Shown here: positions 1 to 64,000 of the stretch, piece by piece
Layout of the letters: every line of letters starts with the position of its first letter
Position numbering within the stretch: the first letter of the stretch is position 1
DNA from: Geovibrio ferrireducens
GTDB taxonomy: Bacteria > Chrysiogenota > Deferribacteres > Deferribacterales > Geovibrionaceae
Direction: 5' to 3'
DNA: 64,000 bases
NCBI RefSeq assembly: GCF_026226615.1
Contig: NZ_JAJAPB010000003.1
Location: forward strand, 62,001 to 126,000
The notes under the pieces: generated by a model
Databases searched by the model: none
What the model was told of the DNA's origin: nothing
Seen by the model: only the letters and a program-made list of their open reading frames with translations
Made by a program: the position numbers and the translations under genes

Positions 1-269
1 ACATAGCGGATCTCAGGCTGAAACAGCTTAACTTTGAGTCCAGAATCGTAACCAAAACCGGGCAGACCGGAACCTCTTCCGTTGCCTGCGAACTGGAAGT
101 TATTATACACGACAGAACAGGAAAAGAGATCTTCAACAAACCTTTCAAGGGGAGAACGGTTTACGACCTGACAAGCGATCTGGGCAAAAACAAGCGCAAC
201 AGAACAGATGCTGTCAGCTATGTTATCAGACAGGCTTTAACGGATTTTTACCATGACTTCAGACCATGA
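1..269 (+). CDS. lptE: LptE-like LPS-assembly lipoprotein, C-terminal fragment
   Basis: The window opens inside a reading frame (frame 3) that stays open to a TGA at 267-269; the 5' end lies outside. The visible 88 or so residues contain an alternating beta-strand pattern followed by an alpha-helical end (DAVSYVIRQALTDFYHDF). That layout fits the C-terminal half of LptE, the outer-membrane lipoprotein that plugs LptD during lipopolysaccharide export. The main support is context: lptE directly precedes holA in very many Gram-negative genomes, and here it overlaps holA by 17 bp. Sequence alone is weak because LptE diverges fast. The lipobox that would confirm it is not in the window. Confidence 0.65.
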   Translation, partial: IADLRLKQLNFESRIVTKTGQTGTSSVACELEVIIHDRTGKEIFNKPFKGRTVYDLTSDLGKNKRNRTDAVSYVIRQALTDFYHDFRP

Positions 270-1140
270 TTCCAAGCTGATAATACTCGGTTCTGCCGGG
301 TTTATTGACGAGGAAACGGAAAAAGTGCGCGCATCTCTGGACGACCCGGAGGACACCGTCTGGTTCGGAGATGAAATGAACCTTTCCGACTTTTTCAGCT
401 TTGTGTCCTCCCCTTCCCTTTTCAATCCCATAAAGCTCGCCGTTGTACATAACGCAGACAAAATCAAAGAGCTTGAAGCCTTCATGAATCAGGCGCACAG
501 ATGCCCGGAGGCGGTCATTGTCCTCACCGCAGATGCTGATGCTGAAAAAAAACTCGGTGCATTTCAGGGATTCAGAACAATAATAGAGAAGAAGAAAACC
601 CGCCGCGACAGCGTGATGGAGGTAAAGGCGGCGTTTGAGAAGCACTCTCTCCCTTGCGACTACGGCTGCGCGGACGAAATATACGATATTTTCGCCGGAG
701 ACATAAAACAGGTAAGGAGCGAGGCGGATAAGCTCTCACTTTATTATGCCCACAAAAAACCCGCATCATCAGACGATATACTCAAACTCATCACGGCAGA
801 AAAGCAGGAAAACATATTCGCCTTCATAGACAGCTTTGCCGGAAGAGACCGCAAAGGCTGCATACGCATACTGGACAACCTGCTCAAAGGGGATGAGGCG
901 GTAACGATAATATTTGTCCTCCTTGCCCGCAGAATGAAACAGATATATTTACAGAAAAAAGTTCCTTCCGCTCTTCAGGAGCGGATGTTCATCCTCAATA
1001 AAATCAAATCCGATGCTTCCAAATGGAAGCCCGGTGAGCTTGCCTCCCTCGCAGCCCGCTTCGCCGAACTGGACTGGAAAATCAAAACCGGGCAGATAAG
1101 AGACACCGATGCGATGTATACGCTGATTGGATGTATGTAA
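253..1140 (+). CDS. holA: DNA polymerase III subunit delta
   Basis: 295 residues, usual for HolA (about 330 or slightly less). It is the clamp-loader delta subunit that opens the beta clamp. The N-terminal region resembles the degenerate AAA+ domain of the family, with a 'KLAVVHNADKI' strand-helix where family members carry a Walker-B-like strand. The centre has the helical lid region (AGDIKQVRSEADKLSLYY) typical of HolA, and the C-terminal third is all helical (collar domain), ending in the characteristic 'LAELDWKIKTG' type segment seen in HolA proteins. ATG start overlaps the lptE stop by 17 bp, giving translational coupling. The short N-terminus before the first beta strand is consistent with the ATG at 253. 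Assignment is by fold features and lptE-holA synteny. Confidence 0.85.
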   Translation: MTSDHDSKLIILGSAGFIDEETEKVRASLDDPEDTVWFGDEMNLSDFFSFVSSPSLFNPIKLAVVHNADKIKELEAFMNQAHRCPEAVIVLTADADAEKKLGAFQGFRTIIEKKKTRRDSVMEVKAAFEKHSLPCDYGCADEIYDIFAGDIKQVRSEADKLSLYYAHKKPASSDDILKLITAEKQENIFAFIDSFAGRDRKGCIRILDNLLKGDEAVTIIFVLLARRMKQIYLQKKVPSALQERMFILNKIKSDASKWKPGELASLAARFAELDWKIKTGQIRDTDAMYTLIGCM

Positions 1141-1192
1141 GCATATTCCTTCTGTAACATTCCTTGACACATGCAGTATCTGGTAATATCTT

Positions 1193-1212
1193 TGTTATAA
1201 CACTGTATAACC
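1193..1212 (+). promoter_or_regulatory. Palindromic operator/promoter of the AbrB-Doc module
   Basis: A perfect 10-bp palindrome TGTTATAACA (1193-1202) is followed by a related half site TATAAC (1206-1211). Upstream lies TTGACA at 1164-1169 with a TATCTT-like -10 about 17 bp later. Type II antitoxins usually repress their own promoter, so the palindrome is a candidate AbrB-type operator. A GGAG Shine-Dalgarno sits at 1216-1219 before the ATG at 1226. The regulatory role is inferred. Confidence 0.45.
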
Positions 1213-1225
1213 TTCGGAGCTTGGC

Positions 1226-1453
1226 ATGATAAAAAACCTGACAAAGCACGGGAACAGTCTGGCACTAGTTATTGAAAAGCCTATTTTAGAACTGCTTGGA
1301 GCAAACTCAGAAACAGCTTTTGAAATAACCACAGACGGACAGATACTTATACTTTCACCTGTTAAAGATAAAGACAAAACTGACGCATTCAAAAATGCTC
1401 TCGAAAAAGTTAATGAGCGCTATCCGAAAGCACTCAAAAAACTAAGCGAATAA
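1226..1453 (+). CDS. AbrB/MazE-type antitoxin
   Basis: 75 residues. The N-terminal half (residues 1-48) has the swapped-hairpin AbrB/SpoVT pattern: 'KNLTKHGNSLALVIEKPILELLG' corresponds to the strand-loop-strand with the G-N-S turn, followed by acidic/aliphatic strands ('FEITTDGQILILSP'). The C-terminal tail is charged and helical and would neutralise the toxin. It lies 15 bp upstream of a Doc-family toxin on the same strand, so it is read as the antitoxin of a type II module. AbrB antitoxins are more often paired with MazF or VapC; AbrB with Doc is a recognised but less common pairing. Confidence 0.85.
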   Translation: MIKNLTKHGNSLALVIEKPILELLGANSETAFEITTDGQILILSPVKDKDKTDAFKNALEKVNERYPKALKKLSE

Positions 1454-1468
1454 GAGCAAATAATTCCG

Positions 1469-1858
1469 ATGAGATTTCTTAGTCTGGCAGAAGTGCTTGA
1501 AATCCATAAAGATCAAATAGCCCGCTACGGCGGAATGCTCGGAGTAAGGGATATTGAACTGCTGAAATCAGCTCTTGGCATGCCGCCCGCTTCTTACGCC
1601 GGTGAATATCTTCATACTGATATTTTTGAAATGGCTGCCGCATACCTGTTTCATATTGCCAAAAACCACCCGTTTAACGATGGGAACAAGCGTGTGGGGA
1701 TAGCAGCCGCTTTGGTTTTCCTTCTGCTCAACGGTTACGAACTTGACGCACCGGAAGATGACGTTGCTGAAATGGTCATTGCTGTTGCCTCAGGAAAGCT
1801 CAGTAAAGCAGAAGCCGCTGTCTTTATCCGTAAGCAGAGCAGAGTTCAGCAGGCTTAA
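1469..1858 (+). CDS. doc: Death-on-curing (Doc) family toxin
   Basis: 129 residues, the usual Doc length. The Fic/Doc catalytic motif HPFNDGNKR is intact at residues 67-75, with the active-site His67 and the anion-binding loop. Doc enzymes phosphorylate EF-Tu and stop translation; canonical Fic enzymes use HPFx[D/E]GNGR, and the terminal KR with Asn before Asp is diagnostic of the Doc branch. The gene follows the AbrB-type antitoxin by 15 bp. Its stop overlaps the stop of the convergent sfsA by 4 bp, which suggests a clean insertion of the module between holA and sfsA. All key residues are present, so it is probably active. Confidence 0.9.
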   Translation: MRFLSLAEVLEIHKDQIARYGGMLGVRDIELLKSALGMPPASYAGEYLHTDIFEMAAAYLFHIAKNHPFNDGNKRVGIAAALVFLLLNGYELDAPEDDVAEMVIAVASGKLSKAEAAVFIRKQSRVQQA

Positions 1859-2535
1859 ACCATCTTCCTCAGACTGACCGTCCCCTTCTCAGGATCAAAA
1901 TCAGTGTAATAAACCAGAATTTTTACTCCGGCGGCTTTTGCCCGCTCAAACTCGGCGGCGTATGCGGGGTCTATCTCATGTGCAGGGCGGAAGGAGTTCC
2001 GCTTCACCTGACACATGTAAAGCATACACGCATTATAACCTTCTTTCACCGCCCTTTGCAGGACTTCCAGATGCTTTTTGCCTCTCGTTGTCACCGCATC
2101 GGGAAACATCACTGTTTCGTCATCGTACAGAGTACAGTTTTTCACCTCGATAAGAAACCTGCCCCTGTCTGACTCCACATAGAAATCGAGCCTCGCCTCA
2201 TCATACGGGTACTCCCTGCGGCAAAGGCTCACACGGCCAAGTTCCTCTATCTCACCGTCATTTATGGCGCTCTCGGCTATACGGTTCACAACCATAGTGT
2301 TAACCACAAGCCACTCCCCGTTTACGCACATTGCCTCCAGAGTGCATGGCAGCTTACGGGCAGGGTTATCCGAAACAGAACACAGCACAGTGTTTCCCGG
2401 TGTCAGAAGGTTTTTCATGGAGCCCGTGTTAGGATTATGAACCGTGGTTAAAATACCGTCCTTAACGACATCCGTAAAAAACCTTTTATATCTTTTTACA
2501 AATTCTGCTTTGAAAAGCGGAGGGAATACAAACAT
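1855..2535 (-). CDS. sfsA: SfsA family protein (DNA/RNA-binding nuclease-like)
   Basis: 226 residues, typical for SfsA (about 230). The family signature HNPNTGSM is at residues 33-40. The nuclease-like core carries Asp117 and 'EVKN' at 130-133, matching the PD-(D/E)xK pattern expected of SfsA, which was named for sugar fermentation stimulation in E. coli and later linked to nuclease activity. The conserved segment 'FPDAVTTRGKKHL' is present. ATG start at 2535. It is convergent with the Doc toxin and shares 4 bp with it. Physiological role remains unclear in the family. Confidence 0.93.
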   Translation of the reverse strand: MFVFPPLFKAEFVKRYKRFFTDVVKDGILTTVHNPNTGSMKNLLTPGNTVLCSVSDNPARKLPCTLEAMCVNGEWLVVNTMVVNRIAESAINDGEIEELGRVSLCRREYPYDEARLDFYVESDRGRFLIEVKNCTLYDDETVMFPDAVTTRGKKHLEVLQRAVKEGYNACMLYMCQVKRNSFRPAHEIDPAYAAEFERAKAAGVKILVYYTDFDPEKGTVSLRKMV

Positions 2536-2739
2536 AAAAATTGAATTTTTTTCCTTTATCCTGACAGTGTTTTTGAGTGAAGTGTAATTTTTTCACTTTA
2601 CAGTTCATACTCCATGGACTATTTTTTCGCAACAAGAAGCATGACGATATAAAAATTAAGGTTCTGTACTCTGAATTTTTCAGAGAATGATTTTTCCGTT
2701 AATACGAACCTAATTTACGCAAGGAGCGTCATTTAAAGA

Positions 2740-3432
2740 ATGAAAGCTATCGAAATGCAGGCCAGACCTATAGCGCTGATGCTGTCAGTGTTTATATTCT
2801 TCCTGCTCGCCGTTAACTTCTTCTTCCTTAACATCGTAAACTACAATCTCGGCGGTATGGAAGAAAAAGCACAGGAACAGCAGAGTAAAATGGTAAGCGT
2901 ATCAGAGAAACTGAACGCTGAAAGGGAAAAAATGACATTCGCAACCCAGGTTCTGGATGTCAGGGATATTTTGTCAACATTCGGCCGCTCACAGGGGGGG
3001 CTGACCAGTATGGATCTTGCTTACCTTATTGTAAGCGAATCACGCAAGCATGATATAGACCCCTATCTCGTGCTGGCGGTCATCAAGACGGAAAGCTCAT
3101 TTAACAGAAATTCAGTCTCCGACAAAGGCGCCATGGGGCTTATGCAGCTCCTGCCCGGCACAGCCCGCTACATATCCGACCAGAAAGAGGATGTGAACAT
3201 AAGAAGGGCTGACGAGCTTTTTGACCCCGTCACAAATATCAAACTCGGCATAGGCTACCTCTCATACCTCATGGATAAATACGACAACCAGAAACACGCC
3301 ATAATCGCCTATAACCTCGGACCGGGTAACCTGCGCAAAAAGCTCCAGAGCGGAAGCGGACTGCCGCAGGTATATTACAGCAAGGTAATGAAAAACTACC
3401 GTCTGATGCTGAGCCTCAGCAACAAAGCCTGA
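2740..3432 (+). CDS. Membrane-anchored lytic murein transglycosylase (SLT domain)
   Basis: 230 residues. A single N-terminal membrane segment (about residues 11-36) is followed by a short coiled linker (40-70) and a soluble SLT/GEWL domain (about 90-225). The catalytic Glu118 lies in 'VIKTESSF', followed by the family motifs 'GAMGLMQLLPGTA' (130-142) and 'IAYNLGPG'. It cleaves peptidoglycan with 1,6-anhydro product formation, on the periplasmic face. Shine-Dalgarno AAGGAGCG at 2721-2728 precedes the ATG. The methyltransferase gene starts immediately after its stop, so the two are co-transcribed. Confidence 0.9.
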   Translation: MKAIEMQARPIALMLSVFIFFLLAVNFFFLNIVNYNLGGMEEKAQEQQSKMVSVSEKLNAEREKMTFATQVLDVRDILSTFGRSQGGLTSMDLAYLIVSESRKHDIDPYLVLAVIKTESSFNRNSVSDKGAMGLMQLLPGTARYISDQKEDVNIRRADELFDPVTNIKLGIGYLSYLMDKYDNQKHAIIAYNLGPGNLRKKLQSGSGLPQVYYSKVMKNYRLMLSLSNKA

Positions 3433-4161
3433 ATGTCTGACCCGAAAGAGAGAGTTACCGTACTTCTGTCTGAAACCGAAGGAGCGGCCAATCTGGGCTA
3501 TATTGCCCGTATAATGGCCAACACCGGGTTTGACAGGCTGAAATTTTCAGGTTCTCTCTCCGGAAGGGAACAGGCGGCGTCAAGATATGCGGTGCATGCT
3601 TCCCGCATTCTTGACAATGCCGTTAAAAAGGCATCCTTCGGAGAACTCACCGCGGAGGAAGACATCATAATAGGCTTCAGCCCCAGAGACCCATGGGGCA
3701 GCACCCTTCCCTACTCCTCACTTGCTGAAACCGTGAAAACCGAAATAGCCGCAGGAAAGACCATCGGCCTGCTTTTCGGCAACGAAGCCAGAGGACTCTC
3801 CAATGAACAGCTCTCAGCATGCCGCTACAGGGTCGCCCTGCCCACGGAAGCATCATGCCCCAGCATGAACCTTTCCCATGCGGTTCTCGTTGTTCTGTGG
3901 GAACTGAGAGGCTCATTCCTGAAAGAGGAAATCACAATCACCGGACAAAGCTTCGCCTCAGCGGAACAGAAACGTGTTTTCAGGGATAAGTTTGCAGATC
4001 TTCTTGATGTGTCAGGTTATCTTAACGGACAAAACAACCGGATAAGGCTTCAGGAAATAAGCATGCTTTTTGATTCAAAGGAATGGTCGGAAAGGGAGAT
4101 GAATCTTCTCACCTCCGTAACGGGTAAACTCCTCAGAGAGTTCAAGGCTCTGAAAAAATAA
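3433..4161 (+). CDS. TrmH/SpoU-family RNA 2'-O-methyltransferase (TrmJ-like)
   Basis: 242 residues. The three SPOUT motifs are visible: motif 1 'ANLGYIAR' (19-26), motif 2 'LLFGNEARGLS' (about 114-124) and motif 3 'SMNLSHAV' (about 140-147), which together form the knotted AdoMet site. The C-terminal helical extension is like TrmJ (tRNA Nm32) and related group-1 enzymes. TrmJ is the best guess for substrate, but SpoU paralogues are hard to separate without alignment. The ATG abuts the transglycosylase stop codon (TGA at 3430-3432), so translation is probably coupled. Confidence 0.87.
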   Translation: MSDPKERVTVLLSETEGAANLGYIARIMANTGFDRLKFSGSLSGREQAASRYAVHASRILDNAVKKASFGELTAEEDIIIGFSPRDPWGSTLPYSSLAETVKTEIAAGKTIGLLFGNEARGLSNEQLSACRYRVALPTEASCPSMNLSHAVLVVLWELRGSFLKEEITITGQSFASAEQKRVFRDKFADLLDVSGYLNGQNNRIRLQEISMLFDSKEWSEREMNLLTSVTGKLLREFKALKK

Positions 4162-4162
4162 C

Positions 4163-4183
4163 GGCAGCCCTTTTAAGGCTGCC
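4163..4183. terminator. Bidirectional hairpin between convergent genes
   Basis: GGCAGCC (4163-4169) pairs with GGCTGCC (4177-4183) around a 7-nt loop, located between the stop of the methyltransferase and the stop of the convergent DtxR-family gene. No long U tract follows on either strand, so termination efficiency is uncertain. Confidence 0.6.
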
Positions 4184-4191
4184 CGCTCTGA

Positions 4192-4620
4192 CTAGTCTTC
4201 CCCTTCAAGATACTTCTTAAACTCCTGAGAAATATTCTCTCTCTCAAGAAATTCAACAAGCTTGTTGATCCTGCTGATAACGTCCATATCCATGACGTGC
4301 TCCATGCGGCAGGCGTTCTCCTCCGCGTGGTCTTCACTGAGCCCAACAACGGTTTTGAGGAACTTTTTCAGAACCTCATGGCGGAGGAAGATATTTTCAG
4401 CATATTTTTCACCTTCTTTGGTGAGTGTGATAAAGCTGTAGCGGTCGTAGTTAATGAAGCCCTTTTCTGAAAGGTGCTTGAGTGCATTTGTTACTGACGA
4501 CATCTTGACGCCGAGCTTTTCCGAAATCTCTTTCGCTCTGGCAACCGGATTTTCCTTTTGAAGCAACAGTATAGTCTCAAGATAGTCTTCCATGCTTCCG
4601 GAAAGTTCTCTGTCTCTCAT
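4192..4620 (-). CDS. DtxR/MntR-family metal-dependent transcriptional repressor
   Basis: 142 residues from the ATG at 4620, which has an AGGAG Shine-Dalgarno 7 nt upstream; an in-frame TTG at 4647 lacks one. The N-terminal winged helix (residues 5-65, 'GSMEDYLETILLLQ' and 'AKEISEKLGVKMSSVTNALKHL') is followed by the metal-binding dimerisation domain with 'RHEVLKKFL' and 'EENACRMEH'. There is no C-terminal SH3-like domain, so it has the short MntR architecture. It would bind Mn(II) or Fe(II) and repress uptake genes. Two GTCTAA sites flank its own -10 region, and the same sequence context occurs upstream of the TonB receptor gene, which makes that operon a likely target. Confidence 0.9.
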   Translation of the reverse strand: MRDRELSGSMEDYLETILLLQKENPVARAKEISEKLGVKMSSVTNALKHLSEKGFINYDRYSFITLTKEGEKYAENIFLRHEVLKKFLKTVVGLSEDHAEENACRMEHVMDMDVISRINKLVEFLERENISQEFKKYLEGED

Positions 4621-4638
4621 AAACACTCCTGCGTTTTT

Positions 4639-4664
4639 GTCTAACAAAGTTTAATACAGTCTAA
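4639..4664 (-). promoter_or_regulatory. Candidate DtxR-family operator at its own promoter
   Basis: Two TTAGAC half sites on the minus strand (4659-4664 and 4639-4644) lie 20 bp apart around a TGTATT -10-like element, 19-45 bp upstream of the repressor start. The segment TTAAACTTTGTTAGAC recurs, with one base fewer, at 11543-11557 ahead of the TonB receptor. Autoregulation is inferred from position and recurrence. Confidence 0.5.
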
Positions 4665-4742
4665 AAAGAATTGAAAGGCAAATTATGTATATAGGTTCAA
4701 AAAAGTTCCTTCCGGAAGGGAAAACAAATTAATTAACATCTA

Positions 4743-4771
4743 TTTGACAAATATTTCACATCAATGTCACA
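4743..4771 (+). promoter_or_regulatory. PHO-box-like triple direct repeat upstream of phoU
   Basis: Three 7-mers separated by exactly 4 bp: TTTGACA (4743-4749), TTTCACA (4754-4760), TGTCACA (4765-4771). This is the 11-bp periodicity of PhoB sites (CTGTCAT repeats in E. coli). It lies about 170 bp before phoU, whose operon encodes PhoB, so autoregulation under phosphate starvation is likely. A separate 12-bp palindrome CCTTCCGGAAGG is at 4708-4719 and its role is unknown. The remainder of 4648-4941 shows no gene. Confidence 0.55.
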
Positions 4772-4941
4772 GAATTAAAATATGTTAAATTGTTTTTCAA
4801 TATAAGGTTCAAACACACATATTAATAAAGCGGCGTGTTTGATATAATGAATACAAGTATTCACCATAGGCAATATGTACAGACTTCAAAACCTGCATAT
4901 GCGGATGAATATAACATTTATGTTTGATGAAGGGGTGTTAT

Positions 4942-5601
4942 ATGTCACAGCAGCATGAAACTGATTATATCAGGCTTAAGGCTCTGATAGCAGAAATGGC
5001 AAAAGAGTGCGAAACAATGATAGAAGGCTCCGTCAAAAGCCTTGTGGACCGCAACAGTGATCTGGCGCGTGAAATTATCGCTTGGGACGACAAAGTGGAC
5101 AACCTTGATATTGAGGTGGACGCCCTCTGCCGCAAGATCCTTGCCCTCTATGAGCCGAAGGCGGTTGACCTGCGTTTTGTTCTGACTGCTTCCCGGATTA
5201 TAGTCGATCTCGAACGCATAGGGGACTACTGCGTTGATATTTCAAAGGAAGTTCTCAGGCTGAATGAAGTTCCGCAGATAAAGCCATATATTGACCTGCC
5301 GAAGATGGGCGAAGCTTCCGCAGTTATGCTGAACGATGCAGTGAACGCCTACTTCAACAAAGACACAGGAGCAGCCTACCACGTAATAAAAAGGGACGAT
5401 ATAATAGACGGCCTGCATTCGCAGATTATCCGCGAGCTTCTCACCTACATAGCGGAAGACATCAAAAAAACAGCCGGGGTAATCTCGCTGATGCAGATAA
5501 CAAGATCAATAGAACGAATAGCCGACCATGCAACAAATATAGCCGAGCTTGTCTACTTTATGGTGGAAGGAAAGGTTGTCCGCCACCAGAAGCTGGACTG
5601 A
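4942..5601 (+). CDS. phoU: Phosphate transport system regulator PhoU
   Basis: 219 residues from the ATG at 4942, preceded by AAGGGGTG; upstream in-frame starts (4924, 4927) lack a ribosome site. Two tandem three-helix PhoU repeats are visible, each with the acidic E/DxxxD motif ('RNSDLAREIIAWDDKVDNLD' and 'KRDDIIDGLHSQII'), and 'DLERIGDYCVDI' / 'SIERIADHATNIAE' are the paired metal-binding signatures. PhoU links the Pst transporter to the PhoR kinase and shuts the regulon off in high phosphate. It heads phoU-phoB-phoR. No pst genes are in the window. Confidence 0.95.
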   Translation: MSQQHETDYIRLKALIAEMAKECETMIEGSVKSLVDRNSDLAREIIAWDDKVDNLDIEVDALCRKILALYEPKAVDLRFVLTASRIIVDLERIGDYCVDISKEVLRLNEVPQIKPYIDLPKMGEASAVMLNDAVNAYFNKDTGAAYHVIKRDDIIDGLHSQIIRELLTYIAEDIKKTAGVISLMQITRSIERIADHATNIAELVYFMVEGKVVRHQKLD

Positions 5602-5641
5602 CGGCCGCATTGCGCCTGACCGCGCATAAAAAGGAGTCAAT

Positions 5642-6313
5642 ATGATCAAAATACTGGTAATTGAAGACCACGAGGAGATGAGCGACCTCATCAAGTTCAA
5701 CATGGAGCAGAAAAACTACGAAGTAATATGCTCCGCCGATGCCAATGACGGGCTTATTCACCTCGAAAACTTCAGCCCTGATGTCATACTGCTTGACCTC
5801 ATGCTTCCCGGACTGAAAGGCATGGATTTCCTCAGCATAGTGCGCCACAATCAGAAATACGTACACATACCCGTAATCATAATATCCGCAAAAAACACAG
5901 AGAACGACATAATCAAAGGCCTTGAAAACGGTGCTGACGACTATCTCACCAAGCCTTTCAGCATGAACATACTTGCGGCAAAGGTAAAGGCAATCCTCCG
6001 CCGGACACCGGCAATGGAAAACAAAATAATCTCCGAATCAGGCATTACCATAGACACTGTCAATTACACAGTTAAAACTGACGGAGAAGAAGTTGTGCTC
6101 ACCAACAAGGAGTATGAACTGCTTGTGACCTTCCTGCGCAACCCTAAAAGGGTTTTCACCAGAAACCAGCTCTTAAACGCTGTCTGGGGTTATGATACGG
6201 ATGTATACTCCAGAACGGTTGACACCCACATATCCTCACTCAGAAAGAAACTGGGCGACAAAGGAAAGATTATAAAATCAGTTCCTAAAATAGGTTACCG
6301 CGCCGATACATGA
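5642..6313 (+). CDS. phoB: OmpR-family response regulator, PhoB-like
   Basis: 223 residues. Receiver domain 1-120 with acidic pocket 'IEDHEE', phospho-acceptor Asp in 'VILLDLMLPG' and Lys in 'DDYLTKPF'. C-terminal winged helix (about 128-223) with 'LTNKEYELLVTFLRNP' and 'VDTHISSLRKKLG'. An AAGGAG site at 5631-5636 precedes the ATG. It overlaps the kinase gene by 4 bp (ATGA) and follows phoU, so PhoB is the best assignment; the PHO-box-like repeats upstream of phoU agree. Confidence 0.92.
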   Translation: MIKILVIEDHEEMSDLIKFNMEQKNYEVICSADANDGLIHLENFSPDVILLDLMLPGLKGMDFLSIVRHNQKYVHIPVIIISAKNTENDIIKGLENGADDYLTKPFSMNILAAKVKAILRRTPAMENKIISESGITIDTVNYTVKTDGEEVVLTNKEYELLVTFLRNPKRVFTRNQLLNAVWGYDTDVYSRTVDTHISSLRKKLGDKGKIIKSVPKIGYRADT

Positions 6314-7743
6314 GACTCTTTACCAGCATCTTCTTTACCATATTCGTTCCGGTCACCCTTGTTCTGATGCTTACACTCCATTACTCAGGCAGACCGGCGG
6401 GAGATGCACACGGAGGAGCAAACGGACAAAGCAGCGTTGTTTCCGAACACCTTACCGAAGCGGAAACGGAGGAGCGGAACAGAGAATCAATCAACTATAA
6501 CTTCCGGCTGATTCTCCTTTCCTTCGCAACATCCGGCCTTATCTCCTTTTTGCTTGCCGGAAGAATAACCATCCCCATGCGTAAGCTGGCAGATATTGCA
6601 GACAGGATTGAAGCGGGGGATAAAAATATCAGCTTCCCTGTATTCGGCGATAAAACCATGTCCAAAGTTTCGGACATCTTTCACCGGATGTACAGCTCCA
6701 TGACAAGGAAACAGGACGAGCTTGAGAACGAACGCCACAAGCTCCAGCATGTTTTCAGCATACTCAATGAAGGCATCATCCTTCTGGACACATCGCACAG
6801 AATAAAGCATTTCAACAGCAAAGCCGCGGAGCATCTGGGCAGTGAGCTCACCCACGGCAGAAACATAGTCGATTCCCTGAACAGCATGGACACAATCAAC
6901 TTTGTCAGCAGGGTTCTGGAGTGGCAGGAGGACGGCATACACCACCTCGAACTGCGCCAGAAGATGTTTGATGTTCACGTGCGCTATCTCGACAAAGAGA
7001 TCCTTATCGTCCTCTACAACATAACCGAACGCACCCAGTATGAGGACTTTAAGACGGAACTCATCGGCAACATAACCCATGAACTCAAAACCCCTCTGGC
7101 GATGATAATGGGTTACGCAGAGACGCTCCTTGCCAATACTTCCGTGGACAGAAAGAATCTTGAGAAGTTCCTCACCATAATCCACAGCAATTCCAAGCGG
7201 CTTAACAACATAATAAACGATATTCTGGAGCTCCACAGGCTTGAGCATATACCGGGCGGATTCAACGTGGATGAACCTTTGCAGCTTGAAGCAGTGCTGG
7301 CGGAGCTTAATGAACGCTACGAGGGGTTCGAGACGAAGACAGTATTCAGGGCAGACTGCACGGATATACCCGTGCTCAGGGAACACTTTATGACCCTGCT
7401 CACAAACCTCACGGACAATGCCCATAAATACAGCCTGAGCAAGGTCATAGAGATAAGCATTTCCGTAAAGGATGATGAAACAGTTATTCAGGTGGCGGAC
7501 GAAGGCCCCGTTATTCCGGATGAAGACCGGGAAAGGATTTTCGAACGCTTCTACACGGTGAATAAATCAAAAAACCGTAACCAGACCGGAACCGGGCTTG
7601 GCCTCTCCATAGTGAAGCACATCACCGGGCTTTACGACGGCTCTATAACGCTGGAAAAGAATAAAAAAGGCGGCAACACATTCGTTGCCACCCTGTTTGA
7701 AAGACCTGTCAGAATTACGGAAACGGAAGAGGAGGAAGCCTAA
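6310..7743 (+). CDS. phoR: PhoR-like sensor histidine kinase
   Basis: 477 residues. Two membrane segments (about 5-25 and 67-85) enclose a roughly 40-residue periplasmic loop, short as in PhoR kinases that sense through PhoU/Pst rather than directly. Then HAMP (about 85-138), PAS ('HVFSILNEGIILLDTSHRI', 150-235), HisKA with the phospho-acceptor His in 'GNITHELKTPLAM' (about 257), and HATPase with N box 'NLTDNAHKYS' and G box 'GTGLGLSIVKHI'. The gene overlaps phoB by 4 bp and its stop overlaps the convergent terC stop by 4 bp. Confidence 0.92.
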   Translation: MRLFTSIFFTIFVPVTLVLMLTLHYSGRPAGDAHGGANGQSSVVSEHLTEAETEERNRESINYNFRLILLSFATSGLISFLLAGRITIPMRKLADIADRIEAGDKNISFPVFGDKTMSKVSDIFHRMYSSMTRKQDELENERHKLQHVFSILNEGIILLDTSHRIKHFNSKAAEHLGSELTHGRNIVDSLNSMDTINFVSRVLEWQEDGIHHLELRQKMFDVHVRYLDKEILIVLYNITERTQYEDFKTELIGNITHELKTPLAMIMGYAETLLANTSVDRKNLEKFLTIIHSNSKRLNNIINDILELHRLEHIPGGFNVDEPLQLEAVLAELNERYEGFETKTVFRADCTDIPVLREHFMTLLTNLTDNAHKYSLSKVIEISISVKDDETVIQVADEGPVIPDEDRERIFERFYTVNKSKNRNQTGTGLGLSIVKHITGLYDGSITLEKNKKGGNTFVATLFERPVRITETEEEEA

Positions 7744-8720
7744 GCTTTCTTATCCCCCTTAACCAGTGAAACGCCAACACCTGCGGCAAGTATGGCGAGA
7801 GTCACGCTGAGACTCACTGCCGGAGGAATCTTCACCAGATGCAGCATCTCGGAAACAAATATCTTGGAACCTATGAATATAAGCACAACAGAAAGGGCAT
7901 ACTTCAGGTAATGGAACTTGGAAATTACAGCCGCAAGTGCGAAATAAAGGGATCTTAAGCCCAGAATCGCAAATATATTACTGGTGTACACCACATAAGC
8001 GTCTGTTGTTATGCTGAACACGGCGGGCACAGAATCCACTGCGAAAATAACATCCGCTATCTCAATGAAAATAAGCGCCAGAAGCAGCGGAGTGGCATAT
8101 AAAAACTTATGCCCGGTTCTGGGGTTTGTACGGTACACAAGAAAGCTGTGCCCGTGAAAATCCCTCGTTACACGGATCTTTTTCCGTATAAATTTCAGCA
8201 CGGGATTCGCGCCTATATCGGTTTCGTCATCCTGCTTAAACAGCATCTTCACGCCGGAGTAAATGAGGAAGGCGGCAAAAATATACAGCACCCACTCAAA
8301 CTCGCTGACAAGCTTCGCACCCACTCCTATCATTATACCGCGGAGAACGATTACTCCCAGAATGCCCCAGAAAAGCACCCTGTGCTGATAGATTCTAGGT
8401 ACGCAGAAGTAAGAGAAAATCATAGCTATGACAAATATATTGTCCATAGCAAGGGTCTTTTCCACCACAAAGCCTGTGAGGTACTCAAATGCCTTCTCGC
8501 TGCCGAGTATTTTACCCACCCAGAGGCTGAAAAGCAGACCTATGCCTATATAAAAAACAGACATCAGAAGACTTTCCTTAACGCCTATCTCGTGATCCTT
8601 CCGGTTGAAAACACCCAGATCAAGAATAAGAAGGAACAGAACAACAGCCAGAAAAACAAGCCACATCCACACAGGTTTGTGAAGAAAATCAGAAAAAAGG
8701 AATGCATGAAGGGTATTCAT
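7740..8720 (-). CDS. terC: TerC-family integral membrane protein
   Basis: About 326 residues from the ATG at 8720 (further upstream in-frame starts to 8774 are possible). It has 8-9 predicted membrane helices, with the family motifs 'EKTLAMDNIFVIAMIF' and 'IEIADVIFAVDSVPAVFSIT', whose acidic residues in membrane segments are thought to bind metal. TerC/Alx proteins are linked to tellurium resistance and manganese export. Length and motifs match Alx-type TerC. The upstream region (8721-8830) holds two short hairpins (see findings). The gene is convergent with phoR, overlapping by 4 bp. Confidence 0.92.
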   Translation of the reverse strand: MNTLHAFLFSDFLHKPVWMWLVFLAVVLFLLILDLGVFNRKDHEIGVKESLLMSVFYIGIGLLFSLWVGKILGSEKAFEYLTGFVVEKTLAMDNIFVIAMIFSYFCVPRIYQHRVLFWGILGVIVLRGIMIGVGAKLVSEFEWVLYIFAAFLIYSGVKMLFKQDDETDIGANPVLKFIRKKIRVTRDFHGHSFLVYRTNPRTGHKFLYATPLLLALIFIEIADVIFAVDSVPAVFSITTDAYVVYTSNIFAILGLRSLYFALAAVISKFHYLKYALSVVLIFIGSKIFVSEMLHLVKIPPAVSLSVTLAILAAGVGVSLVKGDKKA

Positions 8721-8909
8721 AGAACATCTCAGCCCCATATTTGAGGTTCCGAACGGAACATACCGACATCGCATTTCGGGGACAAAATGCCAGAGGGGCC
8801 CGGTACGGGGATTATTATATTATGAATTTTACGGATTGCAAGGGGATGCAGAAAATTTATTGAGGAACCAAACCGAATACAGTCATTGCGAACAAATTTC
8901 AGAAATCTT

Positions 8910-10124
8910 TCAGTTCCCGTCCATAATATTCACATGCCTGTCACCGGAAGGTCGCCAAGCGGGCGAGATTACGCTGGAACCCTTGCGGCGGCAGTTCAGC
9001 ACTGAACCGAACTGGAGAGTGCGCTCGCCGTATTTGGTGTTTATCTCATCCATCGCCGAATAAAGCCCTTCCCAGTTCTTGCCGCTGTCCTCTATATTGT
9101 AAAGTGTTACGCAGTCGGGCACAAGGCTTGAGATGCACACACCCAGAAGCCTTATATCATTGCCGTTCCAGAGCTTACCGAACACCTCCAGCGCCTCGGC
9201 GTATATATGATGAGTGGCGGAGGTGAAAAAAGGGATGGTATGCGCCTGTGAGAAAGTCCCCATATCCGGATAGCGTACGGTTACGGTAATGGTTTTGCCG
9301 GAATAGCGAAGCCGCCTCGCCCTTGATGAAACCATGTCCGAAAGCTGGAGCAGATACCCGGCCGCCTCTTCCCTTGTTGAAATATTCTCCGGCAGGGTCA
9401 GGCTGTGGCCGATGGATTTCATGTGTTCCTCTTCGGTCTTCACTCCGGGGGAATACTCACCGCAGGCAAGCCCGTACAGGTAATCCCCGTTGACACCGAA
9501 CATCTCCACAAGACGCTCCCTGCCCAGTGCCCTGAGATCCGCCGGGGTGAAAATCCCCATATCAGCAAAGCGTTTGGTCAGCCTGCGCCCTATTCCCCAG
9601 AAGTTTTTCAGGCGGAACCTGTCCAGAAAGCTGATCACATTGTCTTTTTCCACACAGTAATAGCCGTCCGGCTTTTTGACACCGCTGGCCATCTTCGCTA
9701 TGAACTTGTTCGGCCCCGCGCCGATTGAGCAGGTTATGCCGAAGTTTTTCTTAACAAAGCTTTTTATCATATATGCCGCATCCTGCGGGGCTATTCCCGT
9801 ACCGCTGATGTCAAGAAACGCCTCATCAATTGAATAAGGCTCCACATGGGGGGTTATTTTATGCAGAAAAGCGGTTATTTCCTTTGATACGTAAGTGTAT
9901 TTCCTGTTGCGCGCATTCACAATAGTCAGAAACGGACAGACTTTCAGCGCTTCGTATTTGCTCATGCCTGTTTTAACACCGTATTTGCGGGCTTCGTAAG
10001 ACGAAGTAACAACAACAGTTCGCTCCTTCGCCCCCACAACGGCAATAGGCTTCCCCCGCAGAGCAGGGTTGGATGCCTGTTCAACCGATGCGAAAAAAGC
10101 ATCCATATCCATACAGAGAATCAT
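8910..10124 (-). CDS. dinB: DNA polymerase IV (Y-family translesion polymerase)
   Basis: 404 residues. The Y-family palm has the metal-binding 'MDMDAFFASVEQ' at 5-16 and 'YSIDEAFLDISG' near 98-109; the thumb carries a helix-hairpin-helix ('FWGIGRRLTKRFADMGI'), and the little-finger domain fills 240-350. The C-terminal 30 residues are non-conserved and contain no obvious beta-clamp QL(S/D)LF motif. It catalyses error-prone bypass synthesis. The ATG overlaps the stop of the DUF6504 gene by 4 bp, placing it third in an operon behind lexA, so it is SOS-regulated by inference. Confidence 0.95.
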   Translation of the reverse strand: MILCMDMDAFFASVEQASNPALRGKPIAVVGAKERTVVVTSSYEARKYGVKTGMSKYEALKVCPFLTIVNARNRKYTYVSKEITAFLHKITPHVEPYSIDEAFLDISGTGIAPQDAAYMIKSFVKKNFGITCSIGAGPNKFIAKMASGVKKPDGYYCVEKDNVISFLDRFRLKNFWGIGRRLTKRFADMGIFTPADLRALGRERLVEMFGVNGDYLYGLACGEYSPGVKTEEEHMKSIGHSLTLPENISTREEAAGYLLQLSDMVSSRARRLRYSGKTITVTVRYPDMGTFSQAHTIPFFTSATHHIYAEALEVFGKLWNGNDIRLLGVCISSLVPDCVTLYNIEDSGKNWEGLYSAMDEINTKYGERTLQFGSVLNCRRKGSSVISPAWRPSGDRHVNIMDGN

Positions 10125-10369
10125 GATGCCTCATCCATAGCAACCAGATACCAGCAGACTTCCATGCTGCTGAACATTATCTCGAAGATATTGAAACCGT
10201 CTGTCACAGTAAATTTATATATAACATCAGTGCCTTCACGTTCTTTCCACTTATAGCAGACTTCCTTAATCAGCACCTTTTCACCGTGCAGACCAAACCA
10301 TACGGGCTTTGGAAATCCGCCGTCAAAAACAGCGCCGACACGGATTTTTTCATGAATATTTAATATCAT
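10121..10369 (-). CDS. Small DUF6504-like protein of the SOS cassette
   Basis: 82 residues from the ATG at 10369. It has the pattern of DUF6504, small basic/aromatic proteins found beside Y-family polymerase or ImuB-type genes: 'PKPVWFGLHGEKVLIKEV' then 'WYLVAMDE' at the C-terminus. A longer frame exists upstream but runs out of frame through the end of lexA and is rejected. The start overlaps the lexA stop by 20 bp and the stop overlaps the dinB start by 4 bp. That arrangement implies coordinated translation with a repressor and a mutagenic polymerase. No biochemical function is known to me. Confidence 0.7.
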   Translation of the reverse strand: MILNIHEKIRVGAVFDGGFPKPVWFGLHGEKVLIKEVCYKWKEREGTDVIYKFTVTDGFNIFEIMFSSMEVCWYLVAMDEAS

Positions 10370-10961
10370 AGTTTCCTTTGAAGAACCGGAGCACCATGTC
10401 CAGAATACCGATAACTTCAAAGTCGTCTCCGTCGTGCACGGGGATAATGGGGTAGTCATCATTCTCAGGCACAAGAAACATCCCTTCCCTGTTTCTGCGG
10501 AAGGTTTTCAGGGTTATTTCTCCGTTCAGGCGGAATGCACCTATCTTCCCGTTGTCAATAACCGGACTGGGGCGGAGAAGAGCAAAATCACCGTCCAGAA
10601 TACCCTTGTTCTTCATGCTGTCCCCTTCCACACGGAGGAAAAAGGAGTCAGACCTGACAAGATCTTTCAGAGAGATGTAGCCCTCAAGGTTTTCCTCGGC
10701 CATAACGGGCATGCCCGCCTTGATCCGTCCTATTACAGGAATGGAGCGCTTCCTCATCAGCTCTATCCCTCTCGCGGAGGATGATGCGCGGCGGATGAAT
10801 CCGCTTTCCGCAAGCCTGTCCAGCATCTTTTTCACACTTGCGGTGGAGGAAAGCTTAAGCCCCTCGCCTATGTCACGGATGGAAGGCGAATATCCGTTCG
10901 CCTCCGTGAATTCTTCGATAAAATCCAGAAACTGTTTCTGCCTTTTTGTGGGTTCAGACAT
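10350..10961 (-). CDS. lexA: LexA repressor
   Basis: 203 residues. N-terminal winged helix (1-65; 'TKRQKQFLDFIEEF', 'YSPSIRDIGEGLKLSS'). The self-cleavage site Ala82-Gly83 is in 'IKAGMP', and the catalytic dyad is Ser115 ('GDSMKNKG') and Lys152 ('ITLKTF'). RecA-stimulated autocleavage would derepress the lexA-DUF6504-dinB operon. A strong AAGGAGG site lies just before the ATG. A long inverted repeat (10988-11018) lies 27 bp upstream; it looks like part of the dispersed repeat family rather than a classical LexA box, although it is well placed to influence transcription. Confidence 0.96.
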   Translation of the reverse strand: MSEPTKRQKQFLDFIEEFTEANGYSPSIRDIGEGLKLSSTASVKKMLDRLAESGFIRRASSSARGIELMRKRSIPVIGRIKAGMPVMAEENLEGYISLKDLVRSDSFFLRVEGDSMKNKGILDGDFALLRPSPVIDNGKIGAFRLNGEITLKTFRRNREGMFLVPENDDYPIIPVHDGDDFEVIGILDMVLRFFKGNYDIKYS

Positions 10962-10987
10962 ATGACAACCTCCTTGTCTTTAATTAA

Positions 10988-11340
10988 TTCAAAATTTGCC
11001 ATCCCTGGAAATTTTGAACACACGCTCGCGCCGCTTAAAAAGCGGCTTCGCTCGCACGGCGCAACTCCATCCATGGAGTTGTTACGTCATTGCGAACCCC
11101 TGAAAGGGTGAAGCAATCTCTCATTCATAACATCAAACTGCACATCCTGTCAGTTTGGTGTACACGCTCGCGCCGCTTAAAAAGCGGCTTCGCTTCGCAC
11201 GGCGAAATCCCTTCCGTGGGATTTATTCAAGTCATTCTGAGCAAAGCGAAGAATCTCTTATAATAAAAAACTCTCCTTCCGTGAGAATTTTTTATACTCG
11301 CTCGCGGGCGATAAACCGCCCTTCGCTCACAGTGACGCAA
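10988..11340 (+). repeat. Cluster of composite palindromic elements (copies A, B, C) plus simple REP-like repeats
   Basis: This fills most of the gene-free stretch 10962-11671. Copy A (10988-11081): hairpin TTCAAAATTT/AAATTTTGAA with a TCC loop, core ACGCTCGCG, middle hairpin CCGCTT/AAGCGG, tail CACGGCG, hairpin CAACTCC/GGAGTTG. A CATTGCGA...GCAATCTC repeat follows (11086-11122). Copy B (11135-11224): hairpins AAACTG/CAGTTT and AAATCCC/GGGATTT around the same core. A GTCATTCTGAGC...GAATCTC repeat follows (11231-11257). Copy C (11263-11335) has the first hairpin and a core with GGGCG/CGCCC but no final hairpin. Confidence 0.85.
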
Positions 11341-11529
11341 CACATAACCGCAGCATGGGCAAACAAATGTTCGCCTAATAAATAAAGAATAGATCTTCAC
11401 GGGCAAAAAGTCAAAAAGAAATTGCATTATCCGGTAACACATAATAAAGAATATGTAGCATTATCTCTTTACTTAGAGTCATATAACTCTTCGCATAGGT
11501 GCATAACAAATTTAACCCACTTAAAACTG

Positions 11530-11565
11530 TTGACAGTCTATTTTAAACTTGTTAGACGTGTCTAT
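11530..11565 (+). promoter_or_regulatory. Promoter and DtxR-type operator for the TonB uptake operon
   Basis: TTGACA (11530-11535) is a good -35. Overlapping the spacer and -10 are GTCTAT (11536-11541), TTAGAC (11552-11557) and GTCTAT (11560-11565); the last two form an inverted repeat separated by 2 bp. The stretch TTAAACTTGTTAGAC matches the repressor's own promoter region. Metal-dependent repression of the uptake operon is inferred. The region 11341-11529 shows nothing else recognisable. Confidence 0.5.
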
Positions 11566-11671
11566 AAGCAAGTGCGTATTTGTTCACCATTGCAACATAT
11601 TGGATCACAGGGGAAAATTTTATATTTCTGAAAATCAGAAAATATAATCTGTCAGTTCTAAGGAGAGAGAT

Positions 11672-13750
11672 ATGAGGAAAATACCGTTTGCGGCGGCCAT
11701 ATGTTTATTTTTAATAAACACTCCCGCCATGTCCGAAACCATGATGCAGGACACAATTTATCTCGAAGAAGTAACAGTGTCCGGCGCTGCGCAGGAAGAT
11801 TTAAAATCATCGGAAGCTAAAGTGACTGAAAAAAAGAGAAGCAACAATATAGCAGACTTCCTGTCCAAAGACCCCGAAATCAACCTCACCAGGAAAAGCT
11901 CGGTGGGTGACGGTACAAATACACTGACCATAAGAGGCCAGAGCAGCGAGAGAATACAGGTGAACATAGACGGGGTAAACATGAACTCCACAGGGAACAT
12001 AGGAGCCGGTTACATAGATTTCAACATGCTCCCCCTTGATAACATAGACAGAATCGAAGTGATAAAAGGCGGCAGCTCCGCCGAATACGGCAATGTGATA
12101 GGCGGGGTAATAAACGCGTACACAGCGCACCCCACATCAAAACCCAAGGCAGACATTTATGCCACAATGGGCGGCTGGGACGAAGCTGACGACTTCTACA
12201 ACATACGCGGCAGCTACTCACAGATGTTCGGCAATTTCGGTGTCAGCCTCGGCATGAGCCGTCAGGAAGCTGACGAATACTTCAGAAACAGTGACTACAA
12301 AGTAACCCACATAGCACCTAAGTTTTTTCTCAGACTGCCGTGGAAAGCGGAACTGACGGCAGGAGTGGATTACACCAAATCCCGCAGAGGCATGATAATC
12401 GCAAATATTCCCGGCACTGACGGCTATGATTCTGACTTTCCCGATGTGGAAACATCAGACTCATTCGCAGGGGGCGGCGGGCCTGATATGACCCCGAACG
12501 AAGGCGCTTATCAGGAGAAGGAAAGGTTCATATACAATACCGCATACACTCAGAACATAACTGACAACGCATTTTTTGAGCTCAGCGCATACAAGGTTTA
12601 CGAAGACCGCACAGATAAAAACTTCGCCGCTAAAGACAGCAACAACGGTCTGGTAAAAGAAGGTGATGTGATATACGAGCGTGAGCTTGAAATGGACAGG
12701 AGCTACGGCTTCAAAGCCAAAACAGAAGCAAAAATAAGCACCCACACAATCCTTTTCGGTGCTGAACGCAAAAACCTCAAGGGCGGGGAAACCGACATAA
12801 AGGTCAGTATAAATCCGAATAACGGCAACCAGTACCGTGCTCTCGGCAAAACGGACAGCAGGCAGAGAATAATAACGGACGGAGTATTCCTTGCGGATTC
12901 GTGGGGTATAAACAGCGCCCTCACACTTGATCTGGGTGTCAGGTATGACAAATACAAAACCGAGAACTTTACCCACAACTTTGACGACAGCAATCTTTCG
13001 CCCAAGGCAGGCCTGACTTATGCCATAACCCCGCAGGATAAGGCGGCGGTATATGTTTACCAAAGCTACAGAACACCTACCATGCCGGATGTTGTTCACT
13101 ACGCCAACGGAGACAGTGTGGATGAGCTGGCAGGACGGGGCATAAAGCCCGAAGAGGTCAATGCGGTTGACTTTGTTTACAAGCATGATTTCAGCGGCAA
13201 AGGGTTCGTCAAGTTTTCCGCATGGTACTACGACATAGACAACTACTCCATAAGAAGAACACTGCCCACCACAGCCGACCCTGCGACAACGGTAAACGCA
13301 CAGTATAACGTGGACAATGCGGAATTCATCGGCACATCCCTCAGCGGAGAATACAAAGTGCTCAGAAATCTCACAGTGAATGCCGGAATCTCCTATCAGA
13401 AATCGGAAAAAAGCGGCGACCCCACGGACAGTGATTTCAGTTCATCATCAGACGAGGTTGACTACATACCCGAATACAAAGGAAACGCCGGATTCGTATG
13501 GAAAATCTCAGATAAGCTCACTTTTGACATGGGGATGAATTACATAGGCGAACGCCCCAAGTATGAAACAACAGGTAAAAAGACCCTCCCCTCCTATGCC
13601 CTTGTTGATGCCAGCCTTGCCTATGAAATGCTGAAAAACACCGTGCTTGAGATATATGCGGACAACATTCTTGACAAAGAGTACGAAGAAGCATCCGGCT
13701 ACCCCGCAATGGGATTTAATGCCGGAGCAAGCGCCAGATGGACATTTTAA
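11672..13750 (+). CDS. TonB-dependent outer-membrane receptor
   Basis: 692 residues. Signal peptide 1-21 (cleavage near AMS-ET), a TonB-box-like 'DTIYLEEVTVSG' just after it, plug domain about 45-155 ('DGTNTLTIRGQSSERIQVNIDGV', split here by motif: 'NTLTIRGQ', 'IQVNIDGV', 'IEVIKGGSSAEYG'), then a 22-strand barrel ending in 'NAGASARWTF' with the terminal Phe needed for BAM recognition. AAGGAG precedes the ATG. It is the first gene of a TonB-methyltransferase-ABC operon. The ligand cannot be read from sequence: a ferric siderophore, haem, cobalamin or a nickel/zinc chelate are all possible. Confidence 0.93.
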   Translation: MRKIPFAAAICLFLINTPAMSETMMQDTIYLEEVTVSGAAQEDLKSSEAKVTEKKRSNNIADFLSKDPEINLTRKSSVGDGTNTLTIRGQSSERIQVNIDGVNMNSTGNIGAGYIDFNMLPLDNIDRIEVIKGGSSAEYGNVIGGVINAYTAHPTSKPKADIYATMGGWDEADDFYNIRGSYSQMFGNFGVSLGMSRQEADEYFRNSDYKVTHIAPKFFLRLPWKAELTAGVDYTKSRRGMIIANIPGTDGYDSDFPDVETSDSFAGGGGPDMTPNEGAYQEKERFIYNTAYTQNITDNAFFELSAYKVYEDRTDKNFAAKDSNNGLVKEGDVIYERELEMDRSYGFKAKTEAKISTHTILFGAERKNLKGGETDIKVSINPNNGNQYRALGKTDSRQRIITDGVFLADSWGINSALTLDLGVRYDKYKTENFTHNFDDSNLSPKAGLTYAITPQDKAAVYVYQSYRTPTMPDVVHYANGDSVDELAGRGIKPEEVNAVDFVYKHDFSGKGFVKFSAWYYDIDNYSIRRTLPTTADPATTVNAQYNVDNAEFIGTSLSGEYKVLRNLTVNAGISYQKSEKSGDPTDSDFSSSSDEVDYIPEYKGNAGFVWKISDKLTFDMGMNYIGERPKYETTGKKTLPSYALVDASLAYEMLKNTVLEIYADNILDKEYEEASGYPAMGFNAGASARWTF

Positions 13751-13774
13751 AAAAATAAATTAAGGCGGAGATCT

Positions 13775-14545
13775 ATGGACATTCAGAGAAATGCGGACTC
13801 AAAAAAGGCAGAAACAATGTGGAATAAAAGAGCGGCCGGGTATCCGAGATATACGGACTCGGAGGACACTTTCGAGGCAAAAGTTCTTAAACTGATGAAC
13901 GAAAACGGAGTTGACACGACAGGGTTAAGTATTCTTGACGTGGGCTGCGGCAGCGGAAAATACACCATAAGGCTGGCAAAAAAATCCGCAGGGGTGACAG
14001 CCACGGACATATCCGGGGAAATGCTGAGAATACTCAACGAAGATGCCGCAAAAGAGGGTGTGACAAATATAACCACCGTGCACACCGACTGGGAAGCATT
14101 TGACTCCGGAGCTAAAAAGTTCGGCATGGTTTTCTGCTCCACCACCCCCGCAGTGAGAACAGAGCAGGACTTCGCAAGGGTTAACTCACTCGCTGAAAAA
14201 TATGTGGTTTATCTTGGCTTTGCAGGCAAAAAGCATTCGGATCTCATGCTGAAAATTTATGCAAAATGCGGCGCTGAGCCCAAAGAGTTTAACGATACTC
14301 CCATCCTTAAGGCATGGCTTGAAAAATCGGGCATAAAATACAAATCCGTCATAATAGACGAAGTATGGGAAAAAAGAATGCCCGCAAAAGAGATGAGGGA
14401 ACACTGCATGGAGTTTCTGTCAGGCTATAATGTCACAGACGGCGAAAAGGCTGTTGCCGAAATTGTAGCAGAACATACCGACTCCTCCGGAACGGCATAT
14501 GACAGGGCATGCGTCCGTCTGGAGCTTGTGATATGGGAAAAATAG
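13775..14545 (+). CDS. Class I SAM-dependent methyltransferase in uptake operon
   Basis: 256 residues. Rossmann motif I 'ILDVGCGSGKYTIRLAK' (about 50-66), then acidic motif II ('VTATDISGEML') and post-motif 'FGMVFCSTTPAV'. The fold is that of small-molecule methyltransferases. It starts 24 bp after the receptor stop with an AAGGCGGAG site, and its end overlaps the binding-protein gene by 13 bp, so it is an integral part of the transport operon. It may modify a metallophore or process the imported ligand. The family does occur beside metal ABC transporters in other anaerobes, but its reaction is unknown to me. Confidence 0.8.
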   Translation: MDIQRNADSKKAETMWNKRAAGYPRYTDSEDTFEAKVLKLMNENGVDTTGLSILDVGCGSGKYTIRLAKKSAGVTATDISGEMLRILNEDAAKEGVTNITTVHTDWEAFDSGAKKFGMVFCSTTPAVRTEQDFARVNSLAEKYVVYLGFAGKKHSDLMLKIYAKCGAEPKEFNDTPILKAWLEKSGIKYKSVIIDEVWEKRMPAKEMREHCMEFLSGYNVTDGEKAVAEIVAEHTDSSGTAYDRACVRLELVIWEK

Positions 14546-15609
14546 CTCTTTTCCTGCTGCTTCTCACCGCATCTGTAAGCATGGCGGCAGAAACTCTTAC
14601 CGTCACGGACATGCTGGGGCGGAAGATTACCGTACCTGCGAAAGCTGAAAGGGTGATCCCTCTGGGAAGCAGCATGAGCTATGTATCGTTCCTCAAAGCA
14701 CAGGACACGGCCATAGGTATCGAAAAGATAGACCGCATGACCTTTGAGAAACGCCCGTATGTATACGCCAACAGGGAGATTACCGCAGTTCTCCCTGTAG
14801 TTGCAGAAGGCGGCGCTGCCAGACGGCCGAACATAGAGCTTATAGTTTCCCTCAAGCCTGATGTGATATTCACAATAACGGCTGATGCCTCGGAAGCGGA
14901 ACTGCTCCAACGGAAGACAAGAACCCCCGTAGTTGTGCTGAGTTACGGTTATTCAGGGGTAAACTTTGATGACATATACAAATCGCTCCGTATAGCCGGC
15001 AAAATTCTCGGCAGAGACAAAAGAGCGGAAGAACTCATAACATACATGGAGAGCCTTCAGGAAGAGCTTTCCTCTCCTCCTGCGGTGAAAAAGCGTGCGT
15101 ACATAGGCGCAGTTTCATACAAAGGCATACAGGGAATAAACAGCACTGAGGCACATTTCCTCCCTTTCCGGCTGGCCGGAGTGGAAAATGCGGCAGATAA
15201 AATCGGCCGCAAGGGGCATCTGTTTATAGATAAAGAGTTTGCCGCCATGATGAAGACCGATTTGATCTTTGTGGACAGTGCTGGCTTTGCCGTAACAGCA
15301 CAGCATGCCGCAAAAGAACCTGCCTATTTCAGCAGAATGAAGCCCTTCACGGACGGCAGCGCCTATATGATTCTCGCCAATACATTTTACTTCATAAATA
15401 TAGACCTGATGCTCGCCAACTCCTTCTTCATAGCAAAGGCCGCATACCCTGAAAAATATGCAGACCTCGATCCTGAGAAAAAGGCAGACGATATAATAGA
15501 GATGTTCACAGGCAGAAGGCTTTTCAGTGTTGTCAGAGAGGATTCCGGCGGATTCAAAAGAATCACTCTCTCCGGTAAAGGGTTCAGTGTTGAGGAGCCC
15601 GGCCTATGA
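14533..15609 (+). CDS. Periplasmic metal-chelate-binding protein (BtuF/FepB class)
   Basis: 358 residues from the ATG at 14533, with GGAG at 14521-14524. Signal peptide MGKIALFLLLLTASVSMAA, then 'TVTDMLGRKITVPAKAERVI', the standard opening of class III (Fe/B12) binding proteins. Two alpha/beta lobes are joined by a long backbone helix ('DIYKSLRIAGKILGRDKRAEEL'). A predicted ligand-facing segment 'ELIVSLKPDVIF' is typical. It delivers the chelate to the FecCD-type permease encoded next, with which its stop overlaps by 4 bp. Not a lipoprotein by the visible signal (no lipobox Cys). Confidence 0.9.
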   Translation: MGKIALFLLLLTASVSMAAETLTVTDMLGRKITVPAKAERVIPLGSSMSYVSFLKAQDTAIGIEKIDRMTFEKRPYVYANREITAVLPVVAEGGAARRPNIELIVSLKPDVIFTITADASEAELLQRKTRTPVVVLSYGYSGVNFDDIYKSLRIAGKILGRDKRAEELITYMESLQEELSSPPAVKKRAYIGAVSYKGIQGINSTEAHFLPFRLAGVENAADKIGRKGHLFIDKEFAAMMKTDLIFVDSAGFAVTAQHAAKEPAYFSRMKPFTDGSAYMILANTFYFINIDLMLANSFFIAKAAYPEKYADLDPEKKADDIIEMFTGRRLFSVVREDSGGFKRITLSGKGFSVEEPGL

Positions 15610-16643
15610 GGGGCAGAATATATTTCTGGGCTGTCCTTGTATGTCTTCTCGCCGTATTTGTCCTTTCCGGGCTTAAGCACGGCGCGATAGAGAGCACATG
15701 GGGGCAGACCCTGTCCGCACTTTTTATGAGCGGTGAGCATGAAGATCTGGAATATTTCATATGGCATCTGCGCATGCCTAAAATCCTCGCCGCTCTTGCG
15801 GTGGGCGGAGCATTGTCCGTCAGCGGGGTGATACTCCAGAACATACTCAACAACCCGCTGGCCTCATCCTTTACCCTCGGACTGTCACAGGGGGCAGCGT
15901 TCGGCGCTACCTTCGCAATAATCGTTCTCGGCGCAGGCGCTATGATAAACACAGGCAGCGGGCTCATCTTCGGGAATATGGGGATAATAGCCGCCGGAGC
16001 CTTTGCCGGGTCTGTGCTGGCATCGTTTATCATACTGATGTTCTCATTTGTGAAGGGCATGTCCGCACAGGGGCTCATTCTTGCAGGTGTTGCCATGTCA
16101 GCCTTTTTCAGCGCCTGTACCATGCTTCTGCAATACTTTTCCACGGACAGCCAGCTTGCCGCCACTGTGTTCTGGACATTCGGCGATCTGGGCAAAGGCG
16201 GCTGGAGCGAGGCCGTGACAGTCCTCATTGTAATGGCGTTCGGCATACTGTTTTCATTCCGTTTCAGCTGGGACTACAACGCGATCCAGTGGGGAGAGCT
16301 CCACGCGGCAGGACTCGGTGTGGAAGTAAAGAAAATTCGTTTATATTCGCTGATAATCACATCACTTATGGCGGCGTTCGCAACTGCCTTTTACGGGGTA
16401 ATAGGCTTTGTGGGGCTCATCGCCCCGCACATGGTGCGGCTGATGTTCAGGCACACGGGGCACGGTTTTCTTATCCCGGCGGCTGCCCTTCTGGGCGGTG
16501 TGTTCCTTCTCGGTGCTGATCTGCTGGCGCAGGTTATGTTTTATCCACTTTCGCTCCCGGTCGGAGTTATAACGGCTTTTGCAGGGGTTCCCATGTTTCT
16601 GTTTCTGCTTATGAAGAGGTCAATCAAATATGGTCAGGGCTGA
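15606..16643 (+). CDS. FecCD-family ABC permease
   Basis: 345 residues with about 9-10 membrane helices. Family motifs: 'LRMPKILAALAVGGALSVSGVILQNILNNPLASSFTLG' region (Arg-Leu-Pro-Arg-like start, here 'HLRMPKILAAL'), 'GVAMSAFF', and the coupling segment 'GFVGLIAPHMVRLM' near 265-278. It forms a homodimeric channel for ferric chelates or corrinoids. The ATG overlaps the preceding stop (ATGA), and the ATPase gene begins 14 bp before its end. Confidence 0.94.
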   Translation: MRGRIYFWAVLVCLLAVFVLSGLKHGAIESTWGQTLSALFMSGEHEDLEYFIWHLRMPKILAALAVGGALSVSGVILQNILNNPLASSFTLGLSQGAAFGATFAIIVLGAGAMINTGSGLIFGNMGIIAAGAFAGSVLASFIILMFSFVKGMSAQGLILAGVAMSAFFSACTMLLQYFSTDSQLAATVFWTFGDLGKGGWSEAVTVLIVMAFGILFSFRFSWDYNAIQWGELHAAGLGVEVKKIRLYSLIITSLMAAFATAFYGVIGFVGLIAPHMVRLMFRHTGHGFLIPAAALLGGVFLLGADLLAQVMFYPLSLPVGVITAFAGVPMFLFLLMKRSIKYGQG

Positions 16644-17379
16644 AAATATCTGCTACACGCTTAAAAACGGAAGGAAGATACTTGATGATGTCTCCTTTGA
16701 ACTGAAAAAAGGGGAAATCTGCGGAATAATAGGCCCCAACGGAGCGGGGAAAACAACCCTGATGAAGATCATGGCGGGTGTGCTAAAGCCAGCCTCCGGA
16801 AGCGTATGTGTAGGCGGCTGCTGTGTAGGCGGCATGAAGCGCAGGGAAACCGCACAGAAAATCGCCTACCTCCCTCAGACAACCCACGCTGTTCCGTGCA
16901 GTGTTTACGATTCCGTGCTCATAGGCAGAAAACCCTATATGACATGGAATCCCAAGCCTGAGGATCACGGAATGACGGACGATGTGATGAACGAGCTGGG
17001 TATCGGGCACATGAAGGATAAATGTGTGACGGAGCTAAGCGGCGGCGAATTTCAGAAAACGCTGATAGCAAGGGCTCTGGTGCAGAATGCAGACGTGCTT
17101 ATGCTGGATGAGCCCATAAACCATCTGGATGTCAGAAATCAGGTGGAGATAATGGAAACAGCGGAAAATATCACAAGAAGCAGAAACCTTGCCACGCTGA
17201 TTGTTCTGCATGATCTGAACCTTGCGGTGCGCTATGCGGACAGGATACTTCTTCTGGAAAACGGCTCAACGCTCTATTTCGGCGATAAAAGCGGAATAAG
17301 CGAGGAACACCTCACGAGCGCCTACAAAATCCCGATAGCGATCAGAAATATAGATGAAAAAAGCTTCGTGCTCTACTGA
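16630..17379 (+). CDS. ABC transporter ATPase (FepC/BtuD class)
   Basis: 249 residues. Walker A 'GPNGAGKTT' (34-42), Q loop 'LPQTTH', signature 'LSGGEFQK', Walker B 'VLMLDEP', D loop 'NHLD' and switch His in 'VLHDLN'. It energises the FecCD-type permease. It is the last gene of the uptake operon; its final 7 bp overlap the convergent hypothetical gene. All nucleotide-binding residues are intact. Confidence 0.95.
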   Translation: MVRAENICYTLKNGRKILDDVSFELKKGEICGIIGPNGAGKTTLMKIMAGVLKPASGSVCVGGCCVGGMKRRETAQKIAYLPQTTHAVPCSVYDSVLIGRKPYMTWNPKPEDHGMTDDVMNELGIGHMKDKCVTELSGGEFQKTLIARALVQNADVLMLDEPINHLDVRNQVEIMETAENITRSRNLATLIVLHDLNLAVRYADRILLLENGSTLYFGDKSGISEEHLTSAYKIPIAIRNIDEKSFVLY

Positions 17380-17840
17380 GCAGGGACGCAGTTCCAGTTT
17401 GCAAAGGCAAATTCCACATCAGCGGGAATCTGCCTTCTTTGTTTATAGAGCCTTGCGGTTTCAGCGGCGGCTGTTTTAAGTGATTCCGGGGAAAAATCCT
17501 TCAGAGGGCTGAGCGCCTGCGGAGCATAATTGAGAATATCGTATCTGTATTTCATTATCATTTTAGCTGATTCATCATCCGCTGTTTTCGCCGTTATATC
17601 CCCTGTGCATACGTAAGCAAGCCCTGAGCCGTTTGTAAACAGCTTCATCCCCCTGAACAGAACCGTGCTTATGCCGCCGTCCTTGCTTTTTTCAACAGAG
17701 GCAAAGCTCCCCTTGCCTGCGGACTGCTGGAATGAGTCAAAATCTGAATCAGAGCCCATAAACCTGCTTATATAGTAGATCATTCCGAACGCCACGATAA
17801 ACAGCGTGAGGGACATTATCATATAACGTACTGATTTCAT
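17373..17840 (-). CDS. Uncharacterised single-pass membrane protein
   Basis: 155 residues, not recognised. An N-terminal hydrophobic stretch (about 6-27) would act as an uncleaved anchor, leaving a 125-residue periplasmic or cytoplasmic domain with a central 'GLAYVCTGDITAKTADDE' segment and helical end ('SLKTAAAETARLYKQRRQI'). It is convergent with the ABC ATPase gene, overlapping by 7 bp, and is bounded upstream by the repeat tract at 17.86-18.09 kb, so it is probably transcribed alone. ATG at 17840. Confidence 0.6.
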   Translation of the reverse strand: MKSVRYMIMSLTLFIVAFGMIYYISRFMGSDSDFDSFQQSAGKGSFASVEKSKDGGISTVLFRGMKLFTNGSGLAYVCTGDITAKTADDESAKMIMKYRYDILNYAPQALSPLKDFSPESLKTAAAETARLYKQRRQIPADVEFAFANWNCVPAQ

Positions 17841-17860
17841 AAAAACCTGCCTTGAAATTT

Positions 17861-18093
17861 TTTCTGAGATCCTTCACCCTTCGGGTTCAGGATGACGTAT
17901 CAGAAAAAATATTCCGAAACCGTCATTCTGAGCAGAGCGAAGAAGCTGTCCATAATAATAATAAAAAATTCTCCTTCCATGGGAATTTTTTATACACGCT
18001 CGCGGGCGGATAAACCGCCCTTCGCTACGCACGGCGAAATCCCATCCATGGGATTTATTGTTATAATAATAAATTCTCCTTCCGTGAGAATTT
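17861..18093 (+). repeat. Composite palindromic element copy D plus REP-like repeats
   Basis: Two diverged REP-like motifs (GAGATCCTTCACCCTTCGGG... at about 17861-17896 and GTCATTCTGAGC...GAAG at 17922-17945) precede copy D (17964-18056): hairpin AAAAATTC/GAATTTTT with TTCC loop, core ACACGCTCGCG, middle hairpin GGCGG/CCGCC, tail CACGGCG, hairpin AAATCCC/GGGATTT. A further hairpin AAATTCTC/GAGAATTT with loop CTTCCGT (18071-18093) abuts the stop codon of the permease gene at 18095. It precedes only a weak run on the minus strand and may act as its terminator. Confidence 0.85.
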
Positions 18094-18094
18094 T

Positions 18095-19309
18095 TCAGCT
18101 TTTCAGCGCATCCACAGGCTTAACCTTAGCGGCCAGTGACGCAGGGTAAGCTCCGGCTACCACGCCTATGAGCAGGGATGATACAAATGCGGCAACGCCC
18201 CCTGACGAACTGAAAGCAAACGGCAGCTTCCCTGTCGCGAAAACCGCATAACATACAAGAAAACCGAAAGCACCGCCCAGAAAGCCGCCGCTGAGGCCTA
18301 TGAATGCGGACTCGCCAAGAAACTGGCGCATTATGTCCCGCCTGCGGGCTCCCACTGCTCTGCGTATGCCTACCTCCTGTCTGCGCTGACCGACGATAAG
18401 CAGCATTATGGAGAATATCCCCAGTCCGCCTATGAGGTAACTGACTGCGGCAGTGATATTGCCGAGAAAGCTCACAATGTTAAGAACCTCTGTGCGCATC
18501 TCCATCATATCAGAAGGTGAGATAATGTCAAAATCATCCTCCTTCCCTTCTGTGATTTTATGGTTTCGTCTCAATACGTTCTGAGTTCCGGCGATTACCT
18601 GCGCCTCGTCCTCGTATCTGAACATCTGCACCATTATGCCGTCCACATAGTCCACATTGGTTATTCGTTTCATGTGAGTGTTCAGCGGCATCACCAGCAC
18701 ATCATCAAGGCTTGCCCCCGTGAGATCTGTTCCCATGGGCTCCAAAACTCCGGTGACGATAAACGGAACACGGTATATCAGGATTGTTTTGCCCACCGGA
18801 TCGGTGTTTCCGAAAAGCTTTGTCTTCACTTCGGAACCTATGACACAGATCCGCGCCATGTTTCTGTTGTCCGCATCGGTGAACATGCCGCCGTTCTCTA
18901 TTACAAGGTTTTTCAGCCTGAATCCGTCCGGCGTGACACCTGTTGCGCTGGTGCTTATGGTTGTGCCGCTGTAGGTTACAAGAGCCGTGCGCATGGTGAA
19001 TGCTTCCGCCGTCTTCACTCCGCTCACTTCGTCACGTATATCCCGCAGGTCGGACGGCTTAAGGGATGTGGACTGATATATAACCTGTGCGGAGGCTCTT
19101 CTGCGCACCTTACCCGCAACAACTGTGAGCGTGTTTTCGCCGAATTTATCTATCTCCTCGCGCACCTTTTTTTCCAGCGATGCCGTGAGGCTTGTAACCA
19201 GAATAACGGCGAATGTGCCGAGCAGAACCCCGGTAACAGCCAGAGCGGTTCTCACCTTATATGCGCGCAGAACATCTATAACTATCTTAAAGGTAAGCAG
19301 GTATCTCAA
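18095..19309 (-). CDS. MacB-like ABC permease (FtsX domain), second of pair
   Basis: 404 residues. One N-terminal membrane helix (about 20-42), a large MacB-type periplasmic domain (50-270, 'VIGSEVKTKLFGNTDPVGK'), then three C-terminal helices of the FtsX domain with 'IGGLGIFSIMLLIVGQRRQEVGIRRAVGARR'-type motif (seen as 'GIFSIMLLIV' and 'EVGIRRAVGARRRDI'). The start is TTG at 19309 with AAGGAG 8 nt upstream. It lies 1 bp from the sister permease. MacB proper is a fusion with an ATPase; this protein lacks it, so it needs a LolD/MacB-type ATPase encoded elsewhere. Confidence 0.9.
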   Translation of the reverse strand: MRYLLTFKIVIDVLRAYKVRTALAVTGVLLGTFAVILVTSLTASLEKKVREEIDKFGENTLTVVAGKVRRRASAQVIYQSTSLKPSDLRDIRDEVSGVKTAEAFTMRTALVTYSGTTISTSATGVTPDGFRLKNLVIENGGMFTDADNRNMARICVIGSEVKTKLFGNTDPVGKTILIYRVPFIVTGVLEPMGTDLTGASLDDVLVMPLNTHMKRITNVDYVDGIMVQMFRYEDEAQVIAGTQNVLRRNHKITEGKEDDFDIISPSDMMEMRTEVLNIVSFLGNITAAVSYLIGGLGIFSIMLLIVGQRRQEVGIRRAVGARRRDIMRQFLGESAFIGLSGGFLGGAFGFLVCYAVFATGKLPFAFSSSGGVAAFVSSLLIGVVAGAYPASLAAKVKPVDALKS

Positions 19310-19310
19310 T

Positions 19311-20531
19311 TCATCTGCTCCTTATGGCGTCAATGGGGTTAACAGAGGCCGCCCTGCCCGCCGGTGCAGTGCCGAACACCGCCGCGATAAGCACGGAAAC
19401 AGCCAGAGCCGCAAAAAATACGCCGAGGGAGATCTGCGCGGTAAATATGCCGAAGCCTGAGACCGCCTTAGCCCCCAGCGCGCCGAGGACAAAGCCAAGC
19501 AGGGCTCCCAGAACTGTTATTATGCCGAACTCAAGGATAAACTGCCTGAAAATGTCGGACTTTGTGGCTCCGAACGCACGCCTTATGCCTATCTCCTTTG
19601 TGCGCTCCTGCACGGAGATAAGAAACATGTTCGCCATAACAAACCCGCCCACGGAAACAGTGAGCAGGGTCATTATTCCGATGAATACCATTATCGCCCC
19701 GCTGACAGCGAAGAAAAACTTCATTATCATATCCGGACTGATTATCATAAAGTCGCTGTCCTGATCGTCTGCTATGTTGTGGCGCATACGCAGGAAGTTT
19801 TCAAGCTCCTCCGCTCTCTGCTTCAGGTTGCCCATATCCTCAAAGCTCACCCTCAGCATCATTATATGCTTATACTGGCCGGAAATACGCTTCATCACAG
19901 CAGACATGGGCATTATGAACCTGTCATTCATATCACCCCGCATCCCCATAAGGGAGACAGGCTTCAAAACTCCTATCACCTGACAGTAGAAACTGTTTAC
20001 CTTCACATATTTACCTATTGGATCATCGGATTCGCTGAACAGAGTCCGCTTTACTGTGTCACCCAGAACGCAGACGTTCGCCGCGGATTCCTGATCTATA
20101 GGCAGAATATCCCTTCCTGAGGCAAGCTCCCATGATTCCATGGCAGTGTATGCCGTGGGGGTTCCTATGGCGAAGGCTCTGTGGTGCTTGTCACGGTAGG
20201 ATATTCTTGTACTGGGGTTGGGCAGAAAGGGGTGAACGCTGTAAGCTGTGGGGAAGGCATCCTTTACCGCCTGCACATCGTCCACTGTGATTGTCATGGA
20301 GCGGAAGCCGTGTCCGGCCATGTTTCTGCTGCCGCCGAAAACCATGACAGTATCAGGCCCGAAGGTGCTTATCAGCTCGGTTACTGATTTATAGGCTCCG
20401 TTGACCACTGCGACAACGAGGGTCACCGCAGCAATCCCCAGCCCTATGGCGAAAACGGAAAGAAATGTTCTGAGCCTGTAGGAGATAACCCCCTGAACAG
20501 CCTCAAAAAAAATGTTTATAAGTTTTTTCAC
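19311..20531 (-). CDS. MacB-like ABC permease (FtsX domain), first of pair
   Basis: 406 residues. Same architecture as the downstream partner: an N-terminal helix, a MacB periplasmic domain ('NVCVLGDTVKRTLFSESDDPIGK'-like region), and three C-terminal helices with 'ISVQERTKEIGIRRAFGATK'. GTG start at 20531 abuts the ntrX stop. The two permeases could form a heterodimer, but no ATPase or membrane-fusion partner lies within the window. Their position behind ntrYX suggests co-expression with that two-component system. Confidence 0.9.
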   Translation of the reverse strand: MKKLINIFFEAVQGVISYRLRTFLSVFAIGLGIAAVTLVVAVVNGAYKSVTELISTFGPDTVMVFGGSRNMAGHGFRSMTITVDDVQAVKDAFPTAYSVHPFLPNPSTRISYRDKHHRAFAIGTPTAYTAMESWELASGRDILPIDQESAANVCVLGDTVKRTLFSESDDPIGKYVKVNSFYCQVIGVLKPVSLMGMRGDMNDRFIMPMSAVMKRISGQYKHIMMLRVSFEDMGNLKQRAEELENFLRMRHNIADDQDSDFMIISPDMIMKFFFAVSGAIMVFIGIMTLLTVSVGGFVMANMFLISVQERTKEIGIRRAFGATKSDIFRQFILEFGIITVLGALLGFVLGALGAKAVSGFGIFTAQISLGVFFAALAVSVLIAAVFGTAPAGRAASVNPIDAIRSR

Positions 20532-21896
20532 TCAGCCGCCGTTTTTGTCTTTGTCCAAATCGTACTGCTTTATCTTCCTGTGAAGATACGTTCTCTCGAT
20601 GTCCAGAGTCTTAGCCGATTTGCTTATGTTCCATGCATTATTCTTTAGAACATTCTGGATGTAATATTTCTCAAAATTTTCTTTGGCGTGCTTCAAAGTG
20701 TAGCTGAATTCTATGTCATACTTAACCGGTTTCTCCGGCGCACCGAGAAGAAACGAAGGAGCATCCTCAACGGTAAGCGTATCCTCATCCGCCAGAACCA
20801 CCATCCGCTCCACAATATTTTTAAGCTGGCGGACATTGCCAGGCCACGCAAAGCGGGTGAAGGCGATCATAAGCTCGTCATCTATCTTCCTGAGCGGCAT
20901 TCCGTTCATGGAACAGGCTTCACGCACAAAAAAGTTCACAAGGGAGGGTATATCCTCGCTGCGCTCACGAAGCGGAGGAACAACGAAGGGAACAACATTT
21001 ATGCGGTAATAGAGATCCTCGCGGAAGTTGCCCGCCTTTATCTCCTCCTCAAGGTTTTTGTTGGTGGCGCAGATGAGTCTGAAATCAGAACTGATCAGTT
21101 CATTCCCGCCGACACGGGTAAACTGGCTGGTTTCAAGCACACGGAGCAGCTTGGCCTGCGCTGCAAGCTCCATATCCCCTATCTCATCCAGAAAAACAGT
21201 TCCGCCGTCCGCCATCTCAAACTTGCCCTTTGTGGTGGCGTGGGCTCCTGTGTATGAGCCTTTTTCATGGCCGAACATTTCACTTTCAATAAGGTCTGAG
21301 GGTATGGCGGCGCAGTTTATCTCCACAAAGTTTTTCTTGTCCCGCTTGCTGAGCATATGCACAAGTCTGGCCACGTGCTCCTTGCCTGTTCCGTTTTCCC
21401 CTGTAATCATCACCCATGCGTTTGTGGGTGCTATTTTCTCTATTTTTTTCTTAAGTTCCGCCATGCGGGAGGAAGCGCCGATCAGGTCATAGCGCTTAAG
21501 GGTGTTGAACTTGTATTCCCGCAGATCGTGTATGAGCCTGAGCTTGTCCTCAAGGTGCTTGACTATAAGAACTATTCGCTCAAGGGAAAGCGGCTTTTCA
21601 AGGAAGTCCCACGCACCGAAGCGTATGGCCTCCACGGCGTTTTCTATGTTGCCGTGACCGCTTATCATAACCACCTCAATTTCGGGGTAGTAGCGTTTTA
21701 TTTCCTTCAAACCCTCTATCCCGTCCTTGTCAGGCAGCCATATGTCCAGAAAGAGGAAGTCATACATCTGGCTCTTGAGTTTTTCATAGCCTTCGGAGAA
21801 GGTCAGGGCGTAATCCACCTCATAGCCTTCATCCTCAAGGATTCCCTGTATAGTGGTGCATATATTTTTTTCATCATCAATAATGAGCGTCTTCAC
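20532..21896 (-). CDS. ntrX: NtrX-like sigma-54-type response regulator
   Basis: 454 residues from GTG at 21896 (AAGGGG 6 nt upstream; start 'VKTLIIDDEKN' aligns with receiver domains). Receiver 1-120 ('FLFLDIWLPDKDG', 'DFLEKPL'), AAA+ domain about 140-375 (Walker A 'GENGTGKE', 'GGTVFLDEIGDM', 'NVRQLKNIVERM'), Fis-type HTH at the C-terminus ('NAWNISKSAKTLDIERTYLHRKIKQY'-like region). The sigma-54 contact loop reads GSYTGA where GAFTGA is usual. Its gene starts 1 bp after ntrY ends. With NtrY it probably senses envelope or nitrogen/redox status. Confidence 0.9.
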   Translation of the reverse strand: MKTLIIDDEKNICTTIQGILEDEGYEVDYALTFSEGYEKLKSQMYDFLFLDIWLPDKDGIEGLKEIKRYYPEIEVVMISGHGNIENAVEAIRFGAWDFLEKPLSLERIVLIVKHLEDKLRLIHDLREYKFNTLKRYDLIGASSRMAELKKKIEKIAPTNAWVMITGENGTGKEHVARLVHMLSKRDKKNFVEINCAAIPSDLIESEMFGHEKGSYTGAHATTKGKFEMADGGTVFLDEIGDMELAAQAKLLRVLETSQFTRVGGNELISSDFRLICATNKNLEEEIKAGNFREDLYYRINVVPFVVPPLRERSEDIPSLVNFFVREACSMNGMPLRKIDDELMIAFTRFAWPGNVRQLKNIVERMVVLADEDTLTVEDAPSFLLGAPEKPVKYDIEFSYTLKHAKENFEKYYIQNVLKNNAWNISKSAKTLDIERTYLHRKIKQYDLDKDKNGG

Positions 21897-21897
21897 G

Positions 21898-24078
21898 TCA
21901 TACCCCTTTGGGCAGTTCAAGGGTGAATCTGGTGTGTTCACCCTGTCTGCTCTCCACTGTAATGGTTCCGTTGTGCTCGTCAACAATCTTCTTAACTATG
22001 GCAAGCCCCAGCCCTGTTCCCTCAGCCTTTTTGCTGAAATAAGGCACAAACACCCTGCCTATGTCCTCCGGCGCTATGCCCGCCCCGTTGTCCTCAACTG
22101 TGATCCGGCATATGCCGTCAGTATCAGTGACGGAAAGAATTATTCTGCCGCCAGTGTCTATGGCGTGTATGGCATTGTTAAGCAGGTTATAAAAAACGCG
22201 TTTAAGCTGGTTCCGGTCTGCGTTTATGCGGCAGTCGCGGCTTTCGTAAACAAATTCGATGTCAGGGTGAGACTGACAGTAAAAATCGGTCACCTCATCC
22301 AGAAGATCCCGCAGGTTGAACACCCCTTTGGTGAGATCCGGCAGACGGGAGAAGGAGTTGAACTCGTTCACCATGTTCTGGAGCTCGTTCACCTCGGTTA
22401 TAATAGTGTCCATACTGCTGTTAACAAGCTCGCCCTCCGGCCCCTCAAGGGTTTTGCCGAGACGCTTTTTCACCCTCTCGGCAGTAAGCTTAATGGGGGT
22501 GAGGGGGTTCTTGATCTCATGGGCGATTCTGGTTGCTATCTCACGCCAGATGTTCATGCGCTGGTTCTGTATAATATCCGTGAGGTCATCAAGCACCATA
22601 ACCACATTCTCCACATCCTCATCAGCACCGAAAAGCTTGGTGATAGTCACAGCGAAGGTACGCAGGTCGTCCCCCACAGAAAGCTCGGTCTGGAAATGCT
22701 TAGAAGCCTTTGTACTCAGCATGAACTCCCGGAGCTCGTTCATTACGTTATTCTCGAAAGAGTCGGGGTTGTTTATCCTCAGCGCTTCTGCCGGGTCGTT
22801 ATATTTCAGCGGATGCAGGGTTTCGTCATAAAGCACGATTGCGGACTTTACGTTCTTGAAAACCGTGTCTATGTACTGATTGTCCTTCGCTATCTGCATG
22901 AACATTTCCGCAAGCTTCTCATTTTTCAGATTAAGCTCCTCGTTATGCTCCTTAAGCCTCTTCACCATGTCGTTAAAGGCTCCGGTGAGCACCCCCACCT
23001 CATCATCCCCCACGGATTCCAGCTTAAAGTCAAGGTTTCCCTTGGAAACATTGAGTGATGCCTCAGCGAGTTTCTCCAGCGGCTGGGTAATGCCCCTTGA
23101 GAAAATAAGGCTGCCCCATATACCCGCAAAAACCACGAGGAGCGTCATAAGCACAAGCAGCAGTTTGTATGAATTTTTAACAGGCTCAGCGAAGAACTGC
23201 GTCTGGCTGTAGTTGTTATAGGAATCGAGAATTTTGGAGACTTTTTCCGCCTCGTTCGCAGGAACCTTGCGGTATATAAAAACTGCTCCGAGAACAAGGT
23301 TCTCGTTGTTTTTGGAAACAACAGGATGCCCGACCCAGTAGATCTGCTCATAACCGAAGAACTCATAACGGGCGACCCTCTGTTTACTGAGGATTTCGTT
23401 TACCACATCTCCGTTTACAAATGAGAAAAAGAAGAAGCCGCCCTTCTCCTCAGAGCTTATTTTTGCCTGTTGGTTGTTGTATATGGCTATGCCGTCTATC
23501 TGGTTTTTTGCGGAGTATTCCTTTATGTAGGCATCCAGCTCCTTTTTATGCCTCGCCTGCATGAAGTCGCGGCTTGAAATGACCTGAGCAAGGGTGTTGC
23601 TGTGCTCAATTATGTCCTGCTCAAGCCTGTTCTGATACTTCTGCATCAGGTCTATGGAGCTTTTCAGCGCCTGCTCTATCTGGGCATCGAACCATTTGTC
23701 TATGCTTTTGTTTATGACAGTGCTTGAAAATGCGAAAACTATGAAAACCGGAATAACTGTGAGTATTACGGAAAACATCACCAGCTTGCTTTGCAGCCTC
23801 GCACCGAAAATGTTCTTCCGCCGCTCCGCCAGCATCTTGCCGAGGTTGCGGAAAATCAGGATGAAAACCACAAGGAGCAGGATGATATTAATGTTTATAA
23901 GAAGAAAGATTGAAACGTTTGAATACCAGGGAAAACCGGTGTTAACAATATTTGAGCCGGCGGCGAGGTTAACAGCCACGAGAGCGGCAAGAAGAAACGC
24001 ATAAAGCCCTATCCGCTTGAGAGTAAATTTGCCTTTAAGCAGCATCAGTTTCTTTTTGCGCTCAGATAATCCGAACAT
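21898..24078 (-). CDS. ntrY: NtrY-like sensor histidine kinase
   Basis: 726 residues. Multiple N-terminal membrane helices (about 20-115), a large extracytoplasmic region (to about 305), another helix ('LLLVLMTLLVVFAGIWGSLIF'-like), HAMP (about 325-380, 'ITQPLEKLAEASLNVSKG'), PAS, HisKA with His in 'ATRIAHEIKNPLTPI', and HATPase with 'NLLNNAIHAID' and 'GTGLGLAIVKKI'. This layout matches NtrY. It is transcribed with ntrX and separated from the upstream TPR gene by only 6 bp. Confidence 0.9.
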   Translation of the reverse strand: MFGLSERKKKLMLLKGKFTLKRIGLYAFLLAALVAVNLAAGSNIVNTGFPWYSNVSIFLLININIILLLVVFILIFRNLGKMLAERRKNIFGARLQSKLVMFSVILTVIPVFIVFAFSSTVINKSIDKWFDAQIEQALKSSIDLMQKYQNRLEQDIIEHSNTLAQVISSRDFMQARHKKELDAYIKEYSAKNQIDGIAIYNNQQAKISSEEKGGFFFFSFVNGDVVNEILSKQRVARYEFFGYEQIYWVGHPVVSKNNENLVLGAVFIYRKVPANEAEKVSKILDSYNNYSQTQFFAEPVKNSYKLLLVLMTLLVVFAGIWGSLIFSRGITQPLEKLAEASLNVSKGNLDFKLESVGDDEVGVLTGAFNDMVKRLKEHNEELNLKNEKLAEMFMQIAKDNQYIDTVFKNVKSAIVLYDETLHPLKYNDPAEALRINNPDSFENNVMNELREFMLSTKASKHFQTELSVGDDLRTFAVTITKLFGADEDVENVVMVLDDLTDIIQNQRMNIWREIATRIAHEIKNPLTPIKLTAERVKKRLGKTLEGPEGELVNSSMDTIITEVNELQNMVNEFNSFSRLPDLTKGVFNLRDLLDEVTDFYCQSHPDIEFVYESRDCRINADRNQLKRVFYNLLNNAIHAIDTGGRIILSVTDTDGICRITVEDNGAGIAPEDIGRVFVPYFSKKAEGTGLGLAIVKKIVDEHNGTITVESRQGEHTRFTLELPKGV

Positions 24079-24084
24079 CCCGCC

Positions 24085-25896
24085 CTATTTTTCCAGCAGC
24101 TCATCGAGTGCGCCGGATGTTATGGACGGAGCGTGCTCCTTCTTTTTCTCCGGCAGGGAAGCGGCAGACCCGCCCTCCTCAAAGTCAAACCTAAGATCAT
24201 CAAGACTCAGTGCCCCTGCCTCATGCTCTTCTTCGCGGACGGGTTCCTCTTTTTCCACAACAATCTCAAGATCATCAAAAAGGTCATCCAGCCCTGTCTT
24301 CGGCTCGTACTGTTCCTGAACAGCATGAGGAACAGGCTGTCCGGGCTGCGGTTTTATCTCTATATCACCGAAAATTTCGGTCTCGTCAAAGTCATCATCA
24401 AGCTGAAGCATGGCGTGGGGAAGGTGAGACTCCTCCTCTGTGTCCTCCGTTTCGTCAGGTGCGGCCTCGCCGTATCGCTCGATCAGTCCGTCACTGCTGC
24501 TTTCTGACTCAGAGGAGGCAAACTTATCCAGATCAAGCCCGTACTCCTCGGCAGCGGCAGGTTCATTGGCAAAAGAATCCAGATCGAACTCGGAGGTAAC
24601 GATGGAAAAGTCATCCGCTTCGGGCTCAGCCGGAATCTCAATCACAGGTTCAGGCTTGGCAGCGGTCTTTTTCTTTGAAGGTATGGAATCCATGAGGGAA
24701 TATTCAAGGATGTCGTTCACTTCCGGATCATCGGCATGATCAAAAGAGGCTACACTCAGCGTATCAGCTTCCTTATCCCCGCCTATGAGTCCTGATTTTC
24801 TGCCGTAAAGCTCGTCCTCCACCCTCCGGGCGTTTTCCCTGTCTCCTATTCTGGCATATGCCTCACGGAGCAGGTCAAGCACCTGATGCTTCATGTCCAT
24901 TGCCTGCGCTTTTTCAATAATAGTGCGCATGCTTTCGAGGGTGCTTACAGTCTGCATTTCTGCAATGAATTTAAAGCACATTTTAGCGAAAGAGTAATCC
25001 AGCACAGCGTCGGAAACGGAGGCGATTTCGGCCAGTATCTGTTCAAAGCTGTCCCCATGCCCTTCGGATGCTGCATTCTCAAGAAGGTATGAATATATCT
25101 CAGGTCTGGGGTATTTGCGTTTTAAGCGCACAAGGAGAGGGACAAGAGCAGTGAGCTCCGCACTATTTATAATTTCGGCAAAATATGCCTTGTCAAAATT
25201 CTTTTCCAGATGCTCGGCTATCACATCCGTGAGGGACGGTAGTTTCTCAGGGTTTGAGCTTATGTAGCCGGGCAGGTGTTTTATATAAAGCTGGCTGTCC
25301 GCACCTGTTTCCACTGCGCAGTTTATGAAAAGAGTGAGATCCGCAGGGTCTATCTTTTTGAGTCCGAGGCCTTTTTCCGCTGTGAGCCTCACTTCGTTTG
25401 ATGAGCCGAAACGGCGCATGACACTGATGAGAGCAGCAATATCGGAAGAATTGGCAGACTTAACAGAAGTCAGCCTGCGCACAAGACGGTCAGTCTCCTG
25501 CACAAAGCCGCGCCTTGCCCTGCTTTCCAGAAGACCGGCGTATATATCTATCTGCTCGCGCACAAGCCCTTTCTGTCCGTAAAAGTCGGCCAGACGTTCA
25601 AGGTAGTTTTCTTTATCGGGATAGTTGCGGATTATTTTTTTTATCAGGGCTATGGATTTATCAAGATAATTCCCCCCCTCGAACTTTTTGAGGAGCGCAT
25701 CGTAAACTTCAAGGCATTTCTCCTTGTCGTTCATCATGCAGTAAGCATCCCCCATGAGGTTCATCGCCTCAAAGTTATCCGGCTGGGAAGCGAGTATTTC
25801 CCCGCAGACCTTAACAGTCTGCTTATAGTTCTTTTTGGAGTATAAGGACATAGCGTCCTGAAAGGTTTTGTCTTTCCTGCCGAAAAAAAGCATCAT
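24085..25896 (-). CDS. TPR-repeat protein with acidic disordered tail
   Basis: 603 residues. The N-terminal 110 residues hold TPR-like helix pairs ('NYKQTVKVCGEILASQPDNFEAM', shown here by motif only: 'QPDNFEAMNLMGDAY'); helices continue to about 370. The last 220 residues are strongly acidic, proline-containing and repeat hydrophobic-acidic motifs ('EFDLDSFA', 'GLDLDKFA', 'GLDDLFDDLE', 'SLDDLRFDFEE'), which look like short linear binding motifs. No signal peptide or membrane segment, so it is cytoplasmic. It starts with ATG at 25896 overlapping the queE stop by 4 bp and precedes ntrY by 6 bp. Function not recognised; a scaffold for the kinase is one possibility. Confidence 0.75.
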   Translation of the reverse strand: MMLFFGRKDKTFQDAMSLYSKKNYKQTVKVCGEILASQPDNFEAMNLMGDAYCMMNDKEKCLEVYDALLKKFEGGNYLDKSIALIKKIIRNYPDKENYLERLADFYGQKGLVREQIDIYAGLLESRARRGFVQETDRLVRRLTSVKSANSSDIAALISVMRRFGSSNEVRLTAEKGLGLKKIDPADLTLFINCAVETGADSQLYIKHLPGYISSNPEKLPSLTDVIAEHLEKNFDKAYFAEIINSAELTALVPLLVRLKRKYPRPEIYSYLLENAASEGHGDSFEQILAEIASVSDAVLDYSFAKMCFKFIAEMQTVSTLESMRTIIEKAQAMDMKHQVLDLLREAYARIGDRENARRVEDELYGRKSGLIGGDKEADTLSVASFDHADDPEVNDILEYSLMDSIPSKKKTAAKPEPVIEIPAEPEADDFSIVTSEFDLDSFANEPAAAEEYGLDLDKFASSESESSSDGLIERYGEAAPDETEDTEEESHLPHAMLQLDDDFDETEIFGDIEIKPQPGQPVPHAVQEQYEPKTGLDDLFDDLEIVVEKEEPVREEEHEAGALSLDDLRFDFEEGGSAASLPEKKKEHAPSITSGALDELLEK

Positions 25897-26609
25897 CTTA
25901 TCCCAAGAAACCTGTGTATTTGAGGACGGTAAAACATTTCGACCCCTTCTTTTGAGAATATCACCTGAACGGTGTCTATTCTATTAAAATCGGCCTTGTT
26001 ATCCACCGACTGGGCGAAAATTTCCTTAACACCCGCCTTGCGGAGAGCGGCGGCTGCCTCTGTGAGTTCGTCCTCCGTGTTATTATCGTCAAAAACAGCT
26101 TTCAGGTAATATTTTTCTTTACCCAGAAATTTCAGCACAGGCAGAAGTTTTGCCAGATTTTCCCGCCAGTCTGCACGGCAGAGTTTAATATCCACGCTGA
26201 ATATATCAAAGACAGGCTTAAGCACTTTCAGTTCGGCGTGCCTGTAACCGGAAGTTTCCAGAAAAAGACGGCATCCGGCCTGTTTGAAAAGGAGCGCTGT
26301 TTCTTTCAGAAACTTAATCTGCTCCGTGGGTTCGCCCCCGGTGAATGATACGGAATGAAGGAGGCTAAGGTCAATCCTGGCGCATACGGAGACGAAAAAC
26401 TCCTCCGGCGTTACTGGATTGCAGATGGTTTTGCCATACACCTCAAAGGCTTCCGGCGCACCAAACTGTGTATCGCAGTAGTCACAGCCCACAGAGCACC
26501 CGGCAAGACGCACAAAAAGCTGGCGCGCTCCCGCATAAAGCCCCTCACCCTGAACAGAGTGAAAAACTTCGTTTATTCTTCCCTTATTCCCAGTATTCCG
26601 CTGCGGCAT
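25893..26609 (-). CDS. queE: 7-carboxy-7-deazaguanine synthase
   Basis: 238 residues from ATG at 26609, preceded by GGGAGAG 8 nt upstream; the longer frame to 26639 lacks a good site. Radical SAM cluster motif C38-x3-C42-x2-C45 ('CSVGCDYC') is followed by Asp-Thr, as in QueE, and 'SFTGGEPTEQ' is the SAM-binding GGE motif. It converts 6-carboxytetrahydropterin to CDG in the preQ0/queuosine pathway. The gene overlaps queD by 26 bp, and the two enzymes act consecutively. QueC and FolE are not in the window. Confidence 0.94.
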   Translation of the reverse strand: MPQRNTGNKGRINEVFHSVQGEGLYAGARQLFVRLAGCSVGCDYCDTQFGAPEAFEVYGKTICNPVTPEEFFVSVCARIDLSLLHSVSFTGGEPTEQIKFLKETALLFKQAGCRLFLETSGYRHAELKVLKPVFDIFSVDIKLCRADWRENLAKLLPVLKFLGKEKYYLKAVFDDNNTEDELTEAAAALRKAGVKEIFAQSVDNKADFNRIDTVQVIFSKEGVEMFYRPQIHRFLGIR

Positions 26610-26943
26610 TATCGCTCTCCCACACAACAACCCTTTCAACCATAGTGCCGAAATGCTCTTTAAGCTTATCGTAGATGAATCTGCACATGTTCTCGCTGGT
26701 GGGGTTTACAGTCTTAAAGTATTCCAGCTCGTTGATATATTTGTGATCAAGCCCGTCGAGGATCTCATTAAGGTGTTTCTTAAGCACCTTGAAATCCACC
26801 AGCATGCCTATTTTATCCAGCTTATCGGAAGCGAGGTATGCCTCCACCTTCCAGTTGTGCCCGTGGAGATTTTCGCAGTCCCCTTCGTATCCGCGCAGAT
26901 TGTGCGCTGATGCAAAACTTTTTATAACTCTTACTCTGTACAT
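26584..26943 (-). CDS. queD: 6-carboxytetrahydropterin synthase
   Basis: 119 residues, normal for QueD. Zn ligands His14, His27 and His29 ('AHNLRGYEGDCENLHGHNW' region), catalytic Cys23, and 'DGLDHKYIN' with the second catalytic His. It makes 6-carboxytetrahydropterin from dihydroneopterin triphosphate, feeding QueE, whose gene overlaps its 3' end. The start overlaps the end of the pseudouridine synthase gene by 13 bp, joining queuosine synthesis to an RNA-modification/chromosome operon. Confidence 0.95.
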   Translation of the reverse strand: MYRVRVIKSFASAHNLRGYEGDCENLHGHNWKVEAYLASDKLDKIGMLVDFKVLKKHLNEILDGLDHKYINELEYFKTVNPTSENMCRFIYDKLKEHFGTMVERVVVWESDNAAAEYWE

Positions 26944-27632
26944 TCTTTCAGCTCCGTGATTTCTTTCAGGGAAAGCCGCTTAAGCTCCCCTGTTCTGAGT
27001 CCGTTTATGGTTATATTGCCTATTCTTACCCTGAGCAGCCTTGAAACACGCAGTCCGAAAAACCGGAAAATCTCGCGGATCTGCCGTTTTTTGCCTTCGG
27101 TGAGTATCAGGCGGAAATTCCCGGCCTTTATCCGTTCCGCCCCGCAGGGGAGATAATGCATCTCATCCGTTTGCAGACCGTCCCTGATTTCATCAAGCTC
27201 CCTTTCGCTCAAATCGCCGTTCACCCAGACGAGATATTCCTTCTCCGCCTTAAATTCAGACTTCTGGAGCCTGAGGATCAGATCACCGTCGTTTGTGAAA
27301 ATAATAAGACCTTCGCTGTCATAGTCAAGCCTGCCGGAGTAGGCGAGCTTTTTTTCTTTCAGATAAGGTATGGCTTCCAGAGTTTCCTTGCCTCTTCCGT
27401 CACCGTAGGCGGTGAGCATTCCGCGGGGTTTGAAAAATCTGTAATACTCAAGCTCCGTCTCTGTTACCGGTTTGCCGTCCAGCTCAACCCTGTCCGTTTC
27501 CGAAACCTGAACGCCGAGTTCACTCACCCTTTCGCCGTTAATGCGCACAAGCCCGCTTTCGATAAGCCTGTCCGCCTCACGTCTGGAAACACCGCAGTTT
27601 GCCGAGAGAAATTTGTTAAGCCTCACACTCAT
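26931..27632 (-). CDS. RsuA/RluB-family pseudouridine synthase
   Basis: 233 residues from ATG at 27632, which overlaps the scpB stop (ATGA). S4 domain at 1-45 ('RLNKFLSANCGVSRREADRL'), then the catalytic domain with 'YSGRLDYDSEGL' containing the nucleophilic Asp, and 'EGKKRQIREIF' near the C-terminus. RluB (23S rRNA U2605) is the commonest partner of scpA-scpB, so that is the likeliest role; RsuA (16S) cannot be excluded by eye. Confidence 0.92.
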   Translation of the reverse strand: MSVRLNKFLSANCGVSRREADRLIESGLVRINGERVSELGVQVSETDRVELDGKPVTETELEYYRFFKPRGMLTAYGDGRGKETLEAIPYLKEKKLAYSGRLDYDSEGLIIFTNDGDLILRLQKSEFKAEKEYLVWVNGDLSERELDEIRDGLQTDEMHYLPCGAERIKAGNFRLILTEGKKRQIREIFRFFGLRVSRLLRVRIGNITINGLRTGELKRLSLKEITELKECTE

Positions 27633-28156
27633 CCGCCGCTCTGCTTGAGTTCCTGCCACTCACGGAAGGTGGGCATCTCTGAAAGGTCGTTCATGCCGAA
27701 ATACTCCAGAAACTGCTTGGTGGTGACATAAAGAAGCGGCTTGCCCGGAACATCCTTCCTGCCTGCAACCTTGATCAGGTTGCGGTCGAGGAGGTATTTC
27801 ACAGTGCCGGAGGAGTTCACGCCCCTTATTTCATCTATTTCAAGCCTTGTCACAGGCTGTTTGTATGCTATTATTGCCGCTGTTTCAAGGCTTGCCCTGC
27901 CCAGCGCATCGGACTTTTCGCCGAAATGCGGGCGAAGCTCCTCAACCAGCGAGCTCTCAGTAACAAGCTGAAATCCGCCTGATACCATGCGTATTTTAAG
28001 CCCGGTGTCCAGCCTGTTGAACTCCTCAGCGTATTCCAGCAGCCTGTTTTCGAGGTTCATAGGCTCAAAAAAGGCGCGGAAGAACTTTTTCTCCAGCGGA
28101 GTGCCGGAGAGAAAAAGCGAGGCGTAAAAAATCTTCTTTTCCCTTGTTTTATCCAT
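27629..28156 (-). CDS. scpB: Segregation and condensation protein B
   Basis: 175 residues. Two winged-helix units; the family motif 'ETAAIIAYKQPVTRLEIDEIRGV' is present (seen as 'AAIIAYKQPVTR' and 'IRGVNSSGTVKYLLD'). ScpB dimers bind ScpA to form the SMC kleisin complex for chromosome segregation. It overlaps scpA by 8 bp and the pseudouridine synthase by 4 bp, the standard scpA-scpB-rluB order. Confidence 0.95.
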   Translation of the reverse strand: MDKTREKKIFYASLFLSGTPLEKKFFRAFFEPMNLENRLLEYAEEFNRLDTGLKIRMVSGGFQLVTESSLVEELRPHFGEKSDALGRASLETAAIIAYKQPVTRLEIDEIRGVNSSGTVKYLLDRNLIKVAGRKDVPGKPLLYVTTKQFLEYFGMNDLSEMPTFREWQELKQSGG

Positions 28157-28868
28157 CCTCTTCCTCTGATTTCTCTATGAGAATTTCGCCGAAGTTTTCA
28201 CTCTGGGAGGCATTTGCCACCTTATTTTTAAGCAGATCAAGAACCGCCAGAAGTGAGACGGCAACCTCTTTCCTGCTCCCGCATGAGCGGACTATATCGC
28301 TCCAGAACATGCGGATTTTCCTTGTCACAAGGCTTTTCAGCCTTGCCACAACCTCTTTGAAATCCACAATGTTTTTCTCAACCACCATCTTTGTCTTTCT
28401 TTCCTTGGTGGTGAGATCAAAGAACGAATCCGCCAGCAGAAACGGGTCTTCCGTGTCTGCCTGTTCCTTGGCGATGAACACTGTGTCGGTGCGCATGAGA
28501 AACTTGGAGGATTCCTCCTCACTCTTCCTGAGAAAAAGCGAAATATCCTTGTAAAAGGAGTATTCCACAAGCTTTTGCGTGAAGAGGTATTTTTCCTCTT
28601 CCGGGTCAAGTTCCTCCTCAAAGAAGGTGTCTCTGGGAAGGAGCATTCTGGACTTGAGATACACAAGGTATGACGCCATGTTTATGAAATCCGAGGCGAC
28701 TTCTATATCAAGCTGCTCCATCTTTTTCACTGCTGAAATGAAGCTTTCGGTAATGATCGCTATGGGAATGTCGTAAATATTAAGCTCGTTCTTATATATG
28801 AGGTGGATCAGGAGATCCAGCGGTCCCTCAAAGTTTTCCAGTGAAACATCAAGAAGTTCGCTGTTCAT
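28149..28868 (-). CDS. scpA: Segregation and condensation protein A (kleisin)
   Basis: 239 residues. The N-terminal kleisin motif 'LENFEGPLDLLIHLIYKNE' (about 10-28) and 'DIPIAIITESFI' are diagnostic, as is 'FINMASYLVYLKSRMLLP'. The C-terminal winged helix binds the SMC head. Overlaps trpS by 4 bp upstream and scpB by 8 bp downstream. ATG start at 28868. Confidence 0.96.
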   Translation of the reverse strand: MNSELLDVSLENFEGPLDLLIHLIYKNELNIYDIPIAIITESFISAVKKMEQLDIEVASDFINMASYLVYLKSRMLLPRDTFFEEELDPEEEKYLFTQKLVEYSFYKDISLFLRKSEEESSKFLMRTDTVFIAKEQADTEDPFLLADSFFDLTTKERKTKMVVEKNIVDFKEVVARLKSLVTRKIRMFWSDIVRSCGSRKEVAVSLLAVLDLLKNKVANASQSENFGEILIEKSEEEDG

Positions 28869-29845
28869 ATTTTAATGGCTTCACGCACCTTTTCCATAAG
28901 TTTTCCCGCCTCTTCGTTCGCTCTTTTCTGCGAACTTTCAAGGAACCCGTCCATATCCTTTATCTCTGTCTCAAACCTGCGTCTGCGCTCCTGAATAGGT
29001 TCAAGGAAGGCTCTCATGTGCCTGATCAGGATCATTTTGCAGTCCATACAGCCTATGCCAGCTCTTTTGCACTCGGTTGTGATGTACGCCCTCTCCTCTT
29101 CCGTGGAGAAAACCTTGTGATAGTCAAAAACGGGACAGACTTCCGGATCACCCACATCGGTTCTGCGCTGGCGGCGGGTATCTGTCTTCATGCGCTTGAG
29201 CTTCTGCTCCACTTCATCAAGGTCTTCGGAAAGCATGATGGCGTTGCCGTAGCTTTTGCTCATCTTGCGGCCGTCAAGCCCCGGAAGTTTGGGAATCTCC
29301 GTCAGAAGTCCTTCGGGTTCCACAAACACCTCAGCATTGTAAAGGAACTGGAAGCGGCGCACTATCTCACGGGCTATCTCAAGGTGGGGAAGCTGGTCTA
29401 TGCCCACAGGCACATAGTTTGCGCCGTATATTATTATATCTGAGCTCATAAGCACCGGATAACCGAGAAAGCCAAGGTTTGACAGGTCTTTATCAGTAAC
29501 TTCCTGTTTCATTTCCTTGTAGGTCGGGCATCTTTCCAGCCAGCTCACAGGTGTAATCATGGAGAGCAGAAGGAAAAGCTCCGCATGGTAGAGGTTTTTG
29601 GACTGAACAAACAGAGTGGCCTTTTCAGGATCAACGCCTGAGGCCAGCCAGTCAAGCACAAGGTCGCGTCTGTTTTCTATAATGTTTTCGGGGTCTTCAT
29701 AATTGGTTGTGAGAGCGTGCCAGTCCGCCACGAAGTAAAAGCATTCGTGCTCGTCCTGCAGCTTCACCCAGTTTTTGAGGGCGCCGAAGTAATGTCCTAT
29801 ATGGAGTTTGCCCGTGGGGCGCATTCCGCTTAAAACTCTTTTCAT
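28865..29845 (-). CDS. trpS: Tryptophanyl-tRNA synthetase
   Basis: 326 residues, the usual class I TrpRS length. HIGH motif as 'GKLHIGHYFGAL' (12-23), KMSKS as 'GRKMSKSYGNAI' (about 195-206). Tryptophan-pocket segments 'YFVADWHALTT' and 'YPVLMSSDIIIYGA' are recognisable. A C-terminal CxxxxxxCxxC-like cluster ('CKRAGIGCMDCK') is present as in some bacterial TrpRS. It overlaps scpA by 4 bp. Confidence 0.96.
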   Translation of the reverse strand: MKRVLSGMRPTGKLHIGHYFGALKNWVKLQDEHECFYFVADWHALTTNYEDPENIIENRRDLVLDWLASGVDPEKATLFVQSKNLYHAELFLLLSMITPVSWLERCPTYKEMKQEVTDKDLSNLGFLGYPVLMSSDIIIYGANYVPVGIDQLPHLEIAREIVRRFQFLYNAEVFVEPEGLLTEIPKLPGLDGRKMSKSYGNAIMLSEDLDEVEQKLKRMKTDTRRQRRTDVGDPEVCPVFDYHKVFSTEEERAYITTECKRAGIGCMDCKMILIRHMRAFLEPIQERRRRFETEIKDMDGFLESSQKRANEEAGKLMEKVREAIKI

Positions 29846-29869
29846 CTATTTTTACCTCTTATCAAATTC

Positions 29870-30508
29870 TTAAAGGAGAAATGCCGTGAGATAGCGGATC
29901 ACGGGGAGAACTGTCCTGTCAAAAATGCCCGTGAGAAACAGCAGGATAATGATGATAAAGCCGTAGCGCTCCGTCTGGGAGAATTTATAGGCCTTCTCAA
30001 ACGGAAGAAAGTTGGTGAGTATCCGCCCGCCGTCAAGGGGAAGAATAGGGATAAGGTTAAACACGGCAAGTGCCACATTTATCTGCACGGAGAGTTTCAG
30101 CATTATGGCGACAGGCATAGCAACCCTTGCCAGCATAGTGTCTGCATGTATGGGGATGAAGAGTATAGCCTGAAGCAGAAGAGCCGAAGCCAGAGCCACG
30201 GCTATGTTTGAAACAGGCCCGGCGGCGGCCACAATCGCCATCCCGTATTTATTGTGCCTTATGCGGGAAAAGTTTACCGGAACAGGCTTTGCCCAGCCGA
30301 AAAGCTGTGTAATCAGCAGGAACAGTAGCCCCATGATGTCTATATGGGCAAAGGGGTTAAGGGTCAGGCGGCCGAGTTTTTTTGCAGTGTCATCCCCCAG
30401 CATGTACGCAGCCGCACCGTGAGAAAGCTCATGCACAGTGATGGCAAAAAAGAACGGCACAATGGCCAGAGACATAAATCTTATATATTCTGCAATATTG
30501 AAATCCAT
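29870..30508 (-). CDS. Site-2 protease family (M50) membrane metalloprotease
   Basis: 212 residues, about 5-6 membrane helices. Zinc motif HELSH at 26-30, second motif 'NLIPILPLDGGRIL' (around 150-165) supplying the Asp ligand. This short form lacks PDZ or CBS domains and matches the widespread trpS-scpA-associated M50 proteins. Intramembrane proteolysis is known for the family, but this subgroup's substrate is unknown. It lies 24 bp upstream of trpS in the operon. Confidence 0.92.
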   Translation of the reverse strand: MDFNIAEYIRFMSLAIVPFFFAITVHELSHGAAAYMLGDDTAKKLGRLTLNPFAHIDIMGLLFLLITQLFGWAKPVPVNFSRIRHNKYGMAIVAAAGPVSNIAVALASALLLQAILFIPIHADTMLARVAMPVAIMLKLSVQINVALAVFNLIPILPLDGGRILTNFLPFEKAYKFSQTERYGFIIIILLFLTGIFDRTVLPVIRYLTAFLL

Positions 30509-30557
30509 CAGAAATTCATACCAGATAAACGGGTTTCAGTCAATTTATGATACCTCG

Positions 30558-32159
30558 TCACAGAAGCAGCACAAAGGACATAAACCAGTTAAGCTCTATC
30601 TTATCTATATCGCGCTGTCCGCAGGGGGCGGAGTAATATTTCAGCGATTTTCTGGTAAGGCACGGGTAGCGGTACTCTTTGAGGATGTGCTCATACTCCT
30701 TCATAGCCTCCCCTCTCCTGCCGGAAATATCCATCAGCATGGCACGCATCATCAGCACAGTCCCTTCCCTGTAGTGGTCAAGCTTCTGAGCGAGGGTTTC
30801 ATCCGCAAATTCCAGCGCCTTGGCATATTCCCCCAGCTTGGCGTATGAAACAGAGAGGAACAGCGGAAAGGCGTATTCATCCTGTTTCATATTTTTAAGA
30901 CCGGACATAATGCTCACAAGCTCTTCATAATTATGGGTTTCGGAATGGTCACAGCCGGAGAGGGTATATGTTTCCATAACTTCCGAGTGCGGTGTATCCG
31001 GCTTTATCACCCGCAGAGGCTCGGTTTTACCCGCAAAAAGGTCTGAGATTGAGTAATCGTAAATGTTACCCGCCGTGGAGGGTGTGGTTCCGTCCGCAAC
31101 TGCAACTCTGTCATCAGCAAAGCTGAAACTTGCGCTGGAAATGGTGTTGCTGTTTGCAACCGTGCATCCGGCGTAAAGATCCCTTTTCATCCCCACATCA
31201 TAAAAATCGCCGAGGATTTTGAACATTTTTATATGATCAACGCCGAACCACATGGAATTGAGCATGTCGTCCATTCTCTTTTTGCGGTAGAAGTTGTTCT
31301 GCACCCAGATGTAAGCGGGTACGAACTCATCCGACCGTTTATCCGGCGTATGAGCCATGTTTGCGTAGCTGAACTTGTTCTCAGTGACCTTAAACTCGCT
31401 CATGCCCTTGCTGTTCATCTCAAAAACAGAGCATTCGCCAGTCTTGCCGTCAGTGATGAGGATTCCCCATCCGCCGGCGGTTTTCTTACGCTCCAGAAGC
31501 TCACGGACATCCGCAATGCTTCTGCATGTCGCCATAATGTCTGACACTATGCCGAGAACAGGTTCTCCGCCGAGGGAAACCTCCCTTGTGAAAAGAACAT
31601 GCAGGGAGACGGCAAGCCCCTCCTCATTTATGCTTGTCAGTCCGGGGAGCAGAAGTCCGTCCGCACTGAGGGTTATCGAACCTATTTTATTCTTAGGTTT
31701 GATAACTATGAGGGCGTGATCCCTCGTCCAGTATTTTCCGCCGTAAAAGTCCAGATTTCTGCCGTGGATGATGCCCTCGCCCTTTTTCACGGCAAGGCTT
31801 GAGCAGCCGAGGAATATCTGCGGCATACCGCTGATGAAGTAACCGGACTTGCCCACGAGGTAAAGAAGCATGTCGGGGTAGGAAAGACTTTTGGACACAA
31901 CAGAATAGTCAAGCCCCAGAAGCTCCGAATATGTTTTCCAGAAGACAAGGTCATTTTTGTTATACTTGGATGAAATGACAGCCGTAAGCTTTTTCAGGGC
32001 GAAAAGCCCCATATTCCCCAGAAGGTTGTTCCCGACTATGCCGCCGAGAACCTTGCGGGGAAAGTCCATGAAGTAGTCCAGTGTCTCCCTGTGGGCAATC
32101 TGCCCGTAAATAGCGGTTGCTATCTCTTCCTGAGTGCCTTTGGCGTATATAACTTTCAT
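30558..32159 (-). CDS. C45-type Ntn hydrolase with C-terminal TPR-like helices
   Basis: 533 residues. The central region matches the C45 acyl-CoA:6-APA acyltransferase-like fold: likely autoprocessing nucleophile Cys119 in 'FLGCSSLAV', followed by 'IHGRNLDF' and 'GLTSINEEGLAVSLH'. Residues before 119 would be removed on maturation. The last 110 residues form TPR-like helix pairs ('YAKLGEYAKALEFADETL'), an unusual addition. ATG overlaps the ispD stop by 4 bp. Substrate unknown; acylated amino acids, lipopeptides or bile-acid-like amides are possible for the fold. Confidence 0.75.
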   Translation of the reverse strand: MKVIYAKGTQEEIATAIYGQIAHRETLDYFMDFPRKVLGGIVGNNLLGNMGLFALKKLTAVISSKYNKNDLVFWKTYSELLGLDYSVVSKSLSYPDMLLYLVGKSGYFISGMPQIFLGCSSLAVKKGEGIIHGRNLDFYGGKYWTRDHALIVIKPKNKIGSITLSADGLLLPGLTSINEEGLAVSLHVLFTREVSLGGEPVLGIVSDIMATCRSIADVRELLERKKTAGGWGILITDGKTGECSVFEMNSKGMSEFKVTENKFSYANMAHTPDKRSDEFVPAYIWVQNNFYRKKRMDDMLNSMWFGVDHIKMFKILGDFYDVGMKRDLYAGCTVANSNTISSASFSFADDRVAVADGTTPSTAGNIYDYSISDLFAGKTEPLRVIKPDTPHSEVMETYTLSGCDHSETHNYEELVSIMSGLKNMKQDEYAFPLFLSVSYAKLGEYAKALEFADETLAQKLDHYREGTVLMMRAMLMDISGRRGEAMKEYEHILKEYRYPCLTRKSLKYYSAPCGQRDIDKIELNWFMSFVLLL

Positions 32160-32836
32160 ATATTACCGTGATATTTGCTCATCAGACTCTTCACCAGTTC
32201 AATGTCGGATGAATAGGTGATCTTTATATTTTCCGGAGTGGACTGCACATATTTAACCATATGCCCCGCCATCTCCATTGCCATAGACTCGTCCGTAAGG
32301 TTCAGCTTCTGCCTTGATGCATCCATAACGGCGGCAAGAAGCCTGCGAAGCTCAAACACCTGCGGGGTGTGGCTGAGGACATATCTGTTTCTGTCCACAG
32401 TGCCTTCTATTCCGTCCGGAGTTATTCTTTTCAGAGTTTCCCGCACAGGAACACAGCATATGCATGCGCCTGACTTTTCGGCAGTTTTTATAGTTTCCCT
32501 TGTGACCTCCGCCGGAACAAACGGACGCACCGCATCGTGTATCAGCACGTGAGTGCTCCGCACTTCCAGAAGGCAGTTCAGCACAGTTTTCCAGCGTTCA
32601 TCCCCCCCTTTTATCATGCGGTATTTTATGCCCAGAGCATCCGCAGTCTCCTTCACTGTGCCGAAGTCATCCTCACCTGCGCCGATGAGAAATTCATCAA
32701 ACTCAAAGGCATCCCGGAGGCATTTCAGCGAATAATACAGTACCGGACGGCCGTCAAACTCGGCAAACTGCTTTTTAACATCTCCGCCGAAGCGCTTTCC
32801 CACGCCCGCTGCGGGTATGACAGCGGTTACGCTCAA
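32156..32836 (-). CDS. ispD: 2-C-methyl-D-erythritol 4-phosphate cytidylyltransferase
   Basis: 226 residues. TTG start at 32836 with AAGGTG 5-6 nt upstream. Nucleotide-binding 'IPAAGVGKRFG' plus 'KKQF' at the N-terminus, 'LIHDAVRPFV' in the middle and 'DESMAMEMAG' toward the end are IspD signatures. It makes CDP-ME in the MEP isoprenoid pathway. IspF, often adjacent, is not present. It overlaps the PIN/TRAM gene (TTGA) and the C45 gene by 4 bp. Confidence 0.95.
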   Translation of the reverse strand: MSVTAVIPAAGVGKRFGGDVKKQFAEFDGRPVLYYSLKCLRDAFEFDEFLIGAGEDDFGTVKETADALGIKYRMIKGGDERWKTVLNCLLEVRSTHVLIHDAVRPFVPAEVTRETIKTAEKSGACICCVPVRETLKRITPDGIEGTVDRNRYVLSHTPQVFELRRLLAAVMDASRQKLNLTDESMAMEMAGHMVKYVQSTPENIKITYSSDIELVKSLMSKYHGNI

Positions 32837-33807
32837 GAACGCACCTTGGTGAATATTATACGTCCGGATTCTGTCTGGAGAAGGCTTGTAACGTTTACCT
32901 TCACTGTCTCGCCCATCATTTTGCGGCCGTTTTCAAGCACAACCATTGTACCGTCATCCAGATAGCCCACACCCTGCCCATGTTCCTTACCCTCCTTCAC
33001 TATTGTGATTGAGAGGTCTTCGCCGGGGAGGATGTTCTGGCGCATGGCCATGGCGAGGTTGTTAAGGTTGATTGCCTTTATATTCTGTATCTCCGCCACT
33101 TTAAGCAGGTTGAAATCAGTGGTGATGATGTATGATTTAAGCTTCTTCGCCAATGCCACAAGCTTTTCATCCACAGTGCCCAGATCTGTAAAGTCCATCT
33201 GGTTTATCTCAACGGGAATCTTAGTCTGTTCCTGAAGCTTCTTGAGAACATTAAGCCCCCTGCGCCCCTTCTGCCTGCGAAGGTGATCGTGGGAATCTGC
33301 TATATTCTGGAGCTCCTTAAGCACAAATGTGGGAATAACCAGCGCACCCTCCATCAGCTCCGTATCAACAATGTCCGCAATGCGGCCGTCTATGAGCGTG
33401 GATGTGTCCAGAACCTTCTGCTGGGCAGCGTACTTCACTGTCTTCTGTTTTGAGCTCAATATTTTGGAGAATAATAGCTCAAACACCCAGTGAACCTTCA
33501 TTCCGAGTATTATGCCAAGATAAAGCATGAAGAAATAGATGCCGAGCTTAACCGCCTCGTTTGTAACCAGAGAGTCAAAAATCGTCGCCAGAAGATAAGC
33601 GATGAGAGAGAAAACAATTCCGCCCACCGCTCCGGCGAGAAACTTATAGCTCTTGAAGTCCGAGAAAAGGCTCTCGATAAAGTAAATGGAAAAAATGAGC
33701 ACAACCGCATATGTCACGGCGTAGTAAATGTCGATGCCGAGAGACTCGTGCATCAGGACAAATACAAGAAAAATCATTACTGAGTATAAAAACCTGAAAA
33801 GCCACAT
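32833..33807 (-). CDS. PIN/TRAM-domain membrane protein (YacL-like)
   Basis: 324 residues. Four N-terminal membrane helices (to about 125), PIN nuclease domain (about 140-265; 'VLDTSTLIDGRIADIVD' with catalytic Asp and 'IITTDFNLLKVAE'), and a C-terminal TRAM domain (about 268-322; 'GQGVGYLDDGTMVVLE'). This is the YacL architecture commonly encoded next to ispD. GGGGGAAG precedes the ATG. It is the first gene of the roughly 15.7-kb minus-strand run. Confidence 0.94.
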   Translation of the reverse strand: MWLFRFLYSVMIFLVFVLMHESLGIDIYYAVTYAVVLIFSIYFIESLFSDFKSYKFLAGAVGGIVFSLIAYLLATIFDSLVTNEAVKLGIYFFMLYLGIILGMKVHWVFELLFSKILSSKQKTVKYAAQQKVLDTSTLIDGRIADIVDTELMEGALVIPTFVLKELQNIADSHDHLRRQKGRRGLNVLKKLQEQTKIPVEINQMDFTDLGTVDEKLVALAKKLKSYIITTDFNLLKVAEIQNIKAINLNNLAMAMRQNILPGEDLSITIVKEGKEHGQGVGYLDDGTMVVLENGRKMMGETVKVNVTSLLQTESGRIIFTKVRS

Positions 33808-33833
33808 AGCTTCCCCCTGAGTAGAAAAAACAG

Positions 33834-33859
33834 CCCCGCCGTCAGTCTAAGCGGCGGGG
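33834..33859 (-). terminator. Rho-independent terminator after yggT
   Basis: CCCCGCCG (33834-33841) pairs with CGGCGGGG (33852-33859) around a 10-nt loop; on the minus strand the hairpin is followed by CTGTTTTTTC. It separates the BI-1-pgeF-yggS-yggT operon from the PIN/TRAM operon. Confidence 0.85.
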
Positions 33860-33905
33860 AAAAAGACTATAGTTCCAATATGGTCGTATTTATAAAAAAA
33901 GCAAG

Positions 33906-34721
33906 CTACAGCAAACCTATAAGACTTCCCAGCATTGTCCGTGCAAAATATATAACTATAAGCAGTATTATGGGGCTTATATCAATGAAGCCCAGAGGCG
34001 GAATTATCTTCCTGAAAGGCTCCATAACAGGCTCTGTCATGGCGATTACAAACTGAACCACAGGGTTTCTCGGATCGGGGCTCACCCATGACATAAGCGC
34101 GCGGATTATGATGAGCCATGTGAAAAGACCCAGAAGATCCATAAGAACCCTTATGCCTCCGGCGGCGGCTCCTTTAACAGCGGGCACTATGTGCACTGCT
34201 CCTGCTGTGGTCATATAAAAGCCGATGTGAAACAGAGTGTCCACCGCAATAAAAAGAGCAAACAGCACAATCAGTGCCGGCAAAATCACAGCATTTCCGG
34301 GCAGGTTTATAAAAGTTCTCGTCAGCTTCACCCAAGGAAGAGCTATGCGGTAGAAGAATGTGGAATAAGTGGTTGAACCGAAGCGGTTTGTTGTACTCCC
34401 CACCAGGACGGCTATAATATAAAAAAGCAGGATAAAGCGCAGAACATCGTCAAAAGCATAGAAAAATCCACGGATGAGCCCGGTTCCGCCCAGAAAAGAG
34501 ACGGCAATGCCGTATGCAACAGCCAGAGCCGCCACAAAAACAGGCGCAAGTGTGTCTGTGCGCTTTTTGGTCATCTTAAGCATATTCATATATACCGGGT
34601 TGGTCACGGAAGCGACCAGCTTGCCCAGCGGGTTAAAGTGGAGCTCCTGCGAGGTCATGGCTGCATGGAGCAGAATCACGCATACTATAAATTTTATAGC
34701 AAAACCAATTATAATAATCAT
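33906..34721 (-). CDS. YggT-family membrane protein with two YGGT domains
   Basis: 271 residues, about six membrane helices. The second half carries the clear motif 'LIIIRALMSWVSPDPRNP' and 'MEPFRKIIPPLGFIDISPI'; the first half is a diverged copy, so this is a duplicated form (typical YggT is about 100 or 190 residues). The family is linked to osmotic stress and cell division (YlmG). It sits 18 bp downstream of yggS, the common yggS-yggT pairing, and ends ahead of a strong terminator. Confidence 0.87.
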   Translation of the reverse strand: MIIIIGFAIKFIVCVILLHAAMTSQELHFNPLGKLVASVTNPVYMNMLKMTKKRTDTLAPVFVAALAVAYGIAVSFLGGTGLIRGFFYAFDDVLRFILLFYIIAVLVGSTTNRFGSTTYSTFFYRIALPWVKLTRTFINLPGNAVILPALIVLFALFIAVDTLFHIGFYMTTAGAVHIVPAVKGAAAGGIRVLMDLLGLFTWLIIIRALMSWVSPDPRNPVVQFVIAMTEPVMEPFRKIIPPLGFIDISPIILLIVIYFARTMLGSLIGLL

Positions 34722-34739
34722 TTAAACAACTTCCTCCTT

Positions 34740-35429
34740 TCAGGAGCGCCCGCCGAAAAGGGCTGTTCCTATCCTGATCAGCGTGGAGCCTTCCTCCACC
34801 GCGACAGTGAAATCATCGCTCATTCCCATTGAGAGAATTTGCAGATCTATATTTTCCGATGCGAATTTTCCTTTCATCTCTTCCATAAGCTCCCTCGTGC
34901 GGGCAAAGTGAACCCTGTTCTCCTCTGCCTCGTTAACCAATGGGGGCATCATGGTAAAGCCTTTTACTCTTATGTGTCTGCATTTTGAGGCAGCTTTAAG
35001 CAGTGCGGGCAGTTCCGCGACATCCACGCCGGATTTGGCGGGATCATCTGCCACGTTAACCTGAATCAGCACATCCTGCACCCTGTTTTCACGGGCGAAA
35101 TGCTTCTCCATCTCATTAAGAAGCGAAACCCTGTCCACAGAGTGAATCAGGCTGAAATTGCCTTTAAGATATTTTACCTTATTAGTCTGCAAATGTCCGA
35201 TGAAATGCAGTTCAAGATCCTCTAAATCTCTTAGTTTTTCATGCTTTTCCAGCGCTTCCTGCACCTTGTTTTCACCGAAGAGCCTCTGCCCCTGTTCATA
35301 TGCATCCATTATGCTTTCTGCGGGAAAAGTTTTACTCACCGCAAGGAGAGTCACGCTGTCTGTCCGCCCTGCCCTTCTCAGAGCTTCGGCGGCTTCCCGC
35401 ATTATTTTTTCTTTCCGTTCGCTGAACAA
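34740..35429 (-). CDS. PLP homeostasis protein (YggS/PLPBP family)
   Basis: 229 residues, type III PLP fold barrel. PLP lysine is Lys33 in 'LLAVSKTFPAE'; 'FGENKVQEAL', 'HFIGHLQTNKVK' and 'LSMGMSDDF' are family signatures. TTG start at 35429 with GAGG upstream; it nearly abuts the pgeF stop. It buffers pyridoxal phosphate and has no known catalytic activity. Confidence 0.96.
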   Translation of the reverse strand: MFSERKEKIMREAAEALRRAGRTDSVTLLAVSKTFPAESIMDAYEQGQRLFGENKVQEALEKHEKLRDLEDLELHFIGHLQTNKVKYLKGNFSLIHSVDRVSLLNEMEKHFARENRVQDVLIQVNVADDPAKSGVDVAELPALLKAASKCRHIRVKGFTMMPPLVNEAEENRVHFARTRELMEEMKGKFASENIDLQILSMGMSDDFTVAVEEGSTLIRIGTALFGGRS

Positions 35430-35430
35430 T

Positions 35431-36171
35431 TTATTTCCTCATCAGGACGGAGATCATCCTTCCTGTTCTGCCGCTGTCTCTTCTGTATGAGAAGAGATAA
35501 TCAGAGGCATATGTGCAGTCGTTAACCATGACAACTTCGGGCACACCTGCGTTTTTCAGCACTTTTTCAATGCTTCCGCCGATGGAGAAGCAGGTCTTTC
35601 CGCAGATGTTTTCCACACCCGCCCCGTGTCCTGCCGACCTGAAAATATCAGCAACCTCGCTTCCCACCTCAAAGTTCGCAGTGCTTATTCCGGGACCGAC
35701 CACAGCCTTAATAACCTTGTCACCGGCTTTTTCAAACATATCAAGCGCCTTTACCGTTATGCCTGCGGCAAAGCTTTTCCAGCCGCAGTGCAGGCTGGCG
35801 AGGCACTCACGGCCGATCAGGTGCACGTTCCAGCAGTCAGCAGTGAGTATGCCCAGTGCTATGCCCCGCTCACGGGTGAAGAGTCCGTCACCTTCGGAAA
35901 ACATAACATCAGCAATATTTTCCGCAGTTACTTCCCGGATCACGTCACCGTGAACCTGAGTGAGGGTCACAAGTCTGTTTATCCCCCACGCTGTTTTAAG
36001 CTTTTCAAGGTTTTTCAGCACTTTAAAACAGTCATCCCCCACATGCAGAGCGGCATTGAACGAGGCGTATTCCCCTTCTGAGTACCCGCCTCTGTTTGTG
36101 GAGGTTATCTGTAAAATATCTTTATCATCAACAGCGCAGATGTATTCCGCACCGTTTTTTGCTACAAGCAA
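35431..36171 (-). CDS. pgeF: PgeF/YfiH laccase-domain protein
   Basis: 246 residues. The zinc-site residues occur in 'TQVHGDV', 'ILTADCWNVHL' and 'ASLHCGWKS'. The family comprises purine nucleoside phosphorylases/deaminases and peptidoglycan editing factor PgeF. TTG start at 36171 with AGGAAG upstream. The common family form has a Cys-Pro at the ADC motif; here it is ADCWN, a small variation. Located between BI-1 and yggS genes with 1-2 bp spacing. Confidence 0.92.
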   Translation of the reverse strand: MLVAKNGAEYICAVDDKDILQITSTNRGGYSEGEYASFNAALHVGDDCFKVLKNLEKLKTAWGINRLVTLTQVHGDVIREVTAENIADVMFSEGDGLFTRERGIALGILTADCWNVHLIGRECLASLHCGWKSFAAGITVKALDMFEKAGDKVIKAVVGPGISTANFEVGSEVADIFRSAGHGAGVENICGKTCFSIGGSIEKVLKNAGVPEVVMVNDCTYASDYLFSYRRDSGRTGRMISVLMRK

Positions 36172-36173
36172 AA

Positions 36174-36995
36174 TTACTTCCTGTCCTGAAGCTTAGCAAG
36201 GAGCCTAAGTATTTCGATATACAGCCAGATAAGCGTTACCATCAGGCCGAACGCGGCATACCATTCCATGTATTTAGGAGCGCCCATTTCAGCACCGTTT
36301 TCTATAAAGTCGAAATCGAGCACAAGATTAAGCGCGGCGATAATAACCACCACAATGCTTATGCCTATGCTGAGCGGGCTGGAATCGTGCATAAAGCTCA
36401 TCTGTATGCCGAAAAAACCGAGAATGAAGCTTGCCAGATACAGAATCATTATTCCGCCCGTAGCCGCCACAACACCGAGCTTGAAGTTCTCGGTGGCTTT
36501 GATGTAGCCGCTTGAATAAGCAAGAAGCAGAGCCACAAGCACAGCGACAGTAAGCATAACCGCCTGAAGAACTATGCCGGGGTAGCGCATTTCAAACATG
36601 ATGGATATGCCGCCCACAGCAAGCCCCTGAAGGGCAGCGTAAAGGGGGGCGGTTATTGCGGAGTATTCTTTTTTGAATGTTGTGACAATTGCCACTATGA
36701 GCCCGCCTATAATACCGCCGATCATAAGCGGATAAAGGTACTGCACATTTCCGCTGACAGCCATGTTCCATGGAATATAGCCTGCTATAAGCAGGATGGC
36801 AGTGAGGATGAAGGTTTTGTTAACCGTCCCTCTTATTGTCATCTCGCCGTCGAATCTGGCAGCGGCTGTTCCAAGGGAGGCTCCGCTCTCCCCTCTGGAA
36901 TATGTGGCGCTGGATGCGGCCACCCTTTCCCCTCTGGCGGCCGCGGCCGCTTTCTCAAATGCTTTGTCCGTAAGCATAGGGTTTGATGTTCTCAT
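36174..36995 (-). CDS. Bax inhibitor-1/YccA-family membrane protein
   Basis: 273 residues. A 65-residue polar, alanine-rich N-terminus precedes seven membrane helices. The pattern and 'YAALQGLAVGGISIMFE' together with 'NLVLDFDFIENGAEMGAPKYMEWYAAF' (given by parts: 'LDFDFIENG', 'KYMEWYAAFG') fit the PF12811-type bacterial BI-1 group. These may be pH-sensitive calcium leak channels. First gene of its operon; AAGGAG is 8 nt before the ATG. Confidence 0.9.
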   Translation of the reverse strand: MRTSNPMLTDKAFEKAAAAARGERVAASSATYSRGESGASLGTAAARFDGEMTIRGTVNKTFILTAILLIAGYIPWNMAVSGNVQYLYPLMIGGIIGGLIVAIVTTFKKEYSAITAPLYAALQGLAVGGISIMFEMRYPGIVLQAVMLTVAVLVALLLAYSSGYIKATENFKLGVVAATGGIMILYLASFILGFFGIQMSFMHDSSPLSIGISIVVVIIAALNLVLDFDFIENGAEMGAPKYMEWYAAFGLMVTLIWLYIEILRLLAKLQDRK

Positions 36996-37215
36996 GTTGT
37001 CTAAGCTCCTTTATATAATAATTTAAAATTTGCCGTCCGTGGAGTCAGATAAGTATTCAAAATCTCCGTCTGTTATTCCAGAATATATCAATGGCAGAAA
37101 CTCTTCAAGAGAATCCGCCGTATGCTGTCCGAATCTAAAATACGCATCTGGTTTTTACAAGACAATAATAACTATGAAAAATTCAAAGAAATTTTATATT
37201 CCGTCCGGCGTGGTG
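36996..37215. other. Intergenic region with a repeat remnant
   Basis: GGCAAATTTT(A)AATTA on the minus strand at about 37019-37035 matches the leader of lexA (GGCAAATTTTGAATTA), followed upstream by CCGTCC/GGACGG, a degraded TCC-loop hairpin (37029-37038). The rest (37046-37215) contains no recognised gene, although a second CCGTCCGG occurs near 37201. Confidence 0.5.
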
Positions 37216-38361
37216 TCAATCCTGCCCGCTCAGTTTCATTTCCCTGTCGATAAGCTGCGTAAACACAAGGGATACAAACGCCAGAACAGCACCCGCCACA
37301 AAAGGAATGCGGTAGTTCAGCATCCATAAAAGCCCGCCGGTAAGGGGTATCACAACAGCCGCTATATGGTTAATGGTGAATCCCACCGCCATTGTGGGCG
37401 CTATGTCCTCCGAATCGCCTATCTTCTGGAAGAAGGTTCTTATGGCGACTGAAAAGTTATAGAAAATATGATCTATTATATACATAGCCGCTATTATCCA
37501 TTTATTGTCCACATAAGCATAAGCAAGGAAAACGCCTATCAGGCTCACATATTCCAGAGAGAGAACACCCCTTTCCCCGAACTTGTTTATTGCCTTGCCT
37601 ATCATAGGGTTAAGAAAATAATTCACTGCGTTGTTCACCACAAAAAGCACAGCAATGGCAAAAGCGGAGAAACCGAACTTCTCCACCATGAGAAACACGG
37701 AAAACGCCACGAAAATCTGTCTTCTTGCTCCGGCAAGGAATGTAAGCACATAATACAGCCAGTATTTTTTCCGCAGGAACATGTTCTTGCGCTGAACAGG
37801 CATATTTTTCTTGGTCGGGTCTATGAAAAGGCAGTAAACACCGCCCGCAGTAAGAAAAACGCCCACGATAAGGTAGATTGTCTTATAATCGAACACCTTG
37901 AGCATGCCCATCACAATAAGACCGACAACTATACTGCATGCGGCGGAAATGCTCCTGAACCTGCTGAGCACAAGGGGCGTTTCCTGCTTGGTGAAATACT
38001 GCAGGGTGAGTGACTGGTTCACTGTTTCGTAATAGTGAAAACCGAAGGACATGACAAGGGTGGTGAATATCAGCCCGTAGTAAGTGGGCATAAACCCGGT
38101 GAGACCGACACCGACACCCAGAAAAATAATGGAAAGTGCGCCGACTTTATGCTCCGGAATGAACCTTATTACATAGATAACAAGAAGCGCAAGGAAGCCG
38201 GGAATCTCCCTGACAGACTGAATAACCCCCATCTGGTAGCCGTTTATGCCCGCCTGTTCCACCGCAAAGTTGTTGAAAAGTGTCTGCCATGTCTGGAGGC
38301 CGACTATGGATGCAACGGTAAGAAGAAACAGAAAGAAATACATTTTATTGTCTCTTGTCAC
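37216..38361 (-). CDS. Major facilitator superfamily transporter
   Basis: 381 residues with about 12 membrane helices. GTG start at 38361 with GAGGGTG upstream. Helix 1 'MYFFLFLLTVASIVGLQ' leads into an MFS core; an Arg/Lys-rich loop (about 190-205, 'KKNMPVQRKNMFLRKKYW') divides the two six-helix halves. No signature points to a substrate. It stands alone between two intergenic gaps. Confidence 0.82.
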   Translation of the reverse strand: MTRDNKMYFFLFLLTVASIVGLQTWQTLFNNFAVEQAGINGYQMGVIQSVREIPGFLALLVIYVIRFIPEHKVGALSIIFLGVGVGLTGFMPTYYGLIFTTLVMSFGFHYYETVNQSLTLQYFTKQETPLVLSRFRSISAACSIVVGLIVMGMLKVFDYKTIYLIVGVFLTAGGVYCLFIDPTKKNMPVQRKNMFLRKKYWLYYVLTFLAGARRQIFVAFSVFLMVEKFGFSAFAIAVLFVVNNAVNYFLNPMIGKAINKFGERGVLSLEYVSLIGVFLAYAYVDNKWIIAAMYIIDHIFYNFSVAIRTFFQKIGDSEDIAPTMAVGFTINHIAAVVIPLTGGLLWMLNYRIPFVAGAVLAFVSLVFTQLIDREMKLSGQD

Positions 38362-38454
38362 CGCACCCTCTTTAAAATCATCTAATAATAAAAATCAGAT
38401 AGCACATTTATTCCGTGGATAGAAGAGGAAAAAAGGCGTTTTTCCGACAAATGA

Positions 38455-38988
38455 TTAAAATTTCTTTGCTGCCGCCCTTTCAAATATGGTGAGGTCTTTA
38501 TCGGAATAGAGACAAATAACAATCCTTTTCAGATTTTCCGGCGCATTCTCAGCAAAGTCCGTTATGGCTTTGATGATTATCTCTGCCGCCTCATCCTCCG
38601 GGAAGCCGTTTATACCCATTGAAACAGCGGGGAGAGCAATGGAGGCAAGACCTTTTGCCTCAGCAGTCATAAGCCCGGTAAAGACCGCTCCGTAAAGGTT
38701 TTTCTCCGGTGCGGGGTCTATTCCGTATCTGGGACCCACTGCATGCACCACATATTTTGCCCTGAGATCTCCGCCTCCGGTAATCACAGCGGAACCCAGC
38801 GGGCAGTAGCCGATGGCATCGCATTCCTTCTGTATGCTTTCGCCCCCTTTTGTCCTTATGGCTCCGGCAACGCCGCTCCCCAGCTTGAGGTTAGTGTTTG
38901 CGGCATTTACTATCGCATCTGTGTCCAGTTCGGTTATATCGCCTTTTATGAGTCCGAGAGTGACTCCGTTGACAAGTATTTTCAGCAT
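38455..38988 (-). CDS. Macrodomain (ADP-ribose-processing) protein
   Basis: 177 residues. Macro fold motifs: 'DAIVNAANTNLKLGSGVAGAI' region ('IVNAANTNLKLGSGV'), 'YVVHAVGPRYG', 'IALPAVSMGINGFP'. Compared with E. coli YmdB-type (O-acetyl-ADP-ribose deacetylase) the catalytic loop is similar. It lies 2 bp after the thioesterase gene and is likely co-transcribed with it and glgP. Confidence 0.93.
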   Translation of the reverse strand: MLKILVNGVTLGLIKGDITELDTDAIVNAANTNLKLGSGVAGAIRTKGGESIQKECDAIGYCPLGSAVITGGGDLRAKYVVHAVGPRYGIDPAPEKNLYGAVFTGLMTAEAKGLASIALPAVSMGINGFPEDEAAEIIIKAITDFAENAPENLKRIVICLYSDKDLTIFERAAAKKF

Positions 38989-38990
38989 GG

Positions 38991-39524
38991 TCAGCCCCCT
39001 GCCTGAGTTTTGCGCTCTGATTTCCAGTTTTCATATATCTTAATAAAAACAGGATGATACGTAAGTGAAGGGTCCATCCGGAGGTAGTTTATAGTTTCGT
39101 CCATCTTCTCCGCCGGAACAGCTATAAACTGTCCGGAACCTTCCGCATATACCGTTCCCTCACTGTCCTTTATACACCCCTCCGCCTCATAAAACATCCT
39201 GTTTTTTCCTGAGTAGGATGTAACAAGGGTGAGAGGAGTTTCTGAAGGGGTGTTCTTTCTGAATTTTACATTTAGATTTCTGGTGAAGCAGAGCGTATCC
39301 ATAGTGCCGAAGACACTGGCGCTCCAGCCCATGCACTCGTCCAGCAGGGCGGAGACAATCCCGCCGTGCACAACGCCATTAAAGCCGCAGAAGCGGGCGG
39401 GGATGCACAAATCCGCCTTTACATGATTATCTTCCACATAAAAGCGTGCATCCACGCCGAAAGTGTTTTCCTCACCGCAGATAAAGCATCCGCTGGAGTG
39501 AGGGAGATAGTATTTTATGCCCAT
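38991..39524 (-). CDS. PaaI-type hotdog thioesterase
   Basis: 177 residues. Hotdog motif 'GFNGVVHGGIVSALLDECMGW' (shown by part: 'VVHGGIVSALLDE') contains the catalytic Asp/Glu region. The N-terminus has 'HSSGCFICGEEN', a pair of Cys common in PaaI-related acyl-CoA thioesterases. It overlaps the end of glgP by 10 bp, an odd functional neighbour. Substrate unknown. Confidence 0.88.
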   Translation of the reverse strand: MGIKYYLPHSSGCFICGEENTFGVDARFYVEDNHVKADLCIPARFCGFNGVVHGGIVSALLDECMGWSASVFGTMDTLCFTRNLNVKFRKNTPSETPLTLVTSYSGKNRMFYEAEGCIKDSEGTVYAEGSGQFIAVPAEKMDETINYLRMDPSLTYHPVFIKIYENWKSERKTQAGG

Positions 39525-42064
39525 TTTATCTGGTTCAGCTCGAAGCGCTCCTTTATAAACTGATGTCTCGGCAGAACAGCAAAGGCAACTTTCATCTTGC
39601 CCGCTTTTTTCAGCTTGGTTTTGCTGGAGAAACTGTAAACCCCGTTATCTGTCCCGGTGAACTCAAGCTCCACAAACTCAGGGTCTTTGAACTCGCCGCT
39701 AGCACCGTCAAACTCCACAACAGCGCATACGGAAAGGTTTTCCGGCCTTATGGCATCCGTTCGCACAGCCGCGCTGAATACCACGCCGGACTCCATCTTA
39801 AGGTCTTCCGCCTCAACTTTTGTATCAACAAACTGCACATTGTCCCAGCTCTGTATTATGCTGTCCTTCCAGAGAACATACTCTTTCGCTTCCTCATGCT
39901 TGTTGGCGCGGAAGGCGGAGTTAAGCTCATGCACAGGTACGTAATACTGGCTGGTGTAGTCCATAACCATTCTTGAGGTGTTGAAGAAAGCGGCGCATGT
40001 TTTTATCGCCTGTTTCATCATCCTTGTCCATTCGCGGGGAACACCTGCTCTGTCTCTGGTGTAGAAGAGCGGTATTATCTCGTTCTCAAGCTTGTCATAG
40101 AGCTCCATGCTCTCTACATGATCCTGATAGGTTTCCTTCTCGTATTCCTCGCCTGCGCCGATTGCCCAGCCGTTTTCACCGTTGTAGCCCTCGTCCCACC
40201 ATCCGTCAAGGATAGAGAGGTTAAGTCCTCCGTTGGCTGCTATCTTCATTCCGCTTGTGCCGGAGGCCTCCATGGGGCGTTTCGGCGTGTTCAGCCATAT
40301 ATCCACACCCTGAGCGAGGTATTTTGCCACTTCAATGTCATAATCCTCTATGAAAACAACTCTGTCTCTGAACATCGGCTTGCGGCAGATGTGGAAAATC
40401 TTTTTGATAATCTCCTTGCCGCCGTTATCCTTGGGGTGTGCCTTGCCCGCTATGATTATCTGCACGGGGCGGTCTGCGTTGTTCAGTATCTGGTGGAGCC
40501 TCTGCTCATCCATGAAGAGCAGGTAGCCTCTTTTATACGTGGCAAACCTTCTGGCAAAGCCTATTGTGAGATAGTCGGGGTTGAGAACCTCGTCCGCCTT
40601 CACAAGCTCGCCTGATGTGCCTCCTCTCTGGAGAATCTGGCTTTTCAGGTGTTTTCTGGCAAATGCAATGAGCTTTTCCCTCTGTCTCTGCTTTGCTTTG
40701 AAGAGAGCCGCATCGGGGATGTTCTCCGCTTTGCTCCAGATTGTGAAGTCGTAAGGCTTGTAATACCAGTTCTCGCCTATATATCTGTTGTATATGGTTT
40801 TAAATTCTTCTGATATGAATGTGGGCAAATGAACGCCGTTTGTCACATGCCCCACGGGTATGGAGTTTTCGAGGGCGTTCGGCCAGATGTTCTTGAACAT
40901 CTTTCTGGAAACCTCTCCGTGCAGGCGGCTCACGCCGTTTCTGTATGTGCTGAGCTTTATTCCGCATACAGCCATGGCGAAACCTTCGCTCTCGTCAAAG
41001 GGGTTTACCCTGCCGAAGCCCATAAGCTGATTTATGTTCAGGACGCAGTTTTCAAAAAGCGGGCCGAGAAAACGCTTAACCTGATCTGTTCCGAAAATAT
41101 CAAACCCTGCGGGAACCGGAGTGTGGGTGGTGAAAATGGTGCTCTTGCGCACAACCTCGACTGCGGTGCGGAACTCCATTCCTTCTGAAACATAGTTCCT
41201 TATGCGTTCAAGGTTCACAAAAGACGGGTGGCCTTCGTTTATGTGATAAACCGTGGGCTTTCTGCCCATAGCGCGGATCGCCCTGTAGCCCGCTATACCG
41301 AGGATTATCTCCTGCTTGAGGCGCATGTTTGAGTCGCCTCCGTAAAGCTGGCCTGTTATCTGCCTGTCCTCTCTGGAGTTTCCTTCAACGTCAGTATCAA
41401 GGAGGATAAGCTCTATCCTGCCCACCGCCATGCGCCAGACATTGACCTTAACATTGCGGTTCTCCACCATAACCTCAACGCAAACCTCCTGACCTTCGGG
41501 GTTCAGGGCACGGCGCATCGGCATGTTGTAAAACTCGTTGTAGGGGTAATATTCCTGCTGCCATCCGTCGGAGTTAAGATACTGGTGAAAATAGCCGTTT
41601 CTGTAAAGGAGGCCTATTGCGGAAAAAGGTATGCCCACATCACTGGCGGATTTGCAGTGGTCTCCGGAGAGAACACCCAGACCGCCGGAATAGAGTTTAA
41701 CGGATTCGTGTATTCCGTATTCCGCGGAAAAGTAGGCAACATGCATCTTTTCTTCGACTTTTTTTGCATGTTCAAGCTCAAACCAGCGGGGAAGCGTCAT
41801 GTATTCTTCAAACTGTTTATGCACAGCCTCAAGGCGGGACATAAACACAGGGTCTTTCATCAGTTTTTCGTAGCTTTCCTTTGTCAGGCTGCCGATAACG
41901 GCAATGGGATTATGGCGTGACTTTTCCCATGAGGCGGGGTTTATGCTCCTGAAAAGTTCAAGCGCATCATCATTCCAGCACCACCAGAGGTTATATGCAA
42001 TCTCCTCAAGGGCTTTCAGCTCGTTCGGCAGGTCCGGTCTTACATTATATTCGGAAATCCTCAT
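39515..42064 (-). CDS. glgP: Alpha-glucan phosphorylase
   Basis: 849 residues. This is the shorter, TIGR02094-type glucan phosphorylase (the thermophile-like branch). N-terminal DUF3417-like segment (1-95, 'AYNLWWCWNDDA') and the PLP-binding motif 'EASGTSGMKIAANGGLN' (Lys near 610). 'FSAEYGIHESVKLYSGGLGVL' region gives the phosphate/glucan site. It degrades storage or maltodextrin glucan to glucose-1-phosphate. A sigma-70 promoter with a palindrome lies directly upstream. Confidence 0.94.
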   Translation of the reverse strand: MRISEYNVRPDLPNELKALEEIAYNLWWCWNDDALELFRSINPASWEKSRHNPIAVIGSLTKESYEKLMKDPVFMSRLEAVHKQFEEYMTLPRWFELEHAKKVEEKMHVAYFSAEYGIHESVKLYSGGLGVLSGDHCKSASDVGIPFSAIGLLYRNGYFHQYLNSDGWQQEYYPYNEFYNMPMRRALNPEGQEVCVEVMVENRNVKVNVWRMAVGRIELILLDTDVEGNSREDRQITGQLYGGDSNMRLKQEIILGIAGYRAIRAMGRKPTVYHINEGHPSFVNLERIRNYVSEGMEFRTAVEVVRKSTIFTTHTPVPAGFDIFGTDQVKRFLGPLFENCVLNINQLMGFGRVNPFDESEGFAMAVCGIKLSTYRNGVSRLHGEVSRKMFKNIWPNALENSIPVGHVTNGVHLPTFISEEFKTIYNRYIGENWYYKPYDFTIWSKAENIPDAALFKAKQRQREKLIAFARKHLKSQILQRGGTSGELVKADEVLNPDYLTIGFARRFATYKRGYLLFMDEQRLHQILNNADRPVQIIIAGKAHPKDNGGKEIIKKIFHICRKPMFRDRVVFIEDYDIEVAKYLAQGVDIWLNTPKRPMEASGTSGMKIAANGGLNLSILDGWWDEGYNGENGWAIGAGEEYEKETYQDHVESMELYDKLENEIIPLFYTRDRAGVPREWTRMMKQAIKTCAAFFNTSRMVMDYTSQYYVPVHELNSAFRANKHEEAKEYVLWKDSIIQSWDNVQFVDTKVEAEDLKMESGVVFSAAVRTDAIRPENLSVCAVVEFDGASGEFKDPEFVELEFTGTDNGVYSFSSKTKLKKAGKMKVAFAVLPRHQFIKERFELNQIKWA

Positions 42065-42080
42065 ATTCTACCCCCTGAAA

Positions 42081-42119
42081 ATTATATAGAAAAACTTATA
42101 TGTGAATCAAGTATACTTG
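42081..42119 (-). promoter_or_regulatory. glgP promoter with overlapping palindrome
   Basis: On the minus strand: -35 TTGATT (42105-42110), 18-bp spacer, -10 TATAAT (42081-42086), followed by a GGGGGT ribosome site before the ATG at 42064. A perfect 12-bp palindrome CAAGTATACTTG (42108-42119) overlaps the -35 and is a candidate operator. Confidence 0.6.
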
Positions 42120-42172
42120 TAAAAAAGATTTTTTTCATGCGGTTTTTGGGGTGGGAGTGCGGATTTAACAGT

Positions 42173-42400
42173 TTACTCGTAATGAGTGCGGAGTCTTATG
42201 ATCTTAACCGATTCCACATTCTCCAAAACCTGATAAACAAGGCGGTGCTGTATGTTAATTCTGCGGGACAAAGCTCCCTCAAGATTTCCTTTCAGTTTTT
42301 CGAACGGAGGCGAAGTTTGGTATGGGTCGTTTGATAAAATAGCCAGAAGCTCTTTTACCCTTTCTTTAAGACCGGAAGCAGCTAGTTTTTCTGCGTACAC
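42173..42400 (-). pseudogene. 5'-truncated Txe/YoeB (RelE-type) toxin, orphan
   Basis: 75 residues from a GTG at 42400. The C-terminal part is intact and typical: 'PPFEKLKGNLEGALSRRINIQHRLVYQV' (by part 'FEKLKGNLEG', 'SRRINIQHRLVYQV') and 'IIRLRTHYE', which contain the catalytic Glu, Arg and terminal His-Tyr. The family's N-terminal strand (about 15 residues before 'AEKLAASGLK') is missing: the frame upstream runs into the tauE 3' end, which lies 16 bp away. No antitoxin is found beside it. Best read as a decayed toxin or remnant, though a short GTG-initiated product is possible. Confidence 0.7.
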
Positions 42401-42416
42401 CCTATCAATATCCGGC

Positions 42417-43202
42417 TCACTTATGCTTCCATATCTTGTAAGAGGAAATGAAAAGTATCGCCGAAAGAGCGGGAAGAAGTATGTATTCGGGGATAACGCC
42501 CAGCAGTCTGCCGCCGATGAAGGTTCCGGCTACGGAACCCGCCGCCATATAGATTATGAATACTTTGTTCCTCTTTATCACGGCAAAGCTCTGATCCCTT
42601 GAATACCTCGCGAAACCCGCAAGCATTGTGGGAAGGCTCACCGCGAGGGAAAGGCTCCCCGCTGTTTTTATATCAAGCCCGAAGAGAAGAATAAGCGTGG
42701 GGATAAGCAGTTCTCCGCCCGCCACCCCCAAGAGAGACGCAAAAACACCTATAACGAACCCTGCGGCAACACCCAGAACAGTCTGCACAAGACCGGGAGC
42801 GAAAAATGAAGCGGATTCAGCCCGCATGCTGTGGCTGAAAAGCAGTATGAATGCAATTATAACAAGCATAGCGGAAATTATTCTGAAAAAGGTCTTTGAA
42901 TGCAGTTTTACAGCAAAGCTGGCTCCGATCCATGCGCCCAGAACACTGCCTGCCAGGAGGTTGAGAATTACTGTCCAGTGGTCGCTGAAAACGCTTACCG
43001 GAACAGACTGCGCCCTGAAAGGAAGAGCAGAGGCAACCACAACAAGACTGGCCGCCTTGTTCAGTATAACGGCATCAAGAGCGGAGAACCTGAAAAATGA
43101 TATAAGAACGGGAAGCCTGAACTCAGCCCCGCCCAAACCTATCAGTCCGCCAAGTGTACCTATGGACAAACCGCTTATAAAACTTGCAATGTTTCTTTTC
43201 AT
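42417..43202 (-). CDS. TauE/SafE-family sulfite/organosulfur exporter
   Basis: 261 residues from ATG at 43202 with TGAGG upstream. Eight membrane helices with two family repeats: 'SIGTLGGLIGLGGAEFRLPVLI' and 'VIGVFASLLGVAGGELLIPTLIL'. The family exports sulfite, sulfoacetate or similar anions. It is divergent from an HTH-PBP regulator with a shared 176-bp region that holds a strong inverted repeat, so joint regulation is likely. Confidence 0.92.
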   Translation of the reverse strand: MKRNIASFISGLSIGTLGGLIGLGGAEFRLPVLISFFRFSALDAVILNKAASLVVVASALPFRAQSVPVSVFSDHWTVILNLLAGSVLGAWIGASFAVKLHSKTFFRIISAMLVIIAFILLFSHSMRAESASFFAPGLVQTVLGVAAGFVIGVFASLLGVAGGELLIPTLILLFGLDIKTAGSLSLAVSLPTMLAGFARYSRDQSFAVIKRNKVFIIYMAAGSVAGTFIGGRLLGVIPEYILLPALSAILFISSYKIWKHK

Positions 43203-43248
43203 TTCAGCCTCAGATAAGTCAATATAAATTATCAATCAATATGAAAAG

Positions 43249-43272
43249 TGATGTAATATAAAAATTACATCA
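43249..43272. promoter_or_regulatory. Inverted repeat in the tauE / HTH-PBP regulator divergent promoter region
   Basis: TGATGTAAT (43249-43257) and ATTACATCA (43264-43272) form a perfect 9-bp inverted repeat with a 6-bp spacer. A related half site, ATCACGTAAT, follows at about 43290-43299. Placed midway between two divergent genes, one of which encodes a DNA-binding regulator, so it is the likely operator. Confidence 0.6.
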
Positions 43273-43378
43273 TGTTTTATATTGTTTTATCACGTAATAT
43301 CACCTATAAATTGATTAGTCAATATCGTAAAATATGCTTATAAAATGTCACTTAAATAAAATCACGGAAGGAACATTC

Positions 43379-44320
43379 ATGAAAAACCAGACAGCTTTAG
43401 ATGTTCAGGATGTTGCGAATATACTTAATATTGCAAGAAATACAGTATATGAACTTATCAAAAGAGGGGAAATCAACTCCTACAAAGTCGGCAGAAAAGT
43501 CCGTTTTACCATGAAAGATGTGGAAGACTACATTTCAGGCTCAAAAAAAATCCGCATACCGGAGCAATGTGAAATCTGCCATGCTGACCACGGCTCCGCA
43601 GCAGGACAGAATGAGAAGGGTTTTGTAATATGCGGGCAGGATCTGGTTCTTGACGCTCTTGTGGAGAGCATGCAGAAAGAACAGTTACAGCAGCCTGTTC
43701 TCCGCTCCTATCTCAGCAGTTATGACGGGCTTGTGGAGCTTTACAGAGGCAATGCTGCCGTAACCGCCGCTCATCTTTGGGACAGCAGCACAAATACATA
43801 CAATATACCTTTCGTCCGTGCTCTTCTTCCGGGCGTTCCTGCCGTAATAGTGCATCTCACTGTAAGAACTCAGGGTTTTTTTGTCGCAAAAGGAAACCCC
43901 AGGCGCATCAAAGGCTGGAAAGATCTGGGACGCAGAGATATAAGAATAGTCAACAGAGAAAAAGGAGCCGGCTCAAGGGTTTTGCTGGATGAGCATCTTC
44001 GCCTGCTTGGGATTAAGGCATCCTCAGTTAACGGATACTACACCGAAACCGCAGCACATGTGGGACTTGCCAGCACAGTAGGCAGGGGAGACGCCGATAT
44101 AGCTGTGGGGAGTGAATTTGTCGCCCGGCAGGTGGAATCAGTGGACTTTATACCGTTGCAGAAGGAAAGCTTTGAACTGGTCATAAAAAAAGAAGATTTT
44201 GAAACAGAGCGGGTCAGACAGATGATGCGTATTTTAAAATCTTCTCAGTTCCGGCAGGAGTTTGAAGGCATAGCTGGCTACGATGCGGCAAATATGGGCA
44301 CGATCGTAGCCGAAATCTGA
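43379..44320 (+). CDS. HTH_17 + PBP-like one-component transcriptional regulator
   Basis: 313 residues from ATG at 43379 (GGAAGGAAC upstream). N-terminal excisionase/MerR-like HTH (5-52; 'DVANILNIARNTVYELIKRGE', 'KVGRKVRFTMKDVEDYI'). A short linker with 'CEICHADHG' may bind metal. The remainder is a soluble periplasmic-binding-like domain (PF12727 type; 'DLGRRDIRIVNREKGAGSRVLLDEHL' by part 'IVNREKGAGSRVLLD'). No signal peptide, so it is cytoplasmic. This architecture is used by regulators sensing molybdate, tungstate or oxyanions. Divergent from tauE, so sulfur oxyanions are another candidate ligand. Confidence 0.87.
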   Translation: MKNQTALDVQDVANILNIARNTVYELIKRGEINSYKVGRKVRFTMKDVEDYISGSKKIRIPEQCEICHADHGSAAGQNEKGFVICGQDLVLDALVESMQKEQLQQPVLRSYLSSYDGLVELYRGNAAVTAAHLWDSSTNTYNIPFVRALLPGVPAVIVHLTVRTQGFFVAKGNPRRIKGWKDLGRRDIRIVNREKGAGSRVLLDEHLRLLGIKASSVNGYYTETAAHVGLASTVGRGDADIAVGSEFVARQVESVDFIPLQKESFELVIKKEDFETERVRQMMRILKSSQFRQEFEGIAGYDAANMGTIVAEI

Positions 44321-44324
44321 GGGT

Positions 44325-44765
44325 TTACCTCACTCCCGAATGCCCGAAGCCTCCGGAGGAGCGTTCAGTGTCATCAAGGGTGTCTGCCGACTGAATGCTG
44401 ACTCTTGTCACTTTAGCGAAAACAGCCTGGGCTATGCGGTCGCCCTTTTCGTATCTGAATGTATTTCTTGAGTGGTTTATGAGTATGATACCCACCTCGC
44501 CCCTGTAGTCGCTGTCTATTGTGCCGGGTGAGTTGAGCACAGTTACACCCTGTTTCAGAGCAAGGCCGCTTCTGGGACGGATCTGCGCCTCGTACCCGGC
44601 GGGGATTGCCATCCTGAGTCCGGTTTTGACCAGCTTAAAGGCTCCCGCCTCAATCTCGCCTGATTCCCCTGCCCTTATATCCATGCCCGCTGCGCCTTCC
44701 GTCTGGTATGCGGGAACAAATTCCTCTCCGTGCTCGCTTATGATTCTGACGGTAATATCAGGCAT
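44325..44765 (-). CDS. dut: dUTP diphosphatase
   Basis: 146 residues. All five motifs: 'AAGMDIRA', 'RPRSGLAL', '[12 protein letters not shown]', '[10 protein letters not shown]', and the flexible C-terminal '[10 protein letters not shown]'. It hydrolyses dUTP to dUMP. It overlaps the M16 protease gene by 28 bp; ATG at 44765. Its 3' end comes within 5 bp of the convergent HTH-PBP regulator. Confidence 0.97.
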
Positions 44766-45964
44766 CTGGACTCCTCCGCTGAGTAATATTTTTCCGCAAT
44801 GGCGTTAACGCCGCTAAGTGTCATGCTCTTAATTCTCTGTGTTATACTGTCGCTGTCAACTGTTTTTCCGTGGTAAAAAAACTGTCTGAGATTGGAAAAC
44901 ATTCTGCCGGAAGAGGTCTCAAGCCCTGAGCAGAAGCCGTATAGCATCTGGTTTACCGCAAGTTCAAATTCGCTTTCGGTTATGCCGTGCTTTGCCATTT
45001 TTCTTATCTCTTTCCTTGTTATCTCCTCAACTGCGTTCAGGTTGGCACGATCGCAGCTGAAAAAGACAGAGAGCGCCCCGCACAGGGAATACAGGCTCAT
45101 ATCCGTTTCGATGTTGTAGCAAAGCCCGCGTTTTTCCCTGACCTCCTGAAAGAGGCGTGAGCTCATCAGCCCGCCCAGAATCATGTTGAGAGCGGAAAGC
45201 TCGAACCGCTCATCATCCGCAGCAGTGCACCCCGGCATCATATACTCTGCGTACACCTGCTCCACACCGAGACTGAGGGTTTTGTCAAACTTTCTGCCTC
45301 TGCATGCTGCCGTTAAAGGAGCAGAAGCCTTTGAGCTGATATTCGCGCCGCTCTTGTCCAGAGCGTTTATGACATCCTCCGCCGTTGCGCTTCCGGCGAT
45401 GGAGATAATGCAGTTTCCTGCGGTGTATTTCTCTTTGTAAAATTTTCTGAGTTCGGAGATCCCGAAGCCTTTTACCGATTTTTCCGTACCTGAAATAGGC
45501 ATAGCCATGGGGTGGCCTTCAAAAAAATATCCCTCGGCTTCCTCATCCAGATATTCTTCCGGGCTGTCCTTGAGCGAGGCTATTTCCGTGAGGATAACCT
45601 TCTGTTCGTGTTTGAAATCCGCTTCGGAGAGGTTAGGAAAAAACGCTATATCCAGCAGTATATCCATGAACTTGTCGAAGTTGCCGGAGAAGCCGTTGAT
45701 ATAGAAAGTTGTCTGCTCCTTGGTGGTATAGGCATTCATGTAGCCGCCGAGACGCTCAGATTCCTTGCTGATCTCTTCCAGCGTGTATTTGCGGCTGCCG
45801 CGGAAAACGAGGTGCTCAATAAAATGAGAAACGCCGTTGGCTGCGGGTGTTTCAGACATGCTGCCGTTTTTAAAGGTCACAGACAGGGAGACAAGCCCGT
45901 TGGCAAATCCCGAACTGTCTGTCAAAATAGGTATTTCACCGTGATAAGTAAGTATGGGTTTCAT
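44738..45964 (-). CDS. M16-family zinc peptidase
   Basis: 408 residues. Inverted zinc motif HFIEH (His47, Glu50, His51) and downstream Glu in '[10 protein letters not shown]'-type segment. Single-domain pair typical of the small processing-peptidase-like members encoded after pnp and before dut in many bacteria. Separated from pnp by an 11-bp-stem terminator, so it may be transcribed separately. Confidence 0.93.
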
Positions 45965-45976
45965 AGAAATCTACAA

Positions 45977-46003
45977 AAAAGGCACACATAAAGTGTGCCT
46001 TTT
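45977..46003 (-). terminator. Rho-independent terminator after pnp
   Basis: AAAAGGCACAC (45977-45987) pairs over 11 bp with GTGTGCCTTTT (45993-46003) around a 5-nt loop. On the minus strand it ends in a U-rich run. It lies between the pnp stop and the M16 start. The A- and T-rich arms allow activity on both strands. Confidence 0.85.
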
Positions 46004-46047
46004 ATTATTTTTAGTAATTATTTGAAAAAGTTCGTAAAGAACAGAGC

Positions 46048-48147
46048 TTACAGCAGCACCTTTCTGGAGATTTTGTGTCTGCCGTTCTGGTCTTTGCCGA
46101 GGTATTTCACTTCAACAATTTCGCCTAGTTTAAGAACATCCGCAATGCTGTTGATACGCTCATTGCTGTACTGGGAAACGTGAAGCAGGGCTTCAACGCC
46201 GGGGATTATCTCCACGAAAGCGCCGTAGTCCATTATCTTCTTAACTTTGCCCTGATAAACCTTATCAAGCTCCACTTCCTGAACCGTACCGTTGATTCTG
46301 GCTATGGCTGCTTCTATGGCTTCTTTGCTCACGGCAAATACGTTTACCTGTCCTGAATCGTCAATGTCGATCTGGGCGCCGGTGTCTTCAACTATCGCTT
46401 TTATGTTCTTTCCGCCGGGTCCGATGAGCAGACCGATCTTCTCAGGGTTAATTCTGAGGGTCTGGTATCTGGGCGCTGTCTCGGCGAGCTCTTCTCTGTA
46501 AGTGGGGAGAGCCTCTTTCATTTTACCGAGGATATGCAGCCTTGATCTCTTAGCTTGTGCAAGGGCTTCCTCAAGAAGCTTCCTTGAAAGACCTTCAATC
46601 TTAATATCCATCTGAAGAGCGGTTATGCCGTTTTCTGTTCCGGCTACTTTAAAGTCCATATCGCCGAGGTGGTCTTCGGTTCCCATGATGTCACTGAGGA
46701 TGATGTACCTGTCCCCTTCCTTTATGAGACCCATAGCAACGCCTGCAACCACATCCTTAACGGGAACACCCGCATCCATAAGGCTGAGGCATCCGCCGCA
46801 TACAGTCGCCATTGAGGACGAGCCGTTGGACTCAAGAACTTCGGAAACAATCCTGAGTGAATAAGGGAAATCAGCCTCAGCGGGAAGGATGGACAGAAGA
46901 GCTCTTTCTGCAAGAGCGCCGTGGCCTATCTCTCTTCTTCCGGGACCTCTGAGGAAACCGACCTCACCCACGCAGAAGGGGGGGAAGTTGTAGTGAAGCA
47001 TGAAGCGTTTTTTCGATTCGCCTTCAATGTTGTCCAGCATCTGAGTATCAGTTTTTGTACCCAGAGTGGCTACAGCAAGCGCCTGAGTTTCGCCTCTGGT
47101 GAAGAGAGCGGAACCGTGGGGCATGGGGAGAAGGTGAGTTTCGATGTCGATGGGGCGTACATCTTCCGCCGTACGTCCGTCGATCCTTTTTCCGCTGTCC
47201 AGAGAGAAGTCACGGAAGACTTTTTTCTCGACATGGTGCCATACTTCTTTATAAAAGCCTTTTTTATCAGCGTATTCTTCGCCGAGTCTTTCCTCAACAG
47301 TTTCGAAGTACTCGTCCCTGACTTTGTCAAGGGCGGCGTATTTCTCAAGCTTGCCGGGGATAACAAGGGCTGCGTTGATTTTTTCTTTAAGCTCTTTCTC
47401 AGCCTCTTCCAGAACCGCAGCGGGTACAGAGAAATCCTTATATTCGAATTTCTGTTTTCCGCATTTTTCAGCAAATTCCTTCTGAATGCTGCAAAGAATT
47501 TTTATCTGATCATGGGCAAACTGGAGCGCCTCGACAACCTCTTCCTCGGTAACCATTTCCATTCCGGCTTCCACCATGTTAATGGCATCATCCGAACCTG
47601 CAACAACTATATTCATCGTGAGTTCGCTGAATATCTCGTATGAGGGGTTGATTATAAGCTGTCCGTTGTGTTTGCCTACCCTTACACCCGCAACAGGTAT
47701 GCTGAAGGGAATATCAGAAATGAGCAGCGCAGCACTGGCCGCGTTGATGGAAAGAACATCAGGCGAATGTTTGCCGTCGTATGAAACAACAGTGGCAATA
47801 ACCTGAGTTTCGTTCCTGAAGCCATCGGGGAACATAGGACGAAGGGGTCTGTCTATAAGCCTTGCTATAAGGGTTTCCTTATCGGAGGGTTTGTTCTCTC
47901 TCTTAAGGAAGCCGCCGGGCACTTTGCCCACTGCGTAGAATTTTTCAACGTAGTTTACAGTAAGGGGGAAGAAGTCTACGCCGTCTGAGGCGTCTTTTCT
48001 TCCGGTAGCGGTGACAAGTATAACCGTTCCGCCCTGACGAATCCAGATACTTCCGTTGGCCTGCTTTGCTTTCCAGCCCGTTTCAAATATTATGGGTTCG
48101 GCATCTTCACGCAAGCTTACCGATACGGTATCGAGTTTTTTATCCAT
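46048..48147 (-). CDS. pnp: Polyribonucleotide nucleotidyltransferase
   Basis: 699 residues, canonical length. Two RNase PH domains (RNase PH 1 about 10-145, RNase PH 2 about 320-460, with 'LFTRGETQALAVATLG' and 'GRREIGHGALAERAL'), KH ('INPEKIGLLIGPGGKNIKAI') and S1 ('GKVKKIMDYGAFVEI'). It degrades RNA 3' to 5' phosphorolytically. It follows rpsO by 3 bp, the classical rpsO-pnp order. Confidence 0.98.
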   Translation of the reverse strand: MDKKLDTVSVSLREDAEPIIFETGWKAKQANGSIWIRQGGTVILVTATGRKDASDGVDFFPLTVNYVEKFYAVGKVPGGFLKRENKPSDKETLIARLIDRPLRPMFPDGFRNETQVIATVVSYDGKHSPDVLSINAASAALLISDIPFSIPVAGVRVGKHNGQLIINPSYEIFSELTMNIVVAGSDDAINMVEAGMEMVTEEEVVEALQFAHDQIKILCSIQKEFAEKCGKQKFEYKDFSVPAAVLEEAEKELKEKINAALVIPGKLEKYAALDKVRDEYFETVEERLGEEYADKKGFYKEVWHHVEKKVFRDFSLDSGKRIDGRTAEDVRPIDIETHLLPMPHGSALFTRGETQALAVATLGTKTDTQMLDNIEGESKKRFMLHYNFPPFCVGEVGFLRGPGRREIGHGALAERALLSILPAEADFPYSLRIVSEVLESNGSSSMATVCGGCLSLMDAGVPVKDVVAGVAMGLIKEGDRYIILSDIMGTEDHLGDMDFKVAGTENGITALQMDIKIEGLSRKLLEEALAQAKRSRLHILGKMKEALPTYREELAETAPRYQTLRINPEKIGLLIGPGGKNIKAIVEDTGAQIDIDDSGQVNVFAVSKEAIEAAIARINGTVQEVELDKVYQGKVKKIMDYGAFVEIIPGVEALLHVSQYSNERINSIADVLKLGEIVEVKYLGKDQNGRHKISRKVLL

Positions 48148-48150
48148 GCG

Positions 48151-48420
48151 TTATTTCCTGATTCCGAGAGTCTCGATGATCGTGCGGTATCTTTTGAAAT
48201 CTTTCTTTTTCACATAGTCAAGAAGCTGGCGTCTCTGCCCAACGAGAAGGAGAAGACCTCTTCTGGAGTGGTGATCTTTGGGGTTTGATTTGAAGTGATC
48301 GGTAAGGTAAGTGATTCTTTCAGTGAGAAGAGCTACCTGCACTTCGGGTGATCCTGTGTCTTTTTCGTGTGTTTTGAACTTGTCGATCAATGTTGTTTTC
48401 TGTTCTTTAGTCATGACCAT
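48151..48420 (-). CDS. rpsO: 30S ribosomal protein S15
   Basis: 89 residues from the ATG at 48420, with GGAGG about 10 nt upstream; the open frame to 48480 is an artefact. A second ATG (48414) would give 87 residues and matches the usual MTKEQK start too. Signature '[15 protein letters not shown]' and '[23 protein letters not shown]' (by part 'KDHHSRRGL'). Binds 16S rRNA and, in E. coli, its own mRNA. Confidence 0.96.
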
Positions 48421-48551
48421 TATTAAAATACCTCCACAAGCTAAGCCTGAATTTATAACAAATCCGCTGCCAAAAAACAAGGCAATATTGATGGTTACAG
48501 CATATTTTTACATGCCGATGCTGTATTTTACCCTATTTTTCGCGTTTTATC

Positions 48552-49454
48552 CTACACAAGCACTTTTATTATCTTAAGCGGGCAGCCTCCGCTGCGCGTT
48601 TTCTCAGCAATAGCAAGCACACGCCCGTTCTTTTCCGATATAAAAAACATTTCGCCGTCACTGCTCCCTTCAAAGGGCAGACAGGCGTAGTTCCATTCTT
48701 TTACTGATACTCCGTTGGAAACAAGCTTCACAGCCTCATCCTTGACTATGGCGTGTTTCCAGTTCAGCATAGAGGAAACAGGGTGAACCGCGGCAGTGAG
48801 AGTGCCCTTTGCGGCCATCTCCTCCAGTGCTCCGAGAGTAACGGAATATGCCACACGGAACATGCCGTTAGCAGAGCGTATAAGCCCGCTCATCACAGCG
48901 AATGAACCGATTTTCAGCCCTGCCTCATGTATTATGCTGCGGATATATGTTCCCTTGCCGCACTGAACTTTTATCACACCTTTTGGATATGCGTATTCAA
49001 CAAGCTCAACGGAGTATATGCGCATCATGCGCTTTCCGGCATCCTCGATCTCCCCTTTTCGGGCAAGTTTGTATGCTCTTTCGCCGTTAATTTTCTTAGA
49101 TGAGTAAGCGGGAACTATGAGTTCCTGCTCTCCCGTATATGATTTGAAAACCGCTTCGACTTCGGTTATATCGGGCTGAATGCTGCTGTTTTCCTCAAGC
49201 ACTGTGCCTTCGGTGTCAAAGGAATCGGTTCTCATACCGAGTGTAAATTCGGCGATATATTCCTTATCCACATCCATAAGGTAGTCCACAAACTTAGTGG
49301 CATTCCCCACGCAAACAGGCAGCACACCCTCAGCCAGAGGATCGAGAGTGCCAAGGTGTCCGCATTTCTTTACGCCGAGAATCCTCCGCACCCTGTCCAC
49401 GGCTTTGAAGGAGGTCATCCCTTTTTCTTTGTAAAGATTAACTATCCCGTTCAT
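48552..49454 (-). CDS. truB: tRNA pseudouridine synthase B
   Basis: 300 residues. Catalytic Asp in 'GHLGTLDPLAEGVLPVCVG'; 'KGMTSFKAVDRVRRI' and 'RCGKGTYIRSI'-like (here 'QCGKGTYIRSII') are family segments. A C-terminal PUA-like domain is present. Makes pseudouridine 55 in tRNA. It overlaps rbfA by 17 bp. ATG at 49454. Confidence 0.96.
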   Translation of the reverse strand: MNGIVNLYKEKGMTSFKAVDRVRRILGVKKCGHLGTLDPLAEGVLPVCVGNATKFVDYLMDVDKEYIAEFTLGMRTDSFDTEGTVLEENSSIQPDITEVEAVFKSYTGEQELIVPAYSSKKINGERAYKLARKGEIEDAGKRMMRIYSVELVEYAYPKGVIKVQCGKGTYIRSIIHEAGLKIGSFAVMSGLIRSANGMFRVAYSVTLGALEEMAAKGTLTAAVHPVSSMLNWKHAIVKDEAVKLVSNGVSVKEWNYACLPFEGSSDGEMFFISEKNGRVLAIAEKTRSGGCPLKIIKVLV

Positions 49455-49794
49455 CGTCTTCTTTGATTATTTCACGGAGAACTTCATCAATACGGCTTCC
49501 GTAATTTGCGGAATCATCGATGAAGAATATGATTTTGGAAGGCGCTTTTTTAAGATGCACAGCCTTCTGAAGCTGATGCCTTATGAACCCGGCGGAGCTC
49601 ATGAGCCCGCGGTGGATGTATTTGAGATTTTCCTTATTGTAGCTGGTGAAGTACACCTTCGCCTGTGAGAGATCTCTGGTCACCTCTATGGAGGTGATTA
49701 CAACATCCTTAACCTTGGGGTCTTTCACGTCAAACTGTATTATCCTTGAAATCTCCTCTTTCAGGAGTTCCGATACTCTTTCTATTCTGTGCAA
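49438..49794 (-). CDS. rbfA: Ribosome-binding factor A
   Basis: 118 residues. KH-type fold with the 'DLSQAKVYFTSYN' and 'SAGFIRHQLQKAVHLKKAP' (by part 'GFIRHQLQKAV') signatures. TTG start at 49794 with AAAGG 8 nt upstream. It assists 30S maturation; located between ylxP and truB, as in the standard infB operon. Confidence 0.95.
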   Translation of the reverse strand: MHRIERVSELLKEEISRIIQFDVKDPKVKDVVITSIEVTRDLSQAKVYFTSYNKENLKYIHRGLMSSAGFIRHQLQKAVHLKKAPSKIIFFIDDSANYGSRIDEVLREIIKEDDERDS

Positions 49795-49826
49795 TTTCCT
49801 AACCTTTATAAACCGGAAAAAGGCAT

Positions 49827-50108
49827 TCAGAATATTTCCTCGTTAATGGAAATAACCTCAACCTCTCCGTATGATTCTACAAAATCCATAACTGCAGAGA
49901 GCATGCTTTCCGCATGCTGTCTTTCGGCAGAAACCGTAACAACGGCTATTTCAGCCCTGTTCCATATATCATGGGAACCGGTTTCGCTTACCGCAATATT
50001 GAATTTATTTTTCAGCCTTGCCTTGAGCCCGAAGATCACCCGCCTTTTATCTTTCAATGAAAAGGCCTGTTCAACCCCAAGCTCAAAAACCACAGAAGCT
50101 ATGACCAT
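49827..50108 (-). CDS. ylxP: DUF503-family protein YlxP
   Basis: 93 residues from ATG at 50108 (an alternative TTG at 50120 adds four). 'SLKDKRRVIFGLKARLKNKFNIAVSETG' (by part 'LKDKRRVIFGLKARLK') is the DUF503 signature, thought to interact with the ribosome. It normally follows infB directly; here a 229-bp repeat tract is inserted between the two. Confidence 0.92.
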   Translation of the reverse strand: MVIASVVFELGVEQAFSLKDKRRVIFGLKARLKNKFNIAVSETGSHDIWNRAEIAVVTVSAERQHAESMLSAVMDFVESYGEVEVISINEEIF

Positions 50109-50129
50109 AAGCTTATGCAAACCAATTTA

Positions 50130-50349
50130 AATCCCCCTTAATCCCCCTTTACAAAGGGGGAAATAGAGAGAACTAACCCGCGTCCTGCAAGTGTGCGTTT
50201 CTTGACAAAAGCACACAAAGCTGAGACTGCCGCGTCGCTTCGATCCTCGCAGTGACATAATTTACTGTCATTGCGAACACTGAAAGGGTGAAGCAATCCC
50301 GCTTAAGAAGCGGCTTCGCTCCGCACGGCGCACTTACATCCTGTAAGTG
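50130..50349 (+). repeat. Repeat tract between infB and ylxP, with composite-element copy E
   Basis: From left: CCCCCTT... ACAAAGGGGG palindrome (about 50133-50160), an inverted-repeat-like GACTGCCGCG...CGCAGTGAC motif (about 50225-50254), a CATTGCGAAC...GCAATC motif (50268-50298), then copy E: middle hairpin CCGCTT/AAGCGG (50298-50312), tail CGCACGGCG, and final hairpin CACTTAC/GTAAGTG with loop ATCCT (50331-50349). The last hairpin abuts the infB stop codon (TAA at 50350-50352 on the minus strand). The first hairpin of the composite is missing here. Spacing in this translation operon is otherwise tight. Confidence 0.85.
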
Positions 50350-53300
50350 TTATTCAGCGCTGGCAGCTTCCTGAGCCTTCTGTTTTTCGAGATCACTTTT
50401 CTTAACATCGTCCAGCGTTCTCTTTTCTTCTACAGTTATGAAGGCTTCGATTACGTCGCCTTCCTTAAGATCGTTGAATTTCTCTATGCCGATACCGCAT
50501 TCATATCCGGCAACAACTTCCTTCGCATCGTCCTGAAAACGTTTGAGAGAAGATATTTTGCCCTGATACAGAACAATGGAGTTTCTGACAACACGGACAC
50601 CGGCTGTTCTGAGGAGTTTACCGTCGGTAACGTATGAACCGGCGATTTTTCCTATTTTCGGAACAGAGAATACCTGTCTGACTTCCGCCTGACCGATAAT
50701 CTGCTCTCTGAGGTTCGGATCGATCATACCTTCAAGCGCCTGTTTAACGTCATCCACAATCTGGTAGATTACGGAGTAAAGGTTGATGTCCACGCCTTCC
50801 TTTTCCGCCTTTTCTCTGGCTTTCGCATCCGGTCTTACGTTGAAGCCGAATATGATACCGTTTGAAGCGGCAGTGAGGATAATATCGTTTTCGTTGATAC
50901 CGCCCACTCCTGAGTGGATGATATTAACTTTGATTTCAGTGTTCGTAAGCTTATTAAGCGAGTTTTCAAGAGCCGCCAGTGAACCCTGAACATCAGCCTT
51001 AAGAACTATGTTAAGCTCTTTCAGCTCGCCTTCCTTAATTTTTGCGAAAAGGTCGGTAAGAGAAACTTTTGTTTTCTCCATGAGCGCTTTTTCACGTTTG
51101 TTATCAGCCCTGAGTTCTGCAAGCTGTTTTGCCACCTTTTCATCAGGCGTAACAATGAACCTGTCGCCGGACTGGGGAACATCGGAAAAGCCCATTATCT
51201 CAACAGGTATAGACACACCCGCTTCCTTAACAGACATTCCTTTATAGTTGAACATAGCCCTTACTTTGCCGTACTCAGTACCGCATACAAAGTTGTCGCT
51301 CTTTTTCAGGCTTCCGTTTCTGATAAGTACAGTCGCAACCGGACCTTTCTGCTTATCAAGCTTGGACTCGATGATAATACCTTCTGCCGGTCTGTTGGGA
51401 TTGCCTCTGAGATCCAGCATTTCAGCCTCAAGCAGCACTCTTTCAAGCAGGGTATCTATGTTCAGGTTCTTTTTAGCTGATATTTCCTGAAACTGGTGAT
51501 CGCCGCCCCATTCTTCGGAGATTATACCGAGATCAGCAAGCTGACGCTTTACCATATCAGGGTTAGCGTTTTCTTTATCTATCTTGTTTACCGCAACGAC
51601 AATCTTAACGCCTGCCGCTTTGGAGTGGTCAATTGCTTCCTTGGTCTGGGGCATAACGCCGTCATCCGCAGCAACAACAAGGATTACTATATCCGTAACC
51701 TGCGCGCCTCTTGCACGGAGAGTGGTGAACGCCTCGTGACCGGGTGTATCGAGGAAAACTATTTTGCCGTGGTCAAGCTCAACTTCATACGCACCGATGT
51801 GCTGCGTAATCCCGCCCGCCTCTTTTTCCGCAACGGATGTTCTCCTGATTGCGTCAAGAAGCGATGTTTTACCGTGGTCAACGTGTCCCATAACAGTAAC
51901 GATGGGGGGACGGGGAATCAGATCTTCAGGCTTGTCTTCCACAGTGGGGAGAAGATCCTCCTCCGTAACCACTTTGGTTTTGACATCTATGCCGTATTCA
52001 GCAGCAAGAAGAGATGCTGTATCGGCATCCACCGCCTGATTCACGGAAGCCATAACGCCGAGGCTGAGAAGCTTTTTAACAAGCTCTGTCGCCTTCACCG
52101 CCATAAGTTTGGCAAGGTCAGAAACTATGATGTTTTCGCCTATTTCCACGCTTGAAGGACGCACGATAACCTTGGCTTCCGGTTCCTGACGTCTTCTGCG
52201 TTTATCGGGTCTGGGTCTTGAAACCTGAGGCTTTCTTTTTACAGTCTCGGCCTCTTCTTCCTCTTCCTTAACCGCAACGGGAGCAGCCTGAACCACACTC
52301 GTATCTATTATTTCATGCTCAATGGTAAGCTCGTCAAACCCTTCCGCAACTGTTTTGTGGAAGCTTTTCGGTTTGTCGGACTTTTTAACCGGCTTTTTCT
52401 TAACCTCAGTCTTCTGAGGCTCCGGTTTATCTTTTATCTTTTTCTTTATCTCAAGCTTAATTTCATCTTTCGGGGTTGTCCCGGTGTTCTGAGAGGGTCT
52501 CTGCGGACGGCGGTCACCGTACTGCGGCCTGTCGCCCCTGTCTTTATCCATGGGTCTTCTGTCCCCGTACTGAGGTCTGTCGCCCTGCGGACGGCGGTCA
52601 CCGTACTGGGGTCTGTCGCCCTGAGGTCTTCTGTCGCCATACTGCGGTCTGTCACCCTGAGGACGGCGGTCGCCATACTGGGGTCTGTCACCCTGAGGTC
52701 TGTCACCTTGGGGTCTTCTGTCGCCGTACTGCGGTCTGTCGCCTCTGTCATTGTTATACTGAGGTCTGTCGCCCTGAGGCCTTCTGTCACCGTACTGAGG
52801 TCTGTCGCCCCTGTCGTTGTTGTACTGGCGCTCGCCCTGCGGTCTGTCACCCTGAGGACGGCGGTCGCCGTACTGAGGTCTGTCACCCTGAGGTCTTCTG
52901 TCGCCGTACTGCGGTCTGTCGCCTCTGTCATTGTTGTACTGGCGCTCACCCTGAGGTCTGTCACCCTGAGGACGGCGGTCGCCGTACTGCGGTCTGTCGC
53001 CCTGAGGCCTTCTATCGCCGTACTGAGGCCTGTCGCCCCTGTCATTGTTATACTGACGCTCACCCTGAGGTCTGTCACCCTGGGGTCTTCTGTCGCCGTA
53101 CTGAGGTCTGTCATTTGAATCGGGTTTTGCTGCGGGTTTTTCTCTCTCTTCATCCCGCGACGGCAATTCCTTTTCCTGCTGAAGCATTTTTTCTCTCTCA
53201 CCTTGTTGACGGCCTTCAGTAGCAGGTTTAGCAGCCTGAGCCGGGCCGGCAGATATGTTGTCCTGAGATTTTTCGGTCGGAGCGGAAGTTTTTTCAAAAT

Positions 53301-53754
53301 TAACCGGGGCTTCCGCTTTTGCAGCCGAAACAGTCTGTTCCTTCGCCGCTACAGATGCTTCCGCAGGTTTGGAGACAAAGGTCTCCTGAACGTTTTCAGC
53401 GCGGACGGGTGTTTTCACTTCCGTTTCTTTAACGTACTGTTCCCTCTGTTCATCCACTTTGCGGATATTTTTCTCAAGGGCGCGCTTGCGGTTAAGCAGT
53501 TCTTCACGGGATAATCTTTTAGGCTGCTGAGGTTCATCCTCATTGCCTTTTATTTTTACTTCTCTTGCACGGGGATGTTTTTTGTGTCTTTCAAGGGCTT
53601 TTTGAAGCAGTTCCTGACGCCTGTTCAGTCTGGAATGTTTATCCTCTTTTGCGGATTCGTCGGAATCGCCTTCGGTCAAATCCAGTCCCGTATTATCATG
53701 CTCGTCATTTCTATTCAATTTTTTCCCCTCGTCGTTATTTTTAAAATCTGACAT
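50350..53754 (-). CDS. infB: Translation initiation factor IF-2 with repeat-rich N-terminus
   Basis: 1134 residues from ATG at 53754 (GGGGTG upstream), versus about 700-890 in most bacteria. The C-terminal half is canonical: IF2_N-like segment (about 560-620), G1 '[14 protein letters not shown]', G3 'DTPGHEAF', G4 'NKID', then domains II-IV. The N-terminal extension is highly charged and holds twelve YGDRRP units. It delivers initiator tRNA to the 30S subunit. Gene order rimP-nusA-ylxR-infB is preserved. Confidence 0.97.
52480..53120 (-). repeat. Tandem coding repeat in infB
   Basis: Twelve copies of a YGDRRP unit within an [12 protein letters not shown]-type repeat, with longer inserts '[11 protein letters not shown]' at regular places. 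Copies vary at synonymous positions (CCG/CCC, CGG/CGT) rather than being identical, which fits slow turnover or selection on protein sequence rather than a very recent expansion. Together they encode an unstructured, Arg/Asp/Gln-rich linker. Confidence 0.9.
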
Positions 53755-53757
53755 CAA

Positions 53758-54435
53758 TTACACCCCGTCAAGCCAACTCTTTATTACACCCGCGTTTTTC
53801 AGCGGCACAGATACAGCTTCCGCAAGTTTTTCGTCCGTAACCACAAAAGCGGCTCTCAAGGGAACGTCCAGTTCCTCCGCCATTGTGAGCTTGGCCGGAC
53901 ACTTCATCACGGTTACGCCTTTTGCCTCTGCGAGGGCAAGTACTTTTTTAACAGTGTCCTCCGAAGCATCTTCAGGAATGAGCAGCAGCCTCACCAGTGA
54001 TGACTCAAGCAGTTTCTCGCATTTAGAACTGCCGGCTGCCACAAGCCCTGCTCCCCTGCCTGATCTCAGCAGGGCAAAGAAATAGCCCGATGTAACGGAA
54101 TATATTTCGTTCAGAAGCTGTGTGTATTCCTTCCTGTTTATGTTTTCCTTAAAACCTTTGGCGAAAAGATTTTTCTTCGCCGCCAGCTTAAGACATTCTC
54201 CGTCAAAGCAGAGGTAAACCCCGCGTCCGGGAAGTTTCCCTTTGCGGTCGTATATCGCCTTCCCTTCACCATCCGTCACAAAACGGAGCAGCTCATTCCT
54301 GCCTGCTGTCTTTCCGCAGGAGATGCATGAGCGTTCGGGGATTTCAGGCTTTTTAACGGTCTTCTTCTCCGTCTTTGCTTTCTTCTTCGTCAAGTTCTTC
54401 AAGCTCGCCTTCTTCAAAAACGCCTGCCTCTTCAA
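53758..54435 (-). CDS. YlxR (DUF448) protein fused to an L7Ae-like (YlxQ) domain
   Basis: Up to 225 residues. The YlxR core begins at about residue 34 ('RSCISCGKTAGRNELLRFV', 'GRGVYLC'), and the C-terminal 100 residues form an L7Ae/YlxQ-like fold ('GLVAAGSSKCEKLLES', 'VRLLLIPEDASED'). In many bacteria YlxR and YlxQ are separate consecutive genes, so this is a fusion. The frame overlaps nusA by up to 83 bp. Starts at 54435, 54402 or 54393 (all TTG) are possible, and none has a strong ribosome site, so the N-terminus is uncertain. Confidence 0.85.
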   Translation of the reverse strand: MKRQAFLKKASLKNLTKKKAKTEKKTVKKPEIPERSCISCGKTAGRNELLRFVTDGEGKAIYDRKGKLPGRGVYLCFDGECLKLAAKKNLFAKGFKENINRKEYTQLLNEIYSVTSGYFFALLRSGRGAGLVAAGSSKCEKLLESSLVRLLLIPEDASEDTVKKVLALAEAKGVTVMKCPAKLTMAEELDVPLRAAFVVTDEKLAEAVSVPLKNAGVIKSWLDGV

Positions 54436-55711
54436 GTTTTGATGAGAGGTAATCTATGGCCTTGTTGATAAGCGCTACCCCTTCTTCTTCTGTTAACTCA
54501 AGACTCTCCGTCAGTTCGTCCGGCGTGGCGTTGGAGAGTTTTTCTATATCGTCTATACCGGCTTCAAGGAGCTCAGAGATAACTGAATCCTCAAGCCCTT
54601 CAAGGTTTTCAAGGTTGTAAAGCTCGTAGAAGTCCTTCATTTCCTGTTCCTGAGCAACGAGACGCTCTTTTCTTATCTCTGCGTATTCGCTCTCTTTCAG
54701 GACATCAATCCTCCAGTCGGTAAGTCTGGCGGCAAGCCTTACGTTCTGCCCTTTTTTACCGATTGCGAGTGAAAGCTGGTCATCGGGAACCACAACCTCT
54801 ATAGTTCCTTCATCCTCAAATACGTTTGTAAGAACCACTTCCGCAGGGGAAATTGCGTTGCACACAAAGCGCACAGGATCCGGAGACCATTCCACAACGT
54901 CTATCTTCTCGCCTCTGAGCTCATGGCTGATGGAGTTGATTCTCGAACCTTTAAGACCAATGCACGCACCAACGGGGTCTATATTGCTGTTCTGGCTGTA
55001 AACAGCTACTTTCGCCCTGTCGCCGGGTTCTCTTGCAACGGATTTGACATCTATTATCCCTTCAAAAACTTCGGGGATTTCTGTTTCAAAAAGTTTTCTC
55101 ATAAACTCAGGGTGAGTTCTGGAAAGCACAAGCTGCGGCCAGCCTTTGTGCGTTTTAATATCAAGCAGAAGAGCGCGCACATAGTCGCCTCTGTTGAAAT
55201 AGTCGCCTGCCATCATCTCCCTGCGGGGAAGAATAGCCTCGGTTTTGCCTATGCTCACCGTAAGCAGGTCTCTGTCGGCTTTGAGGAGGGTTCCGTTTAC
55301 TATGTCGCCTTTTTTATTGTTGAACTGATCAAAAACAACCTGACGTTCAGCATCACGGAGCTTTTCAAAAAGCTTCTGCTTCGCAACAAGCGCAGCCTGC
55401 CTGCCGAGGTCATCCAGAGTCACGGAAACCATAAGCACATCGCCAAGCTGGGGGTTTTCTTTATATTTTGCGGCTTCGTCCATATCTATTTCAAACCATT
55501 TGTTGGTTACGTCCTCGCTGACTTCTTTCGGAACAAGTATCTCTATATGTCCTCTGTCAAGATCCACAACCACATCCGGTTCAAGGTATTTTCCTATTTT
55601 TCTGCCAACAGCCGCAACTATCGCCTCTTTCAGAGCTTCAGCGAGAATTTCCCTTGAAACCCCTTTTTCACGACCCAGTTTATCGGCAACCTTAGCAAGT
55701 TCCCTTATCAT
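54353..55711 (-). CDS. nusA: Transcription termination/antitermination factor NusA
   Basis: 452 residues. N-terminal domain (1-125), S1 (about 130-200), two KH domains (about 200-340; 'ACIGLKGSRINSISHELRGEKIDVV', by part 'CIGLKGSRI' and 'LAIGKKGQNVRLAARLTDW'). The C-terminal tail ends in an acidic stretch that overlaps the ylxR frame. AGGAG sits 5 nt before the ATG. NusA also regulates its own operon in many species. Confidence 0.97.
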   Translation of the reverse strand: MIRELAKVADKLGREKGVSREILAEALKEAIVAAVGRKIGKYLEPDVVVDLDRGHIEILVPKEVSEDVTNKWFEIDMDEAAKYKENPQLGDVLMVSVTLDDLGRQAALVAKQKLFEKLRDAERQVVFDQFNNKKGDIVNGTLLKADRDLLTVSIGKTEAILPRREMMAGDYFNRGDYVRALLLDIKTHKGWPQLVLSRTHPEFMRKLFETEIPEVFEGIIDVKSVAREPGDRAKVAVYSQNSNIDPVGACIGLKGSRINSISHELRGEKIDVVEWSPDPVRFVCNAISPAEVVLTNVFEDEGTIEVVVPDDQLSLAIGKKGQNVRLAARLTDWRIDVLKESEYAEIRKERLVAQEQEMKDFYELYNLENLEGLEDSVISELLEAGIDDIEKLSNATPDELTESLELTEEEGVALINKAIDYLSSKLEEAGVFEEGELEELDEEESKDGEEDR

Positions 55712-55719
55712 TGCTCCTC

Positions 55720-56205
55720 CTAAAAATCGAGCTGTAAAACCGCTTTCGCGATATTGTCCAGCTTTATGCAGAATTCTTTATTTTCTTTTTCAACGAACAG
55801 CTTAACAACGCCGTTCTCCACACCGGTAATGGTTCCGGTGTAGCTTTTACGCCCCGTATCATCCTTTTCTTTGGCTGTGACTTTGCAGATTTTTCCGGAG
55901 AACTTGAGGAAGTCCTTCTCGCTGCGGAGCGGCCTTTCAAGTCCGGGAGTGGAGACCTCGAGGCTGTAGCCGTCATAGGGGATAAAATCCGCTTCGTCCA
56001 GCCATTTTGAAATGCGTCTGCTTATTTCAGCACACTCGTCAAGTCCGGGCAGACAGTCCTCCCTGTCGATGACAATACGAAGGGTTCTGCCTGTTTTTTC
56101 CCGCCTGAAAGTTACATCAAAAATATCCACGCCTATCTCTTTAACGATAGGCACAAGCGCGTTTCTGACTTTGGACGAAATATCTTTCTCTATAAAATTA
56201 CCCAT
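55720..56205 (-). CDS. rimP: Ribosome maturation factor RimP
   Basis: 161 residues. N-terminal domain with 'LRIVIDREDCLPGLDECAEISRRI' (by part 'RIVIDREDC') and 'YSLEVSTPGLERPL', then a small SH3-like C-terminal domain. First gene of the nusA-infB operon, 8 bp before nusA. The sequence before its ATG lacks a strong Shine-Dalgarno, and a terminator-like hairpin lies 12-40 nt upstream. Confidence 0.95.
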   Translation of the reverse strand: MGNFIEKDISSKVRNALVPIVKEIGVDIFDVTFRREKTGRTLRIVIDREDCLPGLDECAEISRRISKWLDEADFIPYDGYSLEVSTPGLERPLRSEKDFLKFSGKICKVTAKEKDDTGRKSYTGTITGVENGVVKLFVEKENKEFCIKLDNIAKAVLQLDF

Positions 56206-56217
56206 ATAAACAGCTAC

Positions 56218-56244
56218 AAAAAAATTGGTGGGATAACTCCCACC
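56218..56244 (-). terminator. Terminator-like hairpin directly upstream of rimP
   Basis: GGTGGGA (56227-56233) pairs with TCCCACC (56238-56244) around TAAC; on the minus strand the hairpin is followed by seven U residues (56218-56224), and rimP begins 13 nt later. It could simply end transcripts from the PHP gene, whose stop is at 56321, or attenuate rimP-nusA-infB expression. Confidence 0.75.
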
Positions 56245-56320
56245 GCTAATTTAACTACCACAATTTAAATTTCAATGCAAGATATTTTGACTCTGTGCGG
56301 GTTACAGATGAGAAGTGAGT

Positions 56321-57481
56321 TTATATGCTGTAAACAGTGCAGTTTTTTTCCGACAGTTTTTCGAGAAGCCGCGCAGGAACCGAAGCATCCTCACAGCCGT
56401 GTCCGCCCAGATGTATTCCGGGCTTGATCCTTTCACCGTGAAAGTCGCTTCCTGCTGTTGCAATAAGGTTTTTTTCTTTCGCAAACCGGAGATACTCCGC
56501 TCTTTGCTGCGCATTATGATATGTGGAATATATCTCAATCCCTTCCACTCCGTCTATGAAAAGCTCCATGATTTTGCCTTGCGGGTAAAGCCCCGGATGC
56601 GCCACAGACAGTACAGATTTATCTGAAAGCACGGCAACACATTTTCGGTAATCAAGCAAACTCACATCAACATAGGCTCTGCCGCCTTTAAAAAAGTAGT
56701 CGAAATAGAAATTGGTATATGGCGAGCCTGATTTAGCACCGCTGAGATAAGGTTCAAGCTCAGGAAGATTTTCCTCATACTCCGCCAGCACCCGCAGAAA
56801 TGTCACGCCCGAAGGGGTTTTCCCTGCGGCGGCTTCAATAACCCTGTCAAAATCCACTTTCATACCTATGCTCCTGAGCTTATCTGTGCGCAGCCTCGCC
56901 TGATTCAGCCTGTTTGCGGCAAATTCATCCAGAAGCGCTGCCAAGTCACCGTCATCAGGATCTATGCCGTAAGGAATAAGGTGTATTTCCGTATCATCGT
57001 GATAAGTTGAAAGCTCCACAGCGGGGATAAACAGAGTGCTTCCGTCACCGTCCCTGAAAGAAAGCATTTCGCGCACGGAGGAAACAGTATTGTGATCTGT
57101 TATGGAAAAAAGAGAGTAATCACGTGAACGCAGAACGGCGTATACATCCAAAGGAGACAATACACCGTCCGAACTGTGACTGGTGTGTATATGCAGGTCG
57201 AATTGATGGATAGTTCGCAGATCGGGACATCCTGTCCGGCTGCTCACACGCTCGCGGCGGGATAAACCCTCCTTCGCTTCGCACGGCGCAACCCCTTCCA
57301 TGGGGTTGTGGGACTCAGACTGATGGATAGTTCGCAGACCGGGACATCCTGTCCGGCTGCTCACACGCTCGCGCCGCTTGGAAAGCGGCTTCGCTTCGCA
57401 CGGCGCAACCCCTTCCTTGGGGTTGTGGGACTCAGACTGATGGATAGTTCGCAGATCTAGACATCCTTTACCGCTTCGCAA
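56321..57481 (-). CDS. PHP-domain phosphoesterase with repeat-derived N-terminal insert
   Basis: 386 residues if initiated at the TTG at 57481, which has AAGGAG 6 nt upstream. The catalytic domain starts near 'FDLHIHTSHSSDG' (metal-binding DxHxHT) and shows 'ITDHNT' and 'TAGSDFHG', fitting the TrpH/RNase AM-like PHP group. Preceding it are two 39-codon units, each starting 'LRTIHQ', created by in-frame 117-bp palindromic repeats. Compared with relatives, which normally start at M-x-DLHIHT, this 78-residue insert is abnormal. A later start in the last unit (GTG near 57246) would avoid it. Confidence 0.8.
   Translation of the reverse strand: MRSGKGCLDLRTIHQSESHNPKEGVAPCEAKPLSKRRERVSSRTGCPGLRTIHQSESHNPMEGVAPCEAKEGLSRRERVSSRTGCPDLRTIHQFDLHIHTSHSSDGVLSPLDVYAVLRSRDYSLFSITDHNTVSSVREMLSFRDGDGSTLFIPAVELSTYHDDTEIHLIPYGIDPDDGDLAALLDEFAANRLNQARLRTDKLRSIGMKVDFDRVIEAAAGKTPSGVTFLRVLAEYEENLPELEPYLSGAKSGSPYTNFYFDYFFKGGRAYVDVSLLDYRKCVAVLSDKSVLSVAHPGLYPQGKIMELFIDGVEGIEIYSTYHNAQQRAEYLRFAKEKNLIATAGSDFHGERIKPGIHLGGHGCEDASVPARLLEKLSEKNCTVYSI
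57205..57466 (+). repeat. Two tandem 117-bp units containing composite elements F and G
   Basis: GATGGATAGTTCGCAG recurs at 57205, 57322 and 57439, exactly 117 bp apart. Element F: hairpin CGGGACA/TGTCCGG with TCC loop (57223-57239), core (57246-57289) and hairpin CAACCCC/GGGGTTG (57289-57308). Element G: CCGGGACATCCTGTCCGG (57339-57356), core and CAACCCC/GGGGTTG (57406-57425). The middle hairpins differ: GGCGGG...CCTCC in F, CCGCTT/AAGCGG in G. Confidence 0.9.
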
Positions 57482-57899
57482 GCAAGTCTCCTTAAACGTC
57501 ATTCTGAACCCGAAGGGTGAAGAATATCAAAAACTGAACAAGCAGGCGGCTTGAGGATTCTTCGTTAAAGATCAGAAAATCCTCCCCAGCCCTCCTTTCA
57601 AAAGGAGGGAGTTTGCCTTTACCGACAATAACATCCCTCTTAACAAGCCAAGATCGTCACTGCGAGGAGCCGAGGCGACGAAGCAGTCTCTTAAAATATA
57701 CTGAGAGATTGCTTCACCTTTCCAAGGTTCGCAATGACATATTAAAACTGATAACCCGCGTTAAACGCTGCAAGGTTCATGTCTGAGTTAATATCGCCGT
57801 ATCTACTTCCTGTGATACGGCTGAAACCGCTCGCGGCGGGATAAACCCGCCTTCGCTTCGCACGGCGCAGCCCCTTCCATGGGACTGCAGGGAAGAATC
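57482..57899. repeat. Repeat-filled intergenic region between the PHP gene and iorB
   Basis: Contains CATTCTGAACCC...GAAGAAT (57499-57526), GGATTCTTCG...AAAATCC (about 57555-57588), a CCCTCCTTTC/AAAGGAGGG palindrome (57592-57610), CACTGCGAGGAGC...GAAGCAGTC (57658-57693) with an inverted CATTGCGAACC... partner (57704-57738), a 42-bp copy of the iorB 3' end (57742-57783), and composite element H (57797-57888: hairpin CCGTATC/GATACGG, middle hairpin GGCGGG/CCCGCC, hairpin GCAGCCCC/GGGACTGC). No complete gene. Confidence 0.85.
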
Positions 57900-57941
57900 T
57901 TAAAACTGATAACCTGCGTTAAACGCTGCAAGGTTCATGTC
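57742..57941 (-). repeat. 42-bp direct repeat of the iorB 3' end flanking element H
   Basis: 57742-57783 and 57900-57941 are identical except one base (CCCGCG versus CCTGCG). Both encode the last 13 residues of IorB and its TAA (DMNLAAFNAGYQF). They are 158 bp apart and enclose composite element H. Confidence 0.9.
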
Positions 57942-58472
57942 AACTGTTTTGGGCGGAACCTTTTTGGAGATCACGGTGCGCCAGAGATCCGCATCAAAGG
58001 GAAGCAGTGCTGCAAGCTTGCCCAGCATAACCATTCCCGCAACTTTTGAGTTGCCAATGGCAGTCGCGGTTTTCATGGCATCTATCTCAAAAACCTCTTT
58101 AAAAGCTTTTTTAGTCTCCTCGGTCTGCTCGGCAGGGTAAGTTTCCTGACCGCCCGCAACAGAAGGGGGATAAATGCGGTATTTGTTTACCACCAGCGAT
58201 GTGTTTTTCCCCGCATATTCGGGATAACGCAGAAACTCCATATTCTCGAAAGAGATAACAATATCTGCCTCACCCACCGGGATAACGGGCGAAAGCACCT
58301 TAGCCCCGATGCGCACATGGGAAACCACGCTGCCGCCCCTCTGCGCCATGCCGTGGATTTCGCTTTTTTTAACATCCGCGTCACCCGCAAGGGCAACATC
58401 GCAGACTATATCGCTTGAGAGAACAGTTCCCTGTCCCCCCACACCTATCATTAATATATTAATATCTTTCAT
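57900..58472 (-). CDS. iorB: Indolepyruvate:ferredoxin oxidoreductase beta subunit
   Basis: 190 residues. POR gamma-type domain; 'GVGGQGTVLSSDIVCD' and 'EIHGMAQRGGSVVSHVRIG' (by part 'HGMAQRGGSVVSHVR') are typical. It pairs with IorA to oxidise aryl-pyruvates to aryl-acetyl-CoA with ferredoxin, part of aromatic amino acid fermentation or biosynthesis in anaerobes. Starts 2 bp after iorA. Confidence 0.95.
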   Translation of the reverse strand: MKDINILMIGVGGQGTVLSSDIVCDVALAGDADVKKSEIHGMAQRGGSVVSHVRIGAKVLSPVIPVGEADIVISFENMEFLRYPEYAGKNTSLVVNKYRIYPPSVAGGQETYPAEQTEETKKAFKEVFEIDAMKTATAIGNSKVAGMVMLGKLAALLPFDADLWRTVISKKVPPKTVDMNLAAFNAGYQF

Positions 58473-58474
58473 AA

Positions 58475-60214
58475 TTATCCCCTTTGATGAATAGCGTTAA
58501 ACCTGCATACCTTAACGCAGAGTTCGCAGCCTGTGCAGAGGGTTTCATCTATGAACGCCCTTTTCTCTTCCTTGTTCCAGAGGATAGCGGGACAGCCGAG
58601 CCTTGTGCAGATTGTGCAGCCGGAGCAGTTGTTCACATCCACATAGAAAGGAGGCTTGATCACGCTTCTGTCTGCGAAAATGCAGGGTTTATCAGTCACG
58701 ATAACACTGAGTTCCTCTTTTGCGGTTTCCTCTTTCAGAACCTTTATGCATTCATCAGGGTCAAAAGGGTTCACTGTTCTTATATTCTTCACTCCCATAG
58801 CCTCAAGAAGCTTGGGGAAGTTTATCTTCTGGGTCGGTGCGCCTTTGATGGTGCAGCCTGTTCCGGGGTTAGGCTGGTGACCTGTCATTCCGGTGATGCT
58901 GTTGTCCAGAATGATAACCGTGGATGTTCCGGCGTTGTAAACAGAGTTTAAAAGACCGTTTATACCCGTGTGAAAGAAGGTTGAATCACCAATAACCGCA
59001 ACGGATTTTCTCGCCAGTGCACCGTCAGTGGCTTTGTCCATTCCGTGCGCCATAGGGATGCTCGCCCCCATGCACACTGTGGAGTTAATGGCGCTAAGAG
59101 GCGGCAGAAGACCAAGGGTGTAGCAGCCTATATCACCCGCGGCGAAAAGCTTAAGCTTAGCTATGGCATAAAACATGCCCCTGTGCGAACAGCCCGGACA
59201 CATATTGGGCGGGCGCGCCGGAAGCTGTCTGGGATCAAAAGCAGGTTCCCTGACGCTTTTTCCGAAAAGCTTTCTCACCTCATCCACGGAAAGCTCACCG
59301 CAGACGCTTCTGTTCAGAGGCTCAACCTCTATTCCCGCCGCTTTAAGCTCGTTCTCGATGAATCTGTCAAGCTCTTCAACAACATAAAGCTTCTTAACCT
59401 TTTCAGCGAAGCGCTTTATCTTCTCAAAGCATATCGGATAAACCATCTCAAGTTTAAGGATGGATGCTTCGGGCATGGCTTCCTTGACATAGTGATATGT
59501 CACTCCGGCGCAGATTATGCCTATCTCCTCACTGCGGAACTCCACAGGGTTAATAGTGAGCCTGCCGGTGTCCGCACAGTCAGAGAGCTTATCAAGTCTG
59601 TTTTCAACAATCTTGTGGCGCACTCTGGCATTGGCGGGAACCATAACCCATTTTTTTATATCATTTTCCGGTTCAAATATCGGAGGGGTGTTTCTGGCTT
59701 TGAGGGCAACAACCGATTTACTGTGGGAAATCCTTGTACATGAACGCACAAGAACGGGAGTACAGTATTTCTCGGACACTTCAAGGGCGATGCCGATGAA
59801 GTCCTTGGCTTCCTGACTGTCTGCGGGCTCAAGCATGGGAACCTTCGCCAGACGTGCATAATGCCTGCTGTCCTGCTCGTTCTGGGAGCTGAACATATTA
59901 GGATCATCCGCAACCACGATAATCAGACCGCCGTTTACGCCGGTGTAGGAGACAGTCATCAGCGGATCGGCCGCAACATTAAGCCCCACATGCTTCATAC
60001 AGGTCATGGCGCGTCTTCCCGCGAGGGATGCACCTATAACCGTTTCAAGGGCAACCTTCTCATTAGTTGCCCATTCGCTGTATATTTCATCATACTGAGC
60101 CACATGCTCGGTAATCTCGGTACTGGGCGTTCCGGGGTAGGAGCTGACAACCTTCACCCCGTATTCATACGCTCCTCTGGCAAACGCCTCGTTTCCGCTT
60201 AAAACTTCCTTCAT
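58475..60214 (-). CDS. iorA: Indolepyruvate:ferredoxin oxidoreductase alpha subunit
   Basis: 579 residues. The N-terminal pyrimidine-binding domain ('SSYPGTPSTEITEH'), middle domain and TPP-binding 'GDIGCYTLG' and 'GDSTFFHTGINGLLNSVYN' region (by part 'GDSTFFHTG'). Two C-terminal [4Fe-4S] motifs: 'CSGCTICTRLGC' and 'CTGCELCVKVC'. Complete and consistent with an active oxygen-sensitive enzyme. It abuts the upstream TM gene. Confidence 0.96.
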   Translation of the reverse strand: MKEVLSGNEAFARGAYEYGVKVVSSYPGTPSTEITEHVAQYDEIYSEWATNEKVALETVIGASLAGRRAMTCMKHVGLNVAADPLMTVSYTGVNGGLIIVVADDPNMFSSQNEQDSRHYARLAKVPMLEPADSQEAKDFIGIALEVSEKYCTPVLVRSCTRISHSKSVVALKARNTPPIFEPENDIKKWVMVPANARVRHKIVENRLDKLSDCADTGRLTINPVEFRSEEIGIICAGVTYHYVKEAMPEASILKLEMVYPICFEKIKRFAEKVKKLYVVEELDRFIENELKAAGIEVEPLNRSVCGELSVDEVRKLFGKSVREPAFDPRQLPARPPNMCPGCSHRGMFYAIAKLKLFAAGDIGCYTLGLLPPLSAINSTVCMGASIPMAHGMDKATDGALARKSVAVIGDSTFFHTGINGLLNSVYNAGTSTVIILDNSITGMTGHQPNPGTGCTIKGAPTQKINFPKLLEAMGVKNIRTVNPFDPDECIKVLKEETAKEELSVIVTDKPCIFADRSVIKPPFYVDVNNCSGCTICTRLGCPAILWNKEEKRAFIDETLCTGCELCVKVCRFNAIHQRG

Positions 60215-60787
60215 TTAGCTTTCCCACCTTTTAACCATTTCATAAAGCTCGTTTTCGGGGTATTTGGAGCCGAACTCCTCAAGAAGCTTAGCCTTTTCAT
60301 CGCCCTGAGCGGCAAGGACGGCTCTGTAATACCAGAGAGGCTTCATGCTGCCTGATGTGATGTAGGCCTTGGGGTCCACATCCTTGGAACCGAGGTCGAA
60401 AGCAAGCCCCTTGGCAAGCTCGCCCAGTTCACCGGTTACCGCAACAAGGGTTTTCTGCGCATCGGGCAGGTTGTTGCCGGCTTCTATTATTCCGGCCTTA
60501 AGATATATATAGTTTTTTGATGATGACTTTTTATCACCGAGGGCTTTGAAGCTTGCGAGGCTCTCCGCGCTGGCGTTTCCGGTTATCATTTTTGTTTCGG
60601 CTGCTGCTATTTCGGTATCCGCTCTCTCGGAGTTCACCGCCAAAATCTGGCGCACTGTATAAGCTGCCACAAAAACAAGCAGGCACGCGCCCACAACAAT
60701 CACTATTTTTTTGTAATTCTGAAACATAAAGTCTTCGACTTTATCGATCGGCACTTCCTGAACGGGCTGTTTTCTCTTCCTGACCAC
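60215..60787 (-). CDS. Single-pass membrane protein with soluble helical domain (YfgM-like)
   Basis: 190 residues from GTG at 60787 with GGGAGG upstream. A basic N-terminus, one membrane helix (about 28-48), and a helical repeat-like periplasmic domain ('YLKAGIIEAGNNLPDAQKTL', 'WYYRAVLAAQGDEKAKLLEEFGSKYPENELY'; by part 'LEEFGSKYPENELYEM'). It resembles YfgM/TPR_21-type ancillary proteins that assist periplasmic folding. Located between a PHP gene and iorA with 0-2 bp gaps. Confidence 0.65.
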   Translation of the reverse strand: MVRKRKQPVQEVPIDKVEDFMFQNYKKIVIVVGACLLVFVAAYTVRQILAVNSERADTEIAAAETKMITGNASAESLASFKALGDKKSSSKNYIYLKAGIIEAGNNLPDAQKTLVAVTGELGELAKGLAFDLGSKDVDPKAYITSGSMKPLWYYRAVLAAQGDEKAKLLEEFGSKYPENELYEMVKRWES

Positions 60788-60788
60788 C

Positions 60789-61451
60789 TTAGCCTCCCAG
60801 TTTTCTTAAAAAAAGTTTTTTATTATTTTCAAAAACTTCTGCCGCCTGCTCTTTGCTGAGTCCGGTGCCCAGAAGTATTCTTTCCGCCTGTTCCGCACTC
60901 ACCGCATCTCCGGGAGCGTGAAAATCGTTATTAATCACAAGTGATGCACCGTTCTCCAGAGCTGTTTTCGCCACATATCCGTTGGAGAGGGAGTGCCCCT
61001 TCCTCGTGGTTATTTCAAGGTGAACGCCCTTTTCCGCCGCAAGCCTGCAAAGCTCCGCGGAGATAAGACCCGGATGCGCCAGAATGTCCGCCCCGGCTTC
61101 AATAGCCGCCTTGTTGGTTCCATCTGAAACCGGTTCAGTGAGTGTTTCACCGTGAACCACAACAATATCCGCGCCGAAGCGTCTGGCCTCGTCAACAAGC
61201 CTTGCCACGGATGAAGGCAGAACATGGGTAAGCTCAACCCCTGCAAGCACCTTAAACTCAGGTGATTCCCTGTTGAAGCGCTCCTTGAACCGAAGCAGGT
61301 TTTCAAGCACGAAAAGCAGGTTGGAGTCATCCGCATGGTCAGTGAATGCCATACCGCCGTAACCGGCCTTCTCTGCCCTGCGCGCAGATTCGGCAGGGAC
61401 AAGAACTCCGTCGCTGAAAACCGTGTGGGTGTGCAGATCATACATCCGCAT
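60789..61451 (-). CDS. PHP-domain metal-dependent phosphoesterase
   Basis: 220 residues, the short histidinol-phosphatase-like form. Metal ligands in 'YDLHTHTVFSDG' (4-15), 'AFTDHADD' and 'NNDFHAPGD'. Catalyses phosphoester hydrolysis; substrate unknown. No relation to the repeat-containing PHP gene beyond the fold. GGGGGC precedes the ATG at 61451. Confidence 0.9.
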   Translation of the reverse strand: MRMYDLHTHTVFSDGVLVPAESARRAEKAGYGGMAFTDHADDSNLLFVLENLLRFKERFNRESPEFKVLAGVELTHVLPSSVARLVDEARRFGADIVVVHGETLTEPVSDGTNKAAIEAGADILAHPGLISAELCRLAAEKGVHLEITTRKGHSLSNGYVAKTALENGASLVINNDFHAPGDAVSAEQAERILLGTGLSKEQAAEVFENNKKLFLRKLGG

Positions 61452-61481
61452 AGTATGCCCCCTGTTTTATATCACAAAACT

Positions 61482-62165
61482 TTACTTTGCAAGGAAACGC
61501 TTAACCGCTTCTACGGCCTCGTAAGGGTCGTCCTGCATCTGTATAAGATCAAGGTCGGAAGGATGGATAAAACCTTTTGAGAGCATGCTCTCCTTAACCC
61601 AGTCCAGCATGCCTTTCCAGTAGTCGCTGCCCATCATTATGATGGGGAAAGGCTTTATTTTCCTCGTCTGGATAAGTGTAATTGCTTCAAAAAGCTCATC
61701 CAGTGTACCGAAACCGCCGGGCATTATTATAAATGCACGTGAATACTTCACCAGCATAACTTTACGGACAAAGAAATAGTTGAAGGATATGCTTATGTTA
61801 GTGTAAGGGTTAGGCTTCTGCTCATAGGGAAGTTCGATGTTGCAGCCAACGGAGCGTCCGCCTTTTTCAAAGGCTCCTCTGTTTGCCGCTTCCATTATTC
61901 CGGGACCGCCGCCTGTCATAACAGCTATGCCTTCATCCGCAAGAAGCCTTCCCACCTTGCGGGCCAGTTCATAGTCGTAGTCCCCTTCCCTGACACGGGC
62001 GGAACCGAAGACTGTGGCACATGAGCCCACCTTGGAGAGGGTTTCGAATCCTTCCACAAACTCGGCGAGGATTTTAAACACACGCCAGGTATCGCCAACC
62101 TTCATATCGTCTATGAGGTACTGAAGTCCGTTGAGATTAAGTTCACCGTTATTCAATTCAATCAC
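61482..62165 (-). CDS. LOG-family (TIGR00730) nucleotide hydrolase-like protein
   Basis: 227 residues. Signature 'MPGGFGTLDELFEAITL' and 'GGGPGIMEAANRGAF' are those of LOG phosphoribohydrolases (once annotated as lysine decarboxylases). GTG start at 62165 with AGAGAGGG upstream. It probably cleaves nucleoside 5'-monophosphates to base and ribose-5-phosphate. First gene of the LOG-PHP-TM-iorAB run. Confidence 0.93.
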   Translation of the reverse strand: MIELNNGELNLNGLQYLIDDMKVGDTWRVFKILAEFVEGFETLSKVGSCATVFGSARVREGDYDYELARKVGRLLADEGIAVMTGGGPGIMEAANRGAFEKGGRSVGCNIELPYEQKPNPYTNISISFNYFFVRKVMLVKYSRAFIIMPGGFGTLDELFEAITLIQTRKIKPFPIIMMGSDYWKGMLDWVKESMLSKGFIHPSDLDLIQMQDDPYEAVEAVKRFLAK

Positions 62166-62425
62166 CCTCTCTGTTTTGTAAACCGTACTGTTTTTGACTG
62201 ATAAAAAATATAATAATTCATTTTTGCAAAAGCTTCAAAGAAAAACATTTCCTGTTCATAACCTGATAAATATACTGCCCGTTTTTATCAGTTCTGCGCA
62301 AACTTTATTGCTGTTAAAAGGTCATTCCCATGCGAGCCACAGACAGCCGTTGCTTTCTTTCCTGTTTCCCGGCGCGTTCTGTTTGTGTTAATATGCTTTA
62401 ATTAATGACAAAAAGGTGACCTACA
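62166..62425. promoter_or_regulatory. Divergent intergenic region LOG / tolC
   Basis: 260 bp. No strong palindrome or repeat was seen; it should contain the promoters of the divergent LOG operon and tolC. AAAAGGTGACC lies 10-20 bp before the tolC start and supplies its ribosome site. Confidence 0.4.
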
Positions 62426-63694
62426 ATGATGAAAAAAGCTGCGGCAGCCGCTTTCTGTTTTTCCTTTGCTTTTTCCGCCCATGCCCTTACGCTGGATGAG
62501 GCGGTAAACAAGGCGCTTGCGAACAACCACGAGATAACCGAATACAGATACCTCACCGAACAGAAGGAGAATCAGGTAAGCACCGCGCGCTCACCGTTTC
62601 TCCCTCAGCTTGATGCCTCATACGGCTACCAGCGCTCAAATGAGGACAACAAATACGGCTCAGGCAAAAATCAGGCCTCCAGTGCGGATGTGACAGTGAG
62701 CTACAACCTTTTCAGAGGCGGAGCGGACAGCCTGAACCTCAGGGCGGCGAAATCATCGCTTGAGGCACAGAAATTCATGGAAGAGAGCATAAGGGCTGAT
62801 GTTGTGCTCAATGTGAAAAAAGCTTTTTTCAGTGTTTTACAGGCCAAAAAGGATGTGGAGGCGGCGAAGGAGAGCGTTGCCCTTCTTGAAAGCCAGCTTA
62901 AGGATGCAAGGCTCACCTATGAAGTGGGAATATCACCCAAAAATGAGGTGCTGAAAGTCGAGGCGGAGCTCGCTTCCCAGAAACAGGCGCTGCTGCAGGC
63001 TCAGAGCGCTGAAAATACTGCTGTTTTTGAGCTTGAAAGGCTGATGAACGAAAACATTCCGGCGAACGAGGCTTATCAGGATTTCACTGAGCCGGAGCGC
63101 ATGGAAATGAACTCCGCTTCGCTTTTTGACAGCCTCAAAACCAACAGAAGCGAACTGAAATACGTCCGTGAGCTTGTGAAGGCGCAGAACTATTCCGCAG
63201 ATGCAACCAGACGCGGCGGTCTGCCCTCTGTCAGTGTGTCGGCTTCCTATAACTCATACGGTGATGATGCCAAACCAGCAGACAGGGAAAGCTCATATGA
63301 TGACGAAGTGATCTTCGGCGCTTCCGCAACATGGAGCATTTTTGACGGCAACGCCCGCAGAAGCACTGCGGCAGCGGAAAAGTCATATGCTATGTCCTTG
63401 AAACATCAGGAGCTTAAGACCACAGCCCAGATGAAATACCAGCTTGAAAACGCCCTTGAGCAGTACTCTCTGGCAACAGGCAGCCTTGCAGTAGCTGAAA
63501 AAGAGGTGGAATCAGCGGAAGAGAACTACCGCATAACCGAAAGCCAGTACAAGCAGCGCGTAACCACCGCCACTGACCTTCTTGACGCACGTGTTATGCT
63601 CACCAGAGCAAGAAACAACTATAACAAGGCGCTGTATGATATTTATAAGGCAATGGCAGAAATAGAAAGGGTTGTGGAACAGCAGGTGTTCTGA
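62426..63694 (+). CDS. TolC-family outer-membrane efflux protein
   Basis: 422 residues. Signal peptide to about residue 20 ('AFSAHA-LTLDEAV'). Two OEP repeats, each with a long coiled-coil pair ('SLEAQKFMEESIRADVVLNVKKAFFSVLQAKKDVE', by part 'ADVVLNVKKAFFSVLQ'). It forms a trimeric channel-tunnel. No ABC or RND partner gene is visible downstream within the window, so the pump it serves is unknown. Confidence 0.92.
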   Translation: MMKKAAAAAFCFSFAFSAHALTLDEAVNKALANNHEITEYRYLTEQKENQVSTARSPFLPQLDASYGYQRSNEDNKYGSGKNQASSADVTVSYNLFRGGADSLNLRAAKSSLEAQKFMEESIRADVVLNVKKAFFSVLQAKKDVEAAKESVALLESQLKDARLTYEVGISPKNEVLKVEAELASQKQALLQAQSAENTAVFELERLMNENIPANEAYQDFTEPERMEMNSASLFDSLKTNRSELKYVRELVKAQNYSADATRRGGLPSVSVSASYNSYGDDAKPADRESSYDDEVIFGASATWSIFDGNARRSTAAAEKSYAMSLKHQELKTTAQMKYQLENALEQYSLATGSLAVAEKEVESAEENYRITESQYKQRVTTATDLLDARVMLTRARNNYNKALYDIYKAMAEIERVVEQQVF

Positions 63695-63795
63695 AAGATT
63701 CTTCATCAGGACAGGTCATTCTGAACGCAGTGAAGAATCTCTCATTCTGCAATGAATAGGGATTCTTCGGCTAAAGCCTCAGAATGACCGGAATA
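63695..63795. repeat. REP-like inverted repeat between tolC and pilC
   Basis: GGTCATTCTGAAC...GAAGAATCTC (63713-63741) and its inverted partner GATTCTTCGGCT...CAGAATGACC (63762-63791) form a long imperfect hairpin between two convergent genes; probably a bidirectional terminator made of dispersed repeat DNA. Confidence 0.75.
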
Positions 63796-63798
63796 CCC

Positions 63799-64000
63799 TT
63801 ACTGTATAACATCCCCAAGTTTGAAGATCGGCAGATACATTGCAATGATTACGAAGCCTACTGCGCCGCCCACAAAAAGCATAAGGAAGGGTTCTATAAG
63901 CTTGGTAAGCCCTTCCACCGCCCTGTCAACCTCATCGTCATAAAAGTCTGCTATTTTCTGGAGCATCAAATCAAGGGAGCCTGTTTCCTCGCCCACTGAG
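63799..64000 (-). CDS. Type IV pilus / type II secretion inner-membrane protein, C-terminal fragment
   Basis: The last 67 residues of a PilC/GspF-family protein; the gene runs off the window. The motif 'SVGEETGSLDLMLQKIADFYDDEVD' (by part 'GEETGSLDLMLQKIADFYD') and the final membrane helix ('LIEPFLMLFVGGAVGFVIIAMYLPIF', by part 'LFVGGAVGFVIIAMYLP') are diagnostic. It is the platform protein of a type IV pilus or type II secretion system. Confidence 0.93.
   Translation of the reverse strand, partial: SVGEETGSLDLMLQKIADFYDDEVDRAVEGLTKLIEPFLMLFVGGAVGFVIIAMYLPIFKLGDVIQ

Follow-up and report, generated by a model that had tools for sequence, protein, structure and literature searches.

A dispersed three-hairpin repeat abuts the PHP domain of a Geovibrio phosphoesterase gene and probably supplies its N-terminus

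Rickettsia palindromic elements (RPEs) are dispersed palindromic repeats of about 100–150 bp that lie in frame in conserved genes and are tolerated there; an RPE-bearing Gmk is both translated and active (PMC2229807). The 107-bp NEMIS or Correia elements of Neisseria and ERIC/RU-1 are small non-autonomous repeats with open frames, at times fused to other or conserved genes, and are grouped with MITEs having terminal inverted repeats (PMC2229807). The repeat described here lies within a 64,000-nucleotide stretch of Geovibrio ferrireducens DNA (the window), and the original prediction likened it to RPEs. That likeness holds for in-frame presence in a conserved protein gene, here a PHP-domain gene in three species, but does not extend to architecture, sequence or lineage. 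An RPE is a single long stem-loop formed from terminal inverted repeats, whereas the Geovibrio element consists of three separate covarying hairpins of different sequence. RPEs occur within many Rickettsia genes, while the Geovibrio element, in the Deferribacterales, was seen in a single gene, at its 5' end, among about 270 copies. Unlike NEMIS and ERIC it stands in tandem arrays with locus-specific spacers, and RNAalifold on 54 copies gave consecutive separate hairpins with no end-to-end pairing or inverted repeat. The Caulobacter CIR is similar in size (about 110 bp) and in having linker-joined hairpins in place of one end-to-end palindrome, but carries GANTC and is described as not found intragenically. 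The Geovibrio element works like an RPE but is a different family, and by structure or lineage it is none of RPE, NEMIS or ERIC. Small structured repeats are known to have turned coding in a few other bacteria, to which this case would add one more lineage and an element family that nothing in Rfam matches.

The genus comparison rests on three genomes, that of the window species (G000) and those of the other two species (G001 and G002). The unit belongs to a dispersed family of more than 100 copies in the G000 genome, each of about 100 bases, with 56–102 BLAST matches per genome across the three congeners. A linker pattern matches 153 times in G000, and the reversed control pattern not once. 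The alignment of 54 copies resolves three variable hairpins with the conserved linkers GCGCCGTGCGNAGCGAAG and GCGAGCGTGT between them, and 21 of the 25 predicted pairs carry two-sided compensatory change. All Rfam matches within 56000–58600 fall far under the gathering threshold, and we found no description of the element in the literature on the genus or on in-frame repeats. A covariance model finds strong matches in the genus (at least 62 per genome); elsewhere in the family, and in a small number of further genera of the order, its matches are weak. Genomes of genus g13 (G023 and others), from another family of the order, each hold up to 12 weak matches, the best with E of about 1e-8 to 1e-12, which may represent a remote relative of the element. 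At many loci the element and a locus-specific spacer are repeated in tandem with periods of 100–202 nt, mostly not multiples of three, the spacers being duplicated within the arrays; several arrays (L115, L118, L119, L122, L128, L131, L137, L148 and L151) reach up to five units, with a near-constant period at each locus. In orthologous pairs such as L086/L135, L078/L124 and L096/L132, among others, one hairpin is often kept and another has given way to a different one that is likewise self-complementary. Whole hairpins are swapped in this way, with the breakpoints falling in the conserved linkers, probably through gene conversion between copies.

At the PHP locus, two units of this family lie within a minus-strand open reading frame that runs from an ATG at 57502 to 56321 and is open throughout. 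Its features are as follows.

56321..57202, minus strand: coding sequence of the PHP-domain phosphoesterase, its conserved part with the stop codon (profile match, homologue alignment, pN/pS)
57204..57320, minus strand: unit 2 of the element, the proximal one, 117 nt, with orthologues in G001 and G002
57321..57437, minus strand: unit 1 of the element, 117 nt, with no stop in the gene frame
57438..57480, minus strand: partial element, a degenerate right end with hairpin 3 and the tail (repeat family D3, 84%)
57479..57481, minus strand: TTG, likeliest start in G000, codon -93 before the domain (sequence and duplex energy; without conservation in congeners)
57488..57493, minus strand: AAGGAG Shine-Dalgarno-like site (sequence; duplex energy -7.9)
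57245..57247, minus strand: GTG, codon -15, candidate start within the element, without a Shine-Dalgarno site, common to the three species (species comparison, duplex energy)
57218..57220, minus strand: CTG, codon -6, candidate start of near-cognate type, preceded by AGGA in a hairpin loop (duplex energy)

As predicted, the two 117-bp units (90% identical) are in frame with the PHP domain, the frame stays open through both with LRTIHQ three times in the translation, and a TTG at 57481 stands behind an AAGGAG site at 57493-57488. The idea of an insertion within a gene is right as to frame and in that a conserved gene carries the element at its 5' end, but needs revision as to position, because the element abuts the first codon of the domain and has replaced the native leader and start.

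The PHP domain begins at the phenylalanine at 57202, the codon directly after the last unit, and NCBIfam profiles align from their position 1–3, which indicates that the domain is complete and that only its start is missing. Matches to YciV, RNase RNM and 3',5'-nucleoside bisphosphate phosphatase cover the whole domain but score under the equivalog cut-offs. The protein is therefore placed in a related subfamily, as a relative and not an assigned member of these enzyme groups, and its N-terminal extension is peculiar to Geovibrio. The HxH, DH, E, HP and SDxH motifs, which we take to be the metal ligands of the PHP fold, are invariant in an alignment of 20 homologues, made without one Denitrovibrio-related copy carrying an in-frame stop (the orthologue L013 in G007, with a single TAG). 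The invariant D-x-H-x-H sits among the first domain residues. Across the three species pN/pS is 0.17–0.20 in the domain and 0.11–0.18 in its first 20 codons, at high, near-saturated synonymous divergence, which places the domain under purifying selection from its first codons onward.

The element ends at the same codon, in the same frame, of the orthologous PHP gene in all three species. The junctions, with a slash at the element end, read CTGCGAACTATCCATCA/A TTC GAC in G000, CTGCGAACTATTCATCA/G TTC GAT in G002 and CTGGGAACTATTAATCA/A TTC GAC in G001, and share the consensus CTATyNATCA/r TTC GAy CTG CAT AT (three of three). Relatives without the insert, whose comparison had been proposed as a check, do exist: in the nearest outgroup genera no element is present at the PHP start, and the gene begins 7 or 10 codons ahead of the phenylalanine, mostly at TTG and sometimes at GTG or ATG, most of these starts having strong Shine-Dalgarno sites. 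The shared junction together with the element-free outgroups makes the junction older than the split of the genus. The event can thus be dated and is orthologous in three species, and it lies at the very 5' end of the gene, where the element either supplies the start or lies behind it; how new N-termini arise from repeats can therefore be tested directly.

None of the three species has an ATG, GTG or TTG between the element and the domain. The next start past the junction is a TTG at the 15th domain codon, which would delete the D-x-H-x-H motif. Since the first codons are under purifying selection, the first residues bind metal and no canonical start is left ahead of the domain, initiation has to lie in or upstream of the element. 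It is a strong inference from sequence that the N-terminus of the protein is element sequence, and the predicted contribution of a repeat to protein sequence is supported to this extent. Very probably at least the last 6–15 element codons are translated, and probably whole units are.

The exact start appears to depend on the species. In G000 the likeliest is TTG 57481 (codon -93), with a duplex energy that 2.9% of random start triplets equal, for a Shine-Dalgarno site chosen after it had been seen; the ATG at 57502 further upstream is in frame and lacks such a site. G001 offers an ATG at codon -42 with AAGGA (duplex -4.9), and G002 an ATG at codon -89 that overlaps the iorB end and has no Shine-Dalgarno site. 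With a likely start that differs in each species, gene callers may misplace the start of this gene. The original prediction had also taken a unit length divisible by three and the lack of stops as a likeness to palindromic elements that insert within open reading frames. As evidence, the openness of single units has to be rejected, as 61 of 141 copies (43%) are open in the same frame, and the 117-nt period is partly chance given the periods of other arrays. An open tandem pair is more unusual, with read-through in a given frame at 2.6–4.5% across 13–29 other array loci, and such a pair is open in the gene frame in both G000 (period 117) and G002 (period 129). The proximal elements of these two species are orthologous, so the two open pairs are not fully independent; being rare elsewhere, they favour upstream starts, short of proof.

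Our preferred model, with a probability of roughly 0.62, combines these observations. Before the three species separated, a three-hairpin dispersed repeat came to abut the first domain codon, and comparison shows that the native short leader, start codon and Shine-Dalgarno site were lost. Ribosomes must then start in or upstream of the element; in G000 they would initiate at TTG 57481 after AAGGAG, pass through two whole units and place a disordered, tolerated tail of about 93 residues on a complete PHP enzyme. The element may be tolerated because it has a stable length and often no stops, and because the N-terminal leader of the domain is unconstrained.

An unlikely alternative is initiation at GTG 57247 (codon -15) in the last unit, with the element giving the start and 15 residues and everything upstream forming an untranslated leader. 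The original prediction had named a GTG near 57246 as a late start that would speak against it; the in-frame codon is actually at 57247, and such a start would also fall inside the element. This GTG is the only canonical start that all three species have in the same position, but its conservation is uninformative because it is part of the conserved linker of the repeat, every species lacks a Shine-Dalgarno site there (duplex -1.8 to -2.4), and the open upstream pairs would become coincidence. Improbable, too, is a near-cognate start at the element end, either CTG 57220 (codon -6) or an ATC or ATT at codon -3, with the AGGA in the hairpin 3 loop as ribosome site. CTG and AGGA are present in all three species with duplex energies of -4.9 to -7.3, and the outgroups start at codon -7, almost the same place. 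However, bacteria seldom start translation at CTG, ATC or ATT, and the CTG sits in a hairpin stem whose conservation is that of the repeat. We likewise doubt a broader proposal, in which hairpin 3, with its AGGA loop and nearby CTG or GTG, would be a portable translation start that took over the start of the gene before the genus diversified; if it were true, the repeat family would carry its own ribosome-entry module. A decaying pseudogene with a chance open frame would fit the missing canonical start at the native place, but is scarcely credible with a domain intact in all three species, a pN/pS of about 0.2 at near-saturated synonymous sites and invariant metal ligands.

Between species the proximal unit has a pN/pS of 1.0–1.4 and a synonymous difference of 12–18%, compared with about 65% in the domain, and so gives no sign of selection on the peptide and evolves as a structured repeat. 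AlphaFold2 places residues 1–87 below a pLDDT of 50, mostly at 25–30, and the domain mostly at 85–97. We infer that the extension is a tolerated disordered tail and no functional domain, its DNA being of a structural or selfish kind. If fully translated, it would hold peptides such as TGCPGLR or SESHNPMEGVAPCEAK.

The search for other in-frame copies that the original prediction had called for turned up the PHP gene only. About 270 copies were compared with long open reading frames (about 130 in G000, all but some 20 of its copies, together with a subset of 112 in G002 and one of 31 in G001), and among these, in three genomes, no second recognisable gene had a PHP-like in-frame fusion at its start. 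Candidates at an aminotransferase gene (L083/L139), cmk (L090), pilT (L183), an Xer-like gene (L218) and a kinase gene (L203) were rejected, their start codons lying behind or at the element end. At L218 (around 1600–1690, minus strand) the ATG of the Xer-like tyrosine recombinase gene directly follows hairpin 3, so that here the element appears to supply a putative ribosome binding site.

Upstream of the PHP gene, the following features bear on the history of the locus.

57739..57783, minus strand: duplicate of the iorB 3' end (repeat family D4)
57785..57890, minus strand: element A, immediately behind iorB, likewise placed in G001 and fused with element B in G002
57900..58472, minus strand: iorB-like gene, putative small subunit of a 2-oxoacid/indolepyruvate oxidoreductase, named by sequence likeness; upstream neighbour

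In G000 and G001 the order is readable as iorB, element A, duplicated iorB tail, other DNA, element B array and PHP gene. This order can be read as ancestral, and the best reading of G002 is a deletion that fused elements A and B. An ATG in the iorB tail common to G002 and genome G003 was considered as the ancestral start and rejected, as G000 and G001 share the older arrangement. The duplicated tail is the 45-nt iorB 3' end (57897-57941), which recurs at 57739-57783 on the far side of element A, and likewise in G001; spacer duplication thus extends into the gene end. In G001 (L154, 6094–8667, and L177) several kilobases with an autotransporter-like gene lie between element A and the elements of the PHP gene, as though the repeats had offered a site for landing or recombination. 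In G000 the DNA that separates iorB from the PHP gene (57500–57780) is filled with further pieces resembling dispersed repeats (GTCATTGCGAACC... and CTTCACCCTTCGGGTTCAGAATGACG), and similar stretches flank many other elements.

Follow-up and report, generated by a model that had tools for sequence, protein, structure and literature searches.

The window analysed here (64,000 nucleotides of Geovibrio ferrireducens contig NZ_JAJAPB010000003.1, positions 62,001 to 126,000) encodes iorB and a PHP-family open reading frame on its minus strand. Read along that strand, iorB ends in a 42-nt stretch (S) and is followed by a structured repeat (E), a second S and further dispersed repeats. The two S copies lie in a 45-nt direct repeat (57739-57783 and 57897-57941; 158-bp spacing, 96% identity): the final 42 nt of iorB (57900-57941) recur at 57742-57783 with 41 of 42 positions matching, and the sole mismatch in this pair, which ends at the stop codon, is synonymous (GCA/GCG). 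Such a match at such a spacing is far beyond chance, so that the near-identical duplication of the iorB 3' end around an element, as claimed in a preliminary description of the locus, is real. The 116 bp between the S copies (57784-57899) contain one copy of E with its core at 57851-57867. The features of the locus are as follows:

57900-58472, minus strand: iorB, functional copy, indolepyruvate oxidoreductase beta subunit, 190 aa (from the open reading frame and the C-terminus of relatives)
57900-57941, minus strand: proximal S, the functional iorB 3' end (DMNLAAFNAGYQF and stop)
57784-57899, minus strand: interval separating the S copies, made up of E preceded by about 9 nt of flank
57868-57890, minus strand: H1 hairpin (CTGCAGTCCCATGGAAGGGGCTG; from the sequence and an H1 helix that is 97.6% paired in 24 copies)
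57851-57867, minus strand: conserved core linker CGCCGTGCGAAGCGAAG (near-invariant columns)
57836-57850, minus strand: H2 hairpin (GCGGGTTTATCCCGC; helix pairing across copies)
57796-57821, minus strand: H3 hairpin (GCCGTATC-ACAGGAAGTA-GATACGGC), with an unusual stem also found in G001
57784-57795, minus strand: right tail of E (GATATTAACTCA), ending at the S junction directly before GAC (junction comparison)
57742-57783, minus strand: distal S, a displaced copy of the iorB 3' end (match to proximal S)
57438-57480, minus strand: decayed third E tail, 84% identical to the first unit
57204-57437, minus strand: elements F and G, a tandem pair of E units of 117 bp each, in frame with the PHP open reading frame in which they lie

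The C-terminus VPPKTxxxNLxAFxxGY of iorB is common to relatives in Seleniivibrio and Denitrovibrio. We also considered that the distal copy, which at first resembled an outer-membrane beta-barrel terminus, might be the end of another gene, but rejected this because a matching pair of its own exists in the congeneric genome G001 and because outgroup iorB proteins share the C-terminus. The segment 57480-57740 belongs to a second family of dispersed repeats (GAGATTGCTTCACCCTTTCAGGGTTCGCAATGAC and TCATTCTGAACCCGAAGGGTGAAGAAT), which is often directly adjacent to E and, in contrast to E, is present in other genera of the order as well. Elsewhere in the window, 52501-53124 has dense short tandem repeats with periods of 36 and 114 bp, both multiples of three, and probably lies in a coding region.

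In this genus, E is an interspersed repeat that is non-coding and non-autonomous, measures about 105 bp (range approximately 95-115 bp) and contains three hairpins joined by near-invariant linkers: H1, linker CGCCGTGCGNAGCGAAG, H2, linker CGCGAGCGTGT, H3 (loop ACAGGATGT or CCATGGATGG) and finally TTATnAAGWC as the tail. Standard pairs fill 94.0% of the pair cells in 24 diverse copies, a percentage somewhat flattered because these copies were picked for well-formed stems, and two-sided changes occur at 20 of 21 pairs; the covariation score of 0.82 compares with 0.20 after shuffling and 0.06-0.14 in slid controls. Among 347 distinct copies, those with a recognisable stem show 64 different 5' arms for H1, 49 for H2 and 74 for H3, and H1 and H2 are paired in 239 distinct combinations. 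Stems read on the E strand contain more G.U than A.C (73 versus 30 in all copies; 53 versus 30 in distinct stems, p = 0.015), and this hints that the transcribed strand may be the one that folds.

We compared three genomes of one genus, G000 (the genome of the window), G001 and G002. The core pattern of E occurs at 116 places in G000 with up to 2 mismatches, and a slightly different pattern has 115 matches in G001 and 312 in G002. When one mismatch was allowed, 7 of 50 genomes of the phylum had any match, and the four of them outside the genus had one or two apiece. An Rfam search of 57000-58000 returned nothing above the gathering score and only two sub-threshold, chance-like matches, on which grounds we dismissed E as a known RNA family. 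A perfect tie of its orientation to the replication strand, as appeared among the matches listed first, was likewise discarded, given that the bias was merely partial in the sampled stretches. Nothing relevant was found in the literature on Geovibrio or Deferribacter repeats.

At the PHP gene, the preliminary description had seen a second host duplication, this time around elements F and G. The 16-mer in question, GATGGATAGTTCGCAG, does recur (57205, 57322 and 57439), but it is the tail of E and not PHP host sequence, because the PHP protein of a related genus (L253) appears to start directly with MLIDLHIH and because the tail (CTGCGAACTAT...), which contains this 16-mer, is seen again behind other copies of E; of the 22 places with an E tail, 10 fall at most 110 bp downstream of an E core. 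What is reiterated at the PHP gene is this tail within a 117-bp tandem unit. The PHP-family frame (56321-57502, minus strand) stays open through both units, each 117 bp being 39 codons, and is also open into E in G001 and G002, so that E, judging from the frames, may supply a translated N-terminal extension of this protein.

The generality of flanking duplication was assessed in a sample of around 2.0 Mb across the three genomes that yielded 200 E loci, 110 of them single and 90 arrays. The 110 bp upstream of E were aligned to the downstream sequence, and scores of at least 14 were counted. Single loci had matching flanks in 41.8% of cases and arrays in 45.6%, as compared to 1.5% when flanks came from different loci, and a first set of 64 loci had given a similar result. 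Duplication of host sequence around E is therefore real, widespread and above chance, the duplication at iorB is an ordinary instance of this general pattern, and an absence of flanking duplications elsewhere, named beforehand as an outcome that would speak against the idea, is not what we see. After removal of matches resembling E or the second repeat family with a motif list, which lets a few E-derived S persist, 69 loci with host S remained (16-85 bp, median 35). S is host DNA and often the 3' or 5' end of a gene: an open reading frame ends inside S at 36 of the 69 loci, mostly as the 3' end of the left gene, by a simple and crude open-frame test that leaves some labels doubtful. Clear examples are the 42 nt of iorB, a 70-nt gene end at C10:24884 and a 49-nt gene end at C2:39854, while C1:26966 illustrates a 5' end (MADILSQEEIDALL on the opposite strand). 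The arrangement is either S-E-S or (S-E)n, and arrays are exact tandem reiterations of [S+E] with a constant period. In another genus of the family, both E copies found are S-E-S (L242 and L244), with duplicated ribosome-binding-site regions as S.

Sister loci without the element carry a single S. The S-E-S-E-S at G002 2296711 corresponds to one S at the orthologous locus of G001, and the S-E-S with partial H1 at G002 117896 corresponds to one S in G000. Among 14 iorB loci compared, E is absent from the 13 that are not in the same genus, and none of these has a second S copy scoring more than 1 point above the null maximum. The comparison of sister loci proposed in the preliminary description thus comes out in its favor, both for E-free sites in congeners and for outgroup iorB loci, and a locus with both copies but without the element was looked for and not seen.

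At its right end, E meets S preferentially at GA. S begins with GA at 20 of 69 loci compared to 7.3% expected (p = 7e-8), and GA lies within its first 4 nt at 35 of 69 compared to 21.6% expected; this pattern was examined after the junctions had been seen, so that the p-values come without a hypothesis fixed in advance. Of 62 loci scored for what follows the last S, 32 lack E sequence there, 24 contain part of an E and 6 an almost complete copy. These second copies are truncated at points distributed throughout E, beyond the hairpins too, which gave no support to our earlier candidate of truncation only at H1.

The two S copies of a locus appear to have kept exchanging sequence. At iorB, G001 shows the arrangement of G000, its S being a version of its own and its E carrying the H3 stem also found in G000, and S copies differ at 1 position within G000 and 5 within G001 but at 10-12 between these genomes; with fewer differences within than between genomes, they evolve in concert. 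A second case is the orthologous S-E-S at C2:278552 of G000 and C1:2131218 of G002, where S differs at 1 position within a genome and 2-4 between and where each genome's pair has its own third-position bases in common. Since S copies track one another within a genome, exchange across the repeat continues, and we infer that its recurrence drives this concerted evolution. In G002, E follows iorB without a second S and its right part matches the E of the PHP gene, as would result from a deletion between the two E loci. G001 has a stretch of approximately 3.7 kb between iorB and the PHP gene (L052, G001:C13:505000-511800) that resembles an autotransporter-like gene and is absent there in G000 and G002. 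Differences between coding S copies are 29 synonymous versus 12 non-synonymous, compared to a synonymous share of 42.5% expected were the displaced S free (nominal p = 0.0002, which is too optimistic because repeated within-array comparisons and a few doubtful frames are counted); manual removal of these leaves around 26 versus 7. This suggests that functional copies keep refreshing the displaced ones, or that the latter had a function until recently, e.g., by recombination with E-free alleles.

The preliminary description had offered target duplication or template switching as the origin of these structures. This was the right pair of hypotheses, since duplications are general and empty sites have a single S, although the PHP gene is not valid evidence for either. 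We tentatively regard template switching at hairpins during replication as the likeliest mechanism, with slightly less than even confidence. The arrival of E beside a gene end would leave a variable host stretch S on both sides: a nascent strand would copy E up to its tail (..TTATnAAGWCA), re-anneal via microhomology at GA 16-85 nt upstream and copy S again. It could then run on into native DNA, giving S-E-S, or re-enter E, giving S-E-S-E and often aborting inside E, and S-E units could subsequently multiply in tandem. Both the polymerase step and the source of E at new loci are inferred parts of this scheme. Template switching or slipped replication is favored by the variable S, the microhomology-like GA junctions, the aborted second copies, the exact tandem units and the shuffled hairpins; the continuous range of S lengths contrasts with the constant stagger that a typical transposase leaves, and the GA excess fits microhomology. 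However, clean S-E-S with a well-defined E tail makes up around half of the loci, for which transposition with target duplication is simpler, the GA preference could equally reflect the specificity of an enzyme, the spread of second-E truncations extends beyond the hairpins, and switching alone leaves the arrival of E at unrelated loci unexplained.

The main competitor is somewhat less probable; in it, E is a miniature insertion sequence mobilized by a putative trans-acting transposase or recombinase with unusually variable target duplications, and arrays form later by unequal recombination. Clean S-E-S at about half of the host-S loci, the conserved E tail, empty sites with one S (as at G002 2296711 versus G001) and the GA preference at the right junction agree with it, and YPAL/RU-2 of Yersinia, which lacks TA termini and duplicates 3-26 bp of its target, is a precedent (PMC2229807). 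It is harder to reconcile with S of up to 85 bp and with the lack of inverted-repeat pairs of at least 12 nt within 57400-58300, and a search for the Y1 family (Y1_Tnp, RAYT, PF01797) gave no matches in any of the three genomes while positive controls matched. Spread through an RNA intermediate, SINE-like, with a structured transcript that is primed where a nick precedes GA and variable second-strand cleavage producing variable duplications, would account for a 3'-junction preference combined with variable S and for the G.U excess on the E strand, as expected of sense RNA. This excess is modest, though, and could reflect a role as mRNA. Reverse transcriptases (RVT_1, PF00078) were found in neither G000 nor G002, and G002 has the most copies; the only one in the three genomes is a 501-aa open frame at G001:C3:114810-115451. 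We therefore dropped a reverse-transcriptase retroelement as such, with two of three genomes lacking the enzyme, and hold the SINE-like route to be improbable. Equally doubtful is a scenario in which E descended by inheritance at each site, no target duplication being involved, and S copies stem from later tandem duplication of [S-E] after which the second E was lost in part or entirely: the partial E at 24 of 62 loci and the arrays at 90 of 200 would follow from it, but 32 of the 62 loci lack any trace of a second E and clean S-E-S exists in another genus too. A bolder reading has the structured repeat multiplying via its own folded RNA or single-stranded DNA, its 3' tail being joined to GA and long variable host gene ends being duplicated, with displaced ends that still exchange with functional ones. 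This seems unlikely to us, and to our knowledge such a mode has not been described for bacterial miniature repeats.

E shares features with several known repeat classes. REPs are single hairpins of 20-40 bp tagged with GTAG/CGTC and tied to RAYT transposases. E shares with REP/BIME repeats the many palindromic copies beside gene ends but has around 105 bp, three hairpins over approximately 93 nt and invariant linkers instead of a single tagged palindrome of 20-40 bp, and a RAYT-driven REP was discounted with no Y1 gene in G000, G001 or G002. Mycobacterial MIRUs and pneumococcal BOX elements are tandem, modular repeats at gene ends like E, a likeness by description. REP clusters can consist of palindromes reiterated together with variable-length flanking DNA (PMC3733652). 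YPAL/RU-2 is non-coding, spans around 100-170 bp with internal inverted repeats, and has filled and empty sites (PMC2229807); likened by description, E also has variable-length flanking duplications and a single copy at the empty site but differs in its three separate hairpins, conserved linkers, S of up to 85 bp and frequent [S-E] arrays. Rickettsia palindromic elements and Neisseria Correia elements can be fused in frame into open reading frames (PMC2229807), which also applies to E in the PHP gene, though those listed bear terminal inverted repeats and none were seen for E. Classical MITEs differ in the same respect (around E, 57400-58300 has no inverted-repeat pairs of at least 12 nt, and the ends of E differ by eye) as well as in their fixed short target duplication, and SINE-like retroelements differ by the reverse transcriptase, which was found in neither G000 nor G002 and once in G001.

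How transposase-free bacterial repeats spread is a long-standing open question, and the hundreds of E copies record their own events in the form of duplicated flanks, empty sites and second passes that were cut short. Their junctions are numerous enough for a direct test of template switching versus transposition. The duplications show how a gene can be left intact by an insertion at its end, and how gene ends can be reiterated and homogenised.
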